Positions 1 to 64,000 of a DNA stretch of 64,000 bases are shown here, in pieces. A program made the position numbers and the translations under genes. The notes beneath the pieces were generated by a model that was given only the letters and a program-made list of their open reading frames with translations, had not been told where the DNA came from and made no database searches. The stretch is from a virus. The first letter of the stretch is position 1. Each line of letters begins with the position of its first letter. The DNA lies in IMG/VR virus record IMGVR_UViG_3300031703_000002, positions 16,141-80,140 of that record; one strand, 5' to 3'.

Positions 1-2
1 CA

Positions 3-287
3 GAACAAATCAAATCTGGATTAAAGTCTGGTGAAAAAACAAGATATGGTGATCCGATGATTGGTAAATCATCAAAAGGTAAAGAAGTTAAATTAAGAGA
101 TGCTTCTCAGCACATGAACAATATATTAGATGACTACTCTAGATATGCTGATTATGTTAGACAAGAAGAAGATGAAATCAAAGCATATGGTAAAGCTTCT
201 AATTGGTATGGTAAATCTGCAAAAGAATATGCAAAAAGATGTGCTGATAATATCAAGAAAATTGAAGACATGACATACGCTTGGTAA
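3..287 (+). CDS. C-terminal fragment of unknown phage protein
   Basis: The reading frame is open from the left edge of the window, so the true start lies outside it; an ATG at 57 is only an internal methionine. About 94 residues are visible. They are charged and helical (D, E, K and Y rich), with no membrane segment and no motif I recognise. The next gene, a capsid-targeted protein, begins 32 nt downstream and is probably co-transcribed. Confidence 0.5.
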   Translation, partial: EQIKSGLKSGEKTRYGDPMIGKSSKGKEVKLRDASQHMNNILDDYSRYADYVRQEEDEIKAYGKASNWYGKSAKEYAKRCADNIKKIEDMTYAW

Positions 288-319
288 TAAAACAATAATA
301 AAACAATAATAAAACAGAT

Positions 320-1369
320 ATGAAACACATTAAATTATTTGAACAATTCATAAACGAATCAGATTCATCATTAAACGAAGCATTTGCTTCTACTAAATTA
401 GCAAATATATTAACAGGTGCTAATAAATTACCAGAAGGTCTTCCAGCTGCATTTTACAAAATGACTAAACTTAAATTAGATAAAATAAAAGATGAAGATA
501 TCATCGAATTGGATCCAATGGTTGCTAGGAGAGAAAAACGAGCAAACGCAGTATACATGTACTTTGTAACAGATGAAAAAGAAAACGATTACCATATACA
601 AAATCCATATGATAAAGATGAAGAAATATCAATATACAACGGTGGTATTATTCCAGCAAATACTTTATTGGCAATTACTAATGTAGATAATAAATGGATG
701 AATATTGATTGGGCTAAAGATAATAAATACACACGACATGGTTCTAACCTTAAATATGCAACTATTGTACCTGATGTTGATGGACATCAAGAACTTCAAC
801 AATCTAAAAGGAAAGATTCAGCAGGAATCGACAAAGGAAATACAGGTCTAGATACTGTTATGAAAGTAGCAAGAACTGCAGATATATGCTATTGTCTTGA
901 TTTAGATATTCTTACTGCAAGATATTCTACGGTAAACCTTAAAGATGAAAGAAAAGCTGCTCAGAAAGGAGCAACTGCATTCATATCAGATAAAGACTTT
1001 AGAAAACAAACACATGCAAGATATCAAGATATCATAGCAGATCGAGCTCTTGCAATGCCACTTGATAAGAAAGTTAAAGAAGCGACAGAATTAATAGGTG
1101 AGATTATTGCAAACGCAAATGCTCGCGGACATAGAGATTCGAAAGGTGATATTCTGATAGGTACTGGTAGCCATAAATATAAAATATCAGGTATTTTGCA
1201 ACACATGGACTTTCTATTGAATAGATTTTCAACATATGTACATTACACTGATCTAGATGCGCACGAATATAACGCTGGTTATGATATGGCATATCATAAA
1301 AGAAATATAAAAGATTGTGCCAAGAAGGTTTGGGATAGTATTAAAGACATTAAAAGATACCAAAAATAA
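320..1369 (+). CDS. Probable capsid-packaged internal protein with targeting peptide
   Basis: A 349-residue protein of unknown fold. It opens with MKHIKLFEQFINES followed by SSLNEA, which matches the recurring N-terminal signature in this genome and looks like a T4 capsid-targeting sequence: a short amphipathic peptide ending in [LIV]-x-E, where the gp21 protease would cut. The body is hydrophilic with mixed alpha/beta character (residues 90-150 look strand-rich, 250-349 helical). The start is fixed by the A-rich leader ending in ATATG and by the signature itself. I infer packaging into the prohead; I recognise no catalytic motif, so what it does inside the host is unknown. Confidence 0.6.
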   Translation: MKHIKLFEQFINESDSSLNEAFASTKLANILTGANKLPEGLPAAFYKMTKLKLDKIKDEDIIELDPMVARREKRANAVYMYFVTDEKENDYHIQNPYDKDEEISIYNGGIIPANTLLAITNVDNKWMNIDWAKDNKYTRHGSNLKYATIVPDVDGHQELQQSKRKDSAGIDKGNTGLDTVMKVARTADICYCLDLDILTARYSTVNLKDERKAAQKGATAFISDKDFRKQTHARYQDIIADRALAMPLDKKVKEATELIGEIIANANARGHRDSKGDILIGTGSHKYKISGILQHMDFLLNRFSTYVHYTDLDAHEYNAGYDMAYHKRNIKDCAKKVWDSIKDIKRYQK

Positions 1370-1376
1370 AACAGTT

Positions 1377-1697
1377 ATGAAACGCACTAAATTATACGAG
1401 GAATTTATCTCAAAGAAAACAGTAACAGAAGGTAGAAAAACAGTAGATCCTTCTACATTCGGAGATGATAAATTATCATATGACGATCAATTTAGAGGAA
1501 ACACTTCATTGGCACAATCTCTTTCTTCAGATCTAGGATTTGATCCTAAAAAACCATGGTCAGAAGGAATTGGATTTGATAGTACAGATATGTACGCTTC
1601 CGGTAAAAAAGATGGAACTGTTTTATCAAATGCATTATCTAGTAAGTTCACATATGCTGAGTTATTAGACGCAGCTAAAAAGTTTTTAGAAGCTTAA
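1377..1697 (+). CDS. Small probable capsid-targeted protein
   Basis: The start is placed at ATG 1377, after the leader AACAGTT, because the protein then begins MKRTKLYEEFISKKTVTEG, the genome's recurring targeting signature with a V-T-E|G protease-like site. An upstream in-frame ATG would overlap the previous gene. The product is 106 residues with a hydrophilic, glycine- and serine-rich body. The function after the predicted cleavage is unknown. It lies between two other genes of the same class. Confidence 0.55.
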   Translation: MKRTKLYEEFISKKTVTEGRKTVDPSTFGDDKLSYDDQFRGNTSLAQSLSSDLGFDPKKPWSEGIGFDSTDMYASGKKDGTVLSNALSSKFTYAELLDAAKKFLEA

Positions 1698-1698
1698 T

Positions 1699-2517
1699 AT
1701 GTCAGATATTAGCAAAAAATTAACAGAAACAGTTTCAACCGCAGCAATGTCAGGTATGGGTCCAGTAGAATTACCGGGCAACGGAACATTAGGTTCTGGT
1801 GATGTACCAGCTGGTAGTGGCGATGCCGAAGAAGAATATAAAAAGAAAAAGAAAAGAATGAAACACTTAAAAACATTAGAATCTTTCATATCAGAAGGAG
1901 TAAATCTTAAACAATCTCATTTGTCATCTGAAGATTATCAAAAAGCTAAAAAACTTAAAGGTTTTGATGAAGCTGATTGGGAATGGAACGGAGATAAAGG
2001 ACTTTATTCTAAAGTAAACGAATCTAGAGTTGATAAAACTTCAGATCAAGATAGAATTTATTATGACTTTCTATTAACACTAAGAGATTCTGGTAAAACC
2101 AATATGTTTGGTGCAGCTCCATATTTACAAAAAGAGTTTGATCTTAGTAAAAGCGAAGCAAGAAATGTATTAGCAGAATGGATGAAATCATTTAATGAAT
2201 CTAAAGTTAATGAAGCAGATGCTCAAAAACCAAGAGGCATAGATCAATTTGCAGAAGATATGGAATCTGATAAGATGAATCCAGAAATTCATTTAGCTAC
2301 ATTTAGTGGTAAATCATTCAAAGCACAATCAACTGATAAAACATGGGAAGACGGAGTACCTGTAACTAAGAACTTCACAAGAGGTGGTTATAAGTCTACG
2401 AGTCCTAAAGGAGAACACTATATAATTGAAACAGATAGATTCTGGTATTTCGTTATAGGAAGAATGTGGTTCGCTGTTAAAAGAGCAGATTACGGAACAC
2501 CTCCATTTGAGTATTAA
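1699..2517 (+). CDS. Capsid-targeted protein with internal signature (possible dual start)
   Basis: A 272-residue frame. Residues 1-53 are a Gly/Pro/Ser-rich segment ending in a lysine run; residue 54 then starts MKHLKTLESFISEG, a full copy of the targeting signature with an I-S-E|G site. Either translation starts at ATG 1858 (219 residues) or the first 53 residues are an N-terminal extension in front of a buried signature. The C-terminal 90 residues (W, F and Y rich) look like a small folded domain. A similar in-frame fusion occurs at 13305-14033. An intrinsic terminator follows about 40 nt after the stop. Confidence 0.55.
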   Translation: MSDISKKLTETVSTAAMSGMGPVELPGNGTLGSGDVPAGSGDAEEEYKKKKKRMKHLKTLESFISEGVNLKQSHLSSEDYQKAKKLKGFDEADWEWNGDKGLYSKVNESRVDKTSDQDRIYYDFLLTLRDSGKTNMFGAAPYLQKEFDLSKSEARNVLAEWMKSFNESKVNEADAQKPRGIDQFAEDMESDKMNPEIHLATFSGKSFKAQSTDKTWEDGVPVTKNFTRGGYKSTSPKGEHYIIETDRFWYFVIGRMWFAVKRADYGTPPFEY

Positions 2518-2558
2518 ATCAAAATTATCAACTGTTCGTAAGTTTTACGAAAATAATT

Positions 2559-2588
2559 AGCCAAACATTTTTTTGTTTGGCTTTTTTT
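2559..2588 (+). terminator. Intrinsic terminator
   Basis: AGCCAAACA (2559-2567) pairs perfectly with TGTTTGGCT (2574-2582) around a six-T loop and is followed by a T run. It ends the internal-protein operon. Confidence 0.85.
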
Positions 2589-2606
2589 GTTTATATTAGT
2601 AGTATA
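2584..2606 (+). promoter_or_regulatory. Early promoter of the metabolic operon
   Basis: TTTATATTAGTAGTATAAT lies directly after the terminator and matches the core seen upstream of the RNA ligase and sigma genes; the upstream block GTTCGTAAGTTTT (from 2533) also resembles theirs. TATATTAG resembles the TAnnTTTG -7 box of Bacteroidota promoters. Confidence 0.6.
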
Positions 2607-2627
2607 ATAAAACAAGTGATATTGTTA

Positions 2628-2668
2628 TGTTTAGAATAATAGACAAATTGTCCTAGAATTTCTAAACA
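2628..2668 (+). promoter_or_regulatory. Two-tier stem-loop in 5' leader
   Basis: TGTTTAGAA (2628-2636) pairs with TTCTAAACA (2660-2668), and nested inside GACAA (2642-2646) pairs with TTGTC (2648-2652). There is no T run, so it looks like a leader structure in the 5' UTR of the operon, possibly affecting stability or translation of the gene at 2705. Confidence 0.45.
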
Positions 2669-2704
2669 AAATGTCAAACCTTCATATAATAATAAACACG
2701 AGAC

Positions 2705-3007
2705 ATGAGTAAATTAAATATTTTAGCTGAAGCTAATAAAATTGTTAACGAGCGATCAGAAGAAAAGGCCAGACAATATGGTCCATTTGAAGAAGGTATG
2801 CGTAGAGCTGCTATGGTTTTCAATGGCATGACTGGTAAAGATCTTAACGGATCTGATATGTATGCTGCACTTGTTGCATTGAAATTAAGCCGACACTCTT
2901 ATAACTATAAACAAGATAATCTATTAGATGCGGTTGCATATTTAGGTGCTCTTGATAATTATGTTGAAAAACATGGTTATGGTGAAACTGAAGATCCTAT
3001 TAAATAA
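2705..3007 (+). CDS. DUF6378-like protein (possible nucleotide-metabolism role)
   Basis: A 100-residue all-helical protein. Residues 10-30 (ILAEANKIVNERSEEKARQYG) and 70-95 (a KLSRHSYNYKQDNLLDAVAYLGAL pattern) resemble the phage DUF6378 family, which superficially resembles MazG-like folds (charged first helix, then a K..R..H element and a D..AY helix). No enzymatic activity is established for that family as far as I know. It is the first gene of the metabolic operon and probably works in nucleotide-pool handling or phage DNA metabolism; that is inference from position. Confidence 0.5.
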   Translation: MSKLNILAEANKIVNERSEEKARQYGPFEEGMRRAAMVFNGMTGKDLNGSDMYAALVALKLSRHSYNYKQDNLLDAVAYLGALDNYVEKHGYGETEDPIK

Positions 3008-3013
3008 TTACAT

Positions 3014-4108
3014 ATGACAGAATTCAAATATCTTACTGACTATATTTCAGATAAGTCTGCTAAAATTGGAATAGCAGCATTGGTTGGTAAATTAAGTCCA
3101 AAAATTAGCTCGCATAAATCAGGTTGGGCATTTCACCTAGCAAATCAATGTGTGAATGCTGGCTATGAAAACGTAGAAGTGATCACAGATATTACAACAA
3201 ACTGGGATGACTTTGATGCAATTCTATTAGAACATGGTATGGAATTCAAAGGTACCTTCAATATATTCGGAGGCGCTAATGATGATTTATATCATCAAAT
3301 CATGAGAATTTTTAGCAGTACGTTGATTTATTCTTTACATCATGACATGCCATGTATTGGCAAGTTGATTGATCAACGATTACATACTGGAACTGATTTG
3401 TTTAAACAATTAGGCGATGTACGACCGGATGGATATTCTCAAGTTGATCATATAAAGGAAATATGCGCTGTAGATATTCCAAGAATTGATTGCATTGAAA
3501 AAACTGATAAACTGTGCTTTGGTGATAGCCATTCATTTAGTCAGTATACACCAGGTTATATGACACAACGTCATGATGGTTTGACTATGCATGGCGCACT
3601 CAAAAAAGGTTTAGATGCATACATATACCCATGGGTCAAATCTCTTAGGGTTTACATGGGCAACATTGATGTGCGACACCATTTAATGAGACAAAGTAAC
3701 CCGTCAGCTTCAGTTAAAACAATACTAATTGACTTTGAAAATGAACTACGTGAAATGTACGAACGTGGAATAAAAGAAATAGAAGTTGTTCATGTATTAC
3801 CAATTGAAAATGAAAGTAGAGCTTTACCAAAAACAGGGTATTATAAAGATACACCATTTGCAGGAACATGGGCACAAAGAACTGCATTGGTCAAAGAAAT
3901 CAATGATGGTATAGACAGTATGTGTGAAAGAAATAATTGGCAATCACATAAACATCCAGAAGTTTATTATAATTCTAAAAATGAATTAACATTTGACGTA
4001 ATGGAAAAGCCAAAATCAGTTCATATCGCCAGGGAATATTACAGATGGGATTTAACCAGTAATGAACCTAATGCTAAATTAATTAAACAAACTATGTCAC
4101 TTTTTTAA
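3014..4108 (+). CDS. SGNH-hydrolase-like protein, function unknown
   Basis: A 364-residue protein. The N-terminal 130 residues look like a Rossmann-type alpha/beta domain. The second half contains FGDSHSF near residue 170 and MGNIDVRHH near 215, matching block I (GDSx) and the G-x-I-D-x-R pattern of SGNH/GDSL-like folds; VHIAREYY near 340 may supply the late His. The C-terminus is TMSLF, an LF ending shared with several replication proteins here. It sits directly upstream of the two putative base-modification genes, so a role in that pathway (transferase or esterase) is possible but not shown. Confidence 0.4.
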   Translation: MTEFKYLTDYISDKSAKIGIAALVGKLSPKISSHKSGWAFHLANQCVNAGYENVEVITDITTNWDDFDAILLEHGMEFKGTFNIFGGANDDLYHQIMRIFSSTLIYSLHHDMPCIGKLIDQRLHTGTDLFKQLGDVRPDGYSQVDHIKEICAVDIPRIDCIEKTDKLCFGDSHSFSQYTPGYMTQRHDGLTMHGALKKGLDAYIYPWVKSLRVYMGNIDVRHHLMRQSNPSASVKTILIDFENELREMYERGIKEIEVVHVLPIENESRALPKTGYYKDTPFAGTWAQRTALVKEINDGIDSMCERNNWQSHKHPEVYYNSKNELTFDVMEKPKSVHIAREYYRWDLTSNEPNAKLIKQTMSLF

Positions 4109-4111
4109 AAT

Positions 4112-4255
4112 ATGAAAAAATACAAAATACTCATCACACCACATGACGACACTAAAGAATCTTATTCGTTTGAAATAAAAACAAAGGATATAGAGTGGGT
4201 TATGGAACAATATCAAAGAAATAGAAATCCATTCAAATGGAAAATCATAGAATAA
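4112..4255 (+). CDS. Small hypothetical protein, 47 aa
   Basis: A complete small frame, MKKYKILITPHDDTKESYSF..., fills the gap between its neighbours: it starts 3 nt after one stop and ends 1 nt before the next ATG. The tight spacing supports translation. Predicted beta strands are followed by a basic/aromatic helix (QYQRNRNPFKWK). Function unknown. Confidence 0.55.
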   Translation: MKKYKILITPHDDTKESYSFEIKTKDIEWVMEQYQRNRNPFKWKIIE

Positions 4256-4256
4256 G

Positions 4257-5483
4257 ATGGAAATAAAAACTACTAAATATTACGATGAGTTTTTGAGATA
4301 CTTTGAACTTGCTAAGAAACAGCAAGAGCTTAGTAACTTAGGTATTGTACCACATGAAGAAAGCGGCATGAATGATCCTTTAATGGAACACGTGCACTTA
4401 TATGATGTAGTGGAAAGAAAATATGCAGGTTTTAGTCAGATCATAAACGATTGTTTTTATGGTTGGACAGAAGATCATCCATATTGGGAACACATGAAAG
4501 CCGGCAAAATATTCCCTCAAAGAGAAGAAGTTGCCAAAAACTGGACTGGAAAGCACAAAGACTTTGGATTAGAAGAATGGTTATATCTGTTTATTCTACA
4601 TCGAGTTTGTGGTAGTGCAATTAATTATGCTACCAAACCATCTGGTTATCACAACACAGTTATCTTTGCATTACATGAATGTAAAACAATTGAAGAAATG
4701 TGCGAGGTTATTAAATATCATCCTACGCCATTTTATACTTCAGTTGGTTATCAGTTTCCAGCATTTCCTAAACCACCAAAGCCTTCAGGTAATGAAGATA
4801 GTTTTGTAGGTATGGAATCGTTTACAGAACCTGAATATGTTTACAAAAGAGGCGGAGATTATTTCTTATGTGAATTTGCACCAAGACTTTCAAGAGACTT
4901 AGCTGTCTTTTTAAGAAGTGACGGTAAAAAAGATTTAAGAGAGATCGGAGAATGGATGTTTAAGTGGAATGCTGATAATGGCCTAAGAGCTTATAGATTC
5001 CAGTATGCTGCAGTTCTTGCAGATTTAGCAGATTGGTATCCAGAATATGTAAACAGAGAATCAATGTTTTATTATGGTACAAATGCAGTAGAATGCATTG
5101 GATATCTTGCAGATCCTGTTGAAAAGAAAGGTAAAAAGAGTGAAGAATTCTTGGATGCAGTAATGACAAGAATATACGAAGATACAGGAAGCTTACCATA
5201 TAATGCTGAAGATGTAGCATGTGATTTTATTAGATGGATTGAAAACTATTTAAGACCGGGCGCGGCATATAATCATATAGACTTTGATGGTATTTGGAAC
5301 AGTTCATTTATATTAGATCATCCATATGGAAGACAGAAAGCGATGTTAGAATTAGGTCTAGTAGACACATTCAATGGTATCACATCATTTCCATCAGATG
5401 ACAAAGTTATAGCATCTGTTAACCTAACGGCCGCCGAATATAAAAGCAAAATAAATAGTATACTACCAACGACATATGAATAA
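4257..5483 (+). CDS. Putative thymine-base-modification protein A (aGPT-pyrophosphorylase-like)
   Basis: A 408-residue protein, paralogous to the next gene. Residues about 235-290 (GLRAYRFQY..., YPEYVNRESMFYYGTNAVE) align with FRSPLYPCKN... and DPESVLFGGTGHFDG in the neighbour. Both resemble the GPFxAYQ...DL and F-T-V-P-G-P-G-A blocks of the helical alpha-glutamyl/putrescinyl-thymine pyrophosphorylase and 5-hmdU DNA kinase superfamily. A later A-E-D-V-A-C-D-F block matches the family's V-E-x-x-L-C-E-F element. Known members install hypermodified thymines on phage DNA. The assignment rests on motif resemblance by eye; catalytic competence is not shown. It overlaps the next gene by 8 nt. Confidence 0.4.
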   Translation: MEIKTTKYYDEFLRYFELAKKQQELSNLGIVPHEESGMNDPLMEHVHLYDVVERKYAGFSQIINDCFYGWTEDHPYWEHMKAGKIFPQREEVAKNWTGKHKDFGLEEWLYLFILHRVCGSAINYATKPSGYHNTVIFALHECKTIEEMCEVIKYHPTPFYTSVGYQFPAFPKPPKPSGNEDSFVGMESFTEPEYVYKRGGDYFLCEFAPRLSRDLAVFLRSDGKKDLREIGEWMFKWNADNGLRAYRFQYAAVLADLADWYPEYVNRESMFYYGTNAVECIGYLADPVEKKGKKSEEFLDAVMTRIYEDTGSLPYNAEDVACDFIRWIENYLRPGAAYNHIDFDGIWNSSFILDHPYGRQKAMLELGLVDTFNGITSFPSDDKVIASVNLTAAEYKSKINSILPTTYE

Positions 5484-6615
5484 AGAACAAGAATTGGAAA
5501 AGGATACGAAACTTATAATTGAATTTAATCCAAAAAATGGTTCAAGTAATGCAAACTTTTTAAAAAATAGTTTGTTTGAATTTAACGGAAATGACAAAAT
5601 GAACAAACACAATATATCATATAAAGGCACTTCTGAAATCCTAATGAAAAAGGGAAAACCAATGGAAAGTTGGATGAAGGATTGGACTCAAGAAGAAAGA
5701 TTTGATAAATTCTTTGAATTCTGTCATGCTTTTGATAAGAGACAAGACAGCTTACTTTTAGAAGATTACCAAATATTCTCACATAGATTACACTGGCATG
5801 AACATCCATATTGTTATATGATGAAACATGAAACAGATTTAGAAAAGCTATTATATTATACAATAGTATTTTCTTTTAGTAATGAACATTGGGGAACTAT
5901 TAATAGATTGATCAATGACGGTGAAGTAAAAACAAGAAAACACTTTGTTGAAAACAGACATGCTCGTAATGATCTATTTCAAATATATTATCCAAAGGGC
6001 ACAATAGTTAAGGATTGGTTATTAGAAGGACCTAAAAAAGCAGCCAAAGATATGGCTCATATTTTAGAGAATTTAGAAAGACCATACACTATGATGGAAT
6101 TTGCTAAAATATTAGAAGCTTATTTTAAAGAACATCAAAACTTTAGAAGTCCATTATATCCATGTAAAAACACTGCAAGATATGTTGCAATGAGTAGACC
6201 GGATCTAGTTGATCCAGAATCAGTGCTTTTTGGTGGAACTGGACATTTTGATGGTATGATGCAAATCTTTGGAGGACCAAACTTAAATGGTAAAGTAAAA
6301 TACTCAATTGACGAAGATGGTCAATTTATAGCAGAGAATAAACATGCTGAAGAATGGATTAGACAAATGCAAGTTTTATCAGATCATCCAAGTAATCCAA
6401 TGACTACTCAAACGATGTTAAATGTAGAGGATAAAACATGTTTTTTTTACAAACACATCGCAATCAGTCATGGTATTAAATCTCCCACTAAAAGAATTCC
6501 ATATACTTGGATCTTTGATGGAGCATTTAATTTAGCAAAACATCCAACAGAGGATGTTATCGTAAACGCAGAAACAACACGTCACATTTGGGGTAAGAAT
6601 TACCCTAACGAATAA
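5476..6615 (+). CDS. Putative thymine-base-modification protein B (paralogue of A)
   Basis: A 379-residue protein. Residues about 215-260 (FRSPLYPCKNTARYVAMS..., DPESVLFGGTGHFDG) align with protein A, and N-V-E-D-K-T-C-F-F near residue 320 aligns with A-E-D-V-A-C-D-F in A. The N-terminal 50 residues are extra relative to the core. ATG 5476 overlaps the end of A by 8 nt, indicating translational coupling. The tandem paralogues probably act on the same substrate or as a heteromer. An alternative is that both are HhH-type helical nucleic-acid-binding proteins with no pyrophosphorylase activity. Confidence 0.4.
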   Translation: MNKEQELEKDTKLIIEFNPKNGSSNANFLKNSLFEFNGNDKMNKHNISYKGTSEILMKKGKPMESWMKDWTQEERFDKFFEFCHAFDKRQDSLLLEDYQIFSHRLHWHEHPYCYMMKHETDLEKLLYYTIVFSFSNEHWGTINRLINDGEVKTRKHFVENRHARNDLFQIYYPKGTIVKDWLLEGPKKAAKDMAHILENLERPYTMMEFAKILEAYFKEHQNFRSPLYPCKNTARYVAMSRPDLVDPESVLFGGTGHFDGMMQIFGGPNLNGKVKYSIDEDGQFIAENKHAEEWIRQMQVLSDHPSNPMTTQTMLNVEDKTCFFYKHIAISHGIKSPTKRIPYTWIFDGAFNLAKHPTEDVIVNAETTRHIWGKNYPNE

Positions 6616-6626
6616 ATACAAACAAG

Positions 6627-7304
6627 ATGAAAAATAAAGCAGATGATGCATGGCAAATTCTAAGAATTCAAGGAGAATTTACAAAAGGATTTGACACTTT
6701 TAATGAAATAGATGTACCATGTGTATCGATATTCGGAAGTGCAAGAACAAAACAAGGTAGTAAATGGTATAACGAAGCAAGAGAATTTGCTAAGCTTATA
6801 TCATGTGAAGGATTCGGAGTAATTACAGGCGGAGGTCCAGGAATAATGGCTGCAGCAAATCACGGAGCTCATGAAGTTTCAGGTAATTCTATAGGAATTG
6901 GCATTGAATTGCCATTTGAATCAGGTATGAACAAATATGTTGATTTAGGAATGGAATGCAGATACTTTTTTACAAGAAAGGTAATGTTCTTAAAATATTC
7001 GCAAGGATTCGTTGTATTTCCAGGAGGACTTGGAACTCTAGATGAATTATTTGAAGCAATTACATTAGCTCAATGTGGTCACAACGTAAAATACCCAATA
7101 GTATTAGTTGGAAAAGATTATTGGTCAGGATTAATTGATTGGCTAAAAGATACTGTATTGGAAAGTAATAAAATGAGTCCATCGGATTTTGACTTATTTA
7201 GAATCGTAGATACTGCAGTGGAAGCAAGAGATAAAATTATGGAATATCACAATAAGGAAATGACCGCACCTGGTTATTTAGGTAGCAACAAAACAAACTT
7301 TTAA
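6627..7304 (+). CDS. LOG-family nucleoside-monophosphate phosphoribohydrolase
   Basis: A 225-residue protein with a Rossmann fold and both LOG hallmarks: GGGPGIM at about 68-74 and PGGLGTLDE at about 132-140. The family hydrolyses the N-glycosidic bond of nucleoside 5'-monophosphates, giving free base and (deoxy)ribose 5-phosphate; many members are mis-annotated as lysine decarboxylases. Next to putative base-modification enzymes and a dUTPase it could destroy host or unmodified nucleotides, or make a modified precursor; MilB-type relatives act on hydroxymethyl-CMP. Fold is sure, substrate is inference. Confidence 0.75.
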   Translation: MKNKADDAWQILRIQGEFTKGFDTFNEIDVPCVSIFGSARTKQGSKWYNEAREFAKLISCEGFGVITGGGPGIMAAANHGAHEVSGNSIGIGIELPFESGMNKYVDLGMECRYFFTRKVMFLKYSQGFVVFPGGLGTLDELFEAITLAQCGHNVKYPIVLVGKDYWSGLIDWLKDTVLESNKMSPSDFDLFRIVDTAVEARDKIMEYHNKEMTAPGYLGSNKTNF

Positions 7305-7307
7305 AAT

Positions 7308-8204
7308 ATGGCACATAACAAACACACAAAAAGTCTAATGAATCAAGATATTAATCTGATGATGCCAAATCGTCAAGCTTGGTTAGATTTAGCAGGAGAT
7401 TGGAAAGATCCATTTTCAGAACCAGTTATCACAGAACATGATGGATTTAAAGTCGTAAGAGAAGATTTAATGGGATTTGGTTCTAAATGCAGGTTTGGTG
7501 ATATCTTAGTTCAATCAGCACCAACAGATACATTAGTATATGTACAGCCAAGGTGTGGATTTGCAGGTATATCACTTGCATATCTTGCAGAAAAATACAA
7601 TAAAAAATTAGTATTATTTAGTCCATCACAAAAAGAAATTTCAGATCATCAAGCGATATGTATTGAACGTGGAGCAGAAATGAAATTTAAAAGAGTTGCT
7701 GCTATGCCAAACCTTAACGCACATGCTAAAAGATGGGCAGAAGATAACAACGCAACGTTTATTCCACTAGGACTTAAGCACGAATTAGTTACAGCAGCCG
7801 CAGTGAAAGTTGCATATGATCTTGCAGAAAAACACGGATATCCAGAAGAAGTTTGGTCAGCAATTTCTACAGGAGTATTACAAAGATCATTACAGATTGC
7901 ATGGCCTGATGCAGATTTTCATGCAGTTGCAGTTGCTCGTAATATCAAAACAGGTGAAAGAGGTAGAGCTGAAATGTGGTCTCATCCTAAACCATTTAAT
8001 CAAAACGTAAGTCTTGATCAAATGCCACCATTTCCAAGTGCATATAACTACGATGCAAAAGCATGGGAATTTATGAAGAAACATGGAAAACCAGGAGCAT
8101 GGTTCTGGAATGTAGGTGGAGATCCTAGACCAGAATCTGATCAAACAAAAATTATAACAGACTCTCAAAGAGAATGGGGACAAATTCTAGAAATGGACAG
8201 ATAA
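7308..8204 (+). CDS. PLP-dependent enzyme, fold type II (ACC deaminase / cysteine synthase-like)
   Basis: A 298-residue protein with the tryptophan-synthase-beta-like layout. VVREDLMGFGSKCRFGD near residues 45-62 corresponds to the R-E-D-L...G-G-N-K-x-R block, with candidate Schiff-base Lys near 59. FAGISLAYLAEKYNKKLVLFSP near 85-105 matches the conserved G...A-A..G..C.V.... element, and STGVLQRSL near 187 would bind phosphate. It is shorter than typical ACC deaminases (about 330). PLP enzymes of phage hypermodification pathways convert amino-acid adducts on thymine; that is a plausible but unproven role here. Confidence 0.6.
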   Translation: MAHNKHTKSLMNQDINLMMPNRQAWLDLAGDWKDPFSEPVITEHDGFKVVREDLMGFGSKCRFGDILVQSAPTDTLVYVQPRCGFAGISLAYLAEKYNKKLVLFSPSQKEISDHQAICIERGAEMKFKRVAAMPNLNAHAKRWAEDNNATFIPLGLKHELVTAAAVKVAYDLAEKHGYPEEVWSAISTGVLQRSLQIAWPDADFHAVAVARNIKTGERGRAEMWSHPKPFNQNVSLDQMPPFPSAYNYDAKAWEFMKKHGKPGAWFWNVGGDPRPESDQTKIITDSQREWGQILEMDR

Positions 8205-8258
8205 TAGTTGAAACTATTAATCAAATACACATATTATTAATATAACAAAAAATACAAA

Positions 8259-8726
8259 ATGGCAAATATAGACAATGAATGCAAAGATCTTGAAGTAAAA
8301 GACTTTTACACCAAATCAACAACACATTTAGCAGACATCATGGAAAACCAAAAAAAGATGCAAGAGCAGACTTATGGTTTTAACTTTGAAGATATGACGT
8401 TACGAGAGGTAATGAATTTCTGGCATGTTAACACTCACGCAGTAGTTGATGAGATACATGAAATGACAGATGCACTTGGAGGTATTAAAGATGGTTCTGG
8501 AAATGCAGTCTGGAAATACTGGAAAAAAGACTTTACAAAATATGATACGATGAAAGTATCAGATCTTTCCGAAGGTGATAAGAAAGAATTATTTATGGAA
8601 TGGGTAGATATTCTCCATTTCTTTATTAACTATGCAGCTTCTATTGGCTTGGATGCAAAAACAGCATACAACTATTATTTCGCTAAAGCAGAAGAAAATG
8701 TAAATCGCCAAAAAAACAACTACTAA
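8259..8726 (+). CDS. All-alpha dimeric dUTPase-like / MazG-superfamily pyrophosphatase
   Basis: A 155-residue helical protein. DEIHEMTDALGG (about 66-77) and MEWVDILHFFINYA (about 115-128) supply the E-x-x-E and E-x-x-D metal-binding pairs of the all-alpha NTP pyrophosphatases; the C-terminal Y-Y-F-A-K-A-E-E-N-x-x-R-Q-K helix is typical of dimeric dUTPases and T4 gp56-type dCTPase/dUTPases. It would hydrolyse dUTP (possibly dCTP) to the monophosphate, keeping uracil out of DNA or feeding a modified-dUMP pathway. It ends immediately before the polymerase ATG. Confidence 0.65.
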   Translation: MANIDNECKDLEVKDFYTKSTTHLADIMENQKKMQEQTYGFNFEDMTLREVMNFWHVNTHAVVDEIHEMTDALGGIKDGSGNAVWKYWKKDFTKYDTMKVSDLSEGDKKELFMEWVDILHFFINYAASIGLDAKTAYNYYFAKAEENVNRQKNNY

Positions 8727-10145
8727 ATGCTATTAGATATTGAGCAAACCGACAGGGAACTAATTATTTCTTACTACGACAAAGAGGGCAAAGTATCATT
8801 TAAAAGATATGGCGTTAATCAATTCCAAAATTGGGTAGTAACTAAAGATACTGATAAACACAAAGATGCAACATATAGAAATTGGGATGGTAGAGCTCTA
8901 AAAAGAGGTTACGCTAAATCATTCAACAAGTTTAGTTTATTATATTTCATGGATTCTCTACCAGAAAAAGACAGGGAAGAGATCTACGAATTTAATATGC
9001 CACGAACGTACTTTGTAGATATTGAAACAGAAATAGTTGATGGTTTCCCAAAAGCAGAAGAAGCTAAAACTAGAATTCTATCGTTTTCAATAATTACACC
9101 AGAACGTAAAGCAATTGTATTAGGATTAGAAGACATGTCTCAGGAAGATATGAAGAAAATACAGGCAGATACCAACAAACATTTCAAAGACTACGACCAA
9201 GATTGGGAATTCTCATATCATAAATTTGATAATGAGTATAATATGTTATATACGTTTTTGCATAAGTTTTTACCTAAGTTCCCAATGATGACAGGGTGGA
9301 ATTTCATCAACTATGATTGGCAGTATATAGTCAATAGATGTAAACGATTACAGATCGATATGGAGCAAGTGGCAATCACTGGTGCGTTAGATAGAAAGGA
9401 TAGTCGTCCATTACATATGGGTATTTTAGATTACATGCAATTATATGACAAATATGATAGATCGGTTGCTGTTAAAGAATCTAATTCATTAGACTTTGTT
9501 TCAGGAGCAGTTTTAGATGTTAAGAAAATTAAATATTCTGGAGGACTTCAAGAACTATATGAAAATGATTTTACTAAGTACATTTATTACAACGTAGTCG
9601 ATTCATGTTTAGTATACTATATAGATCAACAGTTAAAATCGATGGAAGTTCTTTTAACTCTAGCAACCATTACTAAGATGCCATTATATAAAGCATCATC
9701 ACCTGTTGCGATTACAGAATCACTACTTGCAAGAAAACTTGCAGAACAGAATAAAAAGATTGGTGTAGAATATGGTAAAGCCGATGCTCTTAAAGAAGGT
9801 AAATTCGAAGGAGCTTTCGTTAAGCAACCAATTGTTGGATATTATAGTGGAGTAAGTGCATTTGATTTTGCATCGCTATATCCTTCAATAATGAGACAAT
9901 TTAATATTTCCCCCGAATCATATGTTGAGCAAGTACCTGAAGCAGAAATTCCAACAAGACGAAAAGACAAAAAGGTAATTGTCTGTGAAAACGGAGTGGT
10001 ATTCAAAAAAGAAGATTCTATTCTTAAAAAAATATTAGCAGATTTATATGAGCAAAGAAAGGACTATAAAAAGACCTCTTATGCGTATTACGAGAAGGCT
10101 GCTAAGCTAGAAAAGAAATTAAAAAAATTAAATAGAATTAAATAA
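8727..10145 (+). CDS. 43A: DNA polymerase B, N-terminal half (exonuclease and palm motif A)
   Basis: A 472-residue protein homologous to the first part of T4 gp43. The 3'-5' exonuclease motifs are present: FVDIETE near 97, NFINYDWQYI near 192 and YNVVDSCLVYYID near 287. Palm motif A is DFASLYPSIMRQFNISPE near 379. The frame then runs into a lysine-rich coiled tail (YEQRKDYKKTSYAYYEKAAKLEKKLKK) and stops before motif B. The remainder is encoded at 15220-16428. This is a clean split in the fingers, not a frameshift: the stop is followed by an intergenic promoter and nrdB. Both halves must associate to give an active replicase. Similar splits of gene 43 are known in some Aeromonas T4-like phages. 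Confidence 0.85.
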   Translation: MLLDIEQTDRELIISYYDKEGKVSFKRYGVNQFQNWVVTKDTDKHKDATYRNWDGRALKRGYAKSFNKFSLLYFMDSLPEKDREEIYEFNMPRTYFVDIETEIVDGFPKAEEAKTRILSFSIITPERKAIVLGLEDMSQEDMKKIQADTNKHFKDYDQDWEFSYHKFDNEYNMLYTFLHKFLPKFPMMTGWNFINYDWQYIVNRCKRLQIDMEQVAITGALDRKDSRPLHMGILDYMQLYDKYDRSVAVKESNSLDFVSGAVLDVKKIKYSGGLQELYENDFTKYIYYNVVDSCLVYYIDQQLKSMEVLLTLATITKMPLYKASSPVAITESLLARKLAEQNKKIGVEYGKADALKEGKFEGAFVKQPIVGYYSGVSAFDFASLYPSIMRQFNISPESYVEQVPEAEIPTRRKDKKVIVCENGVVFKKEDSILKKILADLYEQRKDYKKTSYAYYEKAAKLEKKLKKLNRIK

Positions 10146-10153
10146 TACTTACA

Positions 10154-10176
10154 TTGTATATTTAGTTGATATATAA
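10154..10176 (+). promoter_or_regulatory. Promoter upstream of nrdB
   Basis: TTGTATATTTAGTTGATAT continues into ATAA. The first part matches the early-promoter core (TATATTTA -7 box) and the second contains a GATATATA late-type box, so the unit may be read both early and late. Confidence 0.5.
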
Positions 10177-10202
10177 TTAACATCAAAACACTTAACACTT
10201 AT

Positions 10203-11180
10203 ATGAGCGATATTTTTCAAAAAAGAGTAAACATTTTACCATATCAATATCCACAGCTTTTGGCATATAAAGATGCTATCAGACATTCTTATTGGATACA
10301 TACAGAATTTAATTTTACAACAGATATCGATGACTTTAAAACTAAGATTTCAACCAAAGAACGAGAAGTTATTAAAAGATCAATGCTTGCGATTGCGCAA
10401 ATAGAGGTAAATGTTAAAACTTTCTGGGCAGATCTTTATAAAAGAATGCCAATTACAGAAATCGGAGATGTTGGAATGACATTTGCAGAATCTGAAGTAA
10501 GACATAAAGATGCATATGCACAGTTACTATTAATCTTAGGACTTGAAAAAGAGTTCGAACATGTTGTAGAGATTCCTGCAATTAAAGACAGAATTGCATA
10601 CTTGACTAAATATTTAGATGGAACAAGAAGCAGAGACAATAAAATGTACACAAAATCAGTGTTATTATTTTCTTTATTCATTGAACATGTAAGTTTGTTT
10701 AGTCAATTCTTTATTATGATGTCTTTCAATAAAGAGAAGAATCTTTTTAAAGGTATTTCTAATGTTGTCGAAGCTACAAGTAAAGAAGAAGAAATTCATG
10801 GAAACTTTGGATCTGAATTGATCAATATTATTAAAGAAGAGAATCCTGAATGGTTCGATGAAGAATTCGAACAACTAATAGATTCAGCATGTAAAAAAGC
10901 ATATGTAGCAGAATGCAAAATATTAGATTGGATATTTGAAAAAGGTGAACTTGATTTCTTATCTAAAGAAAATATTAAAAACTTTATTAAAAACAGATTT
11001 AACAATTCATTAAATAGAATTGGAATGAAATCAATATTTGATATTGATCTTATTGAATTAGAAAAATCATTATGGTTTGACGTAGAGATACTATCAACTA
11101 AAGAAGGCGATTTCTTTTATAAGAAAAGCGTAGATTACAACAAGAAGTCTAAGTCAATAACTGAAGACGATTTATTTTAA
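10203..11180 (+). CDS. nrdB: Ribonucleotide reductase class I small subunit
   Basis: A 325-residue R2 protein. Di-iron ligands are seen as FAESEVRHKDAY near 96-107 (E..H, with a Tyr at the radical-tyrosine position), FIEHVSLFS near 163 and SKEEEIHGNFG near 198. The first ligand appears to be Glu in IAQIEVNVKTF. It houses the radical needed by NrdA. The C-terminus is DDLF, close in form to the other LF endings in this genome; in R2 the C-terminal tail normally docks on NrdA, so this ending may serve that. nrdA follows after 22 nt. Confidence 0.92.
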   Translation: MSDIFQKRVNILPYQYPQLLAYKDAIRHSYWIHTEFNFTTDIDDFKTKISTKEREVIKRSMLAIAQIEVNVKTFWADLYKRMPITEIGDVGMTFAESEVRHKDAYAQLLLILGLEKEFEHVVEIPAIKDRIAYLTKYLDGTRSRDNKMYTKSVLLFSLFIEHVSLFSQFFIMMSFNKEKNLFKGISNVVEATSKEEEIHGNFGSELINIIKEENPEWFDEEFEQLIDSACKKAYVAECKILDWIFEKGELDFLSKENIKNFIKNRFNNSLNRIGMKSIFDIDLIELEKSLWFDVEILSTKEGDFFYKKSVDYNKKSKSITEDDLF

Positions 11181-11202
11181 AATTATTAAAAAACTAAAAC
11201 AC

Positions 11203-12828
11203 ATGGAATACGAAAAGAATTACTGGCTTAACGAAGACAGTAGGCAATTTCTTTCAAGGGGTTATATTGACGAAACCCCAGAGCAAAGAATTAAAGATGT
11301 CGCAAATACAGCAGAGAGATATTTAAAAATTGATGGATTTGCGAGAAAGTTCGAAGATTATATGGAACGCGGATTCTATAGTTTATCAACTCCAGTTTGG
11401 ATCAACTTTGGAAAAGATAAAGGACTTCCTGTTAGTTGCTATGGATCAAACGTTGATGATACATTAGATAGCATCTTAAATGGAAGTAGAGAAATAGGAA
11501 TGATGTCAAAATACGGAGGAGGAACTTCTGTATATTTAGGAAATATTAGATCAAGAGGAACTAATATTTCAACAGGAGGTACAGCAGATGGACCAGTACA
11601 CTATGCTAGAATGTATGATACAACAGTTGATGTATGTAAACAATCAGAAGCAAGACGTGGAGCATGTGCAGCTTGGTTACCAGTAGAACACAATGATATT
11701 TTAGAATTCTTAGATATTGGTAGTGAAGGTAATCCTATTCAAAACTTACAATTCGGAGTTACTGTTGGTGATGAATGGATTGCAGAAATGAAAGCTGGAG
11801 ATTCTGATAAGCGTAAAATATGGGCAAAGATTATTCAAAAGAGAAATGAATTTGGCTTTCCTTATATTATGTTTAAAGATAATTCAAACAACAATTCACC
11901 ATATAAAGAATTAGGTTTAGAAATCACAGCATCTAATTTATGTAGTGAGATTCAGTTACCAACAGATTCTTTTAATTCATTCGTATGTTGCTTAGGTTCT
12001 ATTAACCTTTTACACTGGGATGAAATTAAAGATACTGATGCAATCGAAACATACACATTATTCTTAAATGCAGTAATGGATGAATTCGTTAAGAAATCTA
12101 CAAATATGCCAGGTATGGCAAGAGCACATCGTTTTGCTGAACAACACAGAGCATTGGGATTAGGCGTACTTGGATACCACTCGTTATTTCAATCTAAATT
12201 AATTACATTTGATTCTATTCAAGCAAAGGGATTAAATCATGATATATTTAGTACTTTAAAAGAAAGAAGTGAAAAAGCATCTAAATGGTTACATGACGAA
12301 AGAGGTTACAGATCAATTAGACCTGGATTTGCAAACACAACATTGCTTGCAGTTGCACCAACTAAATCAAGTTCTTTTATATTAGGACAAGTTTCTATGG
12401 GTATTGAACCAATCAAATCTAATTATTTTATTAAAGATTTGGCAAAGTCAAAGACTATCTATAAGAACCCATTCCTTATTGAAGAATTAATCAAATATGA
12501 TTTAAATACTCCACAAGTTTGGGAAGATATTTTAAAAAGAGATGGATCTGTCCAACACTTAGACTTTCCAACTAAAGAAGTTTTCAAATCATTTGTTGAG
12601 TTATCTCCAAAAGAAATCGTATTACAAGCGGCACAGAGACAAAAGTTCATTGATCAATCACAATCGTTAAACATTATGATACATCCAAGCGTACCAGCAA
12701 AGGATATTAATCAATTGTATTTATATGCACATGAAGAAGGCGTTAAGACGCTTTACTATCAATTTAGTCAAAGTTCAGCGCAATCATTTGCAAGAGATAT
12801 TCTTGAATGTTCAAGTTGCGAGGGTTAA
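11203..12828 (+). CDS. nrdA: Ribonucleotide reductase class I large subunit (short, no ATP cone)
   Basis: A 541-residue catalytic subunit, much shorter than T4 NrdA (about 750); it lacks the N-terminal ATP-cone, so overall activity control by ATP/dATP is probably absent. Redox and active-site residues are present: PVSCYG near 79, SNLCSEIQLP near 243-252 (N, C, E triad), CCLGSIN near 262, the radical-transfer Tyr pair in TLYYQFS near 518, and the C-terminal shuttle cysteines in ECSSCEG. It reduces NDPs to dNDPs with NrdB. Three consecutive hairpins follow the stop. Confidence 0.92.
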   Translation: MEYEKNYWLNEDSRQFLSRGYIDETPEQRIKDVANTAERYLKIDGFARKFEDYMERGFYSLSTPVWINFGKDKGLPVSCYGSNVDDTLDSILNGSREIGMMSKYGGGTSVYLGNIRSRGTNISTGGTADGPVHYARMYDTTVDVCKQSEARRGACAAWLPVEHNDILEFLDIGSEGNPIQNLQFGVTVGDEWIAEMKAGDSDKRKIWAKIIQKRNEFGFPYIMFKDNSNNNSPYKELGLEITASNLCSEIQLPTDSFNSFVCCLGSINLLHWDEIKDTDAIETYTLFLNAVMDEFVKKSTNMPGMARAHRFAEQHRALGLGVLGYHSLFQSKLITFDSIQAKGLNHDIFSTLKERSEKASKWLHDERGYRSIRPGFANTTLLAVAPTKSSSFILGQVSMGIEPIKSNYFIKDLAKSKTIYKNPFLIEELIKYDLNTPQVWEDILKRDGSVQHLDFPTKEVFKSFVELSPKEIVLQAAQRQKFIDQSQSLNIMIHPSVPAKDINQLYLYAHEEGVKTLYYQFSQSSAQSFARDILECSSCEG

Positions 12829-12837
12829 AATAAAGGT

Positions 12838-12920
12838 GTGGTTTGAATACCACTCTTAGGACCGAAACTAGTTTTCGGATAGAAGCCGGGGGTTCGCTAC
12901 TTCCCGGCTTCGTTTTGTTT
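12838..12920 (+). terminator. Three-hairpin element ending in an intrinsic terminator
   Basis: GTGGT/ACCAC (12838-12842 with 12849-12853), CCGAAA/TTTCGG (12862-12867 with 12873-12878) and the strong GAAGCCGGG/CCCGGCTTC (12882-12890 with 12903-12911), followed by GTTTTGTTT. The last is a terminator; the first two may protect the 3' end or form a small RNA. Confidence 0.7.
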
Positions 12921-12931
12921 AAAGAAAAATA

Positions 12932-12940
12932 GATATATAA
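12932..12940 (+). promoter_or_regulatory. Late promoter box GATATATAA
   Basis: The genome-wide GATATATA box, 33 nt upstream of the capsid-targeted protein at 12973. It places these internal proteins in the late regulon. Confidence 0.6.
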
Positions 12941-12950
12941 CCTAATAATA

Positions 12951-13022
12951 CAACAAACAAAACAAAACAATTATGAAACACGTAAAATTATTTGAAGCAT
13001 TTGCTTCAACAGTAAACGAAGC
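12951..13022 (+). repeat. Targeting-sequence repeat, copy 1
   Basis: A leader of CAAAACAAAACAATT plus the codons for the targeting peptide. Copies 2 (13709-13775) and 3 (14047-14112) differ by a few bases. The repeat spans non-coding and coding DNA, so it duplicated as one module. Confidence 0.7.
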
Positions 13023-13284
13023 AAAATCTTATAAGAAAGAATTCAAAGAGATCAAAGATTACTTCCATAATGTAACGCTAGACGGAAACCAAATAACAGT
13101 ATGGGATTTTGAAGAAAACAAAGACTACGCAGTGGTATTCACATGGTATCCTGAAGAAGAAACAGCAAATGGTGAAGACCAAAGGATTGCAAGGTCTGAT
13201 GATGGCGACAAAATTAAAACAGCAGAAGACTTCATAGATTTCGTTAATGATCATGCGCCAGAAGAAGAAGAAAACTGGGACTAA
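12973..13284 (+). CDS. Small capsid-targeted acidic protein
   Basis: A 103-residue protein starting MKHVKLFEAFASTVNEA, the targeting signature with V-N-E|A. The mature part (about 87 residues) is acidic with alternating strands (ITVWDFEENKDYAVVFTW) and ends in a D/E run. It is the first of three related genes. Leader and N-terminal coding DNA are nearly identical to those at 13709-13775 and 14047-14112. Probably packaged in the head and cleaved by the prohead protease; the later role is unknown. Confidence 0.6.
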   Translation: MKHVKLFEAFASTVNEAKSYKKEFKEIKDYFHNVTLDGNQITVWDFEENKDYAVVFTWYPEEETANGEDQRIARSDDGDKIKTAEDFIDFVNDHAPEEEENWD

Positions 13285-13304
13285 ATAAATTAAAATATAA
13301 TATT

Positions 13305-14033
13305 ATGGCAAAAGCATTCGCAGTAACAGAAAATACACCAGATTATGGAGTAATACACTTGTATTTAAATCAAGGTGCAGCTAAAAAGAAATTAGCAGAA
13401 CTAGAAAAAGCACAAAAAGAAGATCCTGATTTTGATGATGATGAAGTTGAATTTGAAATGAACGATTTTAAATTAACAGATGGTACAGCATATGGTCATA
13501 AATCAGAAGGATCTATAGAATACGGAGATGCTCCTGAAGATTCATTTGAAGAAAGAAAAGAAGATGCAGCTGAATATTCTGAATGGGGCGCAGTTGTCGA
13601 TTTAGCAAAACACAAGTATGTTCAAATTTACGTAGGATCTGCAATAGAGGTTGCACCATCAAAGGCATCAGTTTTTATTTATGAAGCAGATGAAATATCA
13701 GAACATGTTAAACAAAACAAAACAATTATGAAACACGTAAAATTATTCGAAGCGTTTGTTGCAAATATCAACGAAGCTAAAGTAAACCTTAAGAAAGAAT
13801 TTAAAAACTTAGAAAATCAATATGATGCATCATTCGATGGTGATATTATATCAATTGTTGGTGAAAATCCATTTGATGATGGCAACGAATACACATTCAA
13901 TTGGGATGGTACTGCAGTTTGGTCAGACGAAGATAACTACGGTGGTCAAGAATGGTCAAGTGAAGTAACATCAGTTGATGATTTCACATCTTTAATAGAT
14001 GGTGGTTCAATTGACGGCGGAGACTGGCAATAA
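13305..14033 (+). CDS. Fused protein carrying an internal capsid-targeting signature
   Basis: A 242-residue frame made of two parts. Residues 1-141 are an acidic protein with no signature, beginning MAKAFAVTENTPDYGV. Residue 142 starts MKHVKLFEAFVANINEA and a 101-residue protein related to the neighbour genes. The linker VKQNKTI is the translated form of the non-coding leader that precedes the other copies, so the fusion arose by loss of a stop between two genes. ATG 13728 keeps its leader and can still start the second part alone. A protease site (I-N-E|A) at about 158 could also separate the parts. Confidence 0.6.
   Translation: MAKAFAVTENTPDYGVIHLYLNQGAAKKKLAELEKAQKEDPDFDDDEVEFEMNDFKLTDGTAYGHKSEGSIEYGDAPEDSFEERKEDAAEYSEWGAVVDLAKHKYVQIYVGSAIEVAPSKASVFIYEADEISEHVKQNKTIMKHVKLFEAFVANINEAKVNLKKEFKNLENQYDASFDGDIISIVGENPFDDGNEYTFNWDGTAVWSDEDNYGGQEWSSEVTSVDDFTSLIDGGSIDGGDWQ
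13709..13775 (+). repeat. Targeting-sequence repeat, copy 2 (inside a coding frame)
   Basis: Same module as copies 1 and 3, but the A/C-rich leader is read through in frame as part of the 242-residue protein. Confidence 0.7.
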
Positions 14034-14046
14034 TACAAAATAATAC

Positions 14047-14112
14047 AAAACAAAACAAAATAATTATGAAACATGTAAAATTATTTGAAGCATTTGCTTC
14101 AACATTAAACGA
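14047..14112 (+). repeat. Targeting-sequence repeat, copy 3
   Basis: Leader plus signature codons, nearly identical to copy 1. Confidence 0.7.
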
Positions 14113-14350
14113 GAAATATTCATCATCAGACATTAAAAAACTTAGAGTGTTTACTGATGAGGTTGCAGATGACATTTATGATTCATATGAAGATGAATTC
14201 ATGGATGGTAAATTAGACGAAGACGATTTTAGCCAAGAAGTAATGTTTGATTACATATCTGATTGGGGTGAAAATAATGAAATGACAGTTAAAGAAATCA
14301 TTGCTGATTTTTACTGGAAAGATTTACGAGATGAATTAGGTCTTAGATAA
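14066..14350 (+). CDS. Small capsid-targeted protein
   Basis: A 94-residue protein, MKHVKLFEAFASTLNEK and then a helical acidic body. The L-N-E|K site fits the prohead-protease pattern. The body differs from its two paralogue-like neighbours, so the module seems to be a shuffled address tag placed on different cargo. A terminator follows 26 nt after the stop. Confidence 0.6.
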   Translation: MKHVKLFEAFASTLNEKYSSSDIKKLRVFTDEVADDIYDSYEDEFMDGKLDEDDFSQEVMFDYISDWGENNEMTVKEIIADFYWKDLRDELGLR

Positions 14351-14376
14351 TATTAAAATTTAAAGTAAAATTAACC

Positions 14377-14409
14377 AAAGGACATACCATAACAGTATGT
14401 CCTTTTTTT
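14377..14409 (+). terminator. Intrinsic terminator
   Basis: AAAGGACATAC (14377-14387) pairs with GTATGTCCTTT (14395-14405) with a 7-nt loop, then T residues. It separates the internal-protein unit from the clamp/polymerase operon. Confidence 0.88.
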
Positions 14410-14472
14410 ATGAAACTATTTCATAGTTATAGGTATAATATTCAAATATCATTATCTAAATAAATAACAATT

Positions 14473-15216
14473 ATGAAATTACAAATTGATCGCATTGACC
14501 AACATGCACTAACAGAGTTTATCAATCGCGTTAAACTAATCGACTCATTCATTTATATGAAAATAAAAGAGGGTCAAATCCATTCAACTGTTTATCTTCC
14601 ACAAAGAGATGCTGTAAAGCACCACTCTATTGCTGCAGATAAAATCTTCCAAGTAAGTGAATGGCCAGATACAGACAAAGAAATGAAGATTGCATTCTTT
14701 GAGGGTAACAAAGTTATTGAAGCTATTAAACACTTCGAACACGATGCTATCAAAGGTGAATTCGAATTCATTGAAAACGATGAAGAATTCGTAGCATCAA
14801 CATTACGTATCTTTAATGACGAATTAGAAATTACATTATCATGTTCAGAACCTTCTTTAGGATTTAAAGATCTTTCAAAAGAACAACGTGATACTATTTT
14901 TGCAAGACAAGATTCTAATTTTGATTTTAAATTAGATACACATTCAATCGGAAAAGTTAAAAACCTATTTGGTTTAGACAAAGACGAAACATTCGGTATC
15001 AAATCTGATGTTGCAGGAATTAATGTAAGCGGGAAATCATTTAATGTAGTACTTACGCCCGATACAAGTGGTAATGGTGCAGTTACAGTTTACAAGAAGT
15101 ATTTAAATCTATTAGACAAAGAAGAACAAACTGTATATGTTTCAGATTCTAAGGTAGTTTTCGAATCAAACGATTCAGAAACTCTTTTGACAATCTCTAC
15201 ATGCCAAACTGCATAA
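14473..15216 (+). CDS. 45: Sliding clamp (T4 gp45-like)
   Basis: A 247-residue protein, close to T4 gp45 (228). Two clamp-like domains are visible, and the C-terminus LLTISTCQTA is characteristic of gp45 homologues in marine and other T4-like phages. It forms the trimeric processivity ring for the split polymerase and, in T4, also activates late transcription through gp33/gp55. It is 3 nt upstream of the C-terminal polymerase half, so the two are translationally linked. Confidence 0.8.
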   Translation: MKLQIDRIDQHALTEFINRVKLIDSFIYMKIKEGQIHSTVYLPQRDAVKHHSIAADKIFQVSEWPDTDKEMKIAFFEGNKVIEAIKHFEHDAIKGEFEFIENDEEFVASTLRIFNDELEITLSCSEPSLGFKDLSKEQRDTIFARQDSNFDFKLDTHSIGKVKNLFGLDKDETFGIKSDVAGINVSGKSFNVVLTPDTSGNGAVTVYKKYLNLLDKEEQTVYVSDSKVVFESNDSETLLTISTCQTA

Positions 15217-15219
15217 TAA

Positions 15220-16428
15220 ATGAATATAGAAGAGTTAGAAAATAAATCAATTGATCAACTAACAGATGATGAGGCGAAGTTGCTTGTAGACCACTACAAG
15301 CAGCTTTCTGCTAAATTCACTGCTTATGAACAGGCTGTAAAACTAAGTCTTAACTCTATTTATGGTGCATTCGGTAACAAATGGTTTCACTTTTTCAACA
15401 TCGACATAGCAGAATCTATAACTAAACAAGGTAAAAATGCAATTCTTTATTCTGAAACAATACTTAACAAATATGTTAATGATTTTTGGCACAAGGACAC
15501 TGCAGTCCATAATCACTTCAATATTAAAGTCAAGGGTAAGATTGAAAAACCCTCAGTAATTTATATTGATACTGATTCATGTTATGTACAGTTTCAAGAT
15601 TTATACGAATCTATTATTTGGGAAGATGAATCTAAGAAGATGGAAATTGATGTGTTTATTCTTGCGTTCTATGCATTTAGATTAAGAGACTACATCACAA
15701 AGTGCATGGAGAAATATGCAGATGTTAGAAACACAGATAACTTCTTAATGTTTGAATTAGAATCTCTTGCATATAATGGAATTTGGATGTCAAAGAAAAA
15801 ATACATTCAAAACATTGCATGGGACGATAAACTAGCAGTAACAGATAGACATCCATCTCTTAAGAAAGTAAAAACAATTGGTTTTGATACAATACAATCA
15901 TCAACACCTAAGTTTGCTAGAGAACGTTTAGTAGAATGCCTTAAGATATTGTTTAGATCAGAAATACAACCAACTGCAACAGAGTTACAATTGCTTGTAG
16001 AGTATATGAAAAAATGTAAGAAAGAATTCAAATTAACTGACATAGATAATATTTCATTTAATAAGAGAACTAACAACATTGATAAGTATATCTTAGATGA
16101 TCAAGAAGAATTACAGATTGGGCTAAAATGTCCAGCAAATGTAAAAGCAGCAGGATACTATAATTATATTTTAAATAATAATAAGAAGTATAAAAATAAG
16201 TATAAGCTGATTGGAAATGGTGAAAAGCTTAAGATCTACAATTGTATTGGTACAATCAGTGAGGTTTATGCATTTCTACCAAACGAACATCCTTATGAAA
16301 TTGCACCAAAAGTGGACTACGATACTCAATTTGAGAAAGCAATGATTGATCCATTGAATAGAGTGCTTACGGCAATAGGATTACAAACGCTAGACACTAA
16401 CCTAATTTACGCTTCGGCATTATTTTAA
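15220..16428 (+). CDS. 43B: DNA polymerase B, C-terminal half (motifs B and C, thumb)
   Basis: A 402-residue protein. Motif B, KLSLNSIYGAFGN, lies near 40-52 and motif C, YIDTDSCYV, near 113-121, supplying the second catalytic Asp pair; KKKYIQNI near 193 fits the thumb-proximal K-K-x-Y motif. The first 35 residues (MNIEELENKSIDQLTDDEAK...) are a helical start that would complete the fingers with the coil of the N-terminal half. The C-terminus ASALF is a likely clamp-binding peptide. No inactivation is visible: all catalytic motifs exist once across the two genes. Confidence 0.85.
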   Translation: MNIEELENKSIDQLTDDEAKLLVDHYKQLSAKFTAYEQAVKLSLNSIYGAFGNKWFHFFNIDIAESITKQGKNAILYSETILNKYVNDFWHKDTAVHNHFNIKVKGKIEKPSVIYIDTDSCYVQFQDLYESIIWEDESKKMEIDVFILAFYAFRLRDYITKCMEKYADVRNTDNFLMFELESLAYNGIWMSKKKYIQNIAWDDKLAVTDRHPSLKKVKTIGFDTIQSSTPKFARERLVECLKILFRSEIQPTATELQLLVEYMKKCKKEFKLTDIDNISFNKRTNNIDKYILDDQEELQIGLKCPANVKAAGYYNYILNNNKKYKNKYKLIGNGEKLKIYNCIGTISEVYAFLPNEHPYEIAPKVDYDTQFEKAMIDPLNRVLTAIGLQTLDTNLIYASALF

Positions 16429-16432
16429 CATT

Positions 16433-16609
16433 ATGGAATTAAAAGAACTAATATATTTACTAGAAAAGGAAAATCCAAACAACATGACATTTGGCCAAAA
16501 GGTCAGAGAACTTGTATGGAAAATGAAAAAAGCTCAAAGTCAAGAAATTGCTGATGAGCAACTAAGTGGACAAATAGATATGTTTGAAAAGAAACAATTA
16601 TGGAAGTAA
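16433..16609 (+). CDS. Small hypothetical protein, 58 aa, with clamp-binding-like tail
   Basis: Starts 4 nt after the polymerase stop and overlaps the next frame by 10 nt, so translation is likely. A helical protein ending QIDMFEKKQLWK; the I-D-M-F element resembles the clamp-contacting L-D-M-F-D-F tail of T4-type gp43. A role as a clamp-associated accessory factor is a guess from this and from the position between gp43B and UvsX. Confidence 0.5.
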   Translation: MELKELIYLLEKENPNNMTFGQKVRELVWKMKKAQSQEIADEQLSGQIDMFEKKQLWK

Positions 16610-16776
16610 ATTTAACAACCGAACAACAGGAATATGTTGACGAGTACACTCTTATTTTAAATAGATTGTCAAGTATTCAAGAAAGAATAATTGCTCTAAA
16701 GGAAGAGGCTGATACAACCGTAGCAGAATTGAATGAACTTAGGCTTCGAGAGCGTGAGGCGTTTCCTGAACAATAA
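16600..16776 (+). CDS. Small coiled-coil protein, 58 aa
   Basis: The ATG overlaps the previous stop region by 10 nt. The sequence MEVNLTTEQQEYVDEY... is one long amphipathic helix with heptad-like L/I spacing (residues 15-50), so it is a likely coiled coil. Similar tiny coiled coils are common in phage replication operons; no function is recognised. Confidence 0.5.
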   Translation: MEVNLTTEQQEYVDEYTLILNRLSSIQERIIALKEEADTTVAELNELRLREREAFPEQ

Positions 16777-16824
16777 GAAACAATTCAATGTTTCATCATA
16801 TAATATAAAAATAACAATATAAAA

Positions 16825-17931
16825 ATGGCAAAAAAAGATTTTAGCTTCAAAGACTTAAACAAAGAATTGGCTGATTTGAATCCATTGGGTTCAATAATGG
16901 AAAATTCCACATTTAGTGAAGTTACAGAGTGGATCGACACTGGTAATTATCATTTAAATGCATGCGTGAGTGGTTCACTTTTCGGCGGTTGGCCTAATAG
17001 TAGAACATGTTCAATTGCAGGACCATCAGGTACAGGAAAAACATTCTTAGTTTTAAACTCTGTAAAAAGAGCAATAGAAATGGGATATTTTGTAATCTAT
17101 TATGATTCAGAAGCAGCAGTTGATAAAGATCAAATGGTTAAGTTTGGTATTGATGTTTCTAAAGTAAATTATCAACCAATTAATACTGTACAAGAATTCA
17201 GAACTTCAGTTACTACATTAACAAGTAAGATGCAAGAAGTTAAGAGAAATGGTGGTACAACGCCAAAGATCATGATGATTCTTGATTCTGCAGGTAACTT
17301 AGCTACACAAAAAGAAATTGATGATGCTAGATCTGGTAGTGAAAAGGCAGATATGACAAGATCTAAGGTTTTAAAATCTATATTCAGGATCATAATGACG
17401 CCTCTCGCAGATCTTAAGATACCTTTCATTTTTACTAATCATACATATCAAACACAAGACTTTATCTCAAGGCAAGTAGCCGGAGGTGGTACAGGACCTG
17501 AATATGCTGCGTCAATCGTATTATATTTAGGTAAAGCACAACTAAAAGAATCTAGTGGTGAAAAAGCAGGGATTATTGTAACAGCTAAACCTAATAAGAA
17601 TAGATTTGCTAAACCACATAACATTAAATTTCATTTACACTTTACAGAAGGAATGAATGCATATGTTGGATTAGAACAGTATATTGATTGGGAAGAAATA
17701 GGTATTGCAAAAGGTACTATTGAAAAAGGTGTTAAAACTCCAAAATCTACAGCAAGAAATTGGATTTGTAAACATTTAGATGAAACTGTTCCAACTAGAG
17801 AATTCTTCTCTGAAAAAGTATTTACCAAAGAGATATTAGATAAAATTGAATTAAGAATTAAACCTGTATTCAATTATAATACCGAAGGTAGAGAAATTGA
17901 TCTTGAATCTATATTAGAAGATGAAGATTAA
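16825..17931 (+). CDS. uvsX: UvsX-like RecA-family recombinase
   Basis: A 368-residue protein (T4 UvsX 391). Walker A GPSGTGKT lies at about 66-73, YYDSEAAVD near 95 corresponds to the RecA strand bearing the catalytic Glu, and MMILDSAGNL near 151 is Walker B. RecA-type strand exchange drives recombination-dependent replication and repair with gp46/47 encoded downstream. Its last codons overlap the next gene by 11 nt. Confidence 0.9.
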   Translation: MAKKDFSFKDLNKELADLNPLGSIMENSTFSEVTEWIDTGNYHLNACVSGSLFGGWPNSRTCSIAGPSGTGKTFLVLNSVKRAIEMGYFVIYYDSEAAVDKDQMVKFGIDVSKVNYQPINTVQEFRTSVTTLTSKMQEVKRNGGTTPKIMMILDSAGNLATQKEIDDARSGSEKADMTRSKVLKSIFRIIMTPLADLKIPFIFTNHTYQTQDFISRQVAGGGTGPEYAASIVLYLGKAQLKESSGEKAGIIVTAKPNKNRFAKPHNIKFHLHFTEGMNAYVGLEQYIDWEEIGIAKGTIEKGVKTPKSTARNWICKHLDETVPTREFFSEKVFTKEILDKIELRIKPVFNYNTEGREIDLESILEDED

Positions 17932-18220
17932 TGAAGATAAGTTACCTATAAAATATGTCTTAGGCATCGAGAGTGACTTACCAGGTTACCCGACTGCCTT
18001 CGATTTATTATTATCAGAAATAAAACTATGTGTTAGGATGCCAGACAGGCATAAAGGTAACTTTACATTACATGCACTGAAAACATATAGATTTCCGGAA
18101 ACAGAGGAATCTCATTTATTAGAATCTATTACAGAATTAGTAAAATTAGATTTAGTAGATGTACTCAACACTGAGCAAGATAAGTTATCTTGGAAAATAA
18201 AAACAAACCCTTTTGAATAA
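17921..18220 (+). CDS. Hypothetical protein, 99 aa
   Basis: Overlaps the end of uvsX in another frame (ATG 17921), so it is probably translationally coupled. A mixed alpha/beta protein with no known motif; L-P-G-Y-P-T-A-F-D-L-L and a basic middle (RMPDRHKGN) are the most distinctive parts. The position between uvsX and the helicase suggests a replication accessory role, unproven. Confidence 0.5.
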   Translation: MKINEDKLPIKYVLGIESDLPGYPTAFDLLLSEIKLCVRMPDRHKGNFTLHALKTYRFPETEESHLLESITELVKLDLVDVLNTEQDKLSWKIKTNPFE

Positions 18221-18294
18221 CTCAAAACTACAGGGTATAAAAACAAAATATGTTTCGCACATATAAAAAACAATAACTTCAACATTTAATAACT

Positions 18295-19611
18295 ATGCAA
18301 TTCGGACAAGACTTTGAAAAAATATTCTTTAGATTCTCTTTAATTAAGACAAAGTACTTAAAGAGTATTAAAAGCGGATTTTACACATCACAGGAAATTG
18401 ATATATTAAGTCAATTGTCTAATAAGTTCTTTGAGAAGTTTAACGAAACTCCAAAAAGAGAACAACTTCTTTTGCTTATTCAAAGAAATGAAAAGGCTAA
18501 AGCTAAAATATCAGAAGAGATATTAAATCTTATATTTGAAGTTGACTTAGATCAATATGACGAAGAATGGTTAACGTCTACAGCTGAAGCATGGATTAAA
18601 TGGAGAACATTTGATACTTCATTAATCGATACTATTGAATTCATTAAAACAACTCAGGTAACTCCTGAAAATGTAGATAGTATTGTTACTAAAGTTAAGG
18701 GTCTTATTAATGATAGAAATAACTTATCATTTAATTCAGATTTAGGTTTAGATTTCTTTGATGTAGATTCACATGATCAAAAGGATTCAGAAAAGGTTAG
18801 TACTGGTTACAATTTCTTAGATAGAATGTTAGGCGGTGGTTATGACAAAGGTGGTAACTTAATTGTGTATGCAGGTGAACAAAACATTGGTAAGTCAATA
18901 TACTTAGCAAACGATGCAGCGAACTTCGTTAAGATGGGAACAAATACAGTAGTAGTTACTGCAGAGATGGCAGCACATAAATTCGTAAAACGTATTGGTG
19001 CTAATCTTTTAACTATTGAGATTAACGAATATGGTGATAAGGCTAAAAACAAAGATCATATTAAAAGAAGATTAGAAACTGTAGGCGATGGTTTAACACC
19101 GCCTGGATCTTTATTTGTAAAACAGTTTCCAACATCACAAGCAACTGTATTAGATATTGAAGCATATGTTAATCAAATAGAAGAAGAAAGACAAATTAAA
19201 GTAGGTGCAGTCGTAATTGATTACATCAACATTCTTGCAAACTACAGAAACCAAAATACTGAGAATACTTATATGAAGATCAAGCAAATTGCAGAAGATC
19301 TTAGAGCAATGGGTATTCGTAATAATTGGTTAATAGTTACAGCAACACAGATTACTAGAAATGGTTATAATTCAAGTGATATTGGAATGACAGACATTGC
19401 AGAATCTGCGGGTCTTTCACATACAGCCGATGTTATGCTTGGTATTATACAAGATGATATGATGAGAGCTAACTCAGAATACTGGTTAAAGGTATTAAAA
19501 ATTAGAGATGGAGAAGGAAAAGGAACCAAGTGTAAATTAAATATTAATTGGAATTACATGAGGTTGATCGAGACAGAGGAAACTACAAATTCAAACTTAC
19601 ACAGTATATAA
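18295..19611 (+). CDS. 41: Replicative DNA helicase (T4 gp41/DnaB-like)
   Basis: A 438-residue protein (T4 gp41 475). The RecA-like domain starts near 165, with Walker A GEQNIGKS at about 192-199, TAEMAAHKF near 222 (the S-x-E-M analogue) and Walker B VVIDYINIL near 305. ATATQITRNG near 345 and an Arg-finger-like KIRDGEGKG near 402 follow. It unwinds DNA 5'-3' at the fork as a hexamer. No primase gene is visible in this window. Confidence 0.88.
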   Translation: MQFGQDFEKIFFRFSLIKTKYLKSIKSGFYTSQEIDILSQLSNKFFEKFNETPKREQLLLLIQRNEKAKAKISEEILNLIFEVDLDQYDEEWLTSTAEAWIKWRTFDTSLIDTIEFIKTTQVTPENVDSIVTKVKGLINDRNNLSFNSDLGLDFFDVDSHDQKDSEKVSTGYNFLDRMLGGGYDKGGNLIVYAGEQNIGKSIYLANDAANFVKMGTNTVVVTAEMAAHKFVKRIGANLLTIEINEYGDKAKNKDHIKRRLETVGDGLTPPGSLFVKQFPTSQATVLDIEAYVNQIEEERQIKVGAVVIDYINILANYRNQNTENTYMKIKQIAEDLRAMGIRNNWLIVTATQITRNGYNSSDIGMTDIAESAGLSHTADVMLGIIQDDMMRANSEYWLKVLKIRDGEGKGTKCKLNINWNYMRLIETEETTNSNLHSI

Positions 19612-19613
19612 TT

Positions 19614-20048
19614 ATGGCACACGATAAAATATTTAACAACAATTTCGAATCACCAGACACAGAGTTTACAACTATAAAATTCGAACTAGATCCTAATGTC
19701 AAAGACAATAAGGACGAAGAAGATAAAATTCACTATGATTTAATCGCAAGAAGAATTCATGAATTAATTGAATCATCGAGATTTAAGGTATTTAACAAAG
19801 TAGATGAATTAGGTAAATGTACCTCTTTAAAGAAGGCAGACATAAACGACATTTATGGATATGTTATCGATGAAATGTCCATAAAAAACAGTCGTATTGA
19901 TTTATTCAGCGAGCTATGCGTCTATTTCGATATTAATCCAACTAAATTTTACAGTTCACTCTCCAATGTATATAAAGAAGATTTAATACAAGAATTAGAT
20001 TTGAAAACAGGTATATTAAAGAGAAAGAATATAATGAAACTTTTTTAG
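19614..20048 (+). CDS. Candidate gp33-like late-transcription coactivator
   Basis: The start is set at ATG 19614 (2 nt after the helicase stop, leader ATATAATT), giving 144 residues. The C-terminal 70 residues have the layout of T4 gp33: an I-x-x-x-x-x-E-M helix, then F-x-E-x-x-x-x-F-x-I-x-x-x-x-F (YVIDEM..., FSELCVYFDINPTKF), a basic region and a hydrophobic C-terminal peptide, here NIMKLF, where T4 gp33 ends in LDFLL and contacts the clamp. With gp55 and gp45 present, a gp33 is expected. The match is structural-pattern level only. Confidence 0.4.
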   Translation: MAHDKIFNNNFESPDTEFTTIKFELDPNVKDNKDEEDKIHYDLIARRIHELIESSRFKVFNKVDELGKCTSLKKADINDIYGYVIDEMSIKNSRIDLFSELCVYFDINPTKFYSSLSNVYKEDLIQELDLKTGILKRKNIMKLF

Positions 20049-20049
20049 A

Positions 20050-21165
20050 ATGATAGAAGCACATGTTTTAAAGAAAGGCGCAGGAAGAGTTTGGATACTC
20101 GGAGATTTGCATTTTGGTGTAAGAGCTAATTCTATGGAATGGCTAGAAATTCAAAAGCAATTTTTTGAAGATGTGTTTCTACCGAATCTTAGAGCTAACG
20201 TAAAACCAGGCGATGTACTAGTACAAGTCGGTGATACCTTTGATAATAGACAATCTATTAATATAAGGGTATTAAACTACGCGGTAACTTTATTTGAAGA
20301 ACTTGGTAAAATTCTACCAGTTCATGTCATTTGTGGTAATCACGATATTTGGGCTAAGAACTCAAACGAAGTAACTTCAATAGATTCACTTAAATGGATA
20401 CCAAACGTACAGATCTATAAAGAACCTAAAATGATGGAATGGCATGGTAGGAAGGTATTAATGATGCCATGGAGAAGAGATGCTGATCACGAAACAGAAA
20501 CACTTGTAGAATACCCAACAGCAGAAATAGTATTTTGTCATTCGGAAGTTAAAGGTATTTATTTAAACGCTAAAGTTAAAAATCAACACGGAACAGACTC
20601 AAACATATATGACAGATATTTAAGAGTTTATTCTGGGCATATTCATTTTAGACAAGAAAAAGGTAAGTTATTAATGGTTGGTACTCCATATCAATTGACA
20701 AGATCTGATGCAAATAATGCTAAAGGATTTGACCTAGTAGATTTAGAAGACATGTCAGAGACATTTTATGTAAATGATATATCACCTAAGTTCATGAAAT
20801 ATAACATCATGCAGCTATATGATATGCCACTTGGAACGTTTAAACATCAGATCAAAAACAATTTTGTAGATTTATTCGTCCCATCAAAGATCGCAACAAC
20901 AAATGCATTAAGTCAACTTATTAATAAGATACAAAATATTAGTAGAAAACTTGAACCGAATATTTATCAAGAAGATAATTATATCGATAAGGATTTTCAT
21001 GATATGGATGATGTAGAAGAAATGTATAAGAATTACAGTATAATGAATTTATGTAATGTATATGTTGAAAGTTTAGGTGATGATGAAGAAACTAAAAGCA
21101 GACTAAAAGAAAAACTAATGGCACTATATAATCAATGTGCTCATAATAACGGTATAGAAATATGA
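20050..21165 (+). CDS. 47: gp47-like recombination exonuclease subunit (SbcD/Mre11 family)
   Basis: A 371-residue protein. Calcineurin-type phosphoesterase motifs occur in order: GDLHFG near 18, VGDTFDNR near 59, GNHD near 96, CHSEV near 163 and SGHIHF near 197. With gp46 it resects DNA ends and degrades host DNA, feeding UvsX. It starts 1 nt after the previous stop and overlaps gp46 by 4 nt, the usual 47-46 pair. Confidence 0.9.
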   Translation: MIEAHVLKKGAGRVWILGDLHFGVRANSMEWLEIQKQFFEDVFLPNLRANVKPGDVLVQVGDTFDNRQSINIRVLNYAVTLFEELGKILPVHVICGNHDIWAKNSNEVTSIDSLKWIPNVQIYKEPKMMEWHGRKVLMMPWRRDADHETETLVEYPTAEIVFCHSEVKGIYLNAKVKNQHGTDSNIYDRYLRVYSGHIHFRQEKGKLLMVGTPYQLTRSDANNAKGFDLVDLEDMSETFYVNDISPKFMKYNIMQLYDMPLGTFKHQIKNNFVDLFVPSKIATTNALSQLINKIQNISRKLEPNIYQEDNYIDKDFHDMDDVEEMYKNYSIMNLCNVYVESLGDDEETKSRLKEKLMALYNQCAHNNGIEI

Positions 21166-22832
21166 GAATAGATTTTATAGAATTTAAAAACTTTGCATCT
21201 TACGGTAATCAATTACAAAGAATAGAGTTTGAAGAAGATGCTTCTGAATTGTTTTTGACACTTGGAAAGAATGGCGATGGTAAAACTACTATTGCTAATG
21301 CTATTATATACGCGTTATATGGAAGAGTCGAAGGCGTTAAACTTGCAGATCTTCCTAATAGGATTAACAAAGAATTACACGTTAAGATCGCATTAAAATG
21401 CGGTTCTATAAATGTTATAATAGAAAGAGGTTTAATGCCTACTAAATTTAGTGTTAAATTAAATGGTGTAGAATTTGATAAGGCTGGTAAGAAATCAGTA
21501 CAGGACTATTTAGAAGACGAGATATACGGTATACCATATCATGTATTTAAAAACATTATAATTTTATCAGTTAATGATTTTAAGTCATTTTTGACAATGT
21601 CTAATCAAGATAAAAAACAAATTATTGATAAGATGTTTGGTTTCTCTATTCTTAATGATATGCAAACCTCTATTAAAATGGAGAGAAAGAATATCAAAAC
21701 AGATATAGATTCATACGAATCAGAGTTAAACCAAATTATAGATTCTATAGGATCTGTAAAAGGTAAACTTAATACATTACTAGAAGAATCACAAGAAAAG
21801 AACAATTCTAAAATAGATGAATTAAAAACAAATTTAATTCAACTTAATGAAAGCGTTAAGGCATTAGATCTAGAAAAGACTGGAATTGACAAAGAGATCA
21901 AATATGATACAACTGTTTATGAAACGGTAAGATCTGATGCATCTACATTAAAACATGAAATTGAATATCTTAAGAAAAAGTTAGATTTATATGAGAGTGG
22001 AAAATGCCCTACATGTGAAACTGAATTAGATAGTCAATGGCACATGGATCAAAAGGAACATTTTTGTACTAAAATTGAAACTGATACCAATCGTATCAAA
22101 GAACTTAAAGAATCATTAACAAGTGTCAAATCAAATATTGATCAATTAAGAATCAATAAAAATGTATTAGAACAAAGAGCATCAGATATTAGATACAATA
22201 TGAAATCTTTTAAATCTGAATTGCTTAAAATAAAAGATACACCAGATGATTCTCAGTTTGAACACCTTAAGACTTTGATTACAGACTTTGAACAAAAAGA
22301 ATCTACTAAATCTGGTAATAAAGATACATTGAATGCAGAATATGCATTTATGGAAATTGTTGAAAGGGTTTTAGGTGAAGATGGTGTTAAAAATCTTGCA
22401 GTCAAAACTATTTTACCAGGATTAAATTCAAATATTGCAGCGATGAGTCAAACAATGCACTTACCGTTCCATATTAGATTTGATGAGAAATTCAATTGTA
22501 TTATTAATCACTTAGGTGAAGATATTAATCCAATGACACTTTCTACTGGTGAGAGAAAGAAAGCAGATTTTATTATTATCATTGCAATCATCAAGATACT
22601 TAAATTAAGATTCCCTCAATTAAACTTATTGTTCTTAGATGAATTATTAAGTTCTGTAGACAATGATGGAGTATATAACATATTGAAAATTCTTAATCAA
22701 GTCATAAAAGAAAATAAGATAAATACCTTTGTGATAAACCACTCAGTTTTACCACATGAGATATTTGATAAGAAAATTGAGATTTATCGTGAAAACGGGT
22801 TCTCTAAGTTTACTATAGAAACAATTGAATAA
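21162..22832 (+). CDS. 46: gp46-like recombination ATPase subunit (SbcC/Rad50 family)
   Basis: A 556-residue SMC-like ATPase. Walker A GKNGDGKTT lies near 35-43, a long coiled coil spans 170-370 with the zinc hook CPTC near 282-285, the signature LSTGER is near 460 and Walker B LLFLDELLSS near 488. It forms a complex with the phosphoesterase encoded just upstream. Length matches T4 gp46 (560). Confidence 0.92.
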   Translation: MRIDFIEFKNFASYGNQLQRIEFEEDASELFLTLGKNGDGKTTIANAIIYALYGRVEGVKLADLPNRINKELHVKIALKCGSINVIIERGLMPTKFSVKLNGVEFDKAGKKSVQDYLEDEIYGIPYHVFKNIIILSVNDFKSFLTMSNQDKKQIIDKMFGFSILNDMQTSIKMERKNIKTDIDSYESELNQIIDSIGSVKGKLNTLLEESQEKNNSKIDELKTNLIQLNESVKALDLEKTGIDKEIKYDTTVYETVRSDASTLKHEIEYLKKKLDLYESGKCPTCETELDSQWHMDQKEHFCTKIETDTNRIKELKESLTSVKSNIDQLRINKNVLEQRASDIRYNMKSFKSELLKIKDTPDDSQFEHLKTLITDFEQKESTKSGNKDTLNAEYAFMEIVERVLGEDGVKNLAVKTILPGLNSNIAAMSQTMHLPFHIRFDEKFNCIINHLGEDINPMTLSTGERKKADFIIIIAIIKILKLRFPQLNLLFLDELLSSVDNDGVYNILKILNQVIKENKINTFVINHSVLPHEIFDKKIEIYRENGFSKFTIETIE

Positions 22833-22837
22833 AAATA

Positions 22838-22846
22838 GAATATATA
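22838..22846 (+). promoter_or_regulatory. Variant late box GAATATATA
   Basis: Lies 5 nt upstream of ATG 22851, at the switch from replication to virion genes. It is a variant of the GATATATA box and closer to the start codon than the other copies, so its role is uncertain. Confidence 0.35.
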
Positions 22847-22850
22847 GTTA

Positions 22851-23942
22851 ATGGCAACATATAATTTAAAATACAACAAAGACGACAGTGTTATTAGACA
22901 CGTTATTGTAGGTCTTTTAGCTGATCTAAATAGTAAGCTTAGTTTTTGGAGACAAGTCTCTAATGACGAAAGGGCTATTATAGATGTACCATTTTTCTAT
23001 GCCGTTGCTGGAGATGAGAATTTTATAAAAGATAACTTTTTGTTTTCCAATATGAATGGAGAAAGCTGTGATCCTGATGGAACATTTGCAGATGGGAATT
23101 ATGATAAAGTACCAAGAGGTATTGTTAACTTAACTTCATTTTCAGTAGATCCTGGAAAACTAGTCAATAAAAGAAATCTCGGTAATTATACTATGATGAA
23201 TAATCAAGGTTTAATGGAAGGGTATGTTGCAGAATTCGAAATGATTCCATGTGTAATTGGTGTAGATATTGAAATATTATTATCTAGTCAATTAGATATG
23301 TTTAAGGTTACTGAATCAATCATCAAAAATATGTACAAGGCTAATTTCTATCACATAGACGCAGGTCACATAGATGATGGTATGTATAGAATTTCATCGG
23401 AATACATGATGCCAGACGATTACACACAGGACAAGCCAATCGAATATGGATTTGATGATAAAGAAAACCACAAAATAACATTTAGTTTAGAGATCAGTAC
23501 ATTTATACCTTCATTTGATTTTGAAGACGACATTTATACTAAATTTACAAGAACTGTATATACTGGTGGTGTTACTGGAAATTATGGAGATCCTAACAAA
23601 GTAGCTTTAGATCCATCTTCAATATATGAAGGTGAATTACCAAATCCATTAACATACACTGATTCTACTTGTGCAATATATACATGGGACGCAGATTCTA
23701 CTTCATGGATTTTAACACAAACTGCTCCAATTACTGAGTGCACAATCGACACATCATTACTTGGTACAGAATTAACTACAAATTCTCAATTATTGAGAAC
23801 TTCAAGCAGAAGAAAGAATTCAAATAGAATATTTAAGTTCGGTAATACATCTGATATTGCAGAAGGAACGCCAGATAGGTTGAAACCTTCATTTGGTGAT
23901 CCATTAGACGTTTCATCTACTGATCTACCATTCAACGAATAA
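22851..23942 (+). CDS. Probable virion structural protein (tail-completion-like)
   Basis: A 363-residue protein. The start YNKDDSVIRHVIVGLLADLNSKL..., followed by V-P-F-F-Y-A, and the later block IPCVIGVDIEILLSSQLDMFKVTESI resemble conserved structural proteins of T4-like marine phages: a short N-terminal helix, 'VPISYGP'-type strand, then 'PY.i.f.l.i......d..ki.EqIl'. Those are annotated as tail completion/sheath-stabilising proteins in some genomes; I am not sure of the gp number. The C-terminal 100 residues are low-complexity, S/T/D rich. Confidence 0.4.
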   Translation: MATYNLKYNKDDSVIRHVIVGLLADLNSKLSFWRQVSNDERAIIDVPFFYAVAGDENFIKDNFLFSNMNGESCDPDGTFADGNYDKVPRGIVNLTSFSVDPGKLVNKRNLGNYTMMNNQGLMEGYVAEFEMIPCVIGVDIEILLSSQLDMFKVTESIIKNMYKANFYHIDAGHIDDGMYRISSEYMMPDDYTQDKPIEYGFDDKENHKITFSLEISTFIPSFDFEDDIYTKFTRTVYTGGVTGNYGDPNKVALDPSSIYEGELPNPLTYTDSTCAIYTWDADSTSWILTQTAPITECTIDTSLLGTELTTNSQLLRTSSRRKNSNRIFKFGNTSDIAEGTPDRLKPSFGDPLDVSSTDLPFNE

Positions 23943-23949
23943 ACAAAAG

Positions 23950-23960
23950 ATATATATAAA
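23950..23960 (+). promoter_or_regulatory. Late promoter box GATATATATAA
   Basis: Lies 17 nt before ATG 23977; same box as other virion units. Confidence 0.6.
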
Positions 23961-23976
23961 AAATTAAACAACACAA

Positions 23977-25161
23977 ATGGCAAAATTAAACAAAGGAATT
24001 ATTTCACCAGTCATAGAGTCAAAACAAGGTTTTGTATTTCACGCGGGCGGACAAAATTTCAAAATGACAGGAAGTCATATAGAAAAAGTTGCAAACGTTT
24101 CTGAAGATTTCAAATCATTAGTTAAAGCAAACAATACGTTTAGTATAACTAACGAGGGTATTTCATTCTACTACGATTATAATAACAAGAAAACTATTTC
24201 CAATATTGACGAATCAGCATTAACTAATTTCGATACATTAGTTGGCTTAAATGAAAAAATTGATTTCTTAAATGAAAACATTAAATCATATAAGAAATCT
24301 GGTAAAAAAGTAGCAGTTACTGAAGTTAAAAAAGAATTAGAACTTTTAGAATCAACAAGAACTGATTTACTTAAAAATTCAATTATCGTTAATTTCTCAT
24401 ATAATGTTACTGAAAAGAAATTCTATGCAGGTAATATTGAGTTAGTACATACTGATTCTATGATTTTATCAGAATCTTTATTAGCGTCAGCTTACATTAA
24501 GTACGAAGATAAAGAAACAATTAATTTATTTGAATTCGCTTGTAAAAACTTTAATAACTACAGTGTATTAGATTTCATTAATGAATCAACTGACGGAGAC
24601 GTTAGGGTTTTAGCAATGAGAACAGAAGACAACATGTTTGTTTATAGATTCAACGAGTCTACTAAGATTGAGAAATTTACTAAATTACTAGCAGATGCTG
24701 CAGTTGAATATGTTGCTGAAAACACTGGAGCAGATATTACACCAATGGTTGAAGACATCTTAGAATCTTACAAAGAACGCAGAGCTCTTAAAACTCAGAA
24801 AACTCAATTGATGTATGAAATGATTGCATTTTTGAAAGATCAGAAAGGCAGATTATCTGAAGCTAACAGAAACTTACCAGATATTAAAGCAGCAGATCAT
24901 TTATTAAATTCTGAAATCGAAAGAATTACAGAAGAATTAAACGATTTACAAAACGAAGATTTCTTAACTAGAGATGATGGATATGTTACTGCAGAAACTA
25001 CAGTAGAATCTGAAGATTTACCTAAAGGATCTAAAGTTAAAGTTGATGCTCTTGAATTTACCGGAAAGGGTAAATCAGACATATTAACAGTATTCGTAAA
25101 CGACGAACCACAGAGAATAGAGAAAAACAAACTTCAAATTTCTGTTGAAGATTCTATTTAA
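23977..25161 (+). CDS. Hypothetical late protein, 394 aa, helical
   Basis: Not recognised. Residues 85-130 and 270-330 are charged helices likely to form coiled coils (KIDFLNENIKSYKKSGKKV..., RRALKTQKTQLMYEMIAFL). The C-terminus has a small beta domain (EDLPKGSKVKVDALEF...) resembling an SH3-like barrel. A late box precedes it and a terminator follows, so it forms its own late unit among head genes. A prohead or virion role is inferred from that context. Confidence 0.5.
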   Translation: MAKLNKGIISPVIESKQGFVFHAGGQNFKMTGSHIEKVANVSEDFKSLVKANNTFSITNEGISFYYDYNNKKTISNIDESALTNFDTLVGLNEKIDFLNENIKSYKKSGKKVAVTEVKKELELLESTRTDLLKNSIIVNFSYNVTEKKFYAGNIELVHTDSMILSESLLASAYIKYEDKETINLFEFACKNFNNYSVLDFINESTDGDVRVLAMRTEDNMFVYRFNESTKIEKFTKLLADAAVEYVAENTGADITPMVEDILESYKERRALKTQKTQLMYEMIAFLKDQKGRLSEANRNLPDIKAADHLLNSEIERITEELNDLQNEDFLTRDDGYVTAETTVESEDLPKGSKVKVDALEFTGKGKSDILTVFVNDEPQRIEKNKLQISVEDSI

Positions 25162-25184
25162 TCTAACCATATAACTATTTAAAT

Positions 25185-25215
25185 AAGCCCATTTGGAAAC
25201 AATTGGGCTTTTTTT
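25185..25215 (+). terminator. Intrinsic terminator
   Basis: AAGCCCA (25185-25191) pairs with TGGGCTT (25204-25210), followed by a T run. Confidence 0.85.
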
Positions 25216-25242
25216 AGTATAATATTAAACATACATTACACT

Positions 25243-25626
25243 ATGGCTAAAAAAAGCAAAAATTACCTAAATAATAAAGATTTATATAATCAAATGGTCC
25301 TTTCAAAAGATGCCGACAAACTCACACCGACTGCAGAGAAGATGTTAGTGTTGTTAGCCGAAAGAACTATTAACAAATTAAACTATGTTAACAGTGATGA
25401 TCGGGATGATTGTCTACAGTTTGCAATATTAGATCTTTTGAAATACTGGAGAAATTTCAACCCTAAATATCCAAATGCATTTGCATACTTTACAGAGATT
25501 GCAAAGAGAGGATATGCTAAAGGATGGAATAAAATTCACCCACAAAAATACAAAGGCACATTATCAATAGATCGTATCACAACAGGTGGTGGAAGCGATG
25601 ATGGTGGTGGAATGTTCAACATCTAA
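25243..25626 (+). CDS. 55: Late-promoter sigma factor (T4 gp55-like)
   Basis: A 127-residue protein. Residues 50-100 (SDDRDDCLQFAILDLLKYWRNFNP, AFAYFTEIAKRGYAKGW) match the sigma region 2-like core of gp55: a D-D-x-x-Q/A...L...W..F helix and an aromatic A-Y-F-T-E-I-x-x-x-G element that would contact the -10 box. The C-terminus GGGMFNI could be the clamp-contacting tail. In T4, gp55 directs core polymerase to TATAAATA; here the counterpart is probably GATATATA. It is shorter than T4 gp55 (185). Confidence 0.75.
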   Translation: MAKKSKNYLNNKDLYNQMVLSKDADKLTPTAEKMLVLLAERTINKLNYVNSDDRDDCLQFAILDLLKYWRNFNPKYPNAFAYFTEIAKRGYAKGWNKIHPQKYKGTLSIDRITTGGGSDDGGGMFNI

Positions 25627-26100
25627 ATGTCAATAAAAAATCTTAAACCATCTAATAATTCAGGTTTTATACAAGGATACTTTACACCAAAGAATCCTGA
25701 CAAGTATATAGGACCACTCCCGATAATCTATAGATCATCATGGGAAAGGAAGTTTATGATTATATGTGATAATAGAGAAGACGTAATTAAATGGTCAAGT
25801 GAACCTGTAGAAATACGGTACATATGGTCATTTGATAAAAGAGAACACAAATACTACCCAGATTTCTATATGAAAACTAGCGGACTTGATGGAGATACAG
25901 AATTCTTGGTTGAAATTAAACCAGAAGCACAAATCACTATCCCAAAGCCACCGACTAAGAACAGTCAAAAGGCACTGAAATCATATAAGTTTTTGGCAGA
26001 GCAGTATGTAAAAAATAGAGATAAATATAAATATGCGAAGGCGTATGCTGACAACAGAGGTTGGAGGTTTATAGTCTTAACAGAAAAGTCTCTTAAATAA
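25627..26100 (+). CDS. 4: Head completion nuclease (T4 gp4/gp50-like)
   Basis: A 157-residue protein. YFTPKNPDKYIGPLPIIYRSSWERKFM, then V-I-K-W-S-S-E-P and Y-Y-P-D-F-Y-M-K, V-E-I-K-P match the T4 gp4 head-completion family, a PD-(D/E)XK-like fold (PDF...VEIKP gives the D..E-x-K). T4 gp4 (150 residues) acts after packaging so that tails can attach. The length and block order agree well. The ATG directly follows the previous stop. Confidence 0.8.
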   Translation: MSIKNLKPSNNSGFIQGYFTPKNPDKYIGPLPIIYRSSWERKFMIICDNREDVIKWSSEPVEIRYIWSFDKREHKYYPDFYMKTSGLDGDTEFLVEIKPEAQITIPKPPTKNSQKALKSYKFLAEQYVKNRDKYKYAKAYADNRGWRFIVLTEKSLK

Positions 26101-26726
26101 TGGGTAAGATAAAGAAAGATATTAAGGATTTAAGCAAAGAAGCTGGCGGAAAAGTCAAAGCACGTAAAAGCGCTGAGAAATGGTTTGCTAAGGCTGTCAA
26201 GTCCGTTAAGGATCATACTGTATCAAAACATGGTAAACCATTTAAAACAGGTATGATTCATGTATTTAGATATGAAAAACCCAAACACATGAAAACATTA
26301 CCATGGTGGGATATGAATCCAGTAGTACTTGCATTAGAACCACATTCGAGCGGAACAGATGTTGGTATTAATCTAAATTTATTACCAGTTCAATTTAAAG
26401 AGGATTTATTAGATATGGTATATGATCGTATGTCTGGTCAAATAAAATCAAGCACTGGTAGATCTAAAGAAAACAACGCAAAAACACAAAGTGAAATAAA
26501 ACTAATATACAAAGATATTGTAAAATTCTTAGTACATTTTGGATTTGATTTTGCTATTAGACAATATATACCAGAGTTGAAAAAGAACCAGAAAGTAGTT
26601 TCATATGAAAGTTGGGCAAAGATCGCATTGTGTGATTTCCAAGATCTATATGGTATTGGAATCAACGAGGTCAAGAAAGCATTCAGAGAGCACCTAAAAA
26701 CGCGCTCAAAAAGAAAAGATATATAA
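26100..26726 (+). CDS. Conserved T4-like structural/assembly protein, 208 aa
   Basis: Its ATG shares a base with the previous TAA. KTGMIHVFRYEKPKHMKTLPWWDMNPVVLALEPHSSGTDVGINLNLLP resembles a block I associate with conserved T4-like proteins of marine phages (M-Y-x-Y-D-P-K-x-x-x-x-L-P-Y-Y-D-x-F-P-L...G-L-N-L-H-Y-L-P). The gp number is uncertain; DNA end protector or baseplate roles have both been used for neighbours. The N-terminus is strongly basic. The C-terminal KRKDI codons overlap the next late box. Confidence 0.4.
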   Translation: MGKIKKDIKDLSKEAGGKVKARKSAEKWFAKAVKSVKDHTVSKHGKPFKTGMIHVFRYEKPKHMKTLPWWDMNPVVLALEPHSSGTDVGINLNLLPVQFKEDLLDMVYDRMSGQIKSSTGRSKENNAKTQSEIKLIYKDIVKFLVHFGFDFAIRQYIPELKKNQKVVSYESWAKIALCDFQDLYGIGINEVKKAFREHLKTRSKRKDI

Positions 26727-26728
26727 TA
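26718..26728 (+). promoter_or_regulatory. Late promoter box GATATATAATA
   Basis: Overlaps the end of the previous gene, 25 nt before the portal ATG. Confidence 0.65.
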
Positions 26729-26752
26729 ACAAGAACATAATAATATAATAGT

Positions 26753-28345
26753 ATGGCAGGATTTAACGATAGAAACGGACCACTAAGTAACGGATCAAAA
26801 CCCTTTAGCATTTCAAATGCTTTGAAGTCTTTATCCTCATTCGGTATGCGATATGACGACTTAGTATTAAGACAGTCACAAGCAATCGGCCCAATGGAAG
26901 CAGAAATTGGCTATGGTCAAATGAATCCATTTGGCGTTGACAACGATGACATCTATGGTGCATTCGCAGCAATGTCAATGACAGATACTAATCTTAGATC
27001 TAATATACCGTTCTTTGATACAGCATATGAAGGTAAAAGAGATGAACTTAGAAAATTCTCACTTAATGATGAGGTTGAAGATATCTTAGATATTCTTTGT
27101 GATGAATCAATAGTATACGATAATAAAAACTTTTTCTGTTACCCAGAAATATTAGGATTGGATGTTTCAGACGACGTTGATAAAGATCTTAATAAATATT
27201 TTAGACAACTGTATCACTATTTTGGGTTTAACTCAGATCAATCAGCATGGTACTTCTTTAGAAAATTCTTAATTGATGGATATTTAGCATTTGAGATTAT
27301 TTATTCACCAGATCAACAAGAGATTATAGGATTTAAAGAAATAGATCCAATTACACTTATTCCTGGATATAACCACGAAGATGGTAAGAAAGTTTGGGTA
27401 CAATATAAAGATGATCCAGTTAAAGAAAGAAAGTTATATGATTCTCAAATAATCTATATTTCATATTCTTCAATAACAACAACATCAAGAGTTTCATATA
27501 TTGAGAGATTAACAAGATCATTCAACTTGTTAAGAATAATGGAACACACAAGAGTTATATGGGCAGTAACTAACGCTTCATTTAGAATGAAGTTTGTTAT
27601 ACCTGTCGGTGGTAAATCTAAGACTAGAGCAAAGCAATCGCTTTCTCAGTTAATGAACTCTTATAAAGAATCAGTTGATTTTGATTGGGAATCAGGAACA
27701 CTAGCAACAGATGGTAAACCAATGTTACAATTTAGTAAAGAGTATTGGCTGCCTTCTAAAGATGGTGAATCACCAGAAATTGAAACATTAAACAGTGAAG
27801 GACCAGATCTTTCAGATACAGAAGCACTTAAATACTTCTCAGACAAATTAAAACACGTTTCAAAAATACCTTACTCTAGATTCTTATATGAAGATGGTGG
27901 TGGAGATTTCAATCTTGCTGCTGATGGTATGATTAGAGATGAAATTAAGTTTGGTAAATTTATCAAACGTTTAAGATCTACATTCATGGAAATTTTATCT
28001 AAGCCTTTGTTTATTCAAATGTGTCTTAAATATCCTGAATTCACAAACGATCCACAATTCAAATCACAAGTCGCATTACGATTTAATGAAGAAAATGTAT
28101 TCTCAGAATTAAAAGACATGGAATTAATGGAGAAACGTTTAGACTTTATTGCTACAATGAGAGACTCATTAATGACAACAAATCAAGAAACAATGGAAGA
28201 AGAATATTACTTCGATCAAGAATACTTAGTTAAGAAATATCTTAAATTAAGTGATGATGAAATTAGAGGTAATGAAGCAGCCAAATCTAAATTAAAGAAA
28301 ACGACTGCTGAAGAGCCAGAGGCTGAAGATCCATTCGCAATGTAA
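26753..28345 (+). CDS. 20: Portal protein (T4 gp20-like)
   Basis: A 530-residue protein (T4 gp20 524). Typical blocks: LDILCDESIVYD near 113, KFLIDGYLAFEIIY near 171, IDPITLIPGY, IIYISYSSI near 235, RVIWAVTNASFRMKFVIPVG near 268 and HVSKIPYSRFLYEDGGG near 367. It forms the dodecameric vertex through which the terminase packages DNA. Followed by the prohead core protein and protease in T4 order. Confidence 0.9.
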   Translation: MAGFNDRNGPLSNGSKPFSISNALKSLSSFGMRYDDLVLRQSQAIGPMEAEIGYGQMNPFGVDNDDIYGAFAAMSMTDTNLRSNIPFFDTAYEGKRDELRKFSLNDEVEDILDILCDESIVYDNKNFFCYPEILGLDVSDDVDKDLNKYFRQLYHYFGFNSDQSAWYFFRKFLIDGYLAFEIIYSPDQQEIIGFKEIDPITLIPGYNHEDGKKVWVQYKDDPVKERKLYDSQIIYISYSSITTTSRVSYIERLTRSFNLLRIMEHTRVIWAVTNASFRMKFVIPVGGKSKTRAKQSLSQLMNSYKESVDFDWESGTLATDGKPMLQFSKEYWLPSKDGESPEIETLNSEGPDLSDTEALKYFSDKLKHVSKIPYSRFLYEDGGGDFNLAADGMIRDEIKFGKFIKRLRSTFMEILSKPLFIQMCLKYPEFTNDPQFKSQVALRFNEENVFSELKDMELMEKRLDFIATMRDSLMTTNQETMEEEYYFDQEYLVKKYLKLSDDEIRGNEAAKSKLKKTTAEEPEAEDPFAM

Positions 28346-28360
28346 CACACTATTAAAAAA

Positions 28361-28369
28361 GATATATAG
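28361..28369 (+). promoter_or_regulatory. Late promoter box GATATATAG
   Basis: Upstream of the small core protein at 28373, only 4 nt from its ATG. Confidence 0.5.
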
Positions 28370-28372
28370 ATT

Positions 28373-28711
28373 ATGAAAATTATTAAAACATTTGAAGACT
28401 TCATTACAGAAGATGCAATGAGAGCCGGAGAAGATTCCAAGATAATTATTGACGATATTAAATTAGATTCAGGTTCTACTATAAAATCTGCAGAGATTTT
28501 AGGAGCTGTAACAGCATCAATGACTGACGATGAATTTAAACAATATTTTTATGATAGTTATGGTGAAAACGCTTTCGCAGAAGGTGAAATTGACCAATTA
28601 GTTAAGATATACAATGATATAGCTGCAGAAGAACTAGAAGCTGAAAAAGAAGCTGAAAAGGAAGGCGGAGAAGGCGAAGAGGATGAAGAGGATCCATTAG
28701 CAGGATTGTAA
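28373..28711 (+). CDS. Small acidic prohead core protein (gp67/gp68 position)
   Basis: A 112-residue protein between portal and protease, where T4 has genes 67 and 68. It starts MKIIKTFEDFITED, the targeting signature with an I-T-E|D site, and ends in a strongly acidic tail (EAEKEGGEGEEDEEDPLAGL). Composition, place and signature agree with a prohead core component that is cut during maturation. I see no sequence identity strong enough to choose between gp67 and gp68. Confidence 0.6.
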   Translation: MKIIKTFEDFITEDAMRAGEDSKIIIDDIKLDSGSTIKSAEILGAVTASMTDDEFKQYFYDSYGENAFAEGEIDQLVKIYNDIAAEELEAEKEAEKEGGEGEEDEEDPLAGL

Positions 28712-28735
28712 TAAGATATTTAGATAATAAAGTAT

Positions 28736-28745
28736 GATATATATT
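28736..28745 (+). promoter_or_regulatory. Late promoter box GATATATATT
   Basis: 22 nt upstream of the protease-scaffold ATG. Confidence 0.6.
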
Positions 28746-28767
28746 AAAAATAGAAAAATAAAACATT

Positions 28768-30828
28768 ATGAAAAATACTAACGATTTATTAATCGTCGAG
28801 ATGTCTTCATCAGCTCTAAGTGTAACAACTTCAGAGAACAAAGATTACATTCTTGAAGGTATTTTTGGTCAAATCGATCAAAAAAACAAAAACAACCGTA
28901 TATACACTGAGTCGGAGTATGTTCCACAAATTGAAGCATTACAAGCTAAAATTAAAGCTAGTAAGTTATTGGGCGAATTAGATCATCCTGCACAATTTGA
29001 CATTTCTTTAAAGAATGTATCACATATCATTGAAGAACTTGTATATGACAAAGATAGTAAAGAAGTAAGAGGACGTATCAAATTATTAGATACAGACGCT
29101 GGAAGACAAGCTAAAGCTTTAGTAGATGCTGGTGTTCCTTTACAGATTTCATCTAGAGCTGCAGGTGCAGTTGAATCTAACGGACAAGTAAAGATTAAAC
29201 AATTATTTACTTATGATCTAGTTGCTGATCCAGGTTTTGAAAACGCAGAGTTAAAGAGAGTTAACGAAACGTATGGTTATTCAAACGCAGGAAATTTAGC
29301 AATTTACGAAATGAATGGCACAGAAGCTATTGATAACCAACCTATTAAAAACACAAACACACAAATAAAAGAAAATAAAAACATGGCAGAATTTGTAAAA
29401 TCCGAGGATTTCAATAAGTACTCTGAGTATTTGGCGAATGAGATCAAGACATTAAAAGAATCTATCGAAACTAAAAATGAAGAAGTTTCAGAAGATAAAA
29501 CAGTACAAAACTTGAAAGATCATAGTGATCACGTTGTAGAAAACGTTAATCAATTAACAGAATACGTAGAATACATCGCTGGTAAATTAGACGATAACAT
29601 TCAATATTCTGAACATGTTGCTGAGAAAACAGATCAAAGTATTTCATATGCTGAATCTTTAGCAGAAACATTAGATAACAATATCTCTTATACAGAGCAT
29701 GTTGCTGAAGCAGTTTCTAAAGTTAAAGACTTCGCTAATTATTTAGCAGAAGCACATAACGAAGGAAGTACTTCTCACGAATCTTTATTAGAGTATGTTG
29801 AATACTTAAAAGAAAACTTACAATCAGTTTCTGAATATGCAGAGTATATTGCAGAATCATTAAACGAAACAGTTATTGAAGTACCAGTTAACGCTGAAGC
29901 TGAAGAAACTGAAGAGGAAGAAGTTGAAGCAGCTGATAAAGTTGAAGGTGAAGAAGTTGCTAAAGAAGTAGCAGAAGCTGAAGCTCCTGCAAAAGACGCT
30001 GACGAAGCTGAAGAAACTGAAGAAATCGAAAACATCGGTGATAATTCTGAAGAAGGCGCAGTAGCTGCTGATTCTGATAAAGCTGGTAAAGAAGTTGAAG
30101 AAATCGAAGGTGAAGAAGTTGAAGCAGGAGATAATTCAAAAGAAGGTGATACTAAAGGTGAAGTAAATGGAGAAGACGCTGAAGATTTAGAATCTGACGC
30201 AATTAAATCTGATTCAGAAATTGAAGCAGAAACCAAAGCAGCTAAAGCTGGTGAAGGTGAAGAAGAAACTGAAGGTGAAGAAGGAGCATTAGATCCATTA
30301 GAATCTTACAAAAGCGAAATCTCATCTAAATTAGATAAATTAGTAGAAAATGCTACAGCAAAAGAAAATGAAAATCCTTCATTCTTTAGAGTTGTATCAT
30401 CTACGACAAGAGAAAAGTATAACGCATTAAATGAATCAGCTAAAACAGAAGTTAGAAATACAGTTTCTCAAAGAGGCTTTATGACTGAATCTGAAATCTC
30501 ATCATTAATGAATAACGCAGAGCTTATTGTTGAAAACAAAGGTGCACAACCATTGTTTATTACTGCAATGCCAGCGGAATACAGCGCAGCATGGGAAAAC
30601 TTATCTGAATCTAAACAGAATCAAATAACAGCACAAGCTAAATACCACTCATTAAAAACTGAATACCAAGTTGCTAATTTCTGGCAAACTAGAGACTTAA
30701 GAGATACTAAAGTTGAAATGGAAAAAGTTGCAATGGTAACAGAATCTAAGGATGAAGCGCCTAAATCTACCATCGGTTACGATGTTACAGAAATGGCTGA
30801 AGCATTCAAAAAGAGATTTAACAAATAA
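28768..30828 (+). CDS. 21-22: Prohead protease fused to scaffold (gp21-gp22 fusion)
   Basis: A 686-residue protein. Residues 1-190 are the prohead protease: KNNRIYTESEY near 38, LGELDHP with candidate catalytic His near 73, and PLQISSRAAG with Ser near 127. From about 206 the protein is a helical, very acidic scaffold: 17-19-residue repeats around Y-x-E-x-V/L-A-E (about 265-370), then an E/A/G-rich region, then a globular tail from about 515. T4 encodes these as separate proteins. ATG 29383 (residue 206, MAEFVKSEDF) has a typical A-rich leader, so free scaffold may also be made from an internal start. Confidence 0.8.
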   Translation: MKNTNDLLIVEMSSSALSVTTSENKDYILEGIFGQIDQKNKNNRIYTESEYVPQIEALQAKIKASKLLGELDHPAQFDISLKNVSHIIEELVYDKDSKEVRGRIKLLDTDAGRQAKALVDAGVPLQISSRAAGAVESNGQVKIKQLFTYDLVADPGFENAELKRVNETYGYSNAGNLAIYEMNGTEAIDNQPIKNTNTQIKENKNMAEFVKSEDFNKYSEYLANEIKTLKESIETKNEEVSEDKTVQNLKDHSDHVVENVNQLTEYVEYIAGKLDDNIQYSEHVAEKTDQSISYAESLAETLDNNISYTEHVAEAVSKVKDFANYLAEAHNEGSTSHESLLEYVEYLKENLQSVSEYAEYIAESLNETVIEVPVNAEAEETEEEEVEAADKVEGEEVAKEVAEAEAPAKDADEAEETEEIENIGDNSEEGAVAADSDKAGKEVEEIEGEEVEAGDNSKEGDTKGEVNGEDAEDLESDAIKSDSEIEAETKAAKAGEGEEETEGEEGALDPLESYKSEISSKLDKLVENATAKENENPSFFRVVSSTTREKYNALNESAKTEVRNTVSQRGFMTESEISSLMNNAELIVENKGAQPLFITAMPAEYSAAWENLSESKQNQITAQAKYHSLKTEYQVANFWQTRDLRDTKVEMEKVAMVTESKDEAPKSTIGYDVTEMAEAFKKRFNK
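29383..30828 (+). CDS. 22: Possible separate scaffold protein from internal start
   Basis: In-frame ATG within the fusion, preceded by ACAAATAAAAGAAAATAAAA, which looks like the non-SD leaders used elsewhere here. It would give a 481-residue scaffold without the protease. The supply of scaffold without equimolar protease would fit T4 stoichiometry. Inference from leader and domain border only. Confidence 0.4.
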   Translation: MAEFVKSEDFNKYSEYLANEIKTLKESIETKNEEVSEDKTVQNLKDHSDHVVENVNQLTEYVEYIAGKLDDNIQYSEHVAEKTDQSISYAESLAETLDNNISYTEHVAEAVSKVKDFANYLAEAHNEGSTSHESLLEYVEYLKENLQSVSEYAEYIAESLNETVIEVPVNAEAEETEEEEVEAADKVEGEEVAKEVAEAEAPAKDADEAEETEEIENIGDNSEEGAVAADSDKAGKEVEEIEGEEVEAGDNSKEGDTKGEVNGEDAEDLESDAIKSDSEIEAETKAAKAGEGEEETEGEEGALDPLESYKSEISSKLDKLVENATAKENENPSFFRVVSSTTREKYNALNESAKTEVRNTVSQRGFMTESEISSLMNNAELIVENKGAQPLFITAMPAEYSAAWENLSESKQNQITAQAKYHSLKTEYQVANFWQTRDLRDTKVEMEKVAMVTESKDEAPKSTIGYDVTEMAEAFKKRFNK

Positions 30829-30834
30829 AACATA

Positions 30835-30846
30835 GATATATAAATA
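30835..30846 (+). promoter_or_regulatory. Late promoter box GATATATAAATA (major capsid)
   Basis: The longest match to both the local GATATATA box and the T4 late TATAAATA box, upstream of the most highly expressed virion gene. Confidence 0.7.
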
Positions 30847-30850
30847 ACAA

Positions 30851-30900
30851 TCGACGATAAAGGGTGACAGAAGCAGAACACCCATTGAATGTCGAGTTTT
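30851..30900 (+). promoter_or_regulatory. Stem-loop in the major-capsid mRNA leader
   Basis: Outer stem TCGAC/GTCGA (30851-30855 with 30891-30895) and inner stem GGGTG/CACCC (30862-30866 with 30879-30883), followed by GTTTTT. It sits between the late box and the capsid ATG, so it would be at the 5' end of the mRNA and probably stabilises it; a weak terminator is the alternative. Confidence 0.55.
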
Positions 30901-30942
30901 TAACTAAACACAAACAAACAAACAAAAAAACATTCTCAAATT

Positions 30943-32322
30943 ATGAATTTATTAAACGAAGCTGAGATCAAAAATACATGGGCACCGATAATCTCGGAAG
31001 CTACAGGTATTAACGAATCTAGCAAATTAGCATGGATGTCGACTTACTGTCACAACCATAAACTTTACGAAGACGCGAACATCATGTCTTTAAACCCTAA
31101 CATGAACTTAGCAGGTATGGGTGCAGTATCTTTCCCTTCAGCAGTATCTAACGGTGCAGCAGGTGGTGAAAATGGTTCTGGTGACAAGTCTCCGACTTTA
31201 TTACCATTAGCAATGCAAGTAGCTGCTCAAACTATCGGTTTAGACTTAGTACCAGTAGTACCAATGGCAGGACCAATGGGATTATTGTCTTACTTAGACT
31301 TTACTTACGAAGGTGGAAAAGTTGACGGAAACGTTACACCTACTTATATTAAAGGTGCAGTTGATGCAGTTGCTGCAGGTAACGATGTATTAGTTGGAAC
31401 TTCTAGAATTGATGGAAAATCAATTATCAAAATTGTTGATGCATTAGACGGTGAAGCAAATATAGCTGCAAGATATGCAGGTGCTGAATTAGTTAAAGCT
31501 TTAGAAGATCACATTCCTGGATTCTCAGGTGCTGATGCAAACGATAAGCCAATGTCAAGAGATCTTGGTGAATCTACTCCTGATAAAGTAATGGGTCTTT
31601 CTTTATTCTCTAAAAGTGTTGCTGCTGAAACTTTCCAAGTTGCTGCTGCAGTTACAAGAGAGCAAGTACAAGATTTAAAACAATTCGGTGTTGATGCTGT
31701 TGCTCAAGTAGAAGCAGTTTTAACTAACGAATTAACTCAATCTATCAATACTCACATTTTATCTAAAATGAGATCTATTGCTGGTGAAGGTACTTTAGCT
31801 GGAAACTTAGAATTAGTTTACACTCAAGGTGGAAACACTTACGGTGATGTTAATAGAAGAATCTTAACACACGTTTTAGCCGCTGCAAACTTAATTGCTA
31901 ACAGAGGTAGAAGAGGTGCTGGTAACTTCGCTGTAGTTGATGCAAAAGTTGCTTCAGCTTTACAAGGTGTTGCAGGATTTGTATCTAACCCAATGGCTAA
32001 CACATTTAACCAAGTTGCAGGAGCAATCTACCCAGTAGGTTCTGTTGCTGGAATCAATGTTTACACTGATCCTAACATGGCTTTCGAAGGTGTTACTGCT
32101 GGAGGTAAAACTACACATGAAGTATTAGTTGGTAGAAAAGGTGATGGTAACGGTGCTGGATTAATTTTCATGCCTTACTTAATGGCTGAATCAGTTCAAA
32201 TGATCGCAGAAGGAACAATGGCTCCGAAAGTAGCTGTTAAATCTAGATACGCATTAGTTGAAGCTGGATTCCACCCAGGTACACAATACGAAAAATTCTA
32301 TGTTGAAGGTTTAGCACTATAA
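30943..32322 (+). CDS. 23: Major capsid protein (T4 gp23-like)
   Basis: A 459-residue protein (T4 gp23 521). The order after portal, core protein and protease fits, as do the blocks LLPLAMQVAAQTIGLDLVPVVPMAGPMGLLSYLDF near 85-125, EAELTNELTQSINTHILSKMRSIA and VYTDPNMAF near 370. The N-terminal 65 residues contain several [LI]-x-E sites (LLNE|A, IISE|A, GINE|S) and are the likely propeptide removed by the protease. Codon choice is GC-richer at third positions than in neighbours, as expected for the most abundant protein. Confidence 0.88.
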   Translation: MNLLNEAEIKNTWAPIISEATGINESSKLAWMSTYCHNHKLYEDANIMSLNPNMNLAGMGAVSFPSAVSNGAAGGENGSGDKSPTLLPLAMQVAAQTIGLDLVPVVPMAGPMGLLSYLDFTYEGGKVDGNVTPTYIKGAVDAVAAGNDVLVGTSRIDGKSIIKIVDALDGEANIAARYAGAELVKALEDHIPGFSGADANDKPMSRDLGESTPDKVMGLSLFSKSVAAETFQVAAAVTREQVQDLKQFGVDAVAQVEAVLTNELTQSINTHILSKMRSIAGEGTLAGNLELVYTQGGNTYGDVNRRILTHVLAAANLIANRGRRGAGNFAVVDAKVASALQGVAGFVSNPMANTFNQVAGAIYPVGSVAGINVYTDPNMAFEGVTAGGKTTHEVLVGRKGDGNGAGLIFMPYLMAESVQMIAEGTMAPKVAVKSRYALVEAGFHPGTQYEKFYVEGLAL

Positions 32323-32352
32323 TCTTAAACTAGAATAATTAATATTATTATT

Positions 32353-32381
32353 AAAAGGTCATCTTCGGATGACCTTTTTTT
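32353..32381 (+). terminator. Strong intrinsic terminator
   Basis: AAAAGGTCATC / GATGACCTTTT, 11 bp around a TTCG tetraloop, with a T run. Ends the capsid unit. Confidence 0.92.
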
Positions 32382-32408
32382 TGTTGTAAACTTTCCAAAA
32401 TTAAATTA

Positions 32409-32419
32409 GATATATAATA
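32409..32419 (+). promoter_or_regulatory. Late promoter box GATATATAATA
   Basis: 34 nt upstream of the internal-protein gene at 32453. Confidence 0.6.
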
Positions 32420-32452
32420 TAATAATGCTAAATAGAAAATAAAATAACAATT

Positions 32453-34021
32453 ATGAAATTAAAATCTAAATTAAAGCTTTACGAACAATTCGTAAACGAG
32501 AACATGCCAACGAACAAGTCGGTTGATCAAGTATCTATTGACACTGTAACTCCAGGCGACACAGTTAGAACTGAAGTAATAAGAGACGTTGATACAATTC
32601 TAAATACACTGACAGAATTATCTGATAGAATTGGAACAGTTGGTGAATCTACTGAATTAGAATCAGAAATTAATGATCTTTTTGAAGAACTTTTTGAATT
32701 AACTAATCTTACTTCGGTTAATGAAGGTTTATTAGATTTTATAAAATCTCCAATTAAATTCACAAAAATTAAAGCTAACCTTAAAAAATATCAGAAAGCA
32801 TTAGTTCAATCTGCAATTAATGATCTTGATTTTGCAAAGAAAAAGGAAGCTACAAAAGAAAAAACAGATGCAGCTGATTGGAAAAAGAAATTAGAAGTTC
32901 TTAATCAAGCAAATAAAGCTAAAAATCAAGCACTTTCAGATCAGTCTTCTGCCATAAGCGACAGAATTAAAGAATTAACTGGCGGTGATGAAGGTTTAGC
33001 TAAAGTCGCTAGCTTAGGTAAAACTAAAGCTAAATTAATAGCTGCTAAAACAGTTATGAAAGCAACATCAGGTGAAGAAGCTAAACAACTTAAATTAGAA
33101 ATTTCTACACTAGAAGATAGAATTGCTGATGATACTCAATCATTAAAGGATTATACATCAGCACAGGGTGATGCTCCAGCTGCTGAACAAACACCGGCAG
33201 AAGCAGAAGCTGCTGCAGATGCAAAATCAAAATCTCAGATGTCTGATAAAGATGATGCTAAAAAGGTACCAGCTGCAAATGATGACGAAGCCACTGCTAA
33301 AAAAGCTGATGATAAAAAGAAAAAAGAGGAAAAAGACGCAGCTGATAAGGTAAAGGCTGATGAGAAGAAAGAAGCTGCAAAAGTTGCTGTTGAAGCAGCG
33401 CAAACTAAATATGATGAAGCAAAGGACGGTGATGATGAAGCTAAAAAATTAACAGCTAATGTTGAATTATTAAAAGCAAAATTAAAACAAGATGATGTTG
33501 ATGGTAGTGATGACTTAGAAAAAAGTAAAAAACTAGTAGCTGATTTAGGAAAAGCACAAGAAGATTTAAAAGCACTAAGCGGATCTAAGAATCTTAAAGT
33601 TGCAACAAAACCCGTAGATAAAGATGGAAAGCCTATCGTGCCTAAAACACCAAATGAAAACGAATCATTAGATACACCAACTGGTGATGATCTTAATGAA
33701 GCGACATTATCAGGATTACAATCATATTCAGATGAAGAAGACGAAGATGGAAAACCAGATTATTCTTATATTAAAGATAAAGGTAAAGAAATTGGAGTTG
33801 AAGTTACTATAGATATTGATCCATTCGGAGACGGTTATGATGAAATGACAATGACCGGTGATAAAGGTTCTATTATGAAACTAGCCGGTATGACAGGTCA
33901 TGCTGATTTCGTTAAAGACGGAACATATGAAATAGAAGAATCAGTTGCAGTAGAATTACCTAAAACTATTAAATTAGATGAAGGTTTAACAATCGCTCAA
34001 CGATTCGCAAAATTAATGTAA
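32453..34021 (+). CDS. Large capsid-targeted coiled-coil protein
   Basis: A 522-residue protein starting MKLKSKLKLYEQFVNENM, a variant targeting signature with V-N-E|N. Residues 85-200 (FIKSPIKFTKIKANLKKYQKALVQ...) and 240-390 are K/A/D/E-rich helices with heptad-like spacing; the last 120 residues look folded (SYIKDKGKEIGVEVTIDIDPFG). The repeated ADDKKKKEEKDAADKVKADEKK stretch is low-complexity. It sits in its own late unit between two terminator-like regions. Likely an abundant prohead core or internal protein. Confidence 0.55.
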   Translation: MKLKSKLKLYEQFVNENMPTNKSVDQVSIDTVTPGDTVRTEVIRDVDTILNTLTELSDRIGTVGESTELESEINDLFEELFELTNLTSVNEGLLDFIKSPIKFTKIKANLKKYQKALVQSAINDLDFAKKKEATKEKTDAADWKKKLEVLNQANKAKNQALSDQSSAISDRIKELTGGDEGLAKVASLGKTKAKLIAAKTVMKATSGEEAKQLKLEISTLEDRIADDTQSLKDYTSAQGDAPAAEQTPAEAEAAADAKSKSQMSDKDDAKKVPAANDDEATAKKADDKKKKEEKDAADKVKADEKKEAAKVAVEAAQTKYDEAKDGDDEAKKLTANVELLKAKLKQDDVDGSDDLEKSKKLVADLGKAQEDLKALSGSKNLKVATKPVDKDGKPIVPKTPNENESLDTPTGDDLNEATLSGLQSYSDEEDEDGKPDYSYIKDKGKEIGVEVTIDIDPFGDGYDEMTMTGDKGSIMKLAGMTGHADFVKDGTYEIEESVAVELPKTIKLDEGLTIAQRFAKLM

Positions 34022-34024
34022 TAT

Positions 34025-34549
34025 TTAAAGAGAGCGTTTAGCGTTCTTTTTAGCAAGTCTAAGAAACTCTTGTCTCTCATCGAGCAAGAGTTTTTTACAT
34101 TTCTTGCGAAACTCAATTGAAGATTTTAAGATACGGCTATCAATCATCGGAGCCTTTAAGATATCATAATACTCAGGATGTAAGAAGTTCTCCAAATCAA
34201 AATTCATAAACTTAGCTTTGATTGGTTTAAGACTTATTGCACAAATCCACTCAACAGTATTACAATTATCATGTAATGTAACTAGATCAACCAATATACC
34301 ATTACTATGATCCCAGTACTTTTTAGTTAAAATAACACTACGAACTGCAGGTTTTTGCATTCTAAGGACACATGTTACAAATCTATCATCGTCTGACCAT
34401 CGTTTTATATGCCTGTGGTCTACTAGGAACTTCCTGTAGAGCTTTGCTAGAGGTGCAAGTATAATACCGTAACGATTTCTAGGATTTGGACCTGACGTAC
34501 GTGTGATGTTTATATGCGAATATGATTTACCCATTAATATATTTATCAT
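34025..34549 (-). CDS. Lone minus-strand gene, unknown, basic
   Basis: The only convincing minus-strand gene in the window: 174 residues, or 169 if the second Met (start at 34534, MGKSYSHINITRTSG) is used, which follows a better A/T-rich leader. It is basic, with RNRYGIILAPLAKLYRKFLVDHRHIKRW and a C-terminal RKKCKKLLLDERQEFLRLAKKNAKRSL. No HNH, GIY-YIG or LAGLIDADG motif is evident. It ends 3 nt from the stop of the convergent upstream gene and is divergent from the clamp loader gene. Function unknown; a nucleic-acid-binding role is only suggested by charge. Confidence 0.6.
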   Translation of the reverse strand: MINILMGKSYSHINITRTSGPNPRNRYGIILAPLAKLYRKFLVDHRHIKRWSDDDRFVTCVLRMQKPAVRSVILTKKYWDHSNGILVDLVTLHDNCNTVEWICAISLKPIKAKFMNFDLENFLHPEYYDILKAPMIDSRILKSSIEFRKKCKKLLLDERQEFLRLAKKNAKRSL

Positions 34550-34598
34550 TGAAACATTTTGCGGCTTTAGCAGTATAACATGTAAATATACTTTATAT

Positions 34599-35555
34599 AT
34601 GAAATCAGTAAATCAACTCTTTACAGAGAAATACAGACCATCGACATTAGATGAACTAATATTACCAGAAAGGGTAATGTCAAAATTCAACGATGGCCTT
34701 GTCCAGAATATGTTATTTGCAGGATCACCAGGAACTGGTAAGACATCTTGCGCAAAAGCAATCGTCAATCAATTTAAACTACCGTATTTGTATATCAATG
34801 CATCTACAGATACTTCAGTTGATGTGATTAGAACCAGAATTACAGATTTCTGTTCTACTGTTTCAATCATGGATGAGCCGGGAATGTTTAAGGTGGTTAT
34901 ATTAGATGAGGTCGATGGAGTATCGGATCAATTCTTTAAAGCACTTCGTGCAACTATGGAAACATTCTCTTCAAATTCAAGATTTATTGCAACTTGTAAT
35001 TACATTAATAAATTACCAGATCCAATTCTTAGTCGTTTTGAAGTTATCGATTTTGATTTTGATAAAGCAGAAGAAACAGAACTAACAAAGAAATATATCA
35101 AGAGAGTATATGAAATTTGTGGTAAAGAAGGTATGACAATTGAAAAACCAGCATTGGTTGAATTTGTTAAACGTAACTTTCCAGATTTAAGAACTACTCT
35201 TAATAAACTACAGGGATATAAAACACAAGGTACTACCAATATCACAGCGGTGGATGTGAAGAAGTTCAATTCAGTTTATAAAGATGTATTTGAATTAATC
35301 TTTAACGAGACAGATCCTGCTAAAAACTACCAAGCATTAGTAGGAAATTATGCAAATAGAGTAGATGATGTACTACAAACATTGGGTGCAGAATTCATCG
35401 AGTATATTCAGCAGGAAAAAGGACAATATATAAAACATATACCATCTATTATCATAACAGTTGCAAAACACCAAGCACAAAGGACTCATGTAATTGATCC
35501 TGTAATAACGATGTTAAGCTGTGTATATGAAATACAAAGTATAATTAATTCATAA
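34599..35555 (+). CDS. 44: Clamp loader large subunit (T4 gp44-like)
   Basis: Start set at ATG 34599 after CTTTATAT, giving 318 residues (T4 gp44 319); an upstream in-frame ATG would add a non-homologous peptide overlapping the minus-strand gene. It begins FTEKYRPSTLDEL, with Walker A AGSPGTGKT near 42-50, Walker B VVILDEVDG near 98 and a Sensor-1-type FIATCNY near 127. It is the AAA+ ATPase that opens the sliding clamp, acting with a small subunit (see 37055-37483). Confidence 0.9.
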   Translation: MKSVNQLFTEKYRPSTLDELILPERVMSKFNDGLVQNMLFAGSPGTGKTSCAKAIVNQFKLPYLYINASTDTSVDVIRTRITDFCSTVSIMDEPGMFKVVILDEVDGVSDQFFKALRATMETFSSNSRFIATCNYINKLPDPILSRFEVIDFDFDKAEETELTKKYIKRVYEICGKEGMTIEKPALVEFVKRNFPDLRTTLNKLQGYKTQGTTNITAVDVKKFNSVYKDVFELIFNETDPAKNYQALVGNYANRVDDVLQTLGAEFIEYIQQEKGQYIKHIPSIIITVAKHQAQRTHVIDPVITMLSCVYEIQSIINS

Positions 35556-35601
35556 TAATTAATAATAGTCATAGTATTAGACTAAGTAAAGAAATAAAAA
35601 T

Positions 35602-36873
35602 ATGAAAGTGGGAAAACACACACTATTGATCGACGGAAACTATTTTGTATTCAGTAGGCTTTTTGTTTTACCAAAACCTAAAACAGGACAACTGTTAGGC
35701 GATGATAAACAAAAGTCTCAGTTTATGAGAAAGTTAGCCATTGACTTTGCATCAGAGATGCGAAAGTTAAAAATGTTTGTAGATGACGTGGTTTTGACAG
35801 TAGATTCAAAATCATGGCGTAAAGACCTTTATCCAGAAGCGGATTATAAGGGTACAAGAACACAAAGCAGCAGTGTAAACTGGACTGCAGTATATTCAGT
35901 ATATGAAGAATTTCAAAAGATTCTTGAAGCTAAAGGCGTTACAGTACATCAAATACAAGGAGCAGAAGCAGATGATGTTATTTTCGGATGGTCAACTGCA
36001 CTTAATAATAGAGGTAAATCATGTTTAGTATGGTCAGGTGATAGAGATCTTATCCAATTGGTTAATTACTCTAAAACTAACGATGCGCACACATTGTGGT
36101 ATTACAATACTAAAAAGTCTTTGTATGCATATGAAGGTTTTGAAAGAGACATGGAAGATTCAGTAACTGGATCAATGGACAATGATGATTTCCTTTTTAA
36201 TATGGGAGGTGCAAGTTTAGCCAGAGATTCATACCAAAATAGTGTATTAAAATGGATCAAAGATCTTAAAATAAACATAACAGAAGTTGATTGTGATAGA
36301 TTTATTTTCAACAAGATTTTAATAGGTGATAAATCTGATAATATACCATCAGTAGTTACTTGGCAAAAAGAAATGAAAAATGGTAAGCTTAGAACTTATT
36401 CAATCACTGAGAAATCAGCAGATATTATTTATGATCAGTTTGTTAAAGAATTAGATAATTTCACAATTGAGTACTTGTTTAATCAAGATTCTAGAAACAA
36501 TTTAGTAGATATTATTTACAGAGTTATCGGACACAGTACATCAACATTGATTAAAGCATCTCTTGCTAATAATATAGCATTAATGTTATTACATATCAAA
36601 ACTATTCCAGATTCGATTCAGCGTGCAATTTATGATGCAATTGATAAAGATTGGGAAGGAGCACTAGAAAAACCAGAACAATTCATGGATATGGAAAAGA
36701 TCTTAGAAGGAACATCTTGGTTAGAAGATAAAGGTGGGTTTGGTCCAGATGCATTTGCAGGTATGGATATTCCAAAAGAAAAAACAGTTAAGGCAGCTCC
36801 TATGAAATTAGTTGGTAAAAAGACTGACACTTATAAAGAGCCAACGAATGCACCTAGCAAAAAATTATTCTAA
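35602..36873 (+). CDS. rnh: 5'-3' exonuclease / RNase H (FEN family)
   Basis: A 423-residue protein (T4 RNase H 305). Acidic metal-site motifs: LLIDGNYF near 9, GAEADDVI near 121, WSGDRDLIQL near 144 and LIGDKSDNIP near 241, the last being the helix-hairpin border. It removes RNA primers and flaps at Okazaki junctions. An extra C-terminal region from about 360 ends in SKKLF, a likely clamp-binding peptide that T4 RNase H does not have in this form. Confidence 0.85.
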   Translation: MKVGKHTLLIDGNYFVFSRLFVLPKPKTGQLLGDDKQKSQFMRKLAIDFASEMRKLKMFVDDVVLTVDSKSWRKDLYPEADYKGTRTQSSSVNWTAVYSVYEEFQKILEAKGVTVHQIQGAEADDVIFGWSTALNNRGKSCLVWSGDRDLIQLVNYSKTNDAHTLWYYNTKKSLYAYEGFERDMEDSVTGSMDNDDFLFNMGGASLARDSYQNSVLKWIKDLKINITEVDCDRFIFNKILIGDKSDNIPSVVTWQKEMKNGKLRTYSITEKSADIIYDQFVKELDNFTIEYLFNQDSRNNLVDIIYRVIGHSTSTLIKASLANNIALMLLHIKTIPDSIQRAIYDAIDKDWEGALEKPEQFMDMEKILEGTSWLEDKGGFGPDAFAGMDIPKEKTVKAAPMKLVGKKTDTYKEPTNAPSKKLF

Positions 36874-37049
36874 TGACGCACGAAGATCTTACAGATATCG
36901 AACTTATATTAATAGAAGCAAACGCTTATAACTTAAGAGATGAAGTTAAAGAACTTGCTGTTGAATTAATAGATAAATATAAGAGCCTTTTAGAAAAAGA
37001 TGCATATGCGATTGCATTTAAACGAACAACCACAATACTCAACATATAA
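36873..37049 (+). CDS. Small helical protein, 58 aa
   Basis: ATG overlaps the RNase H stop by one base. MTHEDLTDIELILIEANAYNLRDEVKELA... is two amphipathic helices with regular L/I/A spacing. The coupling argues for translation; function unknown. Confidence 0.5.
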   Translation: MTHEDLTDIELILIEANAYNLRDEVKELAVELIDKYKSLLEKDAYAIAFKRTTTILNI

Positions 37050-37054
37050 ACAAT

Positions 37055-37483
37055 ATGCTAGACGAAACTAAACTATTTGATTTTGTGAAAATTATGTTCA
37101 CGAAACCAGATCAATATAACAATATTAAAAATCATGCAAAGAAACGTCATCATTTTATGATCAATCGCTTCTTTGCAATTAAATATCCTGCGAACGCAAA
37201 TATGTTTAATCTAAATGGTATAAACGGCGGCAACGTGGTTCAATCATGGGCAATGGTAGCACAAAGATTTAAAGGTGTTCCTGGATGGTTTTATACAAAG
37301 ACCAAAAAAGCACCGAAAATACAGCTAGATAAATATACTCCATCAGAAGCTGCAGTTAGTTTTTTCTTATTAAAAAATGAAATTGGGCTGCGTGAATTCA
37401 ATGAATTGAAAATACATGCAAAGGCAGAACTGTTTAATGATTTAAAAAATATAGAAAGACAACAAGATGTTTATAGAAAATAG
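37055..37483 (+). CDS. 62: Candidate clamp loader small subunit (gp62-like)
   Basis: A 142-residue protein in the clamp-loader/RNase H operon. HHFMINRFFAIKYPANANMFNLNGIN, followed by a W-x-x-V-x-x-x-F...PGW and K-T-K-K stretch, has the pattern of gp62 proteins in T4-like phages ('PFMVNR.LS...D.......N'). T4 gp62 is 187 residues, so this is short. The N-terminal KLFDFVKIMF could bind gp44. A gp62 is expected since gp44 is present, and no better candidate exists here. Confidence 0.45.
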   Translation: MLDETKLFDFVKIMFTKPDQYNNIKNHAKKRHHFMINRFFAIKYPANANMFNLNGINGGNVVQSWAMVAQRFKGVPGWFYTKTKKAPKIQLDKYTPSEAAVSFFLLKNEIGLREFNELKIHAKAELFNDLKNIERQQDVYRK

Positions 37484-38117
37484 AGATATTTTTACAGAGG
37501 TTATTGATATTACGCTATATAAATACAATTCTATAGATGTTAAATTGTGGGGTTTAATTCAGCGCAGTATTAATACTAAAAGAATAACAACAGATTCGTA
37601 TTTGATATCAGTAGATGACATGAGTGAATTTATTAATAAATGGTTTGCGTCAGATGTTAGTAGATTTCAATCGGTTAATGAAGTATCAATACACAAAGAA
37701 GCGACTTCTATTTATTTTATTTGGCAAATGTTGAATAATATAAAAAATTTAACTTGGATTAAAGTAACTTTAAACAAGAATTTGAGTTATAGTAGAATAG
37801 TAAATATTGATCAGATTAAAACAATTAAGTATAATATTAAAACAATTAGAGGATCTCTAAGGCTCTTTGATTTATTTGATACTCGTGAATTAAACATAAC
37901 TAATGACATATTAGAGCGTTGTAAACTATTATCAAATAATCAAATGTACAGTGTATTTAAGTTAAAGAAGTTCATGACGATTCTTGATATGTATTTGACA
38001 GATGATTCTGCGAACGAAACATTCGGTGTCATAAATGCAATAATTCAAAAATTAGAGCCATTTGAAGCAGATGATCCAGAAATACTTTTAATAACGGATA
38101 GAAATTCTGATATATAA
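37467..38117 (+). CDS. Hypothetical protein, 216 aa
   Basis: Starts inside the previous gene (17-nt overlap, other frame), so it is probably translationally coupled. Helical, I/N/K/L rich, no recognised motif. The last codons overlap a GATATATAA box (38109). It lies between the clamp loader and neck genes, so either a replication accessory or an early assembly factor is possible. Confidence 0.5.
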   Translation: MFIENRDIFTEVIDITLYKYNSIDVKLWGLIQRSINTKRITTDSYLISVDDMSEFINKWFASDVSRFQSVNEVSIHKEATSIYFIWQMLNNIKNLTWIKVTLNKNLSYSRIVNIDQIKTIKYNIKTIRGSLRLFDLFDTRELNITNDILERCKLLSNNQMYSVFKLKKFMTILDMYLTDDSANETFGVINAIIQKLEPFEADDPEILLITDRNSDI

Positions 38118-38120
38118 TAA
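38109..38120 (+). promoter_or_regulatory. Late promoter box GATATATAATAA
   Basis: 27 nt before the neck-like gene; overlaps the stop region of the previous gene. Confidence 0.65.
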
Positions 38121-38146
38121 AAATAAGACTTGTAGTCATTACGTTA

Positions 38147-40096
38147 ATGGTAAATAACTTTACATCAGATCAAATAGGCGATGCATTCCTCGCTAAATTA
38201 ATTACTCCATATGAAAATGTCACTGACATTAATTCATGGAACATAATAGCAGGTGTAAATACTCCTAATACGGTAGGTACTTTAGCAATGACAGCGGGTG
38301 ACTCTATTGTAGTTGGAAATCTTACTAATCTTGATTTAACAACTGGTGATAAAATAATAGTAGGAAATACAGAATTCGAAGTAGCATTTATTATTAATGC
38401 ATTTACATTTACAGTAGTAACACCTCCGATATTTACAGGAACAGCACTTCAATTTTACAAACCACTGGATGCTAATAACTCATTTGATTATGAATTCAAA
38501 TGGTCACAAGAGCCATTGAACAGTGATGGTGGTATCATGTCAGAGTACGCACCACTGAACATTACAAATGGAGCTGCAGATTTATTAGGTCTTGTATTTG
38601 ATCCTCTTAAACCACTTTGGATTACTGTTAGATTTACTGTTAATAGATTATCAACAGCACATTCGTTATCATTATTAAGTATTACTTTTAATTTAGAAAC
38701 AGTAGAAGGCGTAATAGTATCATGTCCACAATATTGTACTGATTGTACAGATCCAGCAGCAATGAATGGATGTGCAAATATTACGGTAGAATGTTCTGAA
38801 AATTTATTTGATCCATATGCTTTACAAAAGCCTACGAATTTATATAAACAACTATCTGATGTATCAACTAATATATTTGGACACAAGGTCAAATACTTTA
38901 GAGTAGAACCTGATAAAAGATCAAGTGACGTTATATTAATGGAGTATTCACTTTATAATGTAAAAGAAAACAAGGAGATCAAGATAATGGTACCTGATAA
39001 CGAAATGCCATCTAATGAATTTAGATTTGACATATATGGAATGGGTTTCGAAGATTTTGAAATTCATATAACATCAGCCCAATTTGAAGCAGCTTTCGGT
39101 ACAGGAAAACAACCTAGAATGAGAGATTACTTGTACTTTCCACTTAATAATAGAATGTATGAAGTTAGTGGCGTATCATTTGCAGATGAATTTAATTTGA
39201 CAACAACATATTGGAGAGTATTACTTAAGAAGTACGAAGATAGAACAAGTACAATACATACTGATGATACAACAGAGACAGCTCTTACAGATTTAGTAAC
39301 AGGCTTAGATGAAGTATTTGGAGAACAAGTACAAGAAGAATATACAAAAGTTACAAAGCCAGAACAATATCAAACAGTATTCACCGAGGTTGGTGATGGA
39401 ACTAGAGATAGAATTCACAATGGCCTAAGTATATTAGATACTGAGATCAGAAACAAATGGACTATAGTTAGTAAAAATGCATACGATCTTAGTAGTATTA
39501 AAGATATTGGAATAGAAGCGTTAGTTTACAAAAGAAAATCAGTATTGGCAGCAGATTCCAATTTAGCAGTTACAGTATGGTTTAAACCTAACTTAACAGT
39601 AACAAATCCAAGTGCAACCATATTAGATGGTTTAATTAACGATAAAGGTTTAAAGATAACAACATCCAACGATGCAGTGTCTGTTCAAATAAACAACGAT
39701 GTACATCAATTTACATATGATACACCAGTTGCTTCAGATGCATGGTATGGATTAGTATTCAATTTAAATAACAAATATAATAAAATATCAACAACTGTAT
39801 TTAAGTTAGAGCCTGGTAATAATTTATTACCAAGTAATACAACACAGAACAGTATCACGAAGATATTAGATGAAACCAAATCTATAGCGTCATATGGATG
39901 GTCAACTAGTAAACAATATGCTCTTATGCCAGGACAATTAAAACTGACTAATATAAGAATGTTTACAAAACCAATTGAAGCTGAACAAAGACTTAATATA
40001 TTGCAACAATACATTGTCAGAGATAATCACCTTGCAACTATTATAGATAACGCAATACCTTCGATCCAACTGAGACGCTACAATCAAAACAGATAA
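38147..40096 (+). CDS. Neck protein (gp14-like) with an added C-terminal LamG-like domain
   Basis: A 649-residue protein directly before the terminase genes, the place of gp13/14/15 in T4. The middle (about 225-365: NLYKQLSDVSTNIFGHKVKYFRVEPD..., FGTGKQPRMRDYLYFPLNNRMYEV, FNLTTTYWRVLLKKYEDR) resembles gp14-type neck proteins, where a 'GD-Y-F' block and a 'W-K-V-x-L-K-K' strand recur. Residues 1-200 are a beta-rich addition, with a small Cys cluster near 195-215. The C-terminal 170 residues (SNLAVTVWFKPNLTV..., WYGLVFNLNNKYNK) look like a concanavalin/LamG jelly roll, which may bind glycans on the outside of the neck. Confidence 0.5.
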   Translation: MVNNFTSDQIGDAFLAKLITPYENVTDINSWNIIAGVNTPNTVGTLAMTAGDSIVVGNLTNLDLTTGDKIIVGNTEFEVAFIINAFTFTVVTPPIFTGTALQFYKPLDANNSFDYEFKWSQEPLNSDGGIMSEYAPLNITNGAADLLGLVFDPLKPLWITVRFTVNRLSTAHSLSLLSITFNLETVEGVIVSCPQYCTDCTDPAAMNGCANITVECSENLFDPYALQKPTNLYKQLSDVSTNIFGHKVKYFRVEPDKRSSDVILMEYSLYNVKENKEIKIMVPDNEMPSNEFRFDIYGMGFEDFEIHITSAQFEAAFGTGKQPRMRDYLYFPLNNRMYEVSGVSFADEFNLTTTYWRVLLKKYEDRTSTIHTDDTTETALTDLVTGLDEVFGEQVQEEYTKVTKPEQYQTVFTEVGDGTRDRIHNGLSILDTEIRNKWTIVSKNAYDLSSIKDIGIEALVYKRKSVLAADSNLAVTVWFKPNLTVTNPSATILDGLINDKGLKITTSNDAVSVQINNDVHQFTYDTPVASDAWYGLVFNLNNKYNKISTTVFKLEPGNNLLPSNTTQNSITKILDETKSIASYGWSTSKQYALMPGQLKLTNIRMFTKPIEAEQRLNILQQYIVRDNHLATIIDNAIPSIQLRRYNQNR

Positions 40097-40114
40097 GCGT
40101 ATCCAAGATAGGTT

Positions 40115-40123
40115 GATATATAA
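40115..40123 (+). promoter_or_regulatory. Late promoter box GATATATAA
   Basis: 18 nt before the small terminase ATG. Confidence 0.6.
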
Positions 40124-40140
40124 CCTATAAATAATAATTT

Positions 40141-40806
40141 ATGAGCGAAGAAAAGAAAAAGAATATATCTGAACAAGCGGATCAAATTCGCCAAGAGTTA
40201 GATGACTTGATAGGAAATACAGGAATGATGGATGTAGAAACAGATCCAGTCGACCTTCCAATTAAACAACCACGCACAGATTCAGTGCCTCGTGTTAGTT
40301 ATGTTGAATTAAAATCAGCAGCAACTAAAAAGGCACAGAAAACAATAACAGCTCTTATGAAATTTTATCTCGATGCAGATATTATTGAAAGAGATGAATA
40401 TATTAGAGCCAAAAAAGAAATGGATGAGATGACTATGTCGTCTTTGATCTATCAACTACAAGCTGGCGAGAGAGCATTAACTACACTTTTACAAACAATT
40501 GACGATGGTGAATTAGCACCAAGAATGTTTGAAGTTCTTGCAACTTTACAAAAATCAATGTTAGATATTATTAAATCGCAGACAATGTATTTAATGGCTT
40601 CAGAAGAATCTACTAAAAGAATTGCTCGTGATATAGAAATCTATAGAAAAAGAGACGATGTAAAAGAAATAGAAAGTTCTGGTGGAAACACAAAGGATAA
40701 GAATATACAAAGAGGTACGAAGGATCTAATGTCTGCAATTCAAAAGGGTATTAAAAGTAGTACTGAAGAAAGCGACATAGAAGACATAGAAATTACAGAA
40801 GAATAA
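40141..40806 (+). CDS. 16: Small terminase subunit (gp16-like)
   Basis: A 221-residue helical protein next to the large terminase with a 1-nt gap. Central helices (RVSYVELKSAATKKAQKTITALMKFYLDADII, and 95-160) fit the coiled-coil core of gp16, which oligomerises into rings and recognises DNA for packaging. The N-terminal S-E-E-K-K-K-N and acidic C-terminus are typical flexible tails. T4 gp16 is 164 residues. Assignment relies on length, helix content and position. Confidence 0.7.
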   Translation: MSEEKKKNISEQADQIRQELDDLIGNTGMMDVETDPVDLPIKQPRTDSVPRVSYVELKSAATKKAQKTITALMKFYLDADIIERDEYIRAKKEMDEMTMSSLIYQLQAGERALTTLLQTIDDGELAPRMFEVLATLQKSMLDIIKSQTMYLMASEESTKRIARDIEIYRKRDDVKEIESSGGNTKDKNIQRGTKDLMSAIQKGIKSSTEESDIEDIEITEE

Positions 40807-40807
40807 A

Positions 40808-42640
40808 ATGGCAAACGATTCATACGTCGGTGATAATAAATGGATACCAAAGGACGAGAGCGATGTAGATTCAGGCAAAATTGTTTGGTCTACTAAACAA
40901 GTTGACGATCTTATGGTTGCAATGGATCAAGGTTTTAGACCTAAAGTTGCTATGCCATTTTATGAGGGTAAAACATTCCTAAAAAAAGGTAATCTAGTAT
41001 TTGAATATACTGATGAAGAAATAAGTGAGTTAGCAAAGTGTGCTACTGACATTGTCCATTTTGCAGAAACATACGCAGTTGTAATGACTGATAATGGTAT
41101 TCAACAAGTAAAGCTTAGAGAATATCAAAAGACAATGTTGAGAAACTTTCAAGAAGAAAGATTCAATATTGTATTAGCATCACGTCAGATGGGTAAAACA
41201 GTTACCGCATCTATATTTAATGCATGGTACTTAATATTCAATACAGATAAGAACACATTACTACTTGCCAATAAATCAGATTCAACAAAAGAAATTATAG
41301 ATAAGGCGAAAGTTGTAGTTGAGAACGTTCCATTCTTTATGAAACCAGGTATCGTTAAATATGATGTAATGAATGTTAAGTGTGATAATGGTTGTAGATT
41401 AGTAGGACAAGCTACCACAGCGAAAGCAGGTATTGGTTTTACAATTCATAATCTATATCTTGATGAGTTTGCACATATTCACCCAACGATTGTGGATGCG
41501 TTCTATGAGAATGTTTATCCAACGTTATCAGCATCTAAGGTATCTCGTATTACAATAACATCAACGCCTAATGGATTTAATAAATTCTATCAAATATATG
41601 CGGCAGCAGATAGAGGCGAAAACGAATATAAGCCAATGCGAATTGACTGGTGGGAACATCCAGACAGAGATGATGCATGGTATGAAAGAGAACTTGGAAA
41701 TTTAGGTTCTATAGAAGCATTTAATAGACAGTACGGAAATGAATTCGTTTCATCTTCTAATCTATTATTAGATCCTATTGATTTAAAGAAAATGCGAAAG
41801 CGAGTACAGAAATATGTACACCATGATTTTGAAATATTTGATGACACAGGAATAGATACAAATGGTTTTTTATTATTTGATCCAACATTCGACATAGAAA
41901 CAGTACAAGATAAAGATAAATTCTGGGTATTTTCTGTAGATATTGCAGAAGGAAACGGAGGAGATCATTCAGTTATTAATATATTTGAATTAATACCGAT
42001 GTCTGTTGGTGAAATAGAAGCACAATTGAATCCAGGTGCAATGTATGATTTCTTTAAATTAAATCAGATAGGGATATTCAGGTCCAACGAACATGTCATT
42101 GAAGATTTTGCTAAAGTACTTTATATCTTAGCATGTGATATCTTTTATAATGAGAATGTTAAGATGATCGTAGAATACAACACATATGGGTCTATATTAT
42201 TCCAATACTTAAGATCTGTATTCCCGCAAAGAAATGATTTTGATGATGATATGGTAGTTAAGTTTAGACATAGACATGATTCTAAGACTTTAAAACATGG
42301 ACTTAAAATTAAATCAGATAATAAAGCTATATTTTGTCAGAATTTTTCAAAACTGTATAAAATAAATAGGATAAATATAACAGATGAAACGACTATAAAC
42401 GAAGCAAGTCTTTTTGGTGGTTTACCAAGAGGCGGGTATGGAGCTCAAATGGGAAATGACGATGCAGTCATGACAGTTATAAGTTCTACTGAGTTTTTTA
42501 ACACAACTGATTATGCAGATTGTGTAGAAGAACTTCTAGATTTTATAGATCCAGACATTCACGATAAGATGGAGATGGTATTATATAAAGATAATAAATC
42601 CGATGGAGATTTACAATATGACATATATGACCTGATCTAA
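40808..42640 (+). CDS. 17: Large terminase subunit (T4 gp17-like)
   Basis: A 610-residue protein, as in T4. The ATPase domain has Walker A SRQMGKTV near 124, Walker B LYLDEFAH near 217 and the coupling motif ITSTPNG near 242. The RNase H-like nuclease domain has FSVDIAEGNGGDHS near 376, VEYNTYG near 456 and GNDDAVM near 555 (acidic triad). It packages DNA to headful and cuts it. Contacts the portal through its C-terminus. Confidence 0.95.
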   Translation: MANDSYVGDNKWIPKDESDVDSGKIVWSTKQVDDLMVAMDQGFRPKVAMPFYEGKTFLKKGNLVFEYTDEEISELAKCATDIVHFAETYAVVMTDNGIQQVKLREYQKTMLRNFQEERFNIVLASRQMGKTVTASIFNAWYLIFNTDKNTLLLANKSDSTKEIIDKAKVVVENVPFFMKPGIVKYDVMNVKCDNGCRLVGQATTAKAGIGFTIHNLYLDEFAHIHPTIVDAFYENVYPTLSASKVSRITITSTPNGFNKFYQIYAAADRGENEYKPMRIDWWEHPDRDDAWYERELGNLGSIEAFNRQYGNEFVSSSNLLLDPIDLKKMRKRVQKYVHHDFEIFDDTGIDTNGFLLFDPTFDIETVQDKDKFWVFSVDIAEGNGGDHSVINIFELIPMSVGEIEAQLNPGAMYDFFKLNQIGIFRSNEHVIEDFAKVLYILACDIFYNENVKMIVEYNTYGSILFQYLRSVFPQRNDFDDDMVVKFRHRHDSKTLKHGLKIKSDNKAIFCQNFSKLYKINRINITDETTINEASLFGGLPRGGYGAQMGNDDAVMTVISSTEFFNTTDYADCVEELLDFIDPDIHDKMEMVLYKDNKSDGDLQYDIYDLI

Positions 42641-42661
42641 ATAAATTTCGAAATAAGAGTA

Positions 42662-42673
42662 GATATATAATAA
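42662..42673 (+). promoter_or_regulatory. Late promoter box GATATATAATAA
   Basis: 28 nt upstream of the tail sheath ATG. Confidence 0.7.
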
Positions 42674-42700
42674 AAGTAAAAAAACAAAAATAGAAAAATT

Positions 42701-45553
42701 ATGGCACTAAGTCCTCAATTACTACAGTTCAAGAGCTCAGGCGTATATCGCTTAGAGTTTGACAAATCACAAACGGTAAACATTCCAGCAGAAACTATTA
42801 GATTAGTTGTAGGATCCTCTAAAAAAGGACCTTATAACACTCCGGTATTTATTGAAAATATTGAGCAATTCACTCAAGTATTCGGTGGTATCGACAAATC
42901 TTTAGAAAAGAAAGGTATGTATTTCCACAGATCATGTATCGAAACTCTTTCAAGAGGACCGATCTTGGCTTTAAATTTAACAGTAAAAGACGCAGCAGAC
43001 AGAATTGCATTGGTATCGCCAGCAACTAACTCTTCACAAGAAGGATTAGCAGCTACAACGGCATCGGTTCAATACAGTACAGTGTTTGATACAGATAAAT
43101 TTTGGGTACCATCTGATATAAAAACATTAACAGCAGCAAATAATATTTCTGCAACTTCAGACAACGCAATTTCATTCGCGAACATCAAACAAGAACCTAT
43201 TACAGTTATCATAAGACAAGCTGCTAATACTGCAGGTTTTGAAATGACAGCAAGAGAATGGTATGGTGAAGGAAACGTACCAGAAGGTATTGAAGATTTA
43301 GATTACGTATCTGATTACATGGTAGACGTATTTGTATTTAAAGGATCTTTCGATGCTTCTATATTACAAAATGACCCTACATACGGTGCATTCTTTACTG
43401 AAAAAGGTTTAGAAAGATCTAAATTAGCTAGCTTTACAGCTTTGAGAGAAGTTAGTTTAGTAGCACAATATTCTGGATCAGTTATTCCTGAATTTCAAGA
43501 TCAAGAAGGTCGTCAATTATACATTGAGACTTTAATTAACTTGGAAGCAAGAAGAACAGGTTTATTCTGTGCAATCAATGAAGAAGCTTTAGGTTCTATC
43601 GATTTCGTTGGTAATGACTTTAACATCTATCAAGATTACAAGGTATTATCACATAGAGTTGAACAAGATGCAACACCTAATGCTATTCCAACTGATAAAA
43701 TAACAGAAGTTTCTGCAAATGAAGTAGTTTTAAAAACTGCAACAATTGGTGATTTACTAACAGCAGGTATTAGTGACAACGGATATTTAAGAGCAGCAGT
43801 TGCAGGAGAATTTACAAAGATTTCTTCAATTGCTCAAGATGCAGGAGATGTTAGAATTACAACAGAAGCAAATATTAAACCAAATGTATATGAAGAATTT
43901 GCAGATCTTACTGCAGGTACTTTTAATTCAGGAGCAGTAACTGTTGTTGACGGAGAAATACATATTGCAAGCCCTGCAGGTAACGGAATTAACGCAGGTG
44001 CATTAATCGCAGCAAACGGTGTTGTACAAGGTAACTTCTTATTAGCATCAAACGGTGTAGATTATATAGCTATCGCAACATTAGACGAAGAATACTCGTC
44101 ACCTAACGGAAACGTTATAAGAATTGTAGCCGCAGGTGGAGGATCATTTAGTTCAACATACGCAGCACCAATAGCAACATCAATTACAGCAAAAGCAAGA
44201 ACAGCTAGTACAAGTTTTGAATTTACTACAATTGCACCAAATACTAGAGCAGTAATATTACCTACACAATTAAGCGGTTATGGTTTCATACATGAATCTG
44301 GATCACCAATATTTAAATTATCTTCTCTAGTAGCAAATGATACATTTGATTGGAAGACAGTTAAAGTAGGAATGTATGTACCAGCAAAAGACGGTAAATT
44401 GGCTAGAATTAAAAGAATTATTAAGACAGTATCAGACGATACACTTTCTAATATTTATGAATTCCAATGTCATAGACAACTTGTTGAAAGACCAGCATAT
44501 ACACTTAAGAGATATGAGGAAAGTACAACAACTTATACAATGTTCCCATTAGCGGCGGCAACTCAACAGCCAAAGTCAATTTCTCAATTATTAACTCAAT
44601 TGAAACCAGGTAATGGTTTATCTAATACGTTAATAGACAAAGATGCAATAACATTCAGATATGTAGTTGATACATTTGGTTCTTTAGAATCAGGTACTAT
44701 TCTTAATAAAGAAGAAATTACTCAATTATGTAAAGAAAGACAAAATGCTTCTGCAATTCTTAATGCACCTATGGTGAAAGAATTTAAAGCAGCAACTAAT
44801 CCTTCTTTCAAAAATTCTTTAGGAGCATTTGATACAAGATTAGTAGCAACAGGTGGAAACTTAGAACTTAACCCTACTGCAATCTATACATTACCAAGTC
44901 TTAATGAAGGTGCAAACTTCGGTTTCTACTATTCACCAGGACTTAATATCTCAGAAAACGGTAGAACTAAAGTAATTCCACCAGCAGCATACGTATCTAA
45001 CAACTATATCGACAAATATTTAGACGCATTACCATGGTCTATTATTGCAGGACCAAGAAGAGGTGTTGTAGGAGGTACAGGTGTACAAGGTTTAGAATTT
45101 GCATTTGATAAAAATGATAGAGATAACTTAGAGCCATTTGGTATTAACCCAATCGTATTCGAAAGAGGAGTTGGTTTAACTATTAAAGGTAATAAAACTG
45201 CACAACAATCAATTCAATCAGCATTATCTTCTGCTCACGTAAGAGAAGCGATGATCTATATTGAAGATGGTTTAGCAGAAATCTTGAAAAACTATTTATT
45301 CGAGTTCAATAACGCTCAAACTAGATTAGAGATTAAGACTTTAGCAGATTCATTTATGGAATCAGTTAAGAAAGACGGAGGTGTATACGATTATAGAAAC
45401 ATCATGGATGGATCTAACAACACTAACGATGTAATTGATCACAACATGGGTATTTTAGATACTTTTGTTGAGCCAGTTAAAGGTCTTGAAATCTTAGTAT
45501 CGAGAGTAACTATCTTGAATACAGGAGAAATAGCAACTGGGAACTTTGCATAA
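42701..45553 (+). CDS. 18: Tail sheath protein (gp18-like), enlarged
   Basis: A 950-residue protein, against 659 in T4. The N-terminus (SSGVYRLEFDKSQTVNIPAETIRLVVGSSKKGP) and C-terminus (DALPWSIIAGPRRGVV..., FNNAQTRLEIKTLADSFMESVKKDGGVYDYRNIMD) are the conserved sheath core. The middle (about 340-590) is a beta-rich insertion with A/G/T-rich repeats (GAVTVVDGEIHIASPAGNGINAGALIAANGV). Insertions at this point decorate the outer sheath surface in other phages, so the extra domain probably faces outwards. It contracts to drive the tube through the envelope. Confidence 0.88.
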   Translation: MALSPQLLQFKSSGVYRLEFDKSQTVNIPAETIRLVVGSSKKGPYNTPVFIENIEQFTQVFGGIDKSLEKKGMYFHRSCIETLSRGPILALNLTVKDAADRIALVSPATNSSQEGLAATTASVQYSTVFDTDKFWVPSDIKTLTAANNISATSDNAISFANIKQEPITVIIRQAANTAGFEMTAREWYGEGNVPEGIEDLDYVSDYMVDVFVFKGSFDASILQNDPTYGAFFTEKGLERSKLASFTALREVSLVAQYSGSVIPEFQDQEGRQLYIETLINLEARRTGLFCAINEEALGSIDFVGNDFNIYQDYKVLSHRVEQDATPNAIPTDKITEVSANEVVLKTATIGDLLTAGISDNGYLRAAVAGEFTKISSIAQDAGDVRITTEANIKPNVYEEFADLTAGTFNSGAVTVVDGEIHIASPAGNGINAGALIAANGVVQGNFLLASNGVDYIAIATLDEEYSSPNGNVIRIVAAGGGSFSSTYAAPIATSITAKARTASTSFEFTTIAPNTRAVILPTQLSGYGFIHESGSPIFKLSSLVANDTFDWKTVKVGMYVPAKDGKLARIKRIIKTVSDDTLSNIYEFQCHRQLVERPAYTLKRYEESTTTYTMFPLAAATQQPKSISQLLTQLKPGNGLSNTLIDKDAITFRYVVDTFGSLESGTILNKEEITQLCKERQNASAILNAPMVKEFKAATNPSFKNSLGAFDTRLVATGGNLELNPTAIYTLPSLNEGANFGFYYSPGLNISENGRTKVIPPAAYVSNNYIDKYLDALPWSIIAGPRRGVVGGTGVQGLEFAFDKNDRDNLEPFGINPIVFERGVGLTIKGNKTAQQSIQSALSSAHVREAMIYIEDGLAEILKNYLFEFNNAQTRLEIKTLADSFMESVKKDGGVYDYRNIMDGSNNTNDVIDHNMGILDTFVEPVKGLEILVSRVTILNTGEIATGNFA

Positions 45554-45561
45554 CAAAATAA

Positions 45562-45571
45562 GATATATAAA
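45562..45571 (+). promoter_or_regulatory. Late promoter box GATATATAAA
   Basis: 18 nt before the tail tube ATG. Confidence 0.65.
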
Positions 45572-45588
45572 ATAAACACATACAAATT

Positions 45589-46146
45589 ATGGCATTACCA
45601 CACTATTCAGAAGATCAAACACAAAAGAAAGGGAAGAACTTCGAACCTGTACAAGCTAACCTTTTTGAGGTAACTATTTTACCTCCAGACGGTGTTGCTG
45701 GACAAGAACTATTATTGCAACATGTTAATACTATTGGAGGATTAGCAGCATTGCATAAAGATATTTCACCTATCACTCAAAAGTATAAACAAGCTACTAG
45801 ATCATTCGCTGGTACAGTAGATGATACTTCGATAGATGTAGCTATTAACTTTTCATTGAACTTAAATGATTCTAACCAAGCGTACTTATATAAAACATTA
45901 CGTCAATGGTACAGAGCACAATATAATCCAGAAACTGGTGAAATGGGCTTGAAGAAGAATTATGTAGGAACAATTGTAATAGTTCAATTTAACAGAGAAG
46001 GTGATATTTTCAGAAAAATCACTTTAGATGACTGTTTCATTATTTCAGGACTTTCATTTACAGATTCACTTGATTATTCATCAGGAGATGTACAAACATT
46101 AGATATCACATGGAGATCTGATGTATATGCAGAAGAAGTAAACTAA
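45589..46146 (+). CDS. 19: Tail tube protein (gp19-like)
   Basis: A 185-residue protein (T4 gp19 163). PVQANLFEVTILPPDGV near 20-36, the strand D-V-A-I-N-F-S-L-N-L near 84, LYKTLRQWYRAQYNPETGEMG near 100 and C-terminal TLDITWRSDVY are typical of contractile-tail tube subunits. It stacks in hexamers inside the sheath. A terminator follows. Confidence 0.85.
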   Translation: MALPHYSEDQTQKKGKNFEPVQANLFEVTILPPDGVAGQELLLQHVNTIGGLAALHKDISPITQKYKQATRSFAGTVDDTSIDVAINFSLNLNDSNQAYLYKTLRQWYRAQYNPETGEMGLKKNYVGTIVIVQFNREGDIFRKITLDDCFIISGLSFTDSLDYSSGDVQTLDITWRSDVYAEEVN

Positions 46147-46154
46147 TTAAACTT

Positions 46155-46190
46155 AATAAGAAGGCTTCGCAAGAAACCTTCTTATTTTTT
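46155..46190 (+). terminator. Intrinsic terminator
   Basis: AATAAGAAGG (46155-46164) pairs with CCTTCTTATT (46177-46186), then TTTT. Confidence 0.9.
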
Positions 46191-46230
46191 GTAAAATAAA
46201 TATAATATATTATTAACATACCAAAATATT

Positions 46231-46449
46231 ATGAATAACCACAAATTAACAAAAAAGCTTCAAGTTCTTCTTAGCGAGATTGAAGTGGCCGCAGTTAATC
46301 GATGTATTTTAAATGATGCGTTGGAGACTGAAAACCGGCCAGTTTCTGTTAGCGCATGGATACGAGATTTAATAAAAAGAGAATTAAGTATCAAAGCCGT
46401 CGAACAGAAGTCTTTTATTAAAAATAAGCTAAAAAATCTAAATAAATAA
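46231..46449 (+). CDS. Ribbon-helix-helix-like DNA-binding protein
   Basis: A 72-residue protein. VAAVNRCILNDALETENRPVSVSAWIRDLIKREL has the helix-turn-helix arrangement of Arc/MetJ proteins (…P-x-S-x-S-x-W-I-R-x-L-I…), preceded by a short strand-forming region. As a dimer it would bind an operator. The position after the tail tube terminator suggests it may regulate part of the tail operon or act on host genes; target unknown. Confidence 0.5.
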   Translation: MNNHKLTKKLQVLLSEIEVAAVNRCILNDALETENRPVSVSAWIRDLIKRELSIKAVEQKSFIKNKLKNLNK

Positions 46450-46453
46450 TAAC

Positions 46454-47458
46454 ATGAACGAAAAAGTAAACAAAAACGAAGAAGCTGCAAAAGCGATGTT
46501 AGAAGCCAAAGATCAAATTAACTCAAAGGCAACTGACAGTCAAGCAACTGAAACGGTCGCAGCAGAAATGCTAGAGACAGTAGACTCTAATGGATTAGGT
46601 AAAGTCAACATGGATAACTTTGGACAAGCAAGACCTGAAAAGTCTGCAGACCAGTTTTTAGGATGGATGAATCTTGATCAAGAAACTCTGCCATCAAAGG
46701 GTAAATTCTATCCACGTGATACTGTGATTAAAATCAGATCTGCGAGAGCTGCTGAAATTAGACACTTTTCTACAATGGATGAGAACAACTACATTGATAT
46801 GGAAGAGAAATTGAATCACATCGTGGAGATGTGTACTCAGATCACTGCAAACGATAAGAGATTATCTTACAAGGATATTTTAGAAGAAGATAGAATTGTA
46901 ATTCTATTGACTATTAGAGATCTTACCTTTCCAGAACCAGAGAATAAATTAATTCTTAAAGGTAAAACTGAACACACTAAAAAAACAGTAGATATCGAAC
47001 TAGCAACTAAATATTTAGTTGCCACAGTAGTCCCTACTGAAATAGAAGCTTACTATAGTTCTAAAGACAGAACATATGTTATTAAAACTAGATCAGCTGG
47101 TGAAGTTATGATGCGTCCACCTTCAATTGGTGTAATGCAAGAAATAACTAAGTATTTAAAAGACAGGCAGGAAAAAGAAATAGAATTCGATAAAGCATTT
47201 ATACAAATATTACCGTATATCACGCCAGATTGGAGACAACTTAATTTACCTAGAATTTTCAATTTAGAAGTTGACTATAAAGCATGGAACGAAAAGAAAT
47301 TCATGGTTATCTATAGACTAGCAGAAAAAATGAAAATTGGAGTTGAAACAACACTTGAAATGGAATTCGATGGGGAGATCGCGAAAGCCCCTCTTGACTT
47401 CCCAGGTGGCATCAAAAGTCTTTTCATTATTTCAGATCTCGCTGGAGAATTACTTTAA
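46454..47458 (+). CDS. 26: Baseplate hub/chaperone protein (T4 gp26-like family)
   Basis: A 334-residue protein. DQETLPSKGKFYPRDTVIKIRSARAAEIRHFSTMDE near 76-112 is the 'LPS-x-G-x-F-Y' block of the T4 baseplate family (I recall it as Pfam PF12322). The N-terminal 65 residues are acidic and disordered. The last in-frame codons are TTA CTT TAA at 47450-47458; the +1 frame continues with a well-formed helical extension (next entry). In T4 this family takes part in hub assembly. Confidence 0.65.
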   Translation: MNEKVNKNEEAAKAMLEAKDQINSKATDSQATETVAAEMLETVDSNGLGKVNMDNFGQARPEKSADQFLGWMNLDQETLPSKGKFYPRDTVIKIRSARAAEIRHFSTMDENNYIDMEEKLNHIVEMCTQITANDKRLSYKDILEEDRIVILLTIRDLTFPEPENKLILKGKTEHTKKTVDIELATKYLVATVVPTEIEAYYSSKDRTYVIKTRSAGEVMMRPPSIGVMQEITKYLKDRQEKEIEFDKAFIQILPYITPDWRQLNLPRIFNLEVDYKAWNEKKFMVIYRLAEKMKIGVETTLEMEFDGEIAKAPLDFPGGIKSLFIISDLAGELL

Positions 47459-47705
47459 GACTAAGTTCTATCTGGGTATACATCTCAGAATGCAACCGTC
47501 AGAGATCGAAAATATGTACTACTACGAGTTTTGGTATTATTTAAAGAATCTTTCGGAATACATTAAAGAGAAGAATAATCAGAACAAGGATCAGGAAGAA
47601 CAGTCGGCGCAGCAACAGAGCGATATGAGCTCTAAGTACAAAACGCCTTCGATGCCTAAGATCCCACAGATGAGTGCACCTTCAATGAAGATGCCCAAAT
47701 TCTAA
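47457..47705 (+). CDS. +1-frame extension of the gp26-like protein
   Basis: After CTT TAA (47453-47458) the +1 frame is open: KTKFYLGIHLRMQPSEIENMYYYEFWYYLKNLSEY... then a Q/S/P/M-rich tail to 47705. The block Y-L-G-x-H-L-x-M-Q-P-S-E-I-E-x-M-Y-Y-Y-E resembles the C-terminal helical part of tail assembly chaperones, so it looks like a continuation of the same protein. CTT TAA resembles the CUU UGA +1 shift site of RF2 mRNA. Without a shift, translation would need ATG 47337 or a later internal ATG, neither with a good leader. Confidence 0.5.
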   Translation, partial: KTKFYLGIHLRMQPSEIENMYYYEFWYYLKNLSEYIKEKNNQNKDQEEQSAQQQSDMSSKYKTPSMPKIPQMSAPSMKMPKF

Positions 47706-47706
47706 A

Positions 47707-47716
47707 GATATATAAA
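47707..47716 (+). promoter_or_regulatory. Late promoter box GATATATAAA
   Basis: 65 nt upstream of the tape measure start; a second, imperfect box (GATATACACATAAA, 47767-47780) touches the start codon. Confidence 0.55.
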
Positions 47717-47780
47717 GAGTACATAGACAAACGCTACATTAGTAGCGTTTGTTTTATACTAAAAAAGATATACACATAAA

Positions 47781-50700
47781 TTGGCAGCACTAATACCACC
47801 ATTTTTAGCCAGCGCATTCGAAAGAATGGGTTCAGGTAATAAATTCTTAGAACAGATAACAGTTAATACCCAGAAAACAGCAACATCGGTTTCTGTAGGT
47901 GGTGACCTGTACAAAAAAATTGATGAACTTGTCAAAGCGCTAAAGGGCGGCAAGGCCTCAGGTGGAAGCAGCAAACTTTCTATTAAAGAAGCATTAGTAC
48001 TTAGAATTACTTCAGGTGCATTAGAACCTATTGGACTTGGTTTAGGTATAATTGTAGATTCATTGAATCGTGCACCAGACGGTGAAGAACTTAAAATAAA
48101 AATGGAAGCGCTGACTAACGGTCTTCTATCACTTGGTGATGTAGGTTGGTCAATATTAAAGTTTGCAGGATTAATGATATTAGCATTACCGCTATTAATT
48201 CTTGCAGGACTCGCAATGATAGTAACAGTACCACTAATTAAATTAATGGTAGACGGTCTAATGTGGGCTACTAAGAAATTAACTAAGAAAGGATTAAAAA
48301 ACATTGCAGCACTTGGTGATGTAGGTAAAGCTTTAATGATACTATCAGTGAGTTTAGTATTAGTTGCGTTATTAGCACCTTATGCATTAAAGGGATTATT
48401 AGTAGCAGGTGCAATATTACTAGGATTCGGATTGATGTTAATGGTACTAGATAAAATGGGACTAGATCCAAAGGGTATCAAAAAACTTGGAAATGCATTA
48501 AAATCACTAGCACTTGGTTTATTAGGACTTAGTTTAACACTTGTGTTGATAGGATTTATTGGATCTTATGTTTTAGCAGGATTAGGAACAGCAGTGATGG
48601 TTGTATTAACAATCGGTGCAATGTTCTGGTTATTAGATAAGATGCAAGTTGATAAATCAATGAAAAAAACAGGCTTAGCACTTATATTTGCTGCAGGAGC
48701 AATATTGTCAGTATCTATAGCATTAGTATTATCTCACCTTATATTAGGAAGTATTGGTTTTGAAGAAGTAGCGAAAGTCATGTTAATTGTGGCAGGTATA
48801 GCAGTAGTATTCGGTGTTATTGGATTAGCTGGTAAACAAATTAGAAAAGGAGCTAAGGCTCTTATATTTGCAGCCGGAGCAATCGTTGCACTTTCTGTAG
48901 CTATTTGGATCATGCAAATGGTTTTAGGTAATATGACAGGAGATGATGTTTTAACATCGTATAAAGTACTTGCAGTTATTGCAGGTATAGGAATAGTAAT
49001 GGCAGTTGCAGGTTTAGCACACAAACAAATTAAAAAAGGTGCAATAGCAATGGGCTTTGCAGCAATATCGTTAATAGCAATAGGAATTGGTGTGGCAGTA
49101 ATGGGCTGGGCAGTTAAAGACTTAGAATGGAAACACATCGGTATGATGGGTGCAATTATAGGTGGCTTAGCAGTAGCATTTGGAGTAGCAGGAATAGGTC
49201 CAATACCACTAGCAATTGTATTAGGTTCAGCAGCAATGGCAGTAGCCGGACTTGCTTTACTACCAATAGGGTTAGGTGTATCGGTTTTCGGTGCAGCAAT
49301 TAAAGATTTAACATGGGAACATGTTGGTATGATGGGTGCAATAGTTGTTGGAGTAGGTCTTGCCATGGCAGGTGCCGGTTTAGCTTCTCCATTTATAATA
49401 GCAGGTTCAGCAGCAATGGCAATCGCCGGTGGTGCATTGTTTGCTATTGGAAAAGGAATCACTCCATTAGCATCTATTAATTTCAAAAAATTATTCACAG
49501 GTACAGGTTTATTTGCACCTTCAGGACAAGAAACAGAAGGCTTTATGGGAATTGGTGGTGGAAGACCAAAGACATATTTAGAAGTTATGATAGAATCTAT
49601 GAGAGATTCATTTGCTCTTAATCCATTTACAATTCCATTAGTAATTGCAGGGTCTGCAGCTATGATATTAGTTGGAAAGGCTTTAAATTCTATAGCAATT
49701 GGTTTAGTCGAATTTCAAAAATTATCAGAAGGCATAGATACTAATGTATTAGCAGTGAATGTAATGTTCATGACAAGTATATTATCAGAGACATTTGCAA
49801 GAATAGGTAATAAACACAAAGGAGGATTCTTATTCGGTAGTAATCCAGTAGCTGATGGTATTAAAGCTGTAATGGGAATGGGCGCAGCTCTTACCAATAT
49901 AGCAGTTGGTATGCAAAACATGGCCAATCTTAGATTCCCAGTAGAATACGATAAAGACGGTAAACCTACTAAATATGAATCAATGGATTCAGACGCACCA
50001 GTACGAGTTGCTGCAAACGCAGCTATGATCACTCGTGTTTTAGCAAAAGTATTTGGAGATATAGGAACAGAATTTCCAGGTGGTAAAAAATCACTATGGG
50101 AATCTGTATTTGGAGGTGGAACACCATCTCCAGTAGCTGATGGTATTTCAGCTGTGATGGGAATGGGAGGAGCGCTTACTGGCGTAGCTTTAGGATTCCA
50201 AGCAATGGCAAATCTTAATTTCCCAATAGCATGGGATAAAGAAGGAAAACCAACAAAATATGCTAAAATTTCAAATCTTTCAGCAAACGCACAAAGAGTT
50301 GCAGATAATACTAAATTAATAGTAACAGCACTGAGTGGAACCTTCGCTGAAATCGGCGCCGGTAAAACTTCTAAATGGTGGCAAGGATCCACCTCATTTG
50401 AAAAAGGAACCAAAGTAGTTAACGCATTAGGATTACCGCTTAAGAATTTAGCAGAAGGTGTTCAAAATATGGCAGATATGAAATTTGCAGATGGATACGA
50501 CGCTGATGGTAAAGCAACTGGATGGACAAGTCTAAGTGACATGAAACCAGGTGCTTTAAAAAAGAAAATAGGTACTAATACTCAATTATTAATAGAAGCG
50601 CTTACCGATACATTTACGGCAATTGGTGGTGGTAAATCTAAAACATCAAGTTGGTGGCAAGGAACCACTGCATTTGAAAAGGGTATTGAAGTAATCAGTT

Positions 50701-51467
50701 TAATATCAGAACCTTATAAAAAATTAAGTTCTGTTGTTAAAGAATTAGTAGCATTCAAAGATATAGACAGTACGAAAATTAAAAATGATTTACAAAATTT
50801 AGTTGCAGGTTTTACAACAGTAGGTGAAACATCAGATGCTAATACTTTATTTAATGCTACGAAACTTGCAATCGCAGTAGGTGACACATACGCTAAAATG
50901 AGCAACGCCATTCCTGCAATAGCAAATGCTAAAATGGATTCTGAAACAGGTGACATATTCTCTAATTTATTATTTGGTAGAGTTGACGCAGGAGATGCAT
51001 CTGTTGGTTATTATAATCAAATGAAAATGCAACATGCATTAGCAGCTACTTATGGAAAGGCTGGAGAAAACTTCCCTAAAATTCAAGGAGCTATTAATTC
51101 ATTGGATCTTACTAAATTAACAGAGAGTAGAAAGATGTTTGAAGCATTAGCAGTTCTATCTGAAGGCGGTTCTCCAGGAGATATTCTATCAGCAATGGGT
51201 GAATCATTAGAATCAGCAATGCAACGATTAGCAGACATGTTACAAGAATTTAAAGGCAGTGTAGAAGAAGGTAATACATCTAGTAATTCAGCATTCGAAG
51301 GTATTAAAGATGCAGTATCATCAGTTGGTGCAGCAATGAATCCACTCAAAGATAAAAACACAGCTGCCGCAGAACCTGCTAAAATGCCATCAAAAATGAC
51401 AGTGACGTTAGATCAATCATCAATAGATGCTCTAAAAGAAAATGGCTTTGGTGGTGGAAATTCATAA
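47781..51467 (+). CDS. Tail tape measure protein
   Basis: A 1228-residue protein with an apparent TTG start (TTG GCA GCA CTA), chosen because no in-frame ATG precedes the conserved-looking N-terminus. Residues 75-560 are a long array of hydrophobic, A/G/I/L/V-rich helices that partly repeat (ALIFAAGAI..., IGMMGAI..., AGSAAMAIAG), as expected for a tape measure stored in the tube and inserted into a membrane. The second half has repeats of the type F-x-x-I-G-x-x-x-x-x-W-W-x-G-x-T. By about 1.5 Angstrom per residue the tail would be near 180 nm. Confidence 0.75.
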   Translation: MAALIPPFLASAFERMGSGNKFLEQITVNTQKTATSVSVGGDLYKKIDELVKALKGGKASGGSSKLSIKEALVLRITSGALEPIGLGLGIIVDSLNRAPDGEELKIKMEALTNGLLSLGDVGWSILKFAGLMILALPLLILAGLAMIVTVPLIKLMVDGLMWATKKLTKKGLKNIAALGDVGKALMILSVSLVLVALLAPYALKGLLVAGAILLGFGLMLMVLDKMGLDPKGIKKLGNALKSLALGLLGLSLTLVLIGFIGSYVLAGLGTAVMVVLTIGAMFWLLDKMQVDKSMKKTGLALIFAAGAILSVSIALVLSHLILGSIGFEEVAKVMLIVAGIAVVFGVIGLAGKQIRKGAKALIFAAGAIVALSVAIWIMQMVLGNMTGDDVLTSYKVLAVIAGIGIVMAVAGLAHKQIKKGAIAMGFAAISLIAIGIGVAVMGWAVKDLEWKHIGMMGAIIGGLAVAFGVAGIGPIPLAIVLGSAAMAVAGLALLPIGLGVSVFGAAIKDLTWEHVGMMGAIVVGVGLAMAGAGLASPFIIAGSAAMAIAGGALFAIGKGITPLASINFKKLFTGTGLFAPSGQETEGFMGIGGGRPKTYLEVMIESMRDSFALNPFTIPLVIAGSAAMILVGKALNSIAIGLVEFQKLSEGIDTNVLAVNVMFMTSILSETFARIGNKHKGGFLFGSNPVADGIKAVMGMGAALTNIAVGMQNMANLRFPVEYDKDGKPTKYESMDSDAPVRVAANAAMITRVLAKVFGDIGTEFPGGKKSLWESVFGGGTPSPVADGISAVMGMGGALTGVALGFQAMANLNFPIAWDKEGKPTKYAKISNLSANAQRVADNTKLIVTALSGTFAEIGAGKTSKWWQGSTSFEKGTKVVNALGLPLKNLAEGVQNMADMKFADGYDADGKATGWTSLSDMKPGALKKKIGTNTQLLIEALTDTFTAIGGGKSKTSSWWQGTTAFEKGIEVISLISEPYKKLSSVVKELVAFKDIDSTKIKNDLQNLVAGFTTVGETSDANTLFNATKLAIAVGDTYAKMSNAIPAIANAKMDSETGDIFSNLLFGRVDAGDASVGYYNQMKMQHALAATYGKAGENFPKIQGAINSLDLTKLTESRKMFEALAVLSEGGSPGDILSAMGESLESAMQRLADMLQEFKGSVEEGNTSSNSAFEGIKDAVSSVGAAMNPLKDKNTAAAEPAKMPSKMTVTLDQSSIDALKENGFGGGNS

Positions 51468-51516
51468 ACTTGAAACAAAATAAGATGTTATTGTATAATG
51501 TTTAAATACACAACAT

Positions 51517-51774
51517 ATGATAACATCAACTACATCTCAATATGATAGCTCTACTCTTACGTCAGCATCATACAGCTACAAACACAAAACTTTAATGGTT
51601 CATTTCAACCATGCTTCATATCTTTATAAAGAAGTAGAAGCCGTTGATTTTGAAAAATTCAATTCAGCTGATTCTCAGGGTAAAGCCCTTAACGAATTTA
51701 TCAAAGGTAAATACGAGTTTGATAAAGTAAATGACGATATTTTAGAATTAGTAACAGAACCAAAAACAATATAA
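51517..51774 (+). CDS. KTSC-domain protein
   Basis: An 85-residue protein. SASYSYKHKTLMVHFNHASYLYKEVEAVDFEKFNSADSQGKALNEFIKGKYEF has the K-x-L-x-V-x-F-x-x-x-x-x-Y-x-Y-x-x-V and S-x-G-x-x-x-N-x-x-I-K-x-x-Y pattern of KTSC domains (after Lys-tRNA synthetase C-terminal-like), common in phages and of unknown function. An early-type promoter-like stretch (TTGTATAATG) lies at 51492-51501. Confidence 0.6.
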   Translation: MITSTTSQYDSSTLTSASYSYKHKTLMVHFNHASYLYKEVEAVDFEKFNSADSQGKALNEFIKGKYEFDKVNDDILELVTEPKTI

Positions 51775-51775
51775 C

Positions 51776-52099
51776 ATGGAACAATTAGCAGCATTCGCAT
51801 TAGGATCATTAGTAGTATTAGTAACATATGCCGTAGTATATGTAATTAGATCAATTATGAAAATTAAAGCATTAACTAACGAACTTGATCTATTCAAATT
51901 AGATTTCGAAGACGTACATATCGAATTATTAGATCGTACTCATGCTCTTGATATTAGAATTGATCAAGAAATTGACAGAGTAGATGATATTGATGATAAG
52001 CAACGAGATCTATTAAGTGAAGCAGTAGATCAGATAACAATGCACTTTGAAAATGTAGAAGAACAAATTAATTTATGTAAATCTAAAAAGAAGAAATAA
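51776..52099 (+). CDS. Membrane-anchored coiled-coil protein
   Basis: A 107-residue protein with one N-terminal transmembrane helix (about 5-27, LAAFALGSLVVLVTYAVVYVIRSI) and an acidic coiled coil (33-100), ending in a lysine cluster. Topology is probably N-terminal anchor with the coil in the cytoplasm (positive K/R after the helix). Similar small phage proteins act in superinfection exclusion or lysis control; no direct evidence here. Starts 1 nt after the previous stop. Confidence 0.5.
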   Translation: MEQLAAFALGSLVVLVTYAVVYVIRSIMKIKALTNELDLFKLDFEDVHIELLDRTHALDIRIDQEIDRVDDIDDKQRDLLSEAVDQITMHFENVEEQINLCKSKKKK

Positions 52100-52123
52100 A
52101 GACATCCCTGAAAAAGAAGAATT

Positions 52124-52153
52124 AAGCACCTAATAAATACGGTGCTTTTTTTT
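52124..52153 (+). terminator. Intrinsic terminator
   Basis: AAGCACC (52124-52130) pairs with GGTGCTT (52141-52147), loop of ten, followed by eight T. Confidence 0.88.
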
Positions 52154-52171
52154 GAAACAAAGTGAAACCAA

Positions 52172-52190
52172 GTTTGTATAATAACTAAAT
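52172..52190 (+). promoter_or_regulatory. Probable promoter of small-gene operon
   Basis: GTTTGTATAATAAC follows the terminator directly and precedes the ATG at 52200; it resembles the early cores although the upstream block is not conserved. Confidence 0.4.
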
Positions 52191-52199
52191 TAACAAATC

Positions 52200-52532
52200 A
52201 TGAACAGAGAATCAATCATAGAAAGGCTATTAGATCAAGGTCACATAACAATTAAATGGGCTGATATCATTCTTAATAAGAAAGAGAGATGTATCGATAG
52301 AATTACAGAACTACATGAAGACGGTAATATAAATACAAATGAAGCTGTATTATTACTTAATGAGAATGTAATAGTTCCAATAATCACAATGCCAGATTTC
52401 TCATATCCACCACCAAACATGCCTTATATTCCATTTCCGCCAGGAACAGGAAATCCACCAAACATATGGTGTCAAACGACAACTGATGGTAGTGTACCAC
52501 CGTATAATTATCCAATTAATGAAAAAGAGTAA
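52200..52532 (+). CDS. Hypothetical protein with proline-rich C-terminus
   Basis: A 110-residue protein. Residues 1-60 are a helical domain (IIERLLDQGHITIKWADIILNKKER..., AVLLLNENV); residues 65-105 are Pro/Tyr/Phe-rich (FSYPPPNMPYIPFPPGTGNPP) and probably unstructured. It begins a run of overlapping small genes. Unknown function. Confidence 0.5.
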   Translation: MNRESIIERLLDQGHITIKWADIILNKKERCIDRITELHEDGNINTNEAVLLLNENVIVPIITMPDFSYPPPNMPYIPFPPGTGNPPNIWCQTTTDGSVPPYNYPINEKE

Positions 52533-52665
52533 AGATTCACGTGAAGATTATGATCCAGGAGATCGTAAACGTAAACTTCATCTAAAAAAGAAGAAGCAAC
52601 GATTAGACGATATCTATTTTAAAATTAATAGACTAGATGATCTTAACGAATTTGAAGATGAGTAA
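52519..52665 (+). CDS. Small basic protein, 48 aa
   Basis: Overlaps the end of the previous gene by 14 nt. Highly basic middle (DRKRKLHLKKKKQRLDD) and acidic end. Coupled translation is likely from the overlaps at both ends; may bind nucleic acid. Confidence 0.45.
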   Translation: MKKSKDSREDYDPGDRKRKLHLKKKKQRLDDIYFKINRLDDLNEFEDE

Positions 52666-52879
52666 TATGAAAGAAAACGATTTTATTTACAAGTATATTG
52701 AAAGCATTTTAGATGTACCAGGTGACATAGGTTCTGGTATCAATGGTTGTATACCAAAGACTGTATATAATAGAGCATGTAAGATCTTAGAAGCTAATGG
52801 AGCACCAAGACCACGTATAGTTCATGTAATAGAAGATCCAGAAGTAGAAACTACATATATCGTAGAAAATGGCGGATGA
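52658..52879 (+). CDS. Hypothetical protein, 73 aa
   Basis: ATG 52658 lies in an ATGAGTAA overlap with the previous gene; ATG 52667 is an alternative start. The body KYIESILDVPGDIGSGINGCIPKTVYNRACKILEANG is helical and unknown. Confidence 0.5.
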   Translation: MSNMKENDFIYKYIESILDVPGDIGSGINGCIPKTVYNRACKILEANGAPRPRIVHVIEDPEVETTYIVENGG

Positions 52880-52880
52880 T

Positions 52881-53006
52881 ATGATCTTTTGGGATGAAAT
52901 GTGGAATCAGTCATCACCAGATAAAAAAATACCCAAACCGGAATGTTGCGGAGATTGGGATGAATTAGGAATTTGTAATTGTAAAAAACATGAAGATAAA
53001 AACTAA
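52881..53006 (+). CDS. Small cysteine-rich protein, 41 aa
   Basis: MIFWDEMWNQSSPDKK..., then P-E-C-C-G-D-W-D-E-L-G-I-C-N-C-K-K: four cysteines in a C-C...C-x-C arrangement that could bind one zinc. Starts 1 nt after the previous stop and overlaps the next gene. Confidence 0.5.
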   Translation: MIFWDEMWNQSSPDKKIPKPECCGDWDELGICNCKKHEDKN

Positions 53007-53211
53007 AAACACAAAGTGGAATTTTAACTTTTCACTACCAACTATTTTATTTGCACTACCAACCGCAGTAATAGGACATCACATACATGGAAGTATTTTC
53101 TGGTCAATAATGGACTTTATATTTTGGCCATTTGTTTGGATCAAATGGTTCATATATCATGAAGTATCAATTAGTATAATTAAAGAAACTTTTAGTTGGT
53201 TCTTTGTATAA
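52990..53211 (+). CDS. Small membrane protein with two hydrophobic segments
   Basis: A 73-residue protein: basic N-terminus, then hydrophobic segments at about 15-30 and 33-55 (aromatic, many W and F) and an amphipathic end. It overlaps the preceding gene by 17 nt. Holin-like size, but no endolysin gene adjoins it, so I do not call it a holin. Confidence 0.5.
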   Translation: MKIKTKNTKWNFNFSLPTILFALPTAVIGHHIHGSIFWSIMDFIFWPFVWIKWFIYHEVSISIIKETFSWFFV

Positions 53212-53217
53212 GACTAT

Positions 53218-53427
53218 ATGCAACTAACGTACACTATATTAAACGAAGAATATTTAAATTGGTCATCTGAAAATGGTGACGGAAGAAATTCAACTGATTT
53301 GAGGTTTGGACAATACTTATGGTCAGTATACAATAACATGTCATCATTTGTTGATGTGTTTCATTTTGAATCATGCGAAAGAACATATTCATCTTTACTA
53401 AAAGACCTTTATAAACTAGAACAATAA
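53218..53427 (+). CDS. Hypothetical protein, 69 aa
   Basis: Starts 6 nt after the previous stop and shares its last base with the next ATG. Aromatic- and serine-rich, with no recognised motif. Confidence 0.45.
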   Translation: MQLTYTILNEEYLNWSSENGDGRNSTDLRFGQYLWSVYNNMSSFVDVFHFESCERTYSSLLKDLYKLEQ

Positions 53428-53759
53428 TGGGATTACTACAAAAAGTATCTTGGAAAACAAGAAAATGGAATTTACAAATAAATCTATTAGACATTTATTT
53501 GCACGATGGCGATGGGTGCTGGGGATTTAATCTTCTACAAATTAGAAAGAATTATATTGTTAGTTGCTTATTAGCATTTGAATGTAGATTACCAAACGGA
53601 ACAAACGTTAAGAGATTTACTGTAGATAATTTTGACATATTATTCTTAGGAAAACCTAGTAGAACATGGATGGAGAACATGAACGAATCTGAATTATGGG
53701 GATATAAGAAAACAAAAAGCGAAACAATACTATATAAAATCTTACATTTTATATTTTAA
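53427..53759 (+). CDS. Hypothetical protein, 110 aa
   Basis: The ATG overlaps the previous TAA. W- and L-rich with a beta-like middle (LLDIYLHDGDGCWGFNLLQIRKN...), ending in a short aromatic-hydrophobic tail (LYKILHFIF). Unknown. Confidence 0.45.
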   Translation: MGLLQKVSWKTRKWNLQINLLDIYLHDGDGCWGFNLLQIRKNYIVSCLLAFECRLPNGTNVKRFTVDNFDILFLGKPSRTWMENMNESELWGYKKTKSETILYKILHFIF

Positions 53760-53793
53760 CTTAAACAATTATAAACTAGACCATATAAACAAT

Positions 53794-54267
53794 ATGAAAT
53801 TAATACTAGTAGGAAAAGCAGCATCTGGAAAAGATTATTTAAAGCAGAAATTAGAAAAGAAAGGATTTACGGTCGGCGTAAGTCATACTAGTAGAAAGGC
53901 AAGGCCTAACGAAGTAGATGGTACCGATTATCATTTTGTAACTAAAGAACAATTTAAAGCAAAAATAGAAGCAAATGATTTTATTGAGTATATGGAATTC
54001 AATGGTTGGTTTTATGGTCAAACTGAAACCGATTTCAATGAAGCTGACGTAATGATCATGAGTAAAGATGGTTTAGATATGTTACCTGAAGAATACAGAG
54101 CTCAATGTGCAGTTATCTATTTAGATGTAGATAGAATGACTAGAATTGAAAGACTAAACTACAGAGCTGATGTAAACGATACGATACAAAGACGAATGCA
54201 AACTGACGAAGCACAATTTAAAGATTTCGAAGACTTCGACATTAGAATAAAAAACGGAGATTTTTAA
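53794..54267 (+). CDS. gmk: Guanylate kinase-like (d)GMP kinase
   Basis: A 157-residue protein, short for guanylate kinase (about 200) but with the diagnostic parts: P-loop GKAASGKD near 7-14, the GMP-binding block VSHTSRKARPNEVDGTDYHFVTKEQF near 29-54 and the lid/adenosine region R-I-E-R-L-N-Y-R-A near 112. It phosphorylates GMP/dGMP for the dGTP supply, a job done in T4 by the different dNMP kinase gp1. Confidence 0.8.
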   Translation: MKLILVGKAASGKDYLKQKLEKKGFTVGVSHTSRKARPNEVDGTDYHFVTKEQFKAKIEANDFIEYMEFNGWFYGQTETDFNEADVMIMSKDGLDMLPEEYRAQCAVIYLDVDRMTRIERLNYRADVNDTIQRRMQTDEAQFKDFEDFDIRIKNGDF

Positions 54268-54304
54268 CAAAGATAAATAATAAACAATAACAAATAAATT
54301 AACT

Positions 54305-54817
54305 ATGAGTACAAAATTAACAAAACGCCAATCAGAATTAGCAGTAGAAATAGATGCTATGCAAACTGAAGCTTCAGAAAAAAGATTCGACATTAAATTT
54401 GATAATGTAAAATCTATTAAAACTTTACAAGAACACCTTAACAAAGGATATACTTGGAAAACACAAAATGCTGCAGTAGTTGTATCATTATATGATCAAT
54501 TCAAATCACAAGCTAGAATGGTAACATCTGATGAAGATGCAATCGTTTCTTTAAGAGGACATGAATTGAATGCGCTTTATCAAGCATTACTTAATGTTGA
54601 AGGAACAGGAATTGAGAGCGCACGTAGATTTATCACAATGTTAACACAAGTTGGTGAATCAGTAGGTATAGCAATGCAAGAATTAAGCACAATGAATACT
54701 AAGCTTAATGAATTACATACTGAATTATCAGAAGTTGATGCTAAGTTAGATGCTATGACGAAAGTTGAGACAGTATCACCTGAGTTAGAAACAGAAACAA
54801 ATGAATCGAGCAAATAA
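54305..54817 (+). CDS. Hypothetical helical protein, 170 aa
   Basis: Almost entirely helical; residues 120-155 (LSTMNTKLNELHTELSEVDAKLDAM) form a coiled coil. No motif known to me. The last codons overlap the next gene by 17 nt. Confidence 0.5.
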   Translation: MSTKLTKRQSELAVEIDAMQTEASEKRFDIKFDNVKSIKTLQEHLNKGYTWKTQNAAVVVSLYDQFKSQARMVTSDEDAIVSLRGHELNALYQALLNVEGTGIESARRFITMLTQVGESVGIAMQELSTMNTKLNELHTELSEVDAKLDAMTKVETVSPELETETNESSK

Positions 54818-55337
54818 GAGCCAAAAACGTATTGAGTTTCTTGATCTCATATCAGAGTCAATAACACACAATGACATATTTGGTACAATTGATTATAAAC
54901 GCAAGAATGAGGATCAGATAAAGCAATTTATCTACCCTCATCTTGTCGAATCATTGACACAGTATGTAGTAGAAAACGATGGCAAAGAAAAACAGATCGC
55001 CAAAGAGTACGTTAAAAAGAATCTGAAATGGGAAGGTAATGTAAATACAACAGTACATCATATTTTATTTATGGGTACACAAAACCGACCTGATATGATT
55101 GTAGAAATGAATGGACTTAAGGTTGCCATTGAATTCAAAAGAGGACAATCAGGCAGCGATCTTAGATCTGGTGTTGGTCAATCTATGATATACTCTACAC
55201 ATTATGATTTTGTTCTATATCTTTTCGTAGACAATTCAGATGATAGTAGAATTAAAAACGCTCAAGGTGGAGTAAATGAAACTGAATTCGTTTCTCTGTT
55301 ATGGGATCAATATAACATTAAATTTATAGTAGCATAA
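54801..55337 (+). CDS. PD-(D/E)XK-like nuclease domain protein
   Basis: A 178-residue protein. NRPDMIVEMNGLKVAIEFKRGQSGSDL near 96-122 gives the D-x(n)-E-x-K catalytic signature on adjacent strands, followed by a helix with Q-S-M-I-Y-S-T and the strand FVLYLFVD, as in restriction-endonuclease-like folds. The N-terminal 90 residues are helical and could bind DNA. Possible roles: host DNA degradation or an anti-competitor nuclease. Fold inferred from motif and strand order. Confidence 0.55.
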   Translation: MNRANKSQKRIEFLDLISESITHNDIFGTIDYKRKNEDQIKQFIYPHLVESLTQYVVENDGKEKQIAKEYVKKNLKWEGNVNTTVHHILFMGTQNRPDMIVEMNGLKVAIEFKRGQSGSDLRSGVGQSMIYSTHYDFVLYLFVDNSDDSRIKNAQGGVNETEFVSLLWDQYNIKFIVA

Positions 55338-55340
55338 TAT

Positions 55341-55856
55341 ATGAAAATATTTGTAACATCTAACATGCAATTGGGAAGACCATCTGCCATTAAAAAATAT
55401 AAAAGACCATATACAAATGTCGATGAAATGACAGATGATCTTATTTTAAAATGGAATACAGTTGTAAAACAAGAAGATACAGTATATCATCTTGGTAATT
55501 TTGCACATGATCCAAAAACTACACAAGATTGCATTACAAGATTAAATGGTAATATCAAATTCATAGAAGGTGATTTCGATTCAGCAATTGCATTACTAGA
55601 CGAAAAGAAAATGTTATCGCCTAGATGTTCAATTATTAATCGTGTAAATTTCATCAGTGATATCAATTGTGCATTTTCATATTGGCCTATGGCTGCTTGG
55701 CCCAAAAAGTCTAGTAAATCATGGTCTATTATAGGATATCCTGACAAAAAGCACAAATCAAATCCAAAGACAAGAATTATTAATGTTTCCACTGACTTAT
55801 GGGGAAATGTTCCACAAGAACTCGAAAAACTAATAGGTATATTTTCTGATTTTTAA
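55341..55856 (+). CDS. Calcineurin-like phosphoesterase homologue lacking metal ligands
   Basis: A 171-residue protein with the frame of small phage metallophosphoesterases: RPYTNVDEMTDDLILKWNTVVKQEDTVYHLGNFA then RLNGNIKFIEGDFDS. Each metal-site motif is changed. The usual S-D-T-H-F-G-H is SNMQLGR; H-L-G-D-F is HLGNF; G-N-H-D is GDFD; the final G-H-x-H is missing (IGYPDKKH). It is therefore probably a catalytically dead relative kept for binding. Not a sequencing artefact, since the frame is intact and all sites are altered. Confidence 0.65.
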   Translation: MKIFVTSNMQLGRPSAIKKYKRPYTNVDEMTDDLILKWNTVVKQEDTVYHLGNFAHDPKTTQDCITRLNGNIKFIEGDFDSAIALLDEKKMLSPRCSIINRVNFISDINCAFSYWPMAAWPKKSSKSWSIIGYPDKKHKSNPKTRIINVSTDLWGNVPQELEKLIGIFSDF

Positions 55857-55874
55857 TATTAAACAAGTTACTCT

Positions 55875-56240
55875 ATGCAAATAAATTTAAACCCAGCCGA
55901 AGAACAGGTAATCAAAGATGCACTAAGTTCATATTCTGAAGAGCTGGTAGGTCGTGGGGAGCAATACAACACAATCGTTAATATTCTTAATAAGATTAAT
56001 CAGTCAGGTTTAGTGCAGCTCCAGAGGACTCCAAATGTGTTCCTGTACAAAGAATATTTGTTCTCTTTTAAAGAAGGTGGTTGGAATACAGTATGGGCTA
56101 AAACCAGACGAGGCGCTATAAAAACTGCAATCGAAAAGTTTGAAGATGTTGAAGATCTAAATCCACAAATAGATTCATTACAAATAGCAACCAAAGAATC
56201 TATGATTTCGGCGAATTCTTTATTTCACGAATCACATTGA
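55875..56240 (+). CDS. Hypothetical protein, 121 aa
   Basis: The N-terminal half is helical (EEQVIKDALSSYSEELVGRGEQYNTIVNIL); the middle has a strand-rich F-K-E-G-G-W-N-T-V-W-A-K-T-R-R-G-A-I element. Unknown function. Its TGA overlaps the TTG start of the next gene. Confidence 0.5.
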   Translation: MQINLNPAEEQVIKDALSSYSEELVGRGEQYNTIVNILNKINQSGLVQLQRTPNVFLYKEYLFSFKEGGWNTVWAKTRRGAIKTAIEKFEDVEDLNPQIDSLQIATKESMISANSLFHESH

Positions 56241-56494
56241 AAGATTGGTACGTCTATATAGTTAAATGTTCAGATGGTTCTTTATATACAGGAATCACAG
56301 TCGACAAAATTCGTAGAGTAATAGAACATAACGAATCTAATAAAGGCGCAAAGTATACCAGATCAAGACGACCAGTAACTTTAGTATATTCTGAAACATT
56401 GTCAGATAGATCAACCGCATCAAAACGAGAAAGCATTATCAAAAAACTAAATAGAACAAACAAATTAAAATTAATATCCTCCAATAATGAGTAA
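56237..56494 (+). CDS. GIY-YIG nuclease (YhbQ/UPF0213-like)
   Basis: An 85-residue single-domain GIY-YIG protein with a TTG start (TTG AAA GAT TGG) overlapping the previous stop. WYVYIVKCSDGSLYTGITVD (Y-V-Y...Y-T-G) is the motif; R-R-V-I-E-H-N, KGAKYTRSRRPVTLVYSE and SKRESIIKKLNR complete the family, including the catalytic Arg and Glu. Stand-alone members cleave DNA or damaged substrates. No DNA-recognition domain is attached, so it is not a typical homing enzyme. Confidence 0.8.
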   Translation: MKDWYVYIVKCSDGSLYTGITVDKIRRVIEHNESNKGAKYTRSRRPVTLVYSETLSDRSTASKRESIIKKLNRTNKLKLISSNNE

Positions 56495-56660
56495 ATTTAA
56501 AATAGGCGACAAAGCCACAAAAGAAAAAGGATATAAATTTCCATGTACAATAGTATCTGTATTTAAAACGAAAGAAGGTAACGTTAGATTAGTTGCAGAA
56601 ATGGACGAATATGGATTATTACATATATTTAACGAAAACCAATTAACTTTAAACAATTAA
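56487..56660 (+). CDS. Small SH3-like-barrel protein, 57 aa
   Basis: MSKFKIGDKATKEKGYKFPCTIVSVFKTKEGNVRLVAEM...GLLHIFNENQL is the compact strand pattern (K-x-G-D-x-V...G-x-V-x-S-V-F...R-x-V-x-E...L-x-I-F-N-E-x-Q-L) of widespread phage SH3-like barrels. Starts within the last codons of the GIY-YIG gene. Function unknown, possibly nucleic acid or protein binding. Confidence 0.55.
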   Translation: MSKFKIGDKATKEKGYKFPCTIVSVFKTKEGNVRLVAEMDEYGLLHIFNENQLTLNN

Positions 56661-56663
56661 ATC

Positions 56664-57260
56664 ATGGCAACTAGCAACACAGTAAAAAAAGCAGTATTAG
56701 AATTTAAAATTCTGAAAAAGACAGTAGAAGATGCACTAATTATACCTTTTGAAAAAGAGATACTTGCATTAGTAAATAAGTTTGGTGAAAGTGGACAGAG
56801 CGGTGGTTCTGCGCCATACACAGCTCGCGCAATTTCAGATGCTGTTAAGAAATTATGTTTACAAGAACCTCTTTGTGATATCACATGTATTGATTCAGAA
56901 TGGCGTGAAGTATCAGACCATGTCGGTACTAAAACATCAATGTACCAAAATAAAAGATTATCATCTATATTTAAAGACGGTAAAAATGGAGCTCCTTATT
57001 ATTTAGATGCAATTATATTTAGAGGAGACAATGGCAGCACTTTCACAAGTAATTCTGTTAAATTAAAAGACGGAAGCGTACTTGCAAGTAGACAGTTTAT
57101 TAAATTACCTTTCAAACCTAAGACGTTTTTTGTAGATGTTATTGAAACAGAATGGGCAGATCAAGAAGAAACCGTTGAGAAACCAGGAGGTGGCTGGTGG
57201 ACCTCAGTTATTAAAGACGAAAGTCAATTAGAAGAGGTATTTGATTACTACCAAAGATAA
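56664..57260 (+). CDS. Conserved phage hypothetical protein, 198 aa
   Basis: Residues 40-85 (FGESGQSGGSAPYTARAISDAVKKLCLQEPLCDITC...E-W) match a block that I remember from many phage proteins of unknown function ('SGGSAPY...A..VKKL....P..P.TG.DDEW'). A C-terminal strand-rich region follows, with W-W near 180. Ends the small-gene operon; a structured RNA follows. Confidence 0.5.
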   Translation: MATSNTVKKAVLEFKILKKTVEDALIIPFEKEILALVNKFGESGQSGGSAPYTARAISDAVKKLCLQEPLCDITCIDSEWREVSDHVGTKTSMYQNKRLSSIFKDGKNGAPYYLDAIIFRGDNGSTFTSNSVKLKDGSVLASRQFIKLPFKPKTFFVDVIETEWADQEETVEKPGGGWWTSVIKDESQLEEVFDYYQR

Positions 57261-57276
57261 AGAATATTTAAATTAG

Positions 57277-57383
57277 TATTGCCTTGCGAGAGCTATAGTG
57301 AAAAAGAGTAATATGATAAGCAGAACCAAACATTATCATAGAAGTACCAACCATAGAGTTTGGGTGCCGGTTGGAAGGCAATA
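57277..57383 (+). ncRNA. Candidate structured RNA (three-stem junction)
   Basis: TATTGCCTT (57277-57285) pairs with AAGGCAATA (57375-57383) and closes about 90 nt. Inside, TATGATAA (57312-57319) pairs with TTATCATA (57333-57340) and CCAACC (57347-57352) with GGTTGG (57369-57374), the last stacking directly on the closing stem. The left part (57286-57311) has CTATAG, which could pair with ATAG in the CCAACC/GGTTGG loop as a pseudoknot. No open frame of note covers it. It lies just upstream of the RNA ligase promoter, so it is either the 3' end of the previous unit or an independent small RNA. Confidence 0.6.
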
Positions 57384-57404
57384 TTAGTTTATTATAAAAG
57401 TTTT

Positions 57405-57465
57405 TTGAAAATAAGTACTCAAAAGTTTTTTTATGTCAATATAAATGTTTATATTAGCATTATAC
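57405..57465 (+). promoter_or_regulatory. Early promoter module of RNA ligase
   Basis: TTGAAAATAAGTACTC, then AAAGTTTTTTTAT, TCAATA and the core GTTTATATTAGCATTATAC. Nearly identical to the module at 60043-60101. Confidence 0.7.
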
Positions 57466-57477
57466 TTAAAAATACAT

Positions 57478-58473
57478 ATGGTACTATTAGAAGAATATTA
57501 CGAACAAGGTTGGTTAATCAAACAAACCCATCCAACACTTCCATTAACTATTTGGAATTATTCTCAAGCCACTCAGTTTGAGAAAAAATGGGATAGTATC
57601 ACTTTACATTGCAGAGGATTGGTCACAGATAATGAAGGTAACATAGTTGCTAGACCATTTCAAAAGTTTTTTAATATTGAAGAAGCACAACATACACCAA
57701 CTAAAGAATTTGATGTCTATGAAAAGATGGATGGATCTTTAGGTATTGCATTCTATTATGATGGACAATGGGTATTTGCATCTAGAGGATCATTCGCTTC
57801 TGATCAAGCAATTAAAGGTGCTGAAATGTTTAAAGAGAAGTTTCAAGAATCTCATTTTGATAAAGGTTCAACTTATATGTTTGAAATCATTTATCCTGCA
57901 AATAGAATCGTAGTAGATTATATTGGTGAAGATAGATTGGTTCTATTAGGTAGAATCGGAACTATTTCTGGTGAAGAGTATTCATTAGATACTTTCAGAG
58001 AAAATGGATATGATGTCGTTAAAAAATATCATACTATTAAAAACTATGAACATTTAAAAACATTGAACTGGGAAAATAAAGAAGGATTTGTGGTTAAGTT
58101 TGGAAATGGCGATAGATGTAAAATCAAATTTGAGGATTATCTTAGGTTACATAAAATAATGACTGAAATCTCTACAAAATCGGTATGGGAATGTTTAAGT
58201 AAGGGTGATGATATTTACGAAATGTTGAAAGATGTGCCGGATGAGTTCTTTAAGGGGGTTGATGTGTATATTAACGAACTAAAATCCGAATACCGTTTGA
58301 TAGAAGAACTAACAATTGCAAGATTCAATATTAACAAAAATCTTAATAGAAAGGAATTTGCAGAATCGGTACAATGGAATAAGTATTCAGCTGTATTATT
58401 TAAAATGTTGGATAACAAAGATTATTCAGATACCATTTGGAGACTTATTAAACCAGAATATAAAAGATTATAA
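57478..58473 (+). CDS. rnlA: RNA ligase (T4 Rnl1-like)
   Basis: Start set at ATG 57478, because an upstream in-frame ATG lies inside the promoter core; 331 residues (T4 Rnl1 374). Nucleotidyltransferase motifs: YEKMDGSLG near 82 with adenylated Lys, FASRGSF near 103 (motif Ia-like), TYMFEIIYP near 135 (motif III), KEGFVVKF near 202 (IV) and KIKFEDYLRLHK near 214 (V). It seals RNA 5'-P/3'-OH ends; in T4 it repairs tRNAs cut by host anticodon nucleases with Pnkp. A P-loop kinase follows at 60700. Confidence 0.88.
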   Translation: MVLLEEYYEQGWLIKQTHPTLPLTIWNYSQATQFEKKWDSITLHCRGLVTDNEGNIVARPFQKFFNIEEAQHTPTKEFDVYEKMDGSLGIAFYYDGQWVFASRGSFASDQAIKGAEMFKEKFQESHFDKGSTYMFEIIYPANRIVVDYIGEDRLVLLGRIGTISGEEYSLDTFRENGYDVVKKYHTIKNYEHLKTLNWENKEGFVVKFGNGDRCKIKFEDYLRLHKIMTEISTKSVWECLSKGDDIYEMLKDVPDEFFKGVDVYINELKSEYRLIEELTIARFNINKNLNRKEFAESVQWNKYSAVLFKMLDNKDYSDTIWRLIKPEYKRL

Positions 58474-58476
58474 ATT

Positions 58477-58605
58477 ATGGAACAACTAGTAAAATATTTA
58501 GTAAGACCGCATGATTGCCATATATGGGAATTAGATGAAAGTAATAACCGATATCGTTCATGGTCAACACGAATGTGGTATAAAATAGATAAACGACACA
58601 AATAA
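58477..58605 (+). CDS. Small hypothetical protein, 42 aa
   Basis: Starts 3 nt after the ligase stop. MEQLVKYLVRPHDCHIWELDESNNRYRSWSTRMWYKIDKRHK; W/R/H-rich. The WELDE...YRSWS part resembles one half of a small beta hairpin. Function unknown. Confidence 0.45.
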   Translation: MEQLVKYLVRPHDCHIWELDESNNRYRSWSTRMWYKIDKRHK

Positions 58606-58607
58606 TT

Positions 58608-58781
58608 ATGATGATTTTTAAAACCGACAATGACAAATTAATTGCAACACAAGCCCAGCTTGAATTAATAGACAATATCAAAGGACAAGTGCTAGAATTA
58701 GAATCTATGTCCTCAGATGGATTTGACCTGGCATTAGATATAATATCATTATTGAAGAATATAAAACCTACAATAAAATAA
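58608..58781 (+). CDS. Small hypothetical protein, 57 aa
   Basis: Begins ATG ATG 2 nt after the previous stop. Helical (AQLELIDNIKGQVLELESMSS, FDLALDIISLLKNI). The next gene starts 1 nt after its stop, supporting an operon of small genes. Confidence 0.45.
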   Translation: MMIFKTDNDKLIATQAQLELIDNIKGQVLELESMSSDGFDLALDIISLLKNIKPTIK

Positions 58782-58782
58782 T

Positions 58783-59016
58783 ATGCAACATACTAAAGAA
58801 CTAACGATCAATGAGTTAATTACAAACCTTAAAAAAGATTGGAAGCCAAAGACCGAAGTCAAAACAGGATATGGATATCACGGGAGTATTAAAGGTGATG
58901 AGATTGAATATACAATGTACTTTGATGAATTTAGATATGAATGGACTACTAAAGATAGAGCATTTCAAGGTCTAATGTTCAAACACGTAAACGAATTTTT
59001 AAATTTAAGAAATTAA
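58783..59016 (+). CDS. Hypothetical protein, 77 aa
   Basis: Charged and aromatic, with a strand-rich middle (YGYHGSIKGDEIEYTMYFDEFRYEW) and terminal helix. Not recognised. Tight spacing to both neighbours. Confidence 0.45.
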   Translation: MQHTKELTINELITNLKKDWKPKTEVKTGYGYHGSIKGDEIEYTMYFDEFRYEWTTKDRAFQGLMFKHVNEFLNLRN

Positions 59017-59020
59017 ACAA

Positions 59021-59326
59021 ATGATAACACTTGAAGATATATTAGATGAGATGGATGATAATACCCTATCAATGATAAGAGTCATGATGTTAGAGATCAG
59101 AAATCGTATTGATGAGCCTGTTGAAATAAACGAATCGACGGTTAAGAGTTTATATCTTAACTTATTGACAGCGAATTATGATACCATAATGATGTATCAT
59201 GGAGAATCGTTTACAACAGCTATTATGGAATTATATGCTGATTGTGAATTATATGAAAAATGTACAAAGATCAAAGCTGGAATAAAAAACGTAAATGATC
59301 TAATTTATAAAACCACAAAATCATGA
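59021..59326 (+). CDS. Hypothetical helical protein, 101 aa
   Basis: All-helical; starts 4 nt after the previous stop and overlaps the next gene by 4 nt. It contains M-M-L-E-I-R-N-R-I and C-E-L-Y-E-K-C-T-K. Unknown. Confidence 0.45.
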   Translation: MITLEDILDEMDDNTLSMIRVMMLEIRNRIDEPVEINESTVKSLYLNLLTANYDTIMMYHGESFTTAIMELYADCELYEKCTKIKAGIKNVNDLIYKTTKS

Positions 59327-59661
59327 CAAAACCAGAACAATGGGTAGTAGTTAAAATAGAAAACCCAAAAGCAACAGATCCATTTTTAAAAACGATCCAT
59401 AAGGTATTTGCATCATGGGCCGGTGGTTATTTAGACGGTGACGCATGGAAGATGAACAGTGGAATTGAGAGAATCATGGAAGATGAATCTACAGTAAAAT
59501 TCTATGGATATTCAGGTAGTTGTTATGAATGCCGAAAAGGATCATATGGTACAGGAACTAGTTTTCCAACTGCGGTTCTAGAGAATTATATTAATAAAGC
59601 AAAGGAACTCGGTGGAACTATGACAATCTTACCAGAAGATACAAATTGGATGGAATTATAA
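59323..59661 (+). CDS. Hypothetical protein, 112 aa
   Basis: ATG in a 4-nt overlap with the previous stop. The sequence EQWVVVKIENPKATDPFLKTIHKVFASWAGGYLDGDAWKMNSGIERI..., followed by Y-S-G-S-C-Y-E-C-R-K-G-S-Y-G, recalls a family of small phage proteins of unknown function. Alpha/beta, with a possible C-x-x-C site near 69-72. Confidence 0.5.
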   Translation: MTKPEQWVVVKIENPKATDPFLKTIHKVFASWAGGYLDGDAWKMNSGIERIMEDESTVKFYGYSGSCYECRKGSYGTGTSFPTAVLENYINKAKELGGTMTILPEDTNWMEL

Positions 59662-59672
59662 AATAAAATAAT

Positions 59673-59906
59673 ATGGTATTTAGAACTGGAAAATACGCTG
59701 GAATGACAGCATCTCATGTTAACAAAGTCGCACCATGGTATATTAAGTGGGTTCGTGAAAATAGACCTGAAATGTTAAAGGATCATACTAGTAAGAAGAG
59801 AATGGAACCCCAAGTAAAAAAGGTAGTTGAAAGAGTTGAACCTCCTGAAGATGATGGGTCTTATAAGATACAGCCAAACTTAGATTTCGGATCTGAGTGG
59901 AAATAG
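59673..59906 (+). CDS. DUF3820-like small protein
   Basis: A 77-residue protein. FRTGKYAGMTASHVNKVAPWYIKWVRENRPEML matches the 'F-G-K-Y-x-G-x-x-x-x-x-V...P-x-Y-x-x-W' pattern of DUF3820 and of exodeoxyribonuclease X C-termini. The tail is charged and flexible. It may bind DNA ends as an add-on; unproven. Confidence 0.5.
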   Translation: MVFRTGKYAGMTASHVNKVAPWYIKWVRENRPEMLKDHTSKKRMEPQVKKVVERVEPPEDDGSYKIQPNLDFGSEWK

Positions 59907-59917
59907 TCTTACATATA

Positions 59918-60025
59918 ATGAGTATAAATTTAGTAGCAGTACGATCTGTCAATTGGACTGAATTCGATGATGGGCAAATTGATGAACTAACAATAGAGTT
60001 TATTCCTGAAGTTAAAGAATCTTAA
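59918..60025 (+). CDS. Small hypothetical protein, 35 aa
   Basis: MSINLVAVRSVNWTEFDDGQIDELTIEFIPEVKES, acidic with beta potential; starts 11 nt after the previous stop, preceded by ACATATA. Short but plausible as the last gene of this unit. Confidence 0.4.
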   Translation: MSINLVAVRSVNWTEFDDGQIDELTIEFIPEVKES

Positions 60026-60027
60026 TT

Positions 60028-60101
60028 GTTAACAACTTTCCGAAAATAAGTACTCTAAAGTTTTTTTATATCAATAAAAAGTTGTATATTAGTAGTATAA
60101 C
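60028..60101 (+). promoter_or_regulatory. Early promoter module
   Basis: TTAACAACTTTCCGAAAATA, AGTACTCTAAAG, TTTTTTTATATCAATAAAAA, then core GTTGTATATTAGTAGTATAA. Near-copy of 57405-57465. Confidence 0.75.
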
Positions 60102-60111
60102 AAATTAAGAT

Positions 60112-60525
60112 ATGAAAGATCAATTAGTAAGTTTCGAAACGGCAACATTAGCAAAAGGAAAGGGATTCGATGAAGATGTGCATGATGCATATTATGTTAG
60201 TAAAGATGAACTATCTAAAGTAATGAGAGAAGAATGCTGGGATGGTTATCCTGTAAATTCAGAAGACGGTAAAGCATATACGTCTGCGCCAACTCAATCT
60301 TTATTACAAAGATGGTTAAGAGAAACACATGATATAAATGTAGAATCTAATTACTTACCAAATGCTAAAGCATATAGGAGTTTATATGTACCAATGACTG
60401 ATACTATTCCAAAAGAAGTAAAGTATAGAGCATGGAGTAGATATTACGGAAATAAAAATTGGCCTAATTACGAAGAAGCATTAGAAGAAGGATTACAAGA
60501 AGCATTAAAACTAATAACTATATGA
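60112..60525 (+). CDS. Conserved phage protein, 137 aa (unknown)
   Basis: VSFETATLAKGKGFDEDVHDAYYV... Y-T-S-A-P-T-Q-S-L-L-Q-R-W-L-R-E-T-H-D-I-N-V is a block that I know from many phages and prophages of Bacteroidota ('APTQSLLQKWLRE.H.I'), without assigned function. The middle Y-V-P-M, then W-S-R-Y-Y-G-N and E-A-L-E-E-G-L-Q-E-A-L-K-L finish the pattern. It has its own early promoter and is coupled to the next small gene. Confidence 0.6.
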   Translation: MKDQLVSFETATLAKGKGFDEDVHDAYYVSKDELSKVMREECWDGYPVNSEDGKAYTSAPTQSLLQRWLRETHDINVESNYLPNAKAYRSLYVPMTDTIPKEVKYRAWSRYYGNKNWPNYEEALEEGLQEALKLITI

Positions 60526-60647
60526 AAGATTTAAACTACTGGAAAAACAATTGTGAAGAAGACTATTTACATACACCAATAAGCGTATTGCGATATATTA
60601 CAGAACTAGAAACTAGATTAGAAGATAATACAGAAGTATCAAGCTAA
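60522..60647 (+). CDS. Small conserved protein, 41 aa
   Basis: 4-nt overlap with the previous gene. The block YWKNNCEEDYLHTPISVLRYITELE is a pattern seen in small phage proteins next to the 'APTQSLLQ' family. Function unknown. Confidence 0.5.
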   Translation: MKDLNYWKNNCEEDYLHTPISVLRYITELETRLEDNTEVSS

Positions 60648-60649
60648 TG

Positions 60650-60698
60650 AATTGTTCGTAACTTTTAAGAAACAATCAACTCACGAAAACAATTAAGA
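60650..60698 (+). promoter_or_regulatory. Partial copy of the early upstream block
   Basis: ATTGTTCGTAACTTTTAAG matches the upstream block of the other modules, but no TATATTAG core follows; only CACGAAAACAATTAAGAT before the kinase ATG. Either a degraded promoter or an upstream element used without a core. Confidence 0.35.
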
Positions 60699-60699
60699 T

Positions 60700-61101
60700 A
60701 TGAAAGAATTATATTTACTAAGAGGTTTACCAGGATCTGGAAAAACAACACTAGCAAAATCAATTGGAGGAATCCACATGGAAGCAGATCAATATTTTAT
60801 GGAAGATGGTGTATATAACTTTGATGCAACCAAATTAAAGTTAGCACATAATTACTGCCAAAATCAAACTAGTGCATGGATGAAAACTGATGGTGAACAG
60901 GTTAATGTTGATAAAATTGTTGTTTCAAATACATTTACACAAGAATGGGAAATGAAAGCATATTATGATCTTGCAAAAGAACATGGATATACTGTGTATT
61001 CTTTAATTGTAGAGAACAGACATGAAGGTGAAAACATTCACGGAGTTCCAGTTGAAGCGTTAGATCGAATGGAGAATAGGTTTGAAGTCAAATTAAGATA
61101 A
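60700..61101 (+). CDS. P-loop kinase (polynucleotide-kinase / N4BP2-like)
   Basis: A 133-residue single-domain kinase. RGLPGSGKTTLAKSI near 8-22 is the P-loop; M-E-A-D-Q-Y-F near 27 and V-S-N-T-F near 77 match the phosphate-acceptor 'S-x-D-x-Y/F' and 'V-D-N-T-N' motifs of N4BP2 and T4 Pnk kinase domains; NRHEGENIHGVP near 108 is the lid ('R...HGVP'). T4 Pnkp has a C-terminal phosphatase domain that is absent here. With the RNA ligase it could repair cleaved tRNAs, if 3'-phosphates are removed by another enzyme. Confidence 0.7.
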   Translation: MKELYLLRGLPGSGKTTLAKSIGGIHMEADQYFMEDGVYNFDATKLKLAHNYCQNQTSAWMKTDGEQVNVDKIVVSNTFTQEWEMKAYYDLAKEHGYTVYSLIVENRHEGENIHGVPVEALDRMENRFEVKLR

Positions 61102-61110
61102 TAATATCAC

Positions 61111-61176
61111 ATTTTTTGAAAATAAGTCATAAAAAGCTTTTTTTATTCAAAAGTTTGTGGTATATTTACATATAAC
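61111..61176 (+). promoter_or_regulatory. Early promoter module
   Basis: TTTTTTGAAAATAAGTCAT, then a T-rich stretch and core TTTGTGGTATATTTACATAT. Drives the microprotein at 61193. Confidence 0.7.
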
Positions 61177-61192
61177 AAATAAGAAATCAATT

Positions 61193-61282
61193 ATGGATCA
61201 CATCATTTTACTTTTCACTATCATCGTTTTTATTGTAGTAATATTTAAAAACTTAAACAAATCCACTTCACCGTTCGAATAA
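61193..61282 (+). CDS. Single-pass membrane microprotein, 29 aa
   Basis: MDHIILLFTIIVFIVVIFKN..., one transmembrane helix (residues 3-19) and a short polar tail NLNKSTSPFE. It has its own promoter module upstream and another downstream, so it forms a monocistronic unit. Possible roles are membrane modulation or host takeover. Confidence rests on promoter placement and a perfect hydrophobic segment. Confidence 0.5.
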   Translation: MDHIILLFTIIVFIVVIFKNLNKSTSPFE

Positions 61283-61284
61283 TA

Positions 61285-61360
61285 TTGTTCGTAACTTTTG
61301 AAAATAAGTCACAAAAGACTTTCCCAATTAAATAAAAAGTGTTATATTAGCACTATAATA
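61285..61360 (+). promoter_or_regulatory. Early promoter module of the sigma factor gene
   Basis: TTGTTCGTAACTTTTGAAAA continuing into TAAGTCACAAAAG, then core GTGTTATATTAGCACTATAA. Confidence 0.75.
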
Positions 61361-61384
61361 ATAACAACAACTTAAAATAAATAT

Positions 61385-61996
61385 ATGTCTAAAACAAAAC
61401 AGCCTAGCTACCGTGAATTATCAGAAAACTTTGTTAATTCTAAATCTGAACAAGATTATACAAAATTATACCAAAGAGTAAAACCAGGACTTAGAAACTA
61501 TATTGCAAATGTAGTTAAAGACGGTGATGCTACAGACGATATTTTAACAAACACACTGACTAAGTTATGGACTAAGATTGATCAATATGATCCAAGCTAT
61601 CAAATTACAACATGGCTATATCGTATTGCATTCAATGAATGTTTAGGTTGGATACGCCAGAGGAATTCTAAATATAGCATTGATGCTATGAAAGAATTTG
61701 GTATTGAATTGTCTGAACAACATGGACATACATCTGCTAAGGATCTATTAATCGAGTCTGAATACAAATCAGAACAAGATTGGTTAGATGAAGATCAAGA
61801 CCTTACAGATAGATATGAATTAGCTTTGACGAACATAAACAGTTTGAAGCCAATGTATAAAACTATTATTGAAGATCGATTAATTAACAACATGAAGTAT
61901 GAAGATATTGCAACAAAACATAAGCTTCCATTGCAGACTATAAAGAATCGTATTAGAAGAGGAAAAACGATCATCGCAGAGAATATGGGATATTAA
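61385..61996 (+). CDS. ECF-type sigma-70 family factor
   Basis: A 203-residue protein. Region 2 at about 45-100 (DATDDILTNTLTKLWTKIDQYDPSYQITTWLYRIAFNECLGWIRQRNSK) carries the core-binding and -10 elements; region 4 at about 150-203 (LKPMYKTIIEDRLINNMKYEDIATKHKLPLQTIKNRIRRGKTIIAENM) is the helix-turn-helix. An acidic linker of 45 residues separates them. It probably redirects host RNA polymerase to a subset of phage promoters and is distinct from the gp55-like late factor. Its gene has an early promoter, so it may control a middle stage; the target box is not identified. Confidence 0.85.
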   Translation: MSKTKQPSYRELSENFVNSKSEQDYTKLYQRVKPGLRNYIANVVKDGDATDDILTNTLTKLWTKIDQYDPSYQITTWLYRIAFNECLGWIRQRNSKYSIDAMKEFGIELSEQHGHTSAKDLLIESEYKSEQDWLDEDQDLTDRYELALTNINSLKPMYKTIIEDRLINNMKYEDIATKHKLPLQTIKNRIRRGKTIIAENMGY

Positions 61997-62039
61997 TTGA
62001 AAATAAACCTAGAAATTGTGAAACTTTTAAAAAGTTAAT

Positions 62040-62048
62040 GATATATAG
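62040..62048 (+). promoter_or_regulatory. GATATATAG late-type box
   Basis: 36 nt upstream of the 45-residue frame at 62084; may drive it late. Confidence 0.45.
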
Positions 62049-62083
62049 ACTATAAATTAAATAAACACTAATTAACACTAACA

Positions 62084-62221
62084 ATGCTAACACTACATAG
62101 ACATAATACAAATGAACAATTCGGATCTAATCCGACGGTTCAGATTTGTGGCTTATATTTTAGCAAGTCTATATGGAACTCGGATTTATGCGGTTCTTTT
62201 GAAAACAAAATGTTAGTATGA
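62084..62221 (+). CDS. Small hypothetical protein, 45 aa
   Basis: MLTLHRHNTNEQFGSNPTVQ... ending GSFENKMLV. It is preceded by ATTAACACTAACA and a late-type box and followed by a terminator, so it is a plausible single-gene unit. No motif. Confidence 0.4.
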   Translation: MLTLHRHNTNEQFGSNPTVQICGLYFSKSIWNSDLCGSFENKMLV

Positions 62222-62250
62222 TTTAATTAAATTAATATAACTATCTATTC

Positions 62251-62288
62251 AAAAGGACCTCTCTTCACAGATTGGTCCTTTTTCTTTT
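62251..62288 (+). terminator. Intrinsic terminator
   Basis: AAAAGGACC (62251-62259) pairs with GGTCCTTTT (62274-62282), then T-rich sequence. It insulates the tRNA array. Confidence 0.88.
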
Positions 62289-62302
62289 TGGTTAATATCG
62301 GA

Positions 62303-62379
62303 ATTGTTCGCAACTTCAGTAAAAATATTTAAAAAAGGTTTTTAGTTTAAAAGTTTTGTGGTACATTTACATTGTAAAT
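62303..62379 (+). promoter_or_regulatory. Promoter of the first tRNA cluster
   Basis: ATTGTTCGCAACTTCAG upstream block and core TTTTGTGGTACATTTACATT; variant of the early modules. Confidence 0.7.
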
Positions 62380-62390
62380 TAAAACAAAGT

Positions 62391-62411
62391 GTTCTTTGAC
62401 ATATTGGTAAT
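62391..62411 (+). promoter_or_regulatory. boxA-like antitermination element, copy 1
   Basis: GTTCTTTGACATATTGGTAA lies between promoter and first tRNA. It matches the second copy (63847) and resembles boxA of rRNA leaders (E. coli TGCTCTTTAACA), the NusB/NusE binding site. Confidence 0.6.
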
Positions 62412-62416
62412 GAAAT

Positions 62417-62489
62417 TGTCCCTTGGTGTAATTGGCAACACGTCTCGTTTTGATCGAGAAGAGCGTAGGTTCGAACCCTGCAGGGACAA
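62417..62489 (+). tRNA. tRNA-Gln (UUG)
   Basis: Full cloverleaf: acceptor TGTCCCT/AGGGACA, D stem GTGT/ACAC, anticodon stem TCTCG/CGAGA with loop TTTTGAT, T stem GTAGG/CCTGC. CCA is not encoded. Confidence 0.93.
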
Positions 62490-62521
62490 CAACAAAGATT
62501 CTGAAATATGGATCTTTAAAA

Positions 62522-62594
62522 CTAGGTGTAGGAAAGTTGGTATTCCGCTTGCTTTGGGAGCAAGAGATCGTAGGTTCGAGTCCTACCACTTAGA
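62522..62594 (+). tRNA. tRNA-Pro (UGG)
   Basis: Acceptor CTAGGTG/CACTTAG (one G-U), D stem GGAA/TTCC, anticodon stem CTTGC/GCAAG with loop TTTGGGA, T stem GTAGG/CCTAC. No CCA. Confidence 0.93.
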
Positions 62595-62598
62595 CAAT

Positions 62599-62670
62599 GG
62601 TCTATTAGTGAAGTGGCTATCATATCTGCCTGTCACGCAGAAGTAGAGGGATCGAAACCCTCATAGACCG
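62599..62670 (+). tRNA. tRNA-Asp (GUC)
   Basis: Acceptor GGTCTAT/ATAGACC, anticodon stem TCTGC/GCAGA with loop CTGTCAC, T stem GAGGG/CCCTC with the unusual loop start ATCG in place of TTCG. Confidence 0.92.
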
Positions 62671-62680
62671 CAATTAAATT

Positions 62681-62752
62681 GCGAATGTAGCATAGTGGTT
62701 AATGTTCTAGGCTTCCACCCTTGAGACGAGAGTTCGATTCTCTCCATTCGCT
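62681..62752 (+). tRNA. tRNA-Gly (UCC)
   Basis: Acceptor GCGAATG/CATTCGC, anticodon loop CTTCCAC, T stem GAGAG/CTCTC. One T-T mismatch in the anticodon stem. Confidence 0.92.
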
Positions 62753-62813
62753 CATTTCTAGTTTATAGGTCGTTCTGTCCTCGAGTTCTATCCAAAAACT
62801 CAAAAAAAGGCAA

Positions 62814-62887
62814 GGACCTCTAGCACAATTGGTTAGTGCACTTCGCTCATAACGAAAAGGTTGATGGTTCGAATCCATCGGGGTCCA
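62814..62887 (+). tRNA. tRNA with CAU anticodon (Met or Ile2)
   Basis: Acceptor GGACCTC/GGGGTCC (one T-G), D stem GCAC/GTGC, anticodon loop CTCATAA, T stem GATGG/CCATC. Elongator Met or lysidine-modified Ile cannot be separated by eye; T4 carries the Ile type. Confidence 0.9.
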
Positions 62888-62897
62888 CTGCAATTAA

Positions 62898-62971
62898 TTG
62901 TTCGTAACTTTAATAAAATAAGTTACTTAAAGTTTTTTATATCAATTAAAAGTGTTATATTTACTTATAAC
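62898..62971 (+). promoter_or_regulatory. Promoter module within the tRNA array
   Basis: TTGTTCGTAACTTTAATAAA upstream block, T-rich spacer and core GTGTTATATTTACTTATAAC. Starts the region with unusual tRNA-like RNA. Confidence 0.7.
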
Positions 62972-62993
62972 AAATAAGAGACTGTATTGATTA

Positions 62994-63060
62994 CCGGTTA
63001 CAAGCTTTGGTTCTTAACCCACCATTCACGTGGGGTTCTTAATTGAATTGAACAAACCGG
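62994..63060 (+). ncRNA. tRNA-like cloverleaf, non-canonical
   Basis: CCGGTT (62994-62999) pairs with AACCGG (63055-63060); inside are AAG/CTT (63002-63004 with 63013-63015), CCCAC/GTGGG with a 7-nt loop CATTCAC (63018-63034) and GTTC/GAAC (63035-63038 with 63050-63053). The four-arm layout is tRNA-like, but the T arm lacks TTCGA and position 33 is not T, so it is not a normal tRNA. Confidence 0.4.
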
Positions 63061-63300
63061 GACGCTTTCATAAACGCATCCAAACGGGCAGTAGGGGATG
63101 ATGAAAAGAAATAAATCGTACAATAAGCAAGAAATAGTCAACTTAAGATAAGGCTAAAGTAATGTATGAAAAGAATATCCGAAAGGAAAATAACGAAGCT
63201 CAGCGGTATCAATCAAACGCCTCCACGTGGCGATACTGGAAATTGGTTATGAACCTCGGCCGAGGAAAGCAACCAAAACTAAGTTTGAATAATGGTAACA
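63061..63300 (+). ncRNA. Structured non-coding stretch between tRNA-like elements
   Basis: Stems seen: CATCC/GGATG (63077-63081 with 63096-63100), GTATC/GATAC (63206-63210 with 63232-63236) enclosing CGCC/GGCG, and CCTCGGCCGAGG (63254-63265). A 70-codon frame across it (63162-63374) runs through stems and a T arm and is not protein-like. A phage RNA of unknown class or an intron-like element is possible. Confidence 0.45.
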
Positions 63301-63307
63301 TGAAGAA

Positions 63308-63332
63308 TGTGGTTCGAGTCCACACCCGTAAT
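63308..63332 (+). other. Isolated tRNA T arm and acceptor 3' strand
   Basis: TGTGG TTCGAGT CCACA followed by CCCGTAA. No matching 5' half (TTACGGG) precedes it at tRNA distance; the best upstream partner is TTACCGG at 62991-62997 (one mismatch), which would make an RNA of about 340 nt with tRNA-like ends. Confidence 0.45.
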
Positions 63333-63389
63333 AGCCAAAGGGTTGAAGCATTGAGGATGATGCGTAAGTTATAACAGATCTGCAGATCT

Positions 63390-63448
63390 AGAAGTGGTCG
63401 GTGAAAGCTGTACAGTACAAGCATAAGGTTCGAATCCTTACACTTCAC
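63390..63448 (+). other. Truncated tRNA-like element
   Basis: AGAAGTG pairs with CACTTCA except at the first position, and TAAGG TTCGAAT CCTTA is a proper T arm, but only about 27 nt lie between, too few for both D and anticodon arms. AGATC/GATCT hairpin (63376-63389) lies just upstream. Probably a deleted tRNA or part of the structured RNA. Confidence 0.4.
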
Positions 63449-63452
63449 TATT

Positions 63453-63526
63453 GACTTCTTAGCTCAGTTGGCTAGAGCACCTCACTTTTAATGAGGGAGT
63501 CCCGAGTTCGAGTCTCGGAGAGGTCA
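63453..63526 (+). tRNA. tRNA-Lys (UUU)
   Basis: Acceptor GACTTCT/AGAGGTC (one T-G), D stem GCTC/GAGC, anticodon stem CCTCA/TGAGG with loop CTTTTAA, T stem CCGAG/CTCGG. Confidence 0.94.
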
Positions 63527-63532
63527 CAATAT

Positions 63533-63614
63533 GCGTTTGTGGTGGAATTGGTAGACACGCTAGATTTAGGATCTAGTGTCGCAAGATGTGAGAGTTCGAG
63601 TCTCTCCAGACGTA
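63533..63614 (+). tRNA. tRNA-Leu (UAG)
   Basis: Class II tRNA: acceptor GCGTTTG/CAGACGT, anticodon stem CTAGA/TCTAG with loop TTTAGGA, long variable arm TGTCGCAAGATG, T arm with TTCGAGT. Confidence 0.92.
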
Positions 63615-63621
63615 CAAATTT

Positions 63622-63702
63622 GGGATGTGAAAGCCGTTCGGATACGGCAGCGAGACTGTAAATCTCGTCCTAACGGGAGTGGTTCGAGTCCACCGCAGCC
63701 CA
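63622..63702 (+). tRNA. tRNA-Tyr (GUA)
   Basis: Class II tRNA: acceptor GGGATGT/GCAGCCC (one A-G mismatch), D stem GCCGT/ACGGC, anticodon stem CGAGA/TCTCG with loop CTGTAAA, variable stem, T arm GTGG TTCGAGT CCAC. Confidence 0.9.
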
Positions 63703-63707
63703 CAATT

Positions 63708-63780
63708 GGTACTATAGCTCAGTTGGTAGAGCACCAGATTGAAGCTCTGGGTGTCGTTGGTTCGAGTCCAACTATCATCT
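63708..63780 (+). tRNA. tRNA-Phe (GAA), imperfect acceptor
   Basis: D stem GCTC/GAGC, anticodon stem CCAGA/TCTGG with loop TTGAAGC, T stem GTTGG/CCAAC are perfect. The acceptor GGTACTA/TATCATC has two mismatches (A-C, C-T) in the middle, so function may be reduced. Confidence 0.82.
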
Positions 63781-63786
63781 CAATAA

Positions 63787-63832
63787 AAGTTTTAAAATAA
63801 TGTAAACTTTTACGATTATCAGTGTATAATAA
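63787..63832 (+). promoter_or_regulatory. Promoter-like region before the last tRNA elements
   Basis: AAAGTTTTAAAATAATGTAA, then CAGTGTATAATAAAAG; weaker match to the early core, supported by the boxA copy right after it. Confidence 0.45.
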
Positions 63833-63846
63833 AAGTAAATTGAAAA

Positions 63847-63867
63847 GATCTTTGACGTATTGGTAAT
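63847..63867 (+). promoter_or_regulatory. boxA-like element, copy 2
   Basis: GATCTTTGACGTATTGGTAA differs from copy 1 (62391) at two to three positions while surrounding sequence differs more. Confidence 0.6.
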
Positions 63868-63886
63868 AAAAAATAAGGTTCCTTAC

Positions 63887-63910
63887 AGCAAACAAACTCT
63901 ATAAGGAAAC
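63887..63910 (+). other. Hairpin abutting the tRNA-Leu 3' half
   Basis: TTCCTTA (near 63889-63895) pairs with TAAGGAA (63902-63908); the 3' flank continues directly into ACTGC of the tRNA-Leu 3' half. Confidence 0.45.
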
Positions 63911-63951
63911 TGCTATCGCAAGATGTGTAGGTTCAAGTCCTACCTCCCTAA
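63909..63951 (+). tRNA. tRNA-Leu 3' half without a 5' half upstream
   Basis: ACTGC (anticodon-stem 3' strand), variable arm TATCGCAAGATGT like that of tRNA-Leu(UAG), T arm GTAGG TTCAAGT CCTAC, acceptor 3' strand CTCCCTA. Both stem strands match perfectly the 5' half located downstream at 63969 (TAGGGAG acceptor, GCAGT anticodon stem). Confidence 0.6.
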
Positions 63952-63968
63952 CAAAATTAATACAAAAT

Positions 63969-64000
63969 TAGGGAGTGGTGGAATTGGTAGACACGGCAGT
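63969..64000 (+). tRNA. tRNA-Leu 5' half, cut by the window end
   Basis: TAGGGAG acceptor, then TGGTGGAATTGGTAGACACG (Leu-type D arm as at 63540) and GGCAGT, the start of the anticodon stem. What follows is outside the window, so whether a normal 3' half comes next cannot be seen. Confidence 0.75.

Follow-up and report, generated by a model that had tools for sequence, protein, structure and literature searches.

A permuted tRNA-Leu gene in a phage and a candidate class of small introns in phage tRNA genes

A tRNA-Leu gene whose 3' half precedes its 5' half closes a 64,000-nucleotide stretch of phage DNA (the window, meaning the whole stretch analysed) and belongs to a widespread and apparently undescribed phage RNA family. 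The family is recognised by a small element, composed of an 8-bp helix (P1) joining the flanks, the motif UUACAGCAA and an A-rich strand, which surrounds permuted tRNA-like modules and also occurs as a short intron in tRNA genes of normal order. The architecture of the element, its spread, its covariation and the anticodon arms restored upon its in silico removal are read directly from the sequences, which hint at a tRNA-splicing system new to bacteria and their viruses. With slightly better than even confidence, we favour small tRNA introns of a new class, accompanied by natural permuted intron-exon genes, in which the element would be excised and the exons joined.

The permuted tRNA-Leu locus

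In the window, the tRNA-Leu 3' part (63909..63951, + strand), comprising the anticodon-stem 3' strand ACTGC (63909-63913), a long variable arm, the T-arm (63927-63943), the acceptor 3' strand CTCCCTA (63944-63950) and A73 (63951), is followed on the same strand by a 17-nt linker between the acceptor 3' and 5' strands (63952..63968), on which the continuing contigs agree, and by the 5' part (63969..64000), with the acceptor 5' strand TAGGGAG (63969-63975), the D-arm and the anticodon-stem 5' strand GCAGT (63996-64000), where the contig ends. Re-reading of the sequence confirmed the bounds of the two halves, the 17-nt spacing and the matches of the acceptor (7/7) and anticodon-stem (5/5) strands given by the sequence-only reading. 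The 3' part is preceded by the P1 5' strand AGGTTCCT (63876..63883, + strand), whose partner strand AGGAACCT lies 11 nt beyond the window end (L042:5365-5372), and by the conserved motif UACAGCAA (63884..63891, + strand), which follows P1 and is common to all modules collected. In addition, TAAGGAA (63902..63908, + strand) allows an alternative pairing with TTCCTTA (63879-63885), which covaries within the Leu clade (TTTCTTA/TAAGAAA in L174). A boxA-like sequence TCTTTGACGTATTGGTAAT (63849..63867, + strand) stands upstream of the permuted gene; we assign it a putative leader role by assumption from boxA leaders in general, and a second such leader, TTCTTTGACATATTGGTAAT (62392-62411), precedes tRNA-Gln; with one ahead of each tRNA block, they suggest two tRNA operons. 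ARAGORN called nine other tRNAs in the window and made no call at the permuted tRNA-Leu. Between tRNA-Met and tRNA-Lys, a stretch identical in the sister contig (62980-63452) contains a pair of T-arm-like hairpins, at about 63308 and at about 63432, as well as several GC hairpins, with neither a tRNA call nor an Rfam match.

The window spans 16141-80140 of its contig (G000:C1, 80,140 bp) and stops at 64000 because the contig ends there. The locus is present in two further IMG/VR contigs from other metagenomes (L042 and L043), one of which equals the window's last 2,010 nt exactly (2010/2010) and the other its last 300 nt, the span compared. Both read on as ...GGCAGT-CAGAAACAATAGGAACCTGTTAGTAT and then, 26 nt after the 5' half, into an intact tRNA-Leu(UAA), so that no 3' half follows the 5' half; an artefact of the contig end was rejected on the evidence of these two longer assemblies. 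Reversed halves, matching acceptor and anticodon stems and no second copy, the marks of a permuted gene, are thus all found at the locus. The sequence-only reading had proposed such a gene in a phage that also encodes an RNA ligase and a kinase, with a tandem duplication and an intact copy beyond the window as the alternative. The next bases, set beforehand as the refuting test, hold no complete 3' half after 64000 in either of the two independent assemblies, and the tandem alternative in that form is refuted. The proposal itself was supported in part: both enzyme genes are real, a T4 Rnl1-type RNA ligase (57445..58473, + strand; PF09511, 71.7 bits) and a P-loop kinase (AAA_33; 60700..61101, + strand; 38.8 bits), each being a candidate partner only, and the permuted gene is genuine, its reversed order recurring in a diverged relative.

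This 165-kb relative (L008), located through a neighbouring sigma factor 84% identical to the window's and not through pairing, carries the same reversed tRNA-Leu. Compensatory changes have turned the acceptor stem TAGGGAG/CTCCCTA into TGAGGAG/CTCCTCA and P1 from AGGTTCCT/AGGAACCT into AGGTTTCT/AGAAACCT, P1 being changed in a compensatory way in other relatives as well, while UUACAGCAA beside the P1 5' strand is unaltered; the anticodon stem has likewise changed, from GCAGT/ACTGC to CTGGT/ATCAG in L008, where pairing with ACCGG is also possible. Since the arrangement recurs with compensatory changes, the locus is more than a product of chance. Among the Leu relatives the acceptor linker measures 17-21 nt, and A73 is retained throughout the clade. 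Furthermore, a covariance model (R1) trained on other permuted modules, none of them from the window's Leu clade, gave the complete copy of the locus a score of 59.1 bits (E 3e-9); the window copy, which is cut at the contig end and was matched over 63875-64000, reached 37 bits (E 9e-5). The Leu-clade alignment, in which P1' is misaligned in three rows, was not counted as evidence. L008 holds a second permuted tRNA between tRNA-Thr and tRNA-Asp (L008:9460-9590; R1 89.8 bits). Stand-alone P1-CAGCAA hairpins with non-canonical payloads (L042:5657-5715, L008:14553-14684) sit shortly downstream of the permuted tRNA-Leu and are kept across the clade.

Permuted modules and the intron form

Viral contigs were searched for CTTACAGCAA and then for a T-arm, and modules were collected among the matches listed. 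The IMG/VR pattern scans, which give a lower bound of family size, yielded at least 97 distinct permuted tRNA-like modules in at least 72 loci, covering many isotypes and often standing in tandem arrays. The consensus of 69 modules reads A-G-G-n-n-n-C-U, U-A-CAGCAA, payload, an A-rich strand and A-G-n-n-n-C-C-U-G-U-U. With rising cut-off of the scanner, CAGCAA gave at least 89, 69 and 42 matches, and control hexamers built from the same bases without overlapping the motif stayed near zero, with none at the top cut-off. Among 85,000 cellular genomes the same pattern found 93 stretches, only 7 of which were permuted modules by the same scanner. Covariation in the alignment of the modules (A1) is partly circular, because the pairing of P1, T-stem and acceptor served to collect them; free of this bias are L008, the D-stem, the coherence of the anticodon arm, the control hexamers and the jumbo-phage orthologues. 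Jumbo phages in culture, namely Serratia phage BF, GAP32 and CBB, are among the carriers of permuted modules. The idea that permuted genes fill gaps in the phage tRNA set was rejected, their overlap with normal tRNAs being equal to random expectation (17 cases, partial contigs).

Some modules carry an anticodon arm only, and 17 of 59 had a strict arm, with a correct 7-nt loop, U33 and R37, against 1.1 expected from shuffles. Short modules with the anticodon arm of tRNA-Lys(UUU) as payload were seen in jumbo phages (L273:7932, L367:7007, L368:6793, L369:8739). This tRNA is the target of PrrC-type anticodon nucleases, and the modules are possibly decoys.

Moreover, at least 41 tRNA genes of normal order in phages and mobile elements contain the element as an intron of 38-60 nt; control hexamers in the same scan gave 0, 0, 0, 0, 1, 0, 0 and 0. 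The intron usually lies between positions 28 and 29, in the order 5' exon, UA, A-rich strand, P1', short loop, P1, UnACAGCAA, A/U-rich strand and 3' exon. The element is also held in normal gene order by tRNAs of GAP32, BF, CBB and Kaldavass whose annotation makes them pseudogenes or 119-127 nt long. The intron of BF tRNA-Lys(UUU), a gene at 296567-296691, stands between CG (27-28) and ACA (29-31), and the tRNA spliced in silico aligns without gaps to the intact tRNA-Lys of PaBG (63/76). Exon pairing across the intron is kept (CG with CG in BF, GG with CC in pEa_SNUABM_50), and the tRNA-Lys intron is syntenic across diverged jumbo phages. Two near-identical Erwinia phages carry the intron-bearing tRNA-Lys in different versions (L371:142-325 and L372:142-266), and an HNH endonuclease gene directly follows the copy of SNUABM_50, which hints at mobility. 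Some intron copies were met in bacterial contigs, of which we inspected one with phage-like genes (L313) and one with a dense tRNA array (L303).

Joining of the halves and candidate explanations

A perfect anticodon arm (five pairs, a 7-nt loop, U33 and R37) resulted in 35/56 cases when permuted genes were joined from their own halves, as compared to 14% for mixed halves, and in 16/34 linear genes as compared to 8%; both observed means lay above all 5,000 permutations. Outside the Leu clade, exact removal of the element thus restores a 5-bp stem, a 7-nt loop and U33 much more often with the gene's own exons than with mixed halves, and the 5' boundary is UA in 34 of 64. For the Leu clade a regular 7-nt anticodon loop with U33 cannot be assembled, which counts against splicing; its product may therefore not decode, and decoding by the window copy is doubtful. 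ARAGORN called 41/42 and 87/95 of the genes spliced in silico, and these calls do not discriminate because mixed halves were called as well (236/284).

If the element is an intron, as we favour, it would lie inside the tRNA gene in the normal-order form, and the permuted form would represent the same intron opened in its loop with the tRNA closed at the acceptor, giving the order P1, UUACAGCAA, 3' part, linker, 5' part, A-rich strand and P1'. In either form the transcript can adopt a complete tRNA fold from whose anticodon arm P1 projects. The linker would most likely be removed by RNase P and 3' processing, and the P1 element most likely by cleavage and joining at the anticodon arm, so that permuted genes would pass through a circular or two-piece precursor. 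We infer the cleavage, the joining, the enzyme and the use of the product from the patterns described. The wider proposal comes just short of an even chance in our estimate: a new RNA-splicing system of phages and related mobile elements, in which structured introns of ~45 nt recognisable by P1 and UUACAGCAA would be excised from tRNAs by some enzyme or by the intron itself, permuted genes would yield circular tRNA precursors and the Class I RNAs of Dictyostelium are maybe kin.

The element might instead belong to an unspliced tRNA mimic, a reading we hold to be less probable, with P1 and UUACAGCAA as a stable protein-bound handle, like that of the Dictyostelium Class I RNAs, which would present either a closed tRNA body or just an anticodon arm and act as a decoy or scaffold, e.g. 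for tRNA-cutting or tRNA-modifying enzymes. It stays a serious rival because permuted copies have relaxed acceptor ends and no regular loop is formed in the Leu copies. The discriminator fits the anticodon in 11/28 permuted copies (9.9 expected if independent), which counts against a cognate tRNA, as compared to 12/22 intron-bearing genes and, in the loci with permuted modules, 466/531 normal tRNAs; G1 is present in 38% of permuted versus 67% of normal tRNAs, CCA is encoded in 11/85 permuted copies (linkers of at least 4 nt), 7/41 linear and 331/536 normal genes, and many permuted acceptor linkers are only 4-6 nt long. The anticodon-only modules, which need no splicing and count against excision, argue for mimicry too, as do matches of the Rfam YrlA tRNA-mimic model to permuted modules and of the Class I RNA model to short ones. 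On the other hand, the element also interrupts tRNAs of normal order as a short intron, and 34/41 of these have G1, and where permuted linkers encode a CCA it falls exactly at 74-76. The split lies inside the anticodon stem, whose completion requires the gene's own halves, and a displayed arm would therefore be weakened if left unspliced.

A further reading is a decaying remnant of a tandem tRNA-Leu duplication, with the 5' half lost from the first copy and the 3' half from the second. Duplication plus loss can generate such an order and the Leu anticodon loop is irregular, but the 5' half does not run on into an intact copy in either continuing contig, three helices show compensatory changes in a diverged relative and the same layout with the flanking motif surrounds many isotypes, which makes a remnant hardly credible. 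We also consider it very unlikely that a circular tRNA-Leu precursor is joined by the phage's own Rnl1 and kinase to give a decoding tRNA-Leu. T4 Rnl1 and Pnkp mend anticodon-loop breaks, and both genes lie near the tRNA cluster of the window; against this, Rnl1 was matched in only 7 of 26 large module-bearing contigs and is absent from the L008 contig, and the Leu clade yields no canonical anticodon loop. A Rnl2-type ligase was found in about 12 and RtcB in 3 of these 26 contigs, and an obligatory role of Rnl1, Rnl2 or RtcB was rejected, since 12 of the 26, L008 included, carry none of the three (fragments possible). Ro60 (TROVE) is nearly absent, with one marginal match among the 26 carriers, and a Ro60-linked Y RNA was rejected on this ground.

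Relation to known systems

To our knowledge, only group I and group II introns are known in tRNAs of bacteria and phages, and permuted tRNAs only in eukaryotes and archaea. A search of the open-licence PMC literature found no account of permuted or small-intron phage tRNAs, and the CBB genome paper leaves tRNA introns undiscussed. If the intron reading is true, a common, tiny and structured phage tRNA intron with permuted versions would point to an undiscovered splicing activity, explain the cultured jumbo-phage tRNAs annotated as pseudogenes or 119-127 nt oddities, and could tie in with the still unexplained Class I RNAs of social amoebae; if the RNAs are mimics, phages would instead possess a large class of tRNA decoys that has gone unrecognised.

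The group I introns of bacterial and phage tRNAs likewise lie in the anticodon arm, whereas the phage element has only 38-60 nt. Sensitive Rfam searches of element-bearing loci (E up to 1-2) gave no group I or II match, so that group I intron halves were rejected, and the element reached no Rfam family at its threshold. The permuted modules share with the YrlA Y RNA (RF02553) a T-arm, a closed acceptor hairpin and a D-arm in permuted order and score 31-41 bits (best 40.7), below the gathering threshold of 69, whereas pairs of the YrlA stalk are non-standard or unformed in the aligned phage module. Like the dictyostelid Class I RNAs (RF01414), phage modules have an end-joining stem with compensatory changes and UUACAGCAA beside its 5' strand, and they start with AAG and end with CUGU (69-module consensus compared with PMC7919456); short modules score 26-36 bits (best 35.8, E 3e-4 to 0.8), below the gathering threshold of 41.5. 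They differ from Class I RNAs in their permuted tRNA or anticodon-arm payloads, their intron form and their phage hosts; Kjellin et al. (2021, PMC7919456) reported that Class I RNAs do not occur beyond the dictyostelids.

The circularly permuted tRNA genes found in red algae, green picoalgae and archaea share with the phage genes the 3'-before-5' order and a short acceptor linker. The phage genes differ in their hosts and in the junction, where no bulge-helix-bulge was seen on inspection of the modules; the split falls mostly at 28/29, and the junction is separated from the 8-bp helix with UUACAGCAA by unpaired strands, one A-rich and about 5-10 nt long, the other of about 15-25 nt. In the algal and archaeal genes the tRNA is restored by joining the former ends, and by our proposal the phage genes would be alike in this respect.
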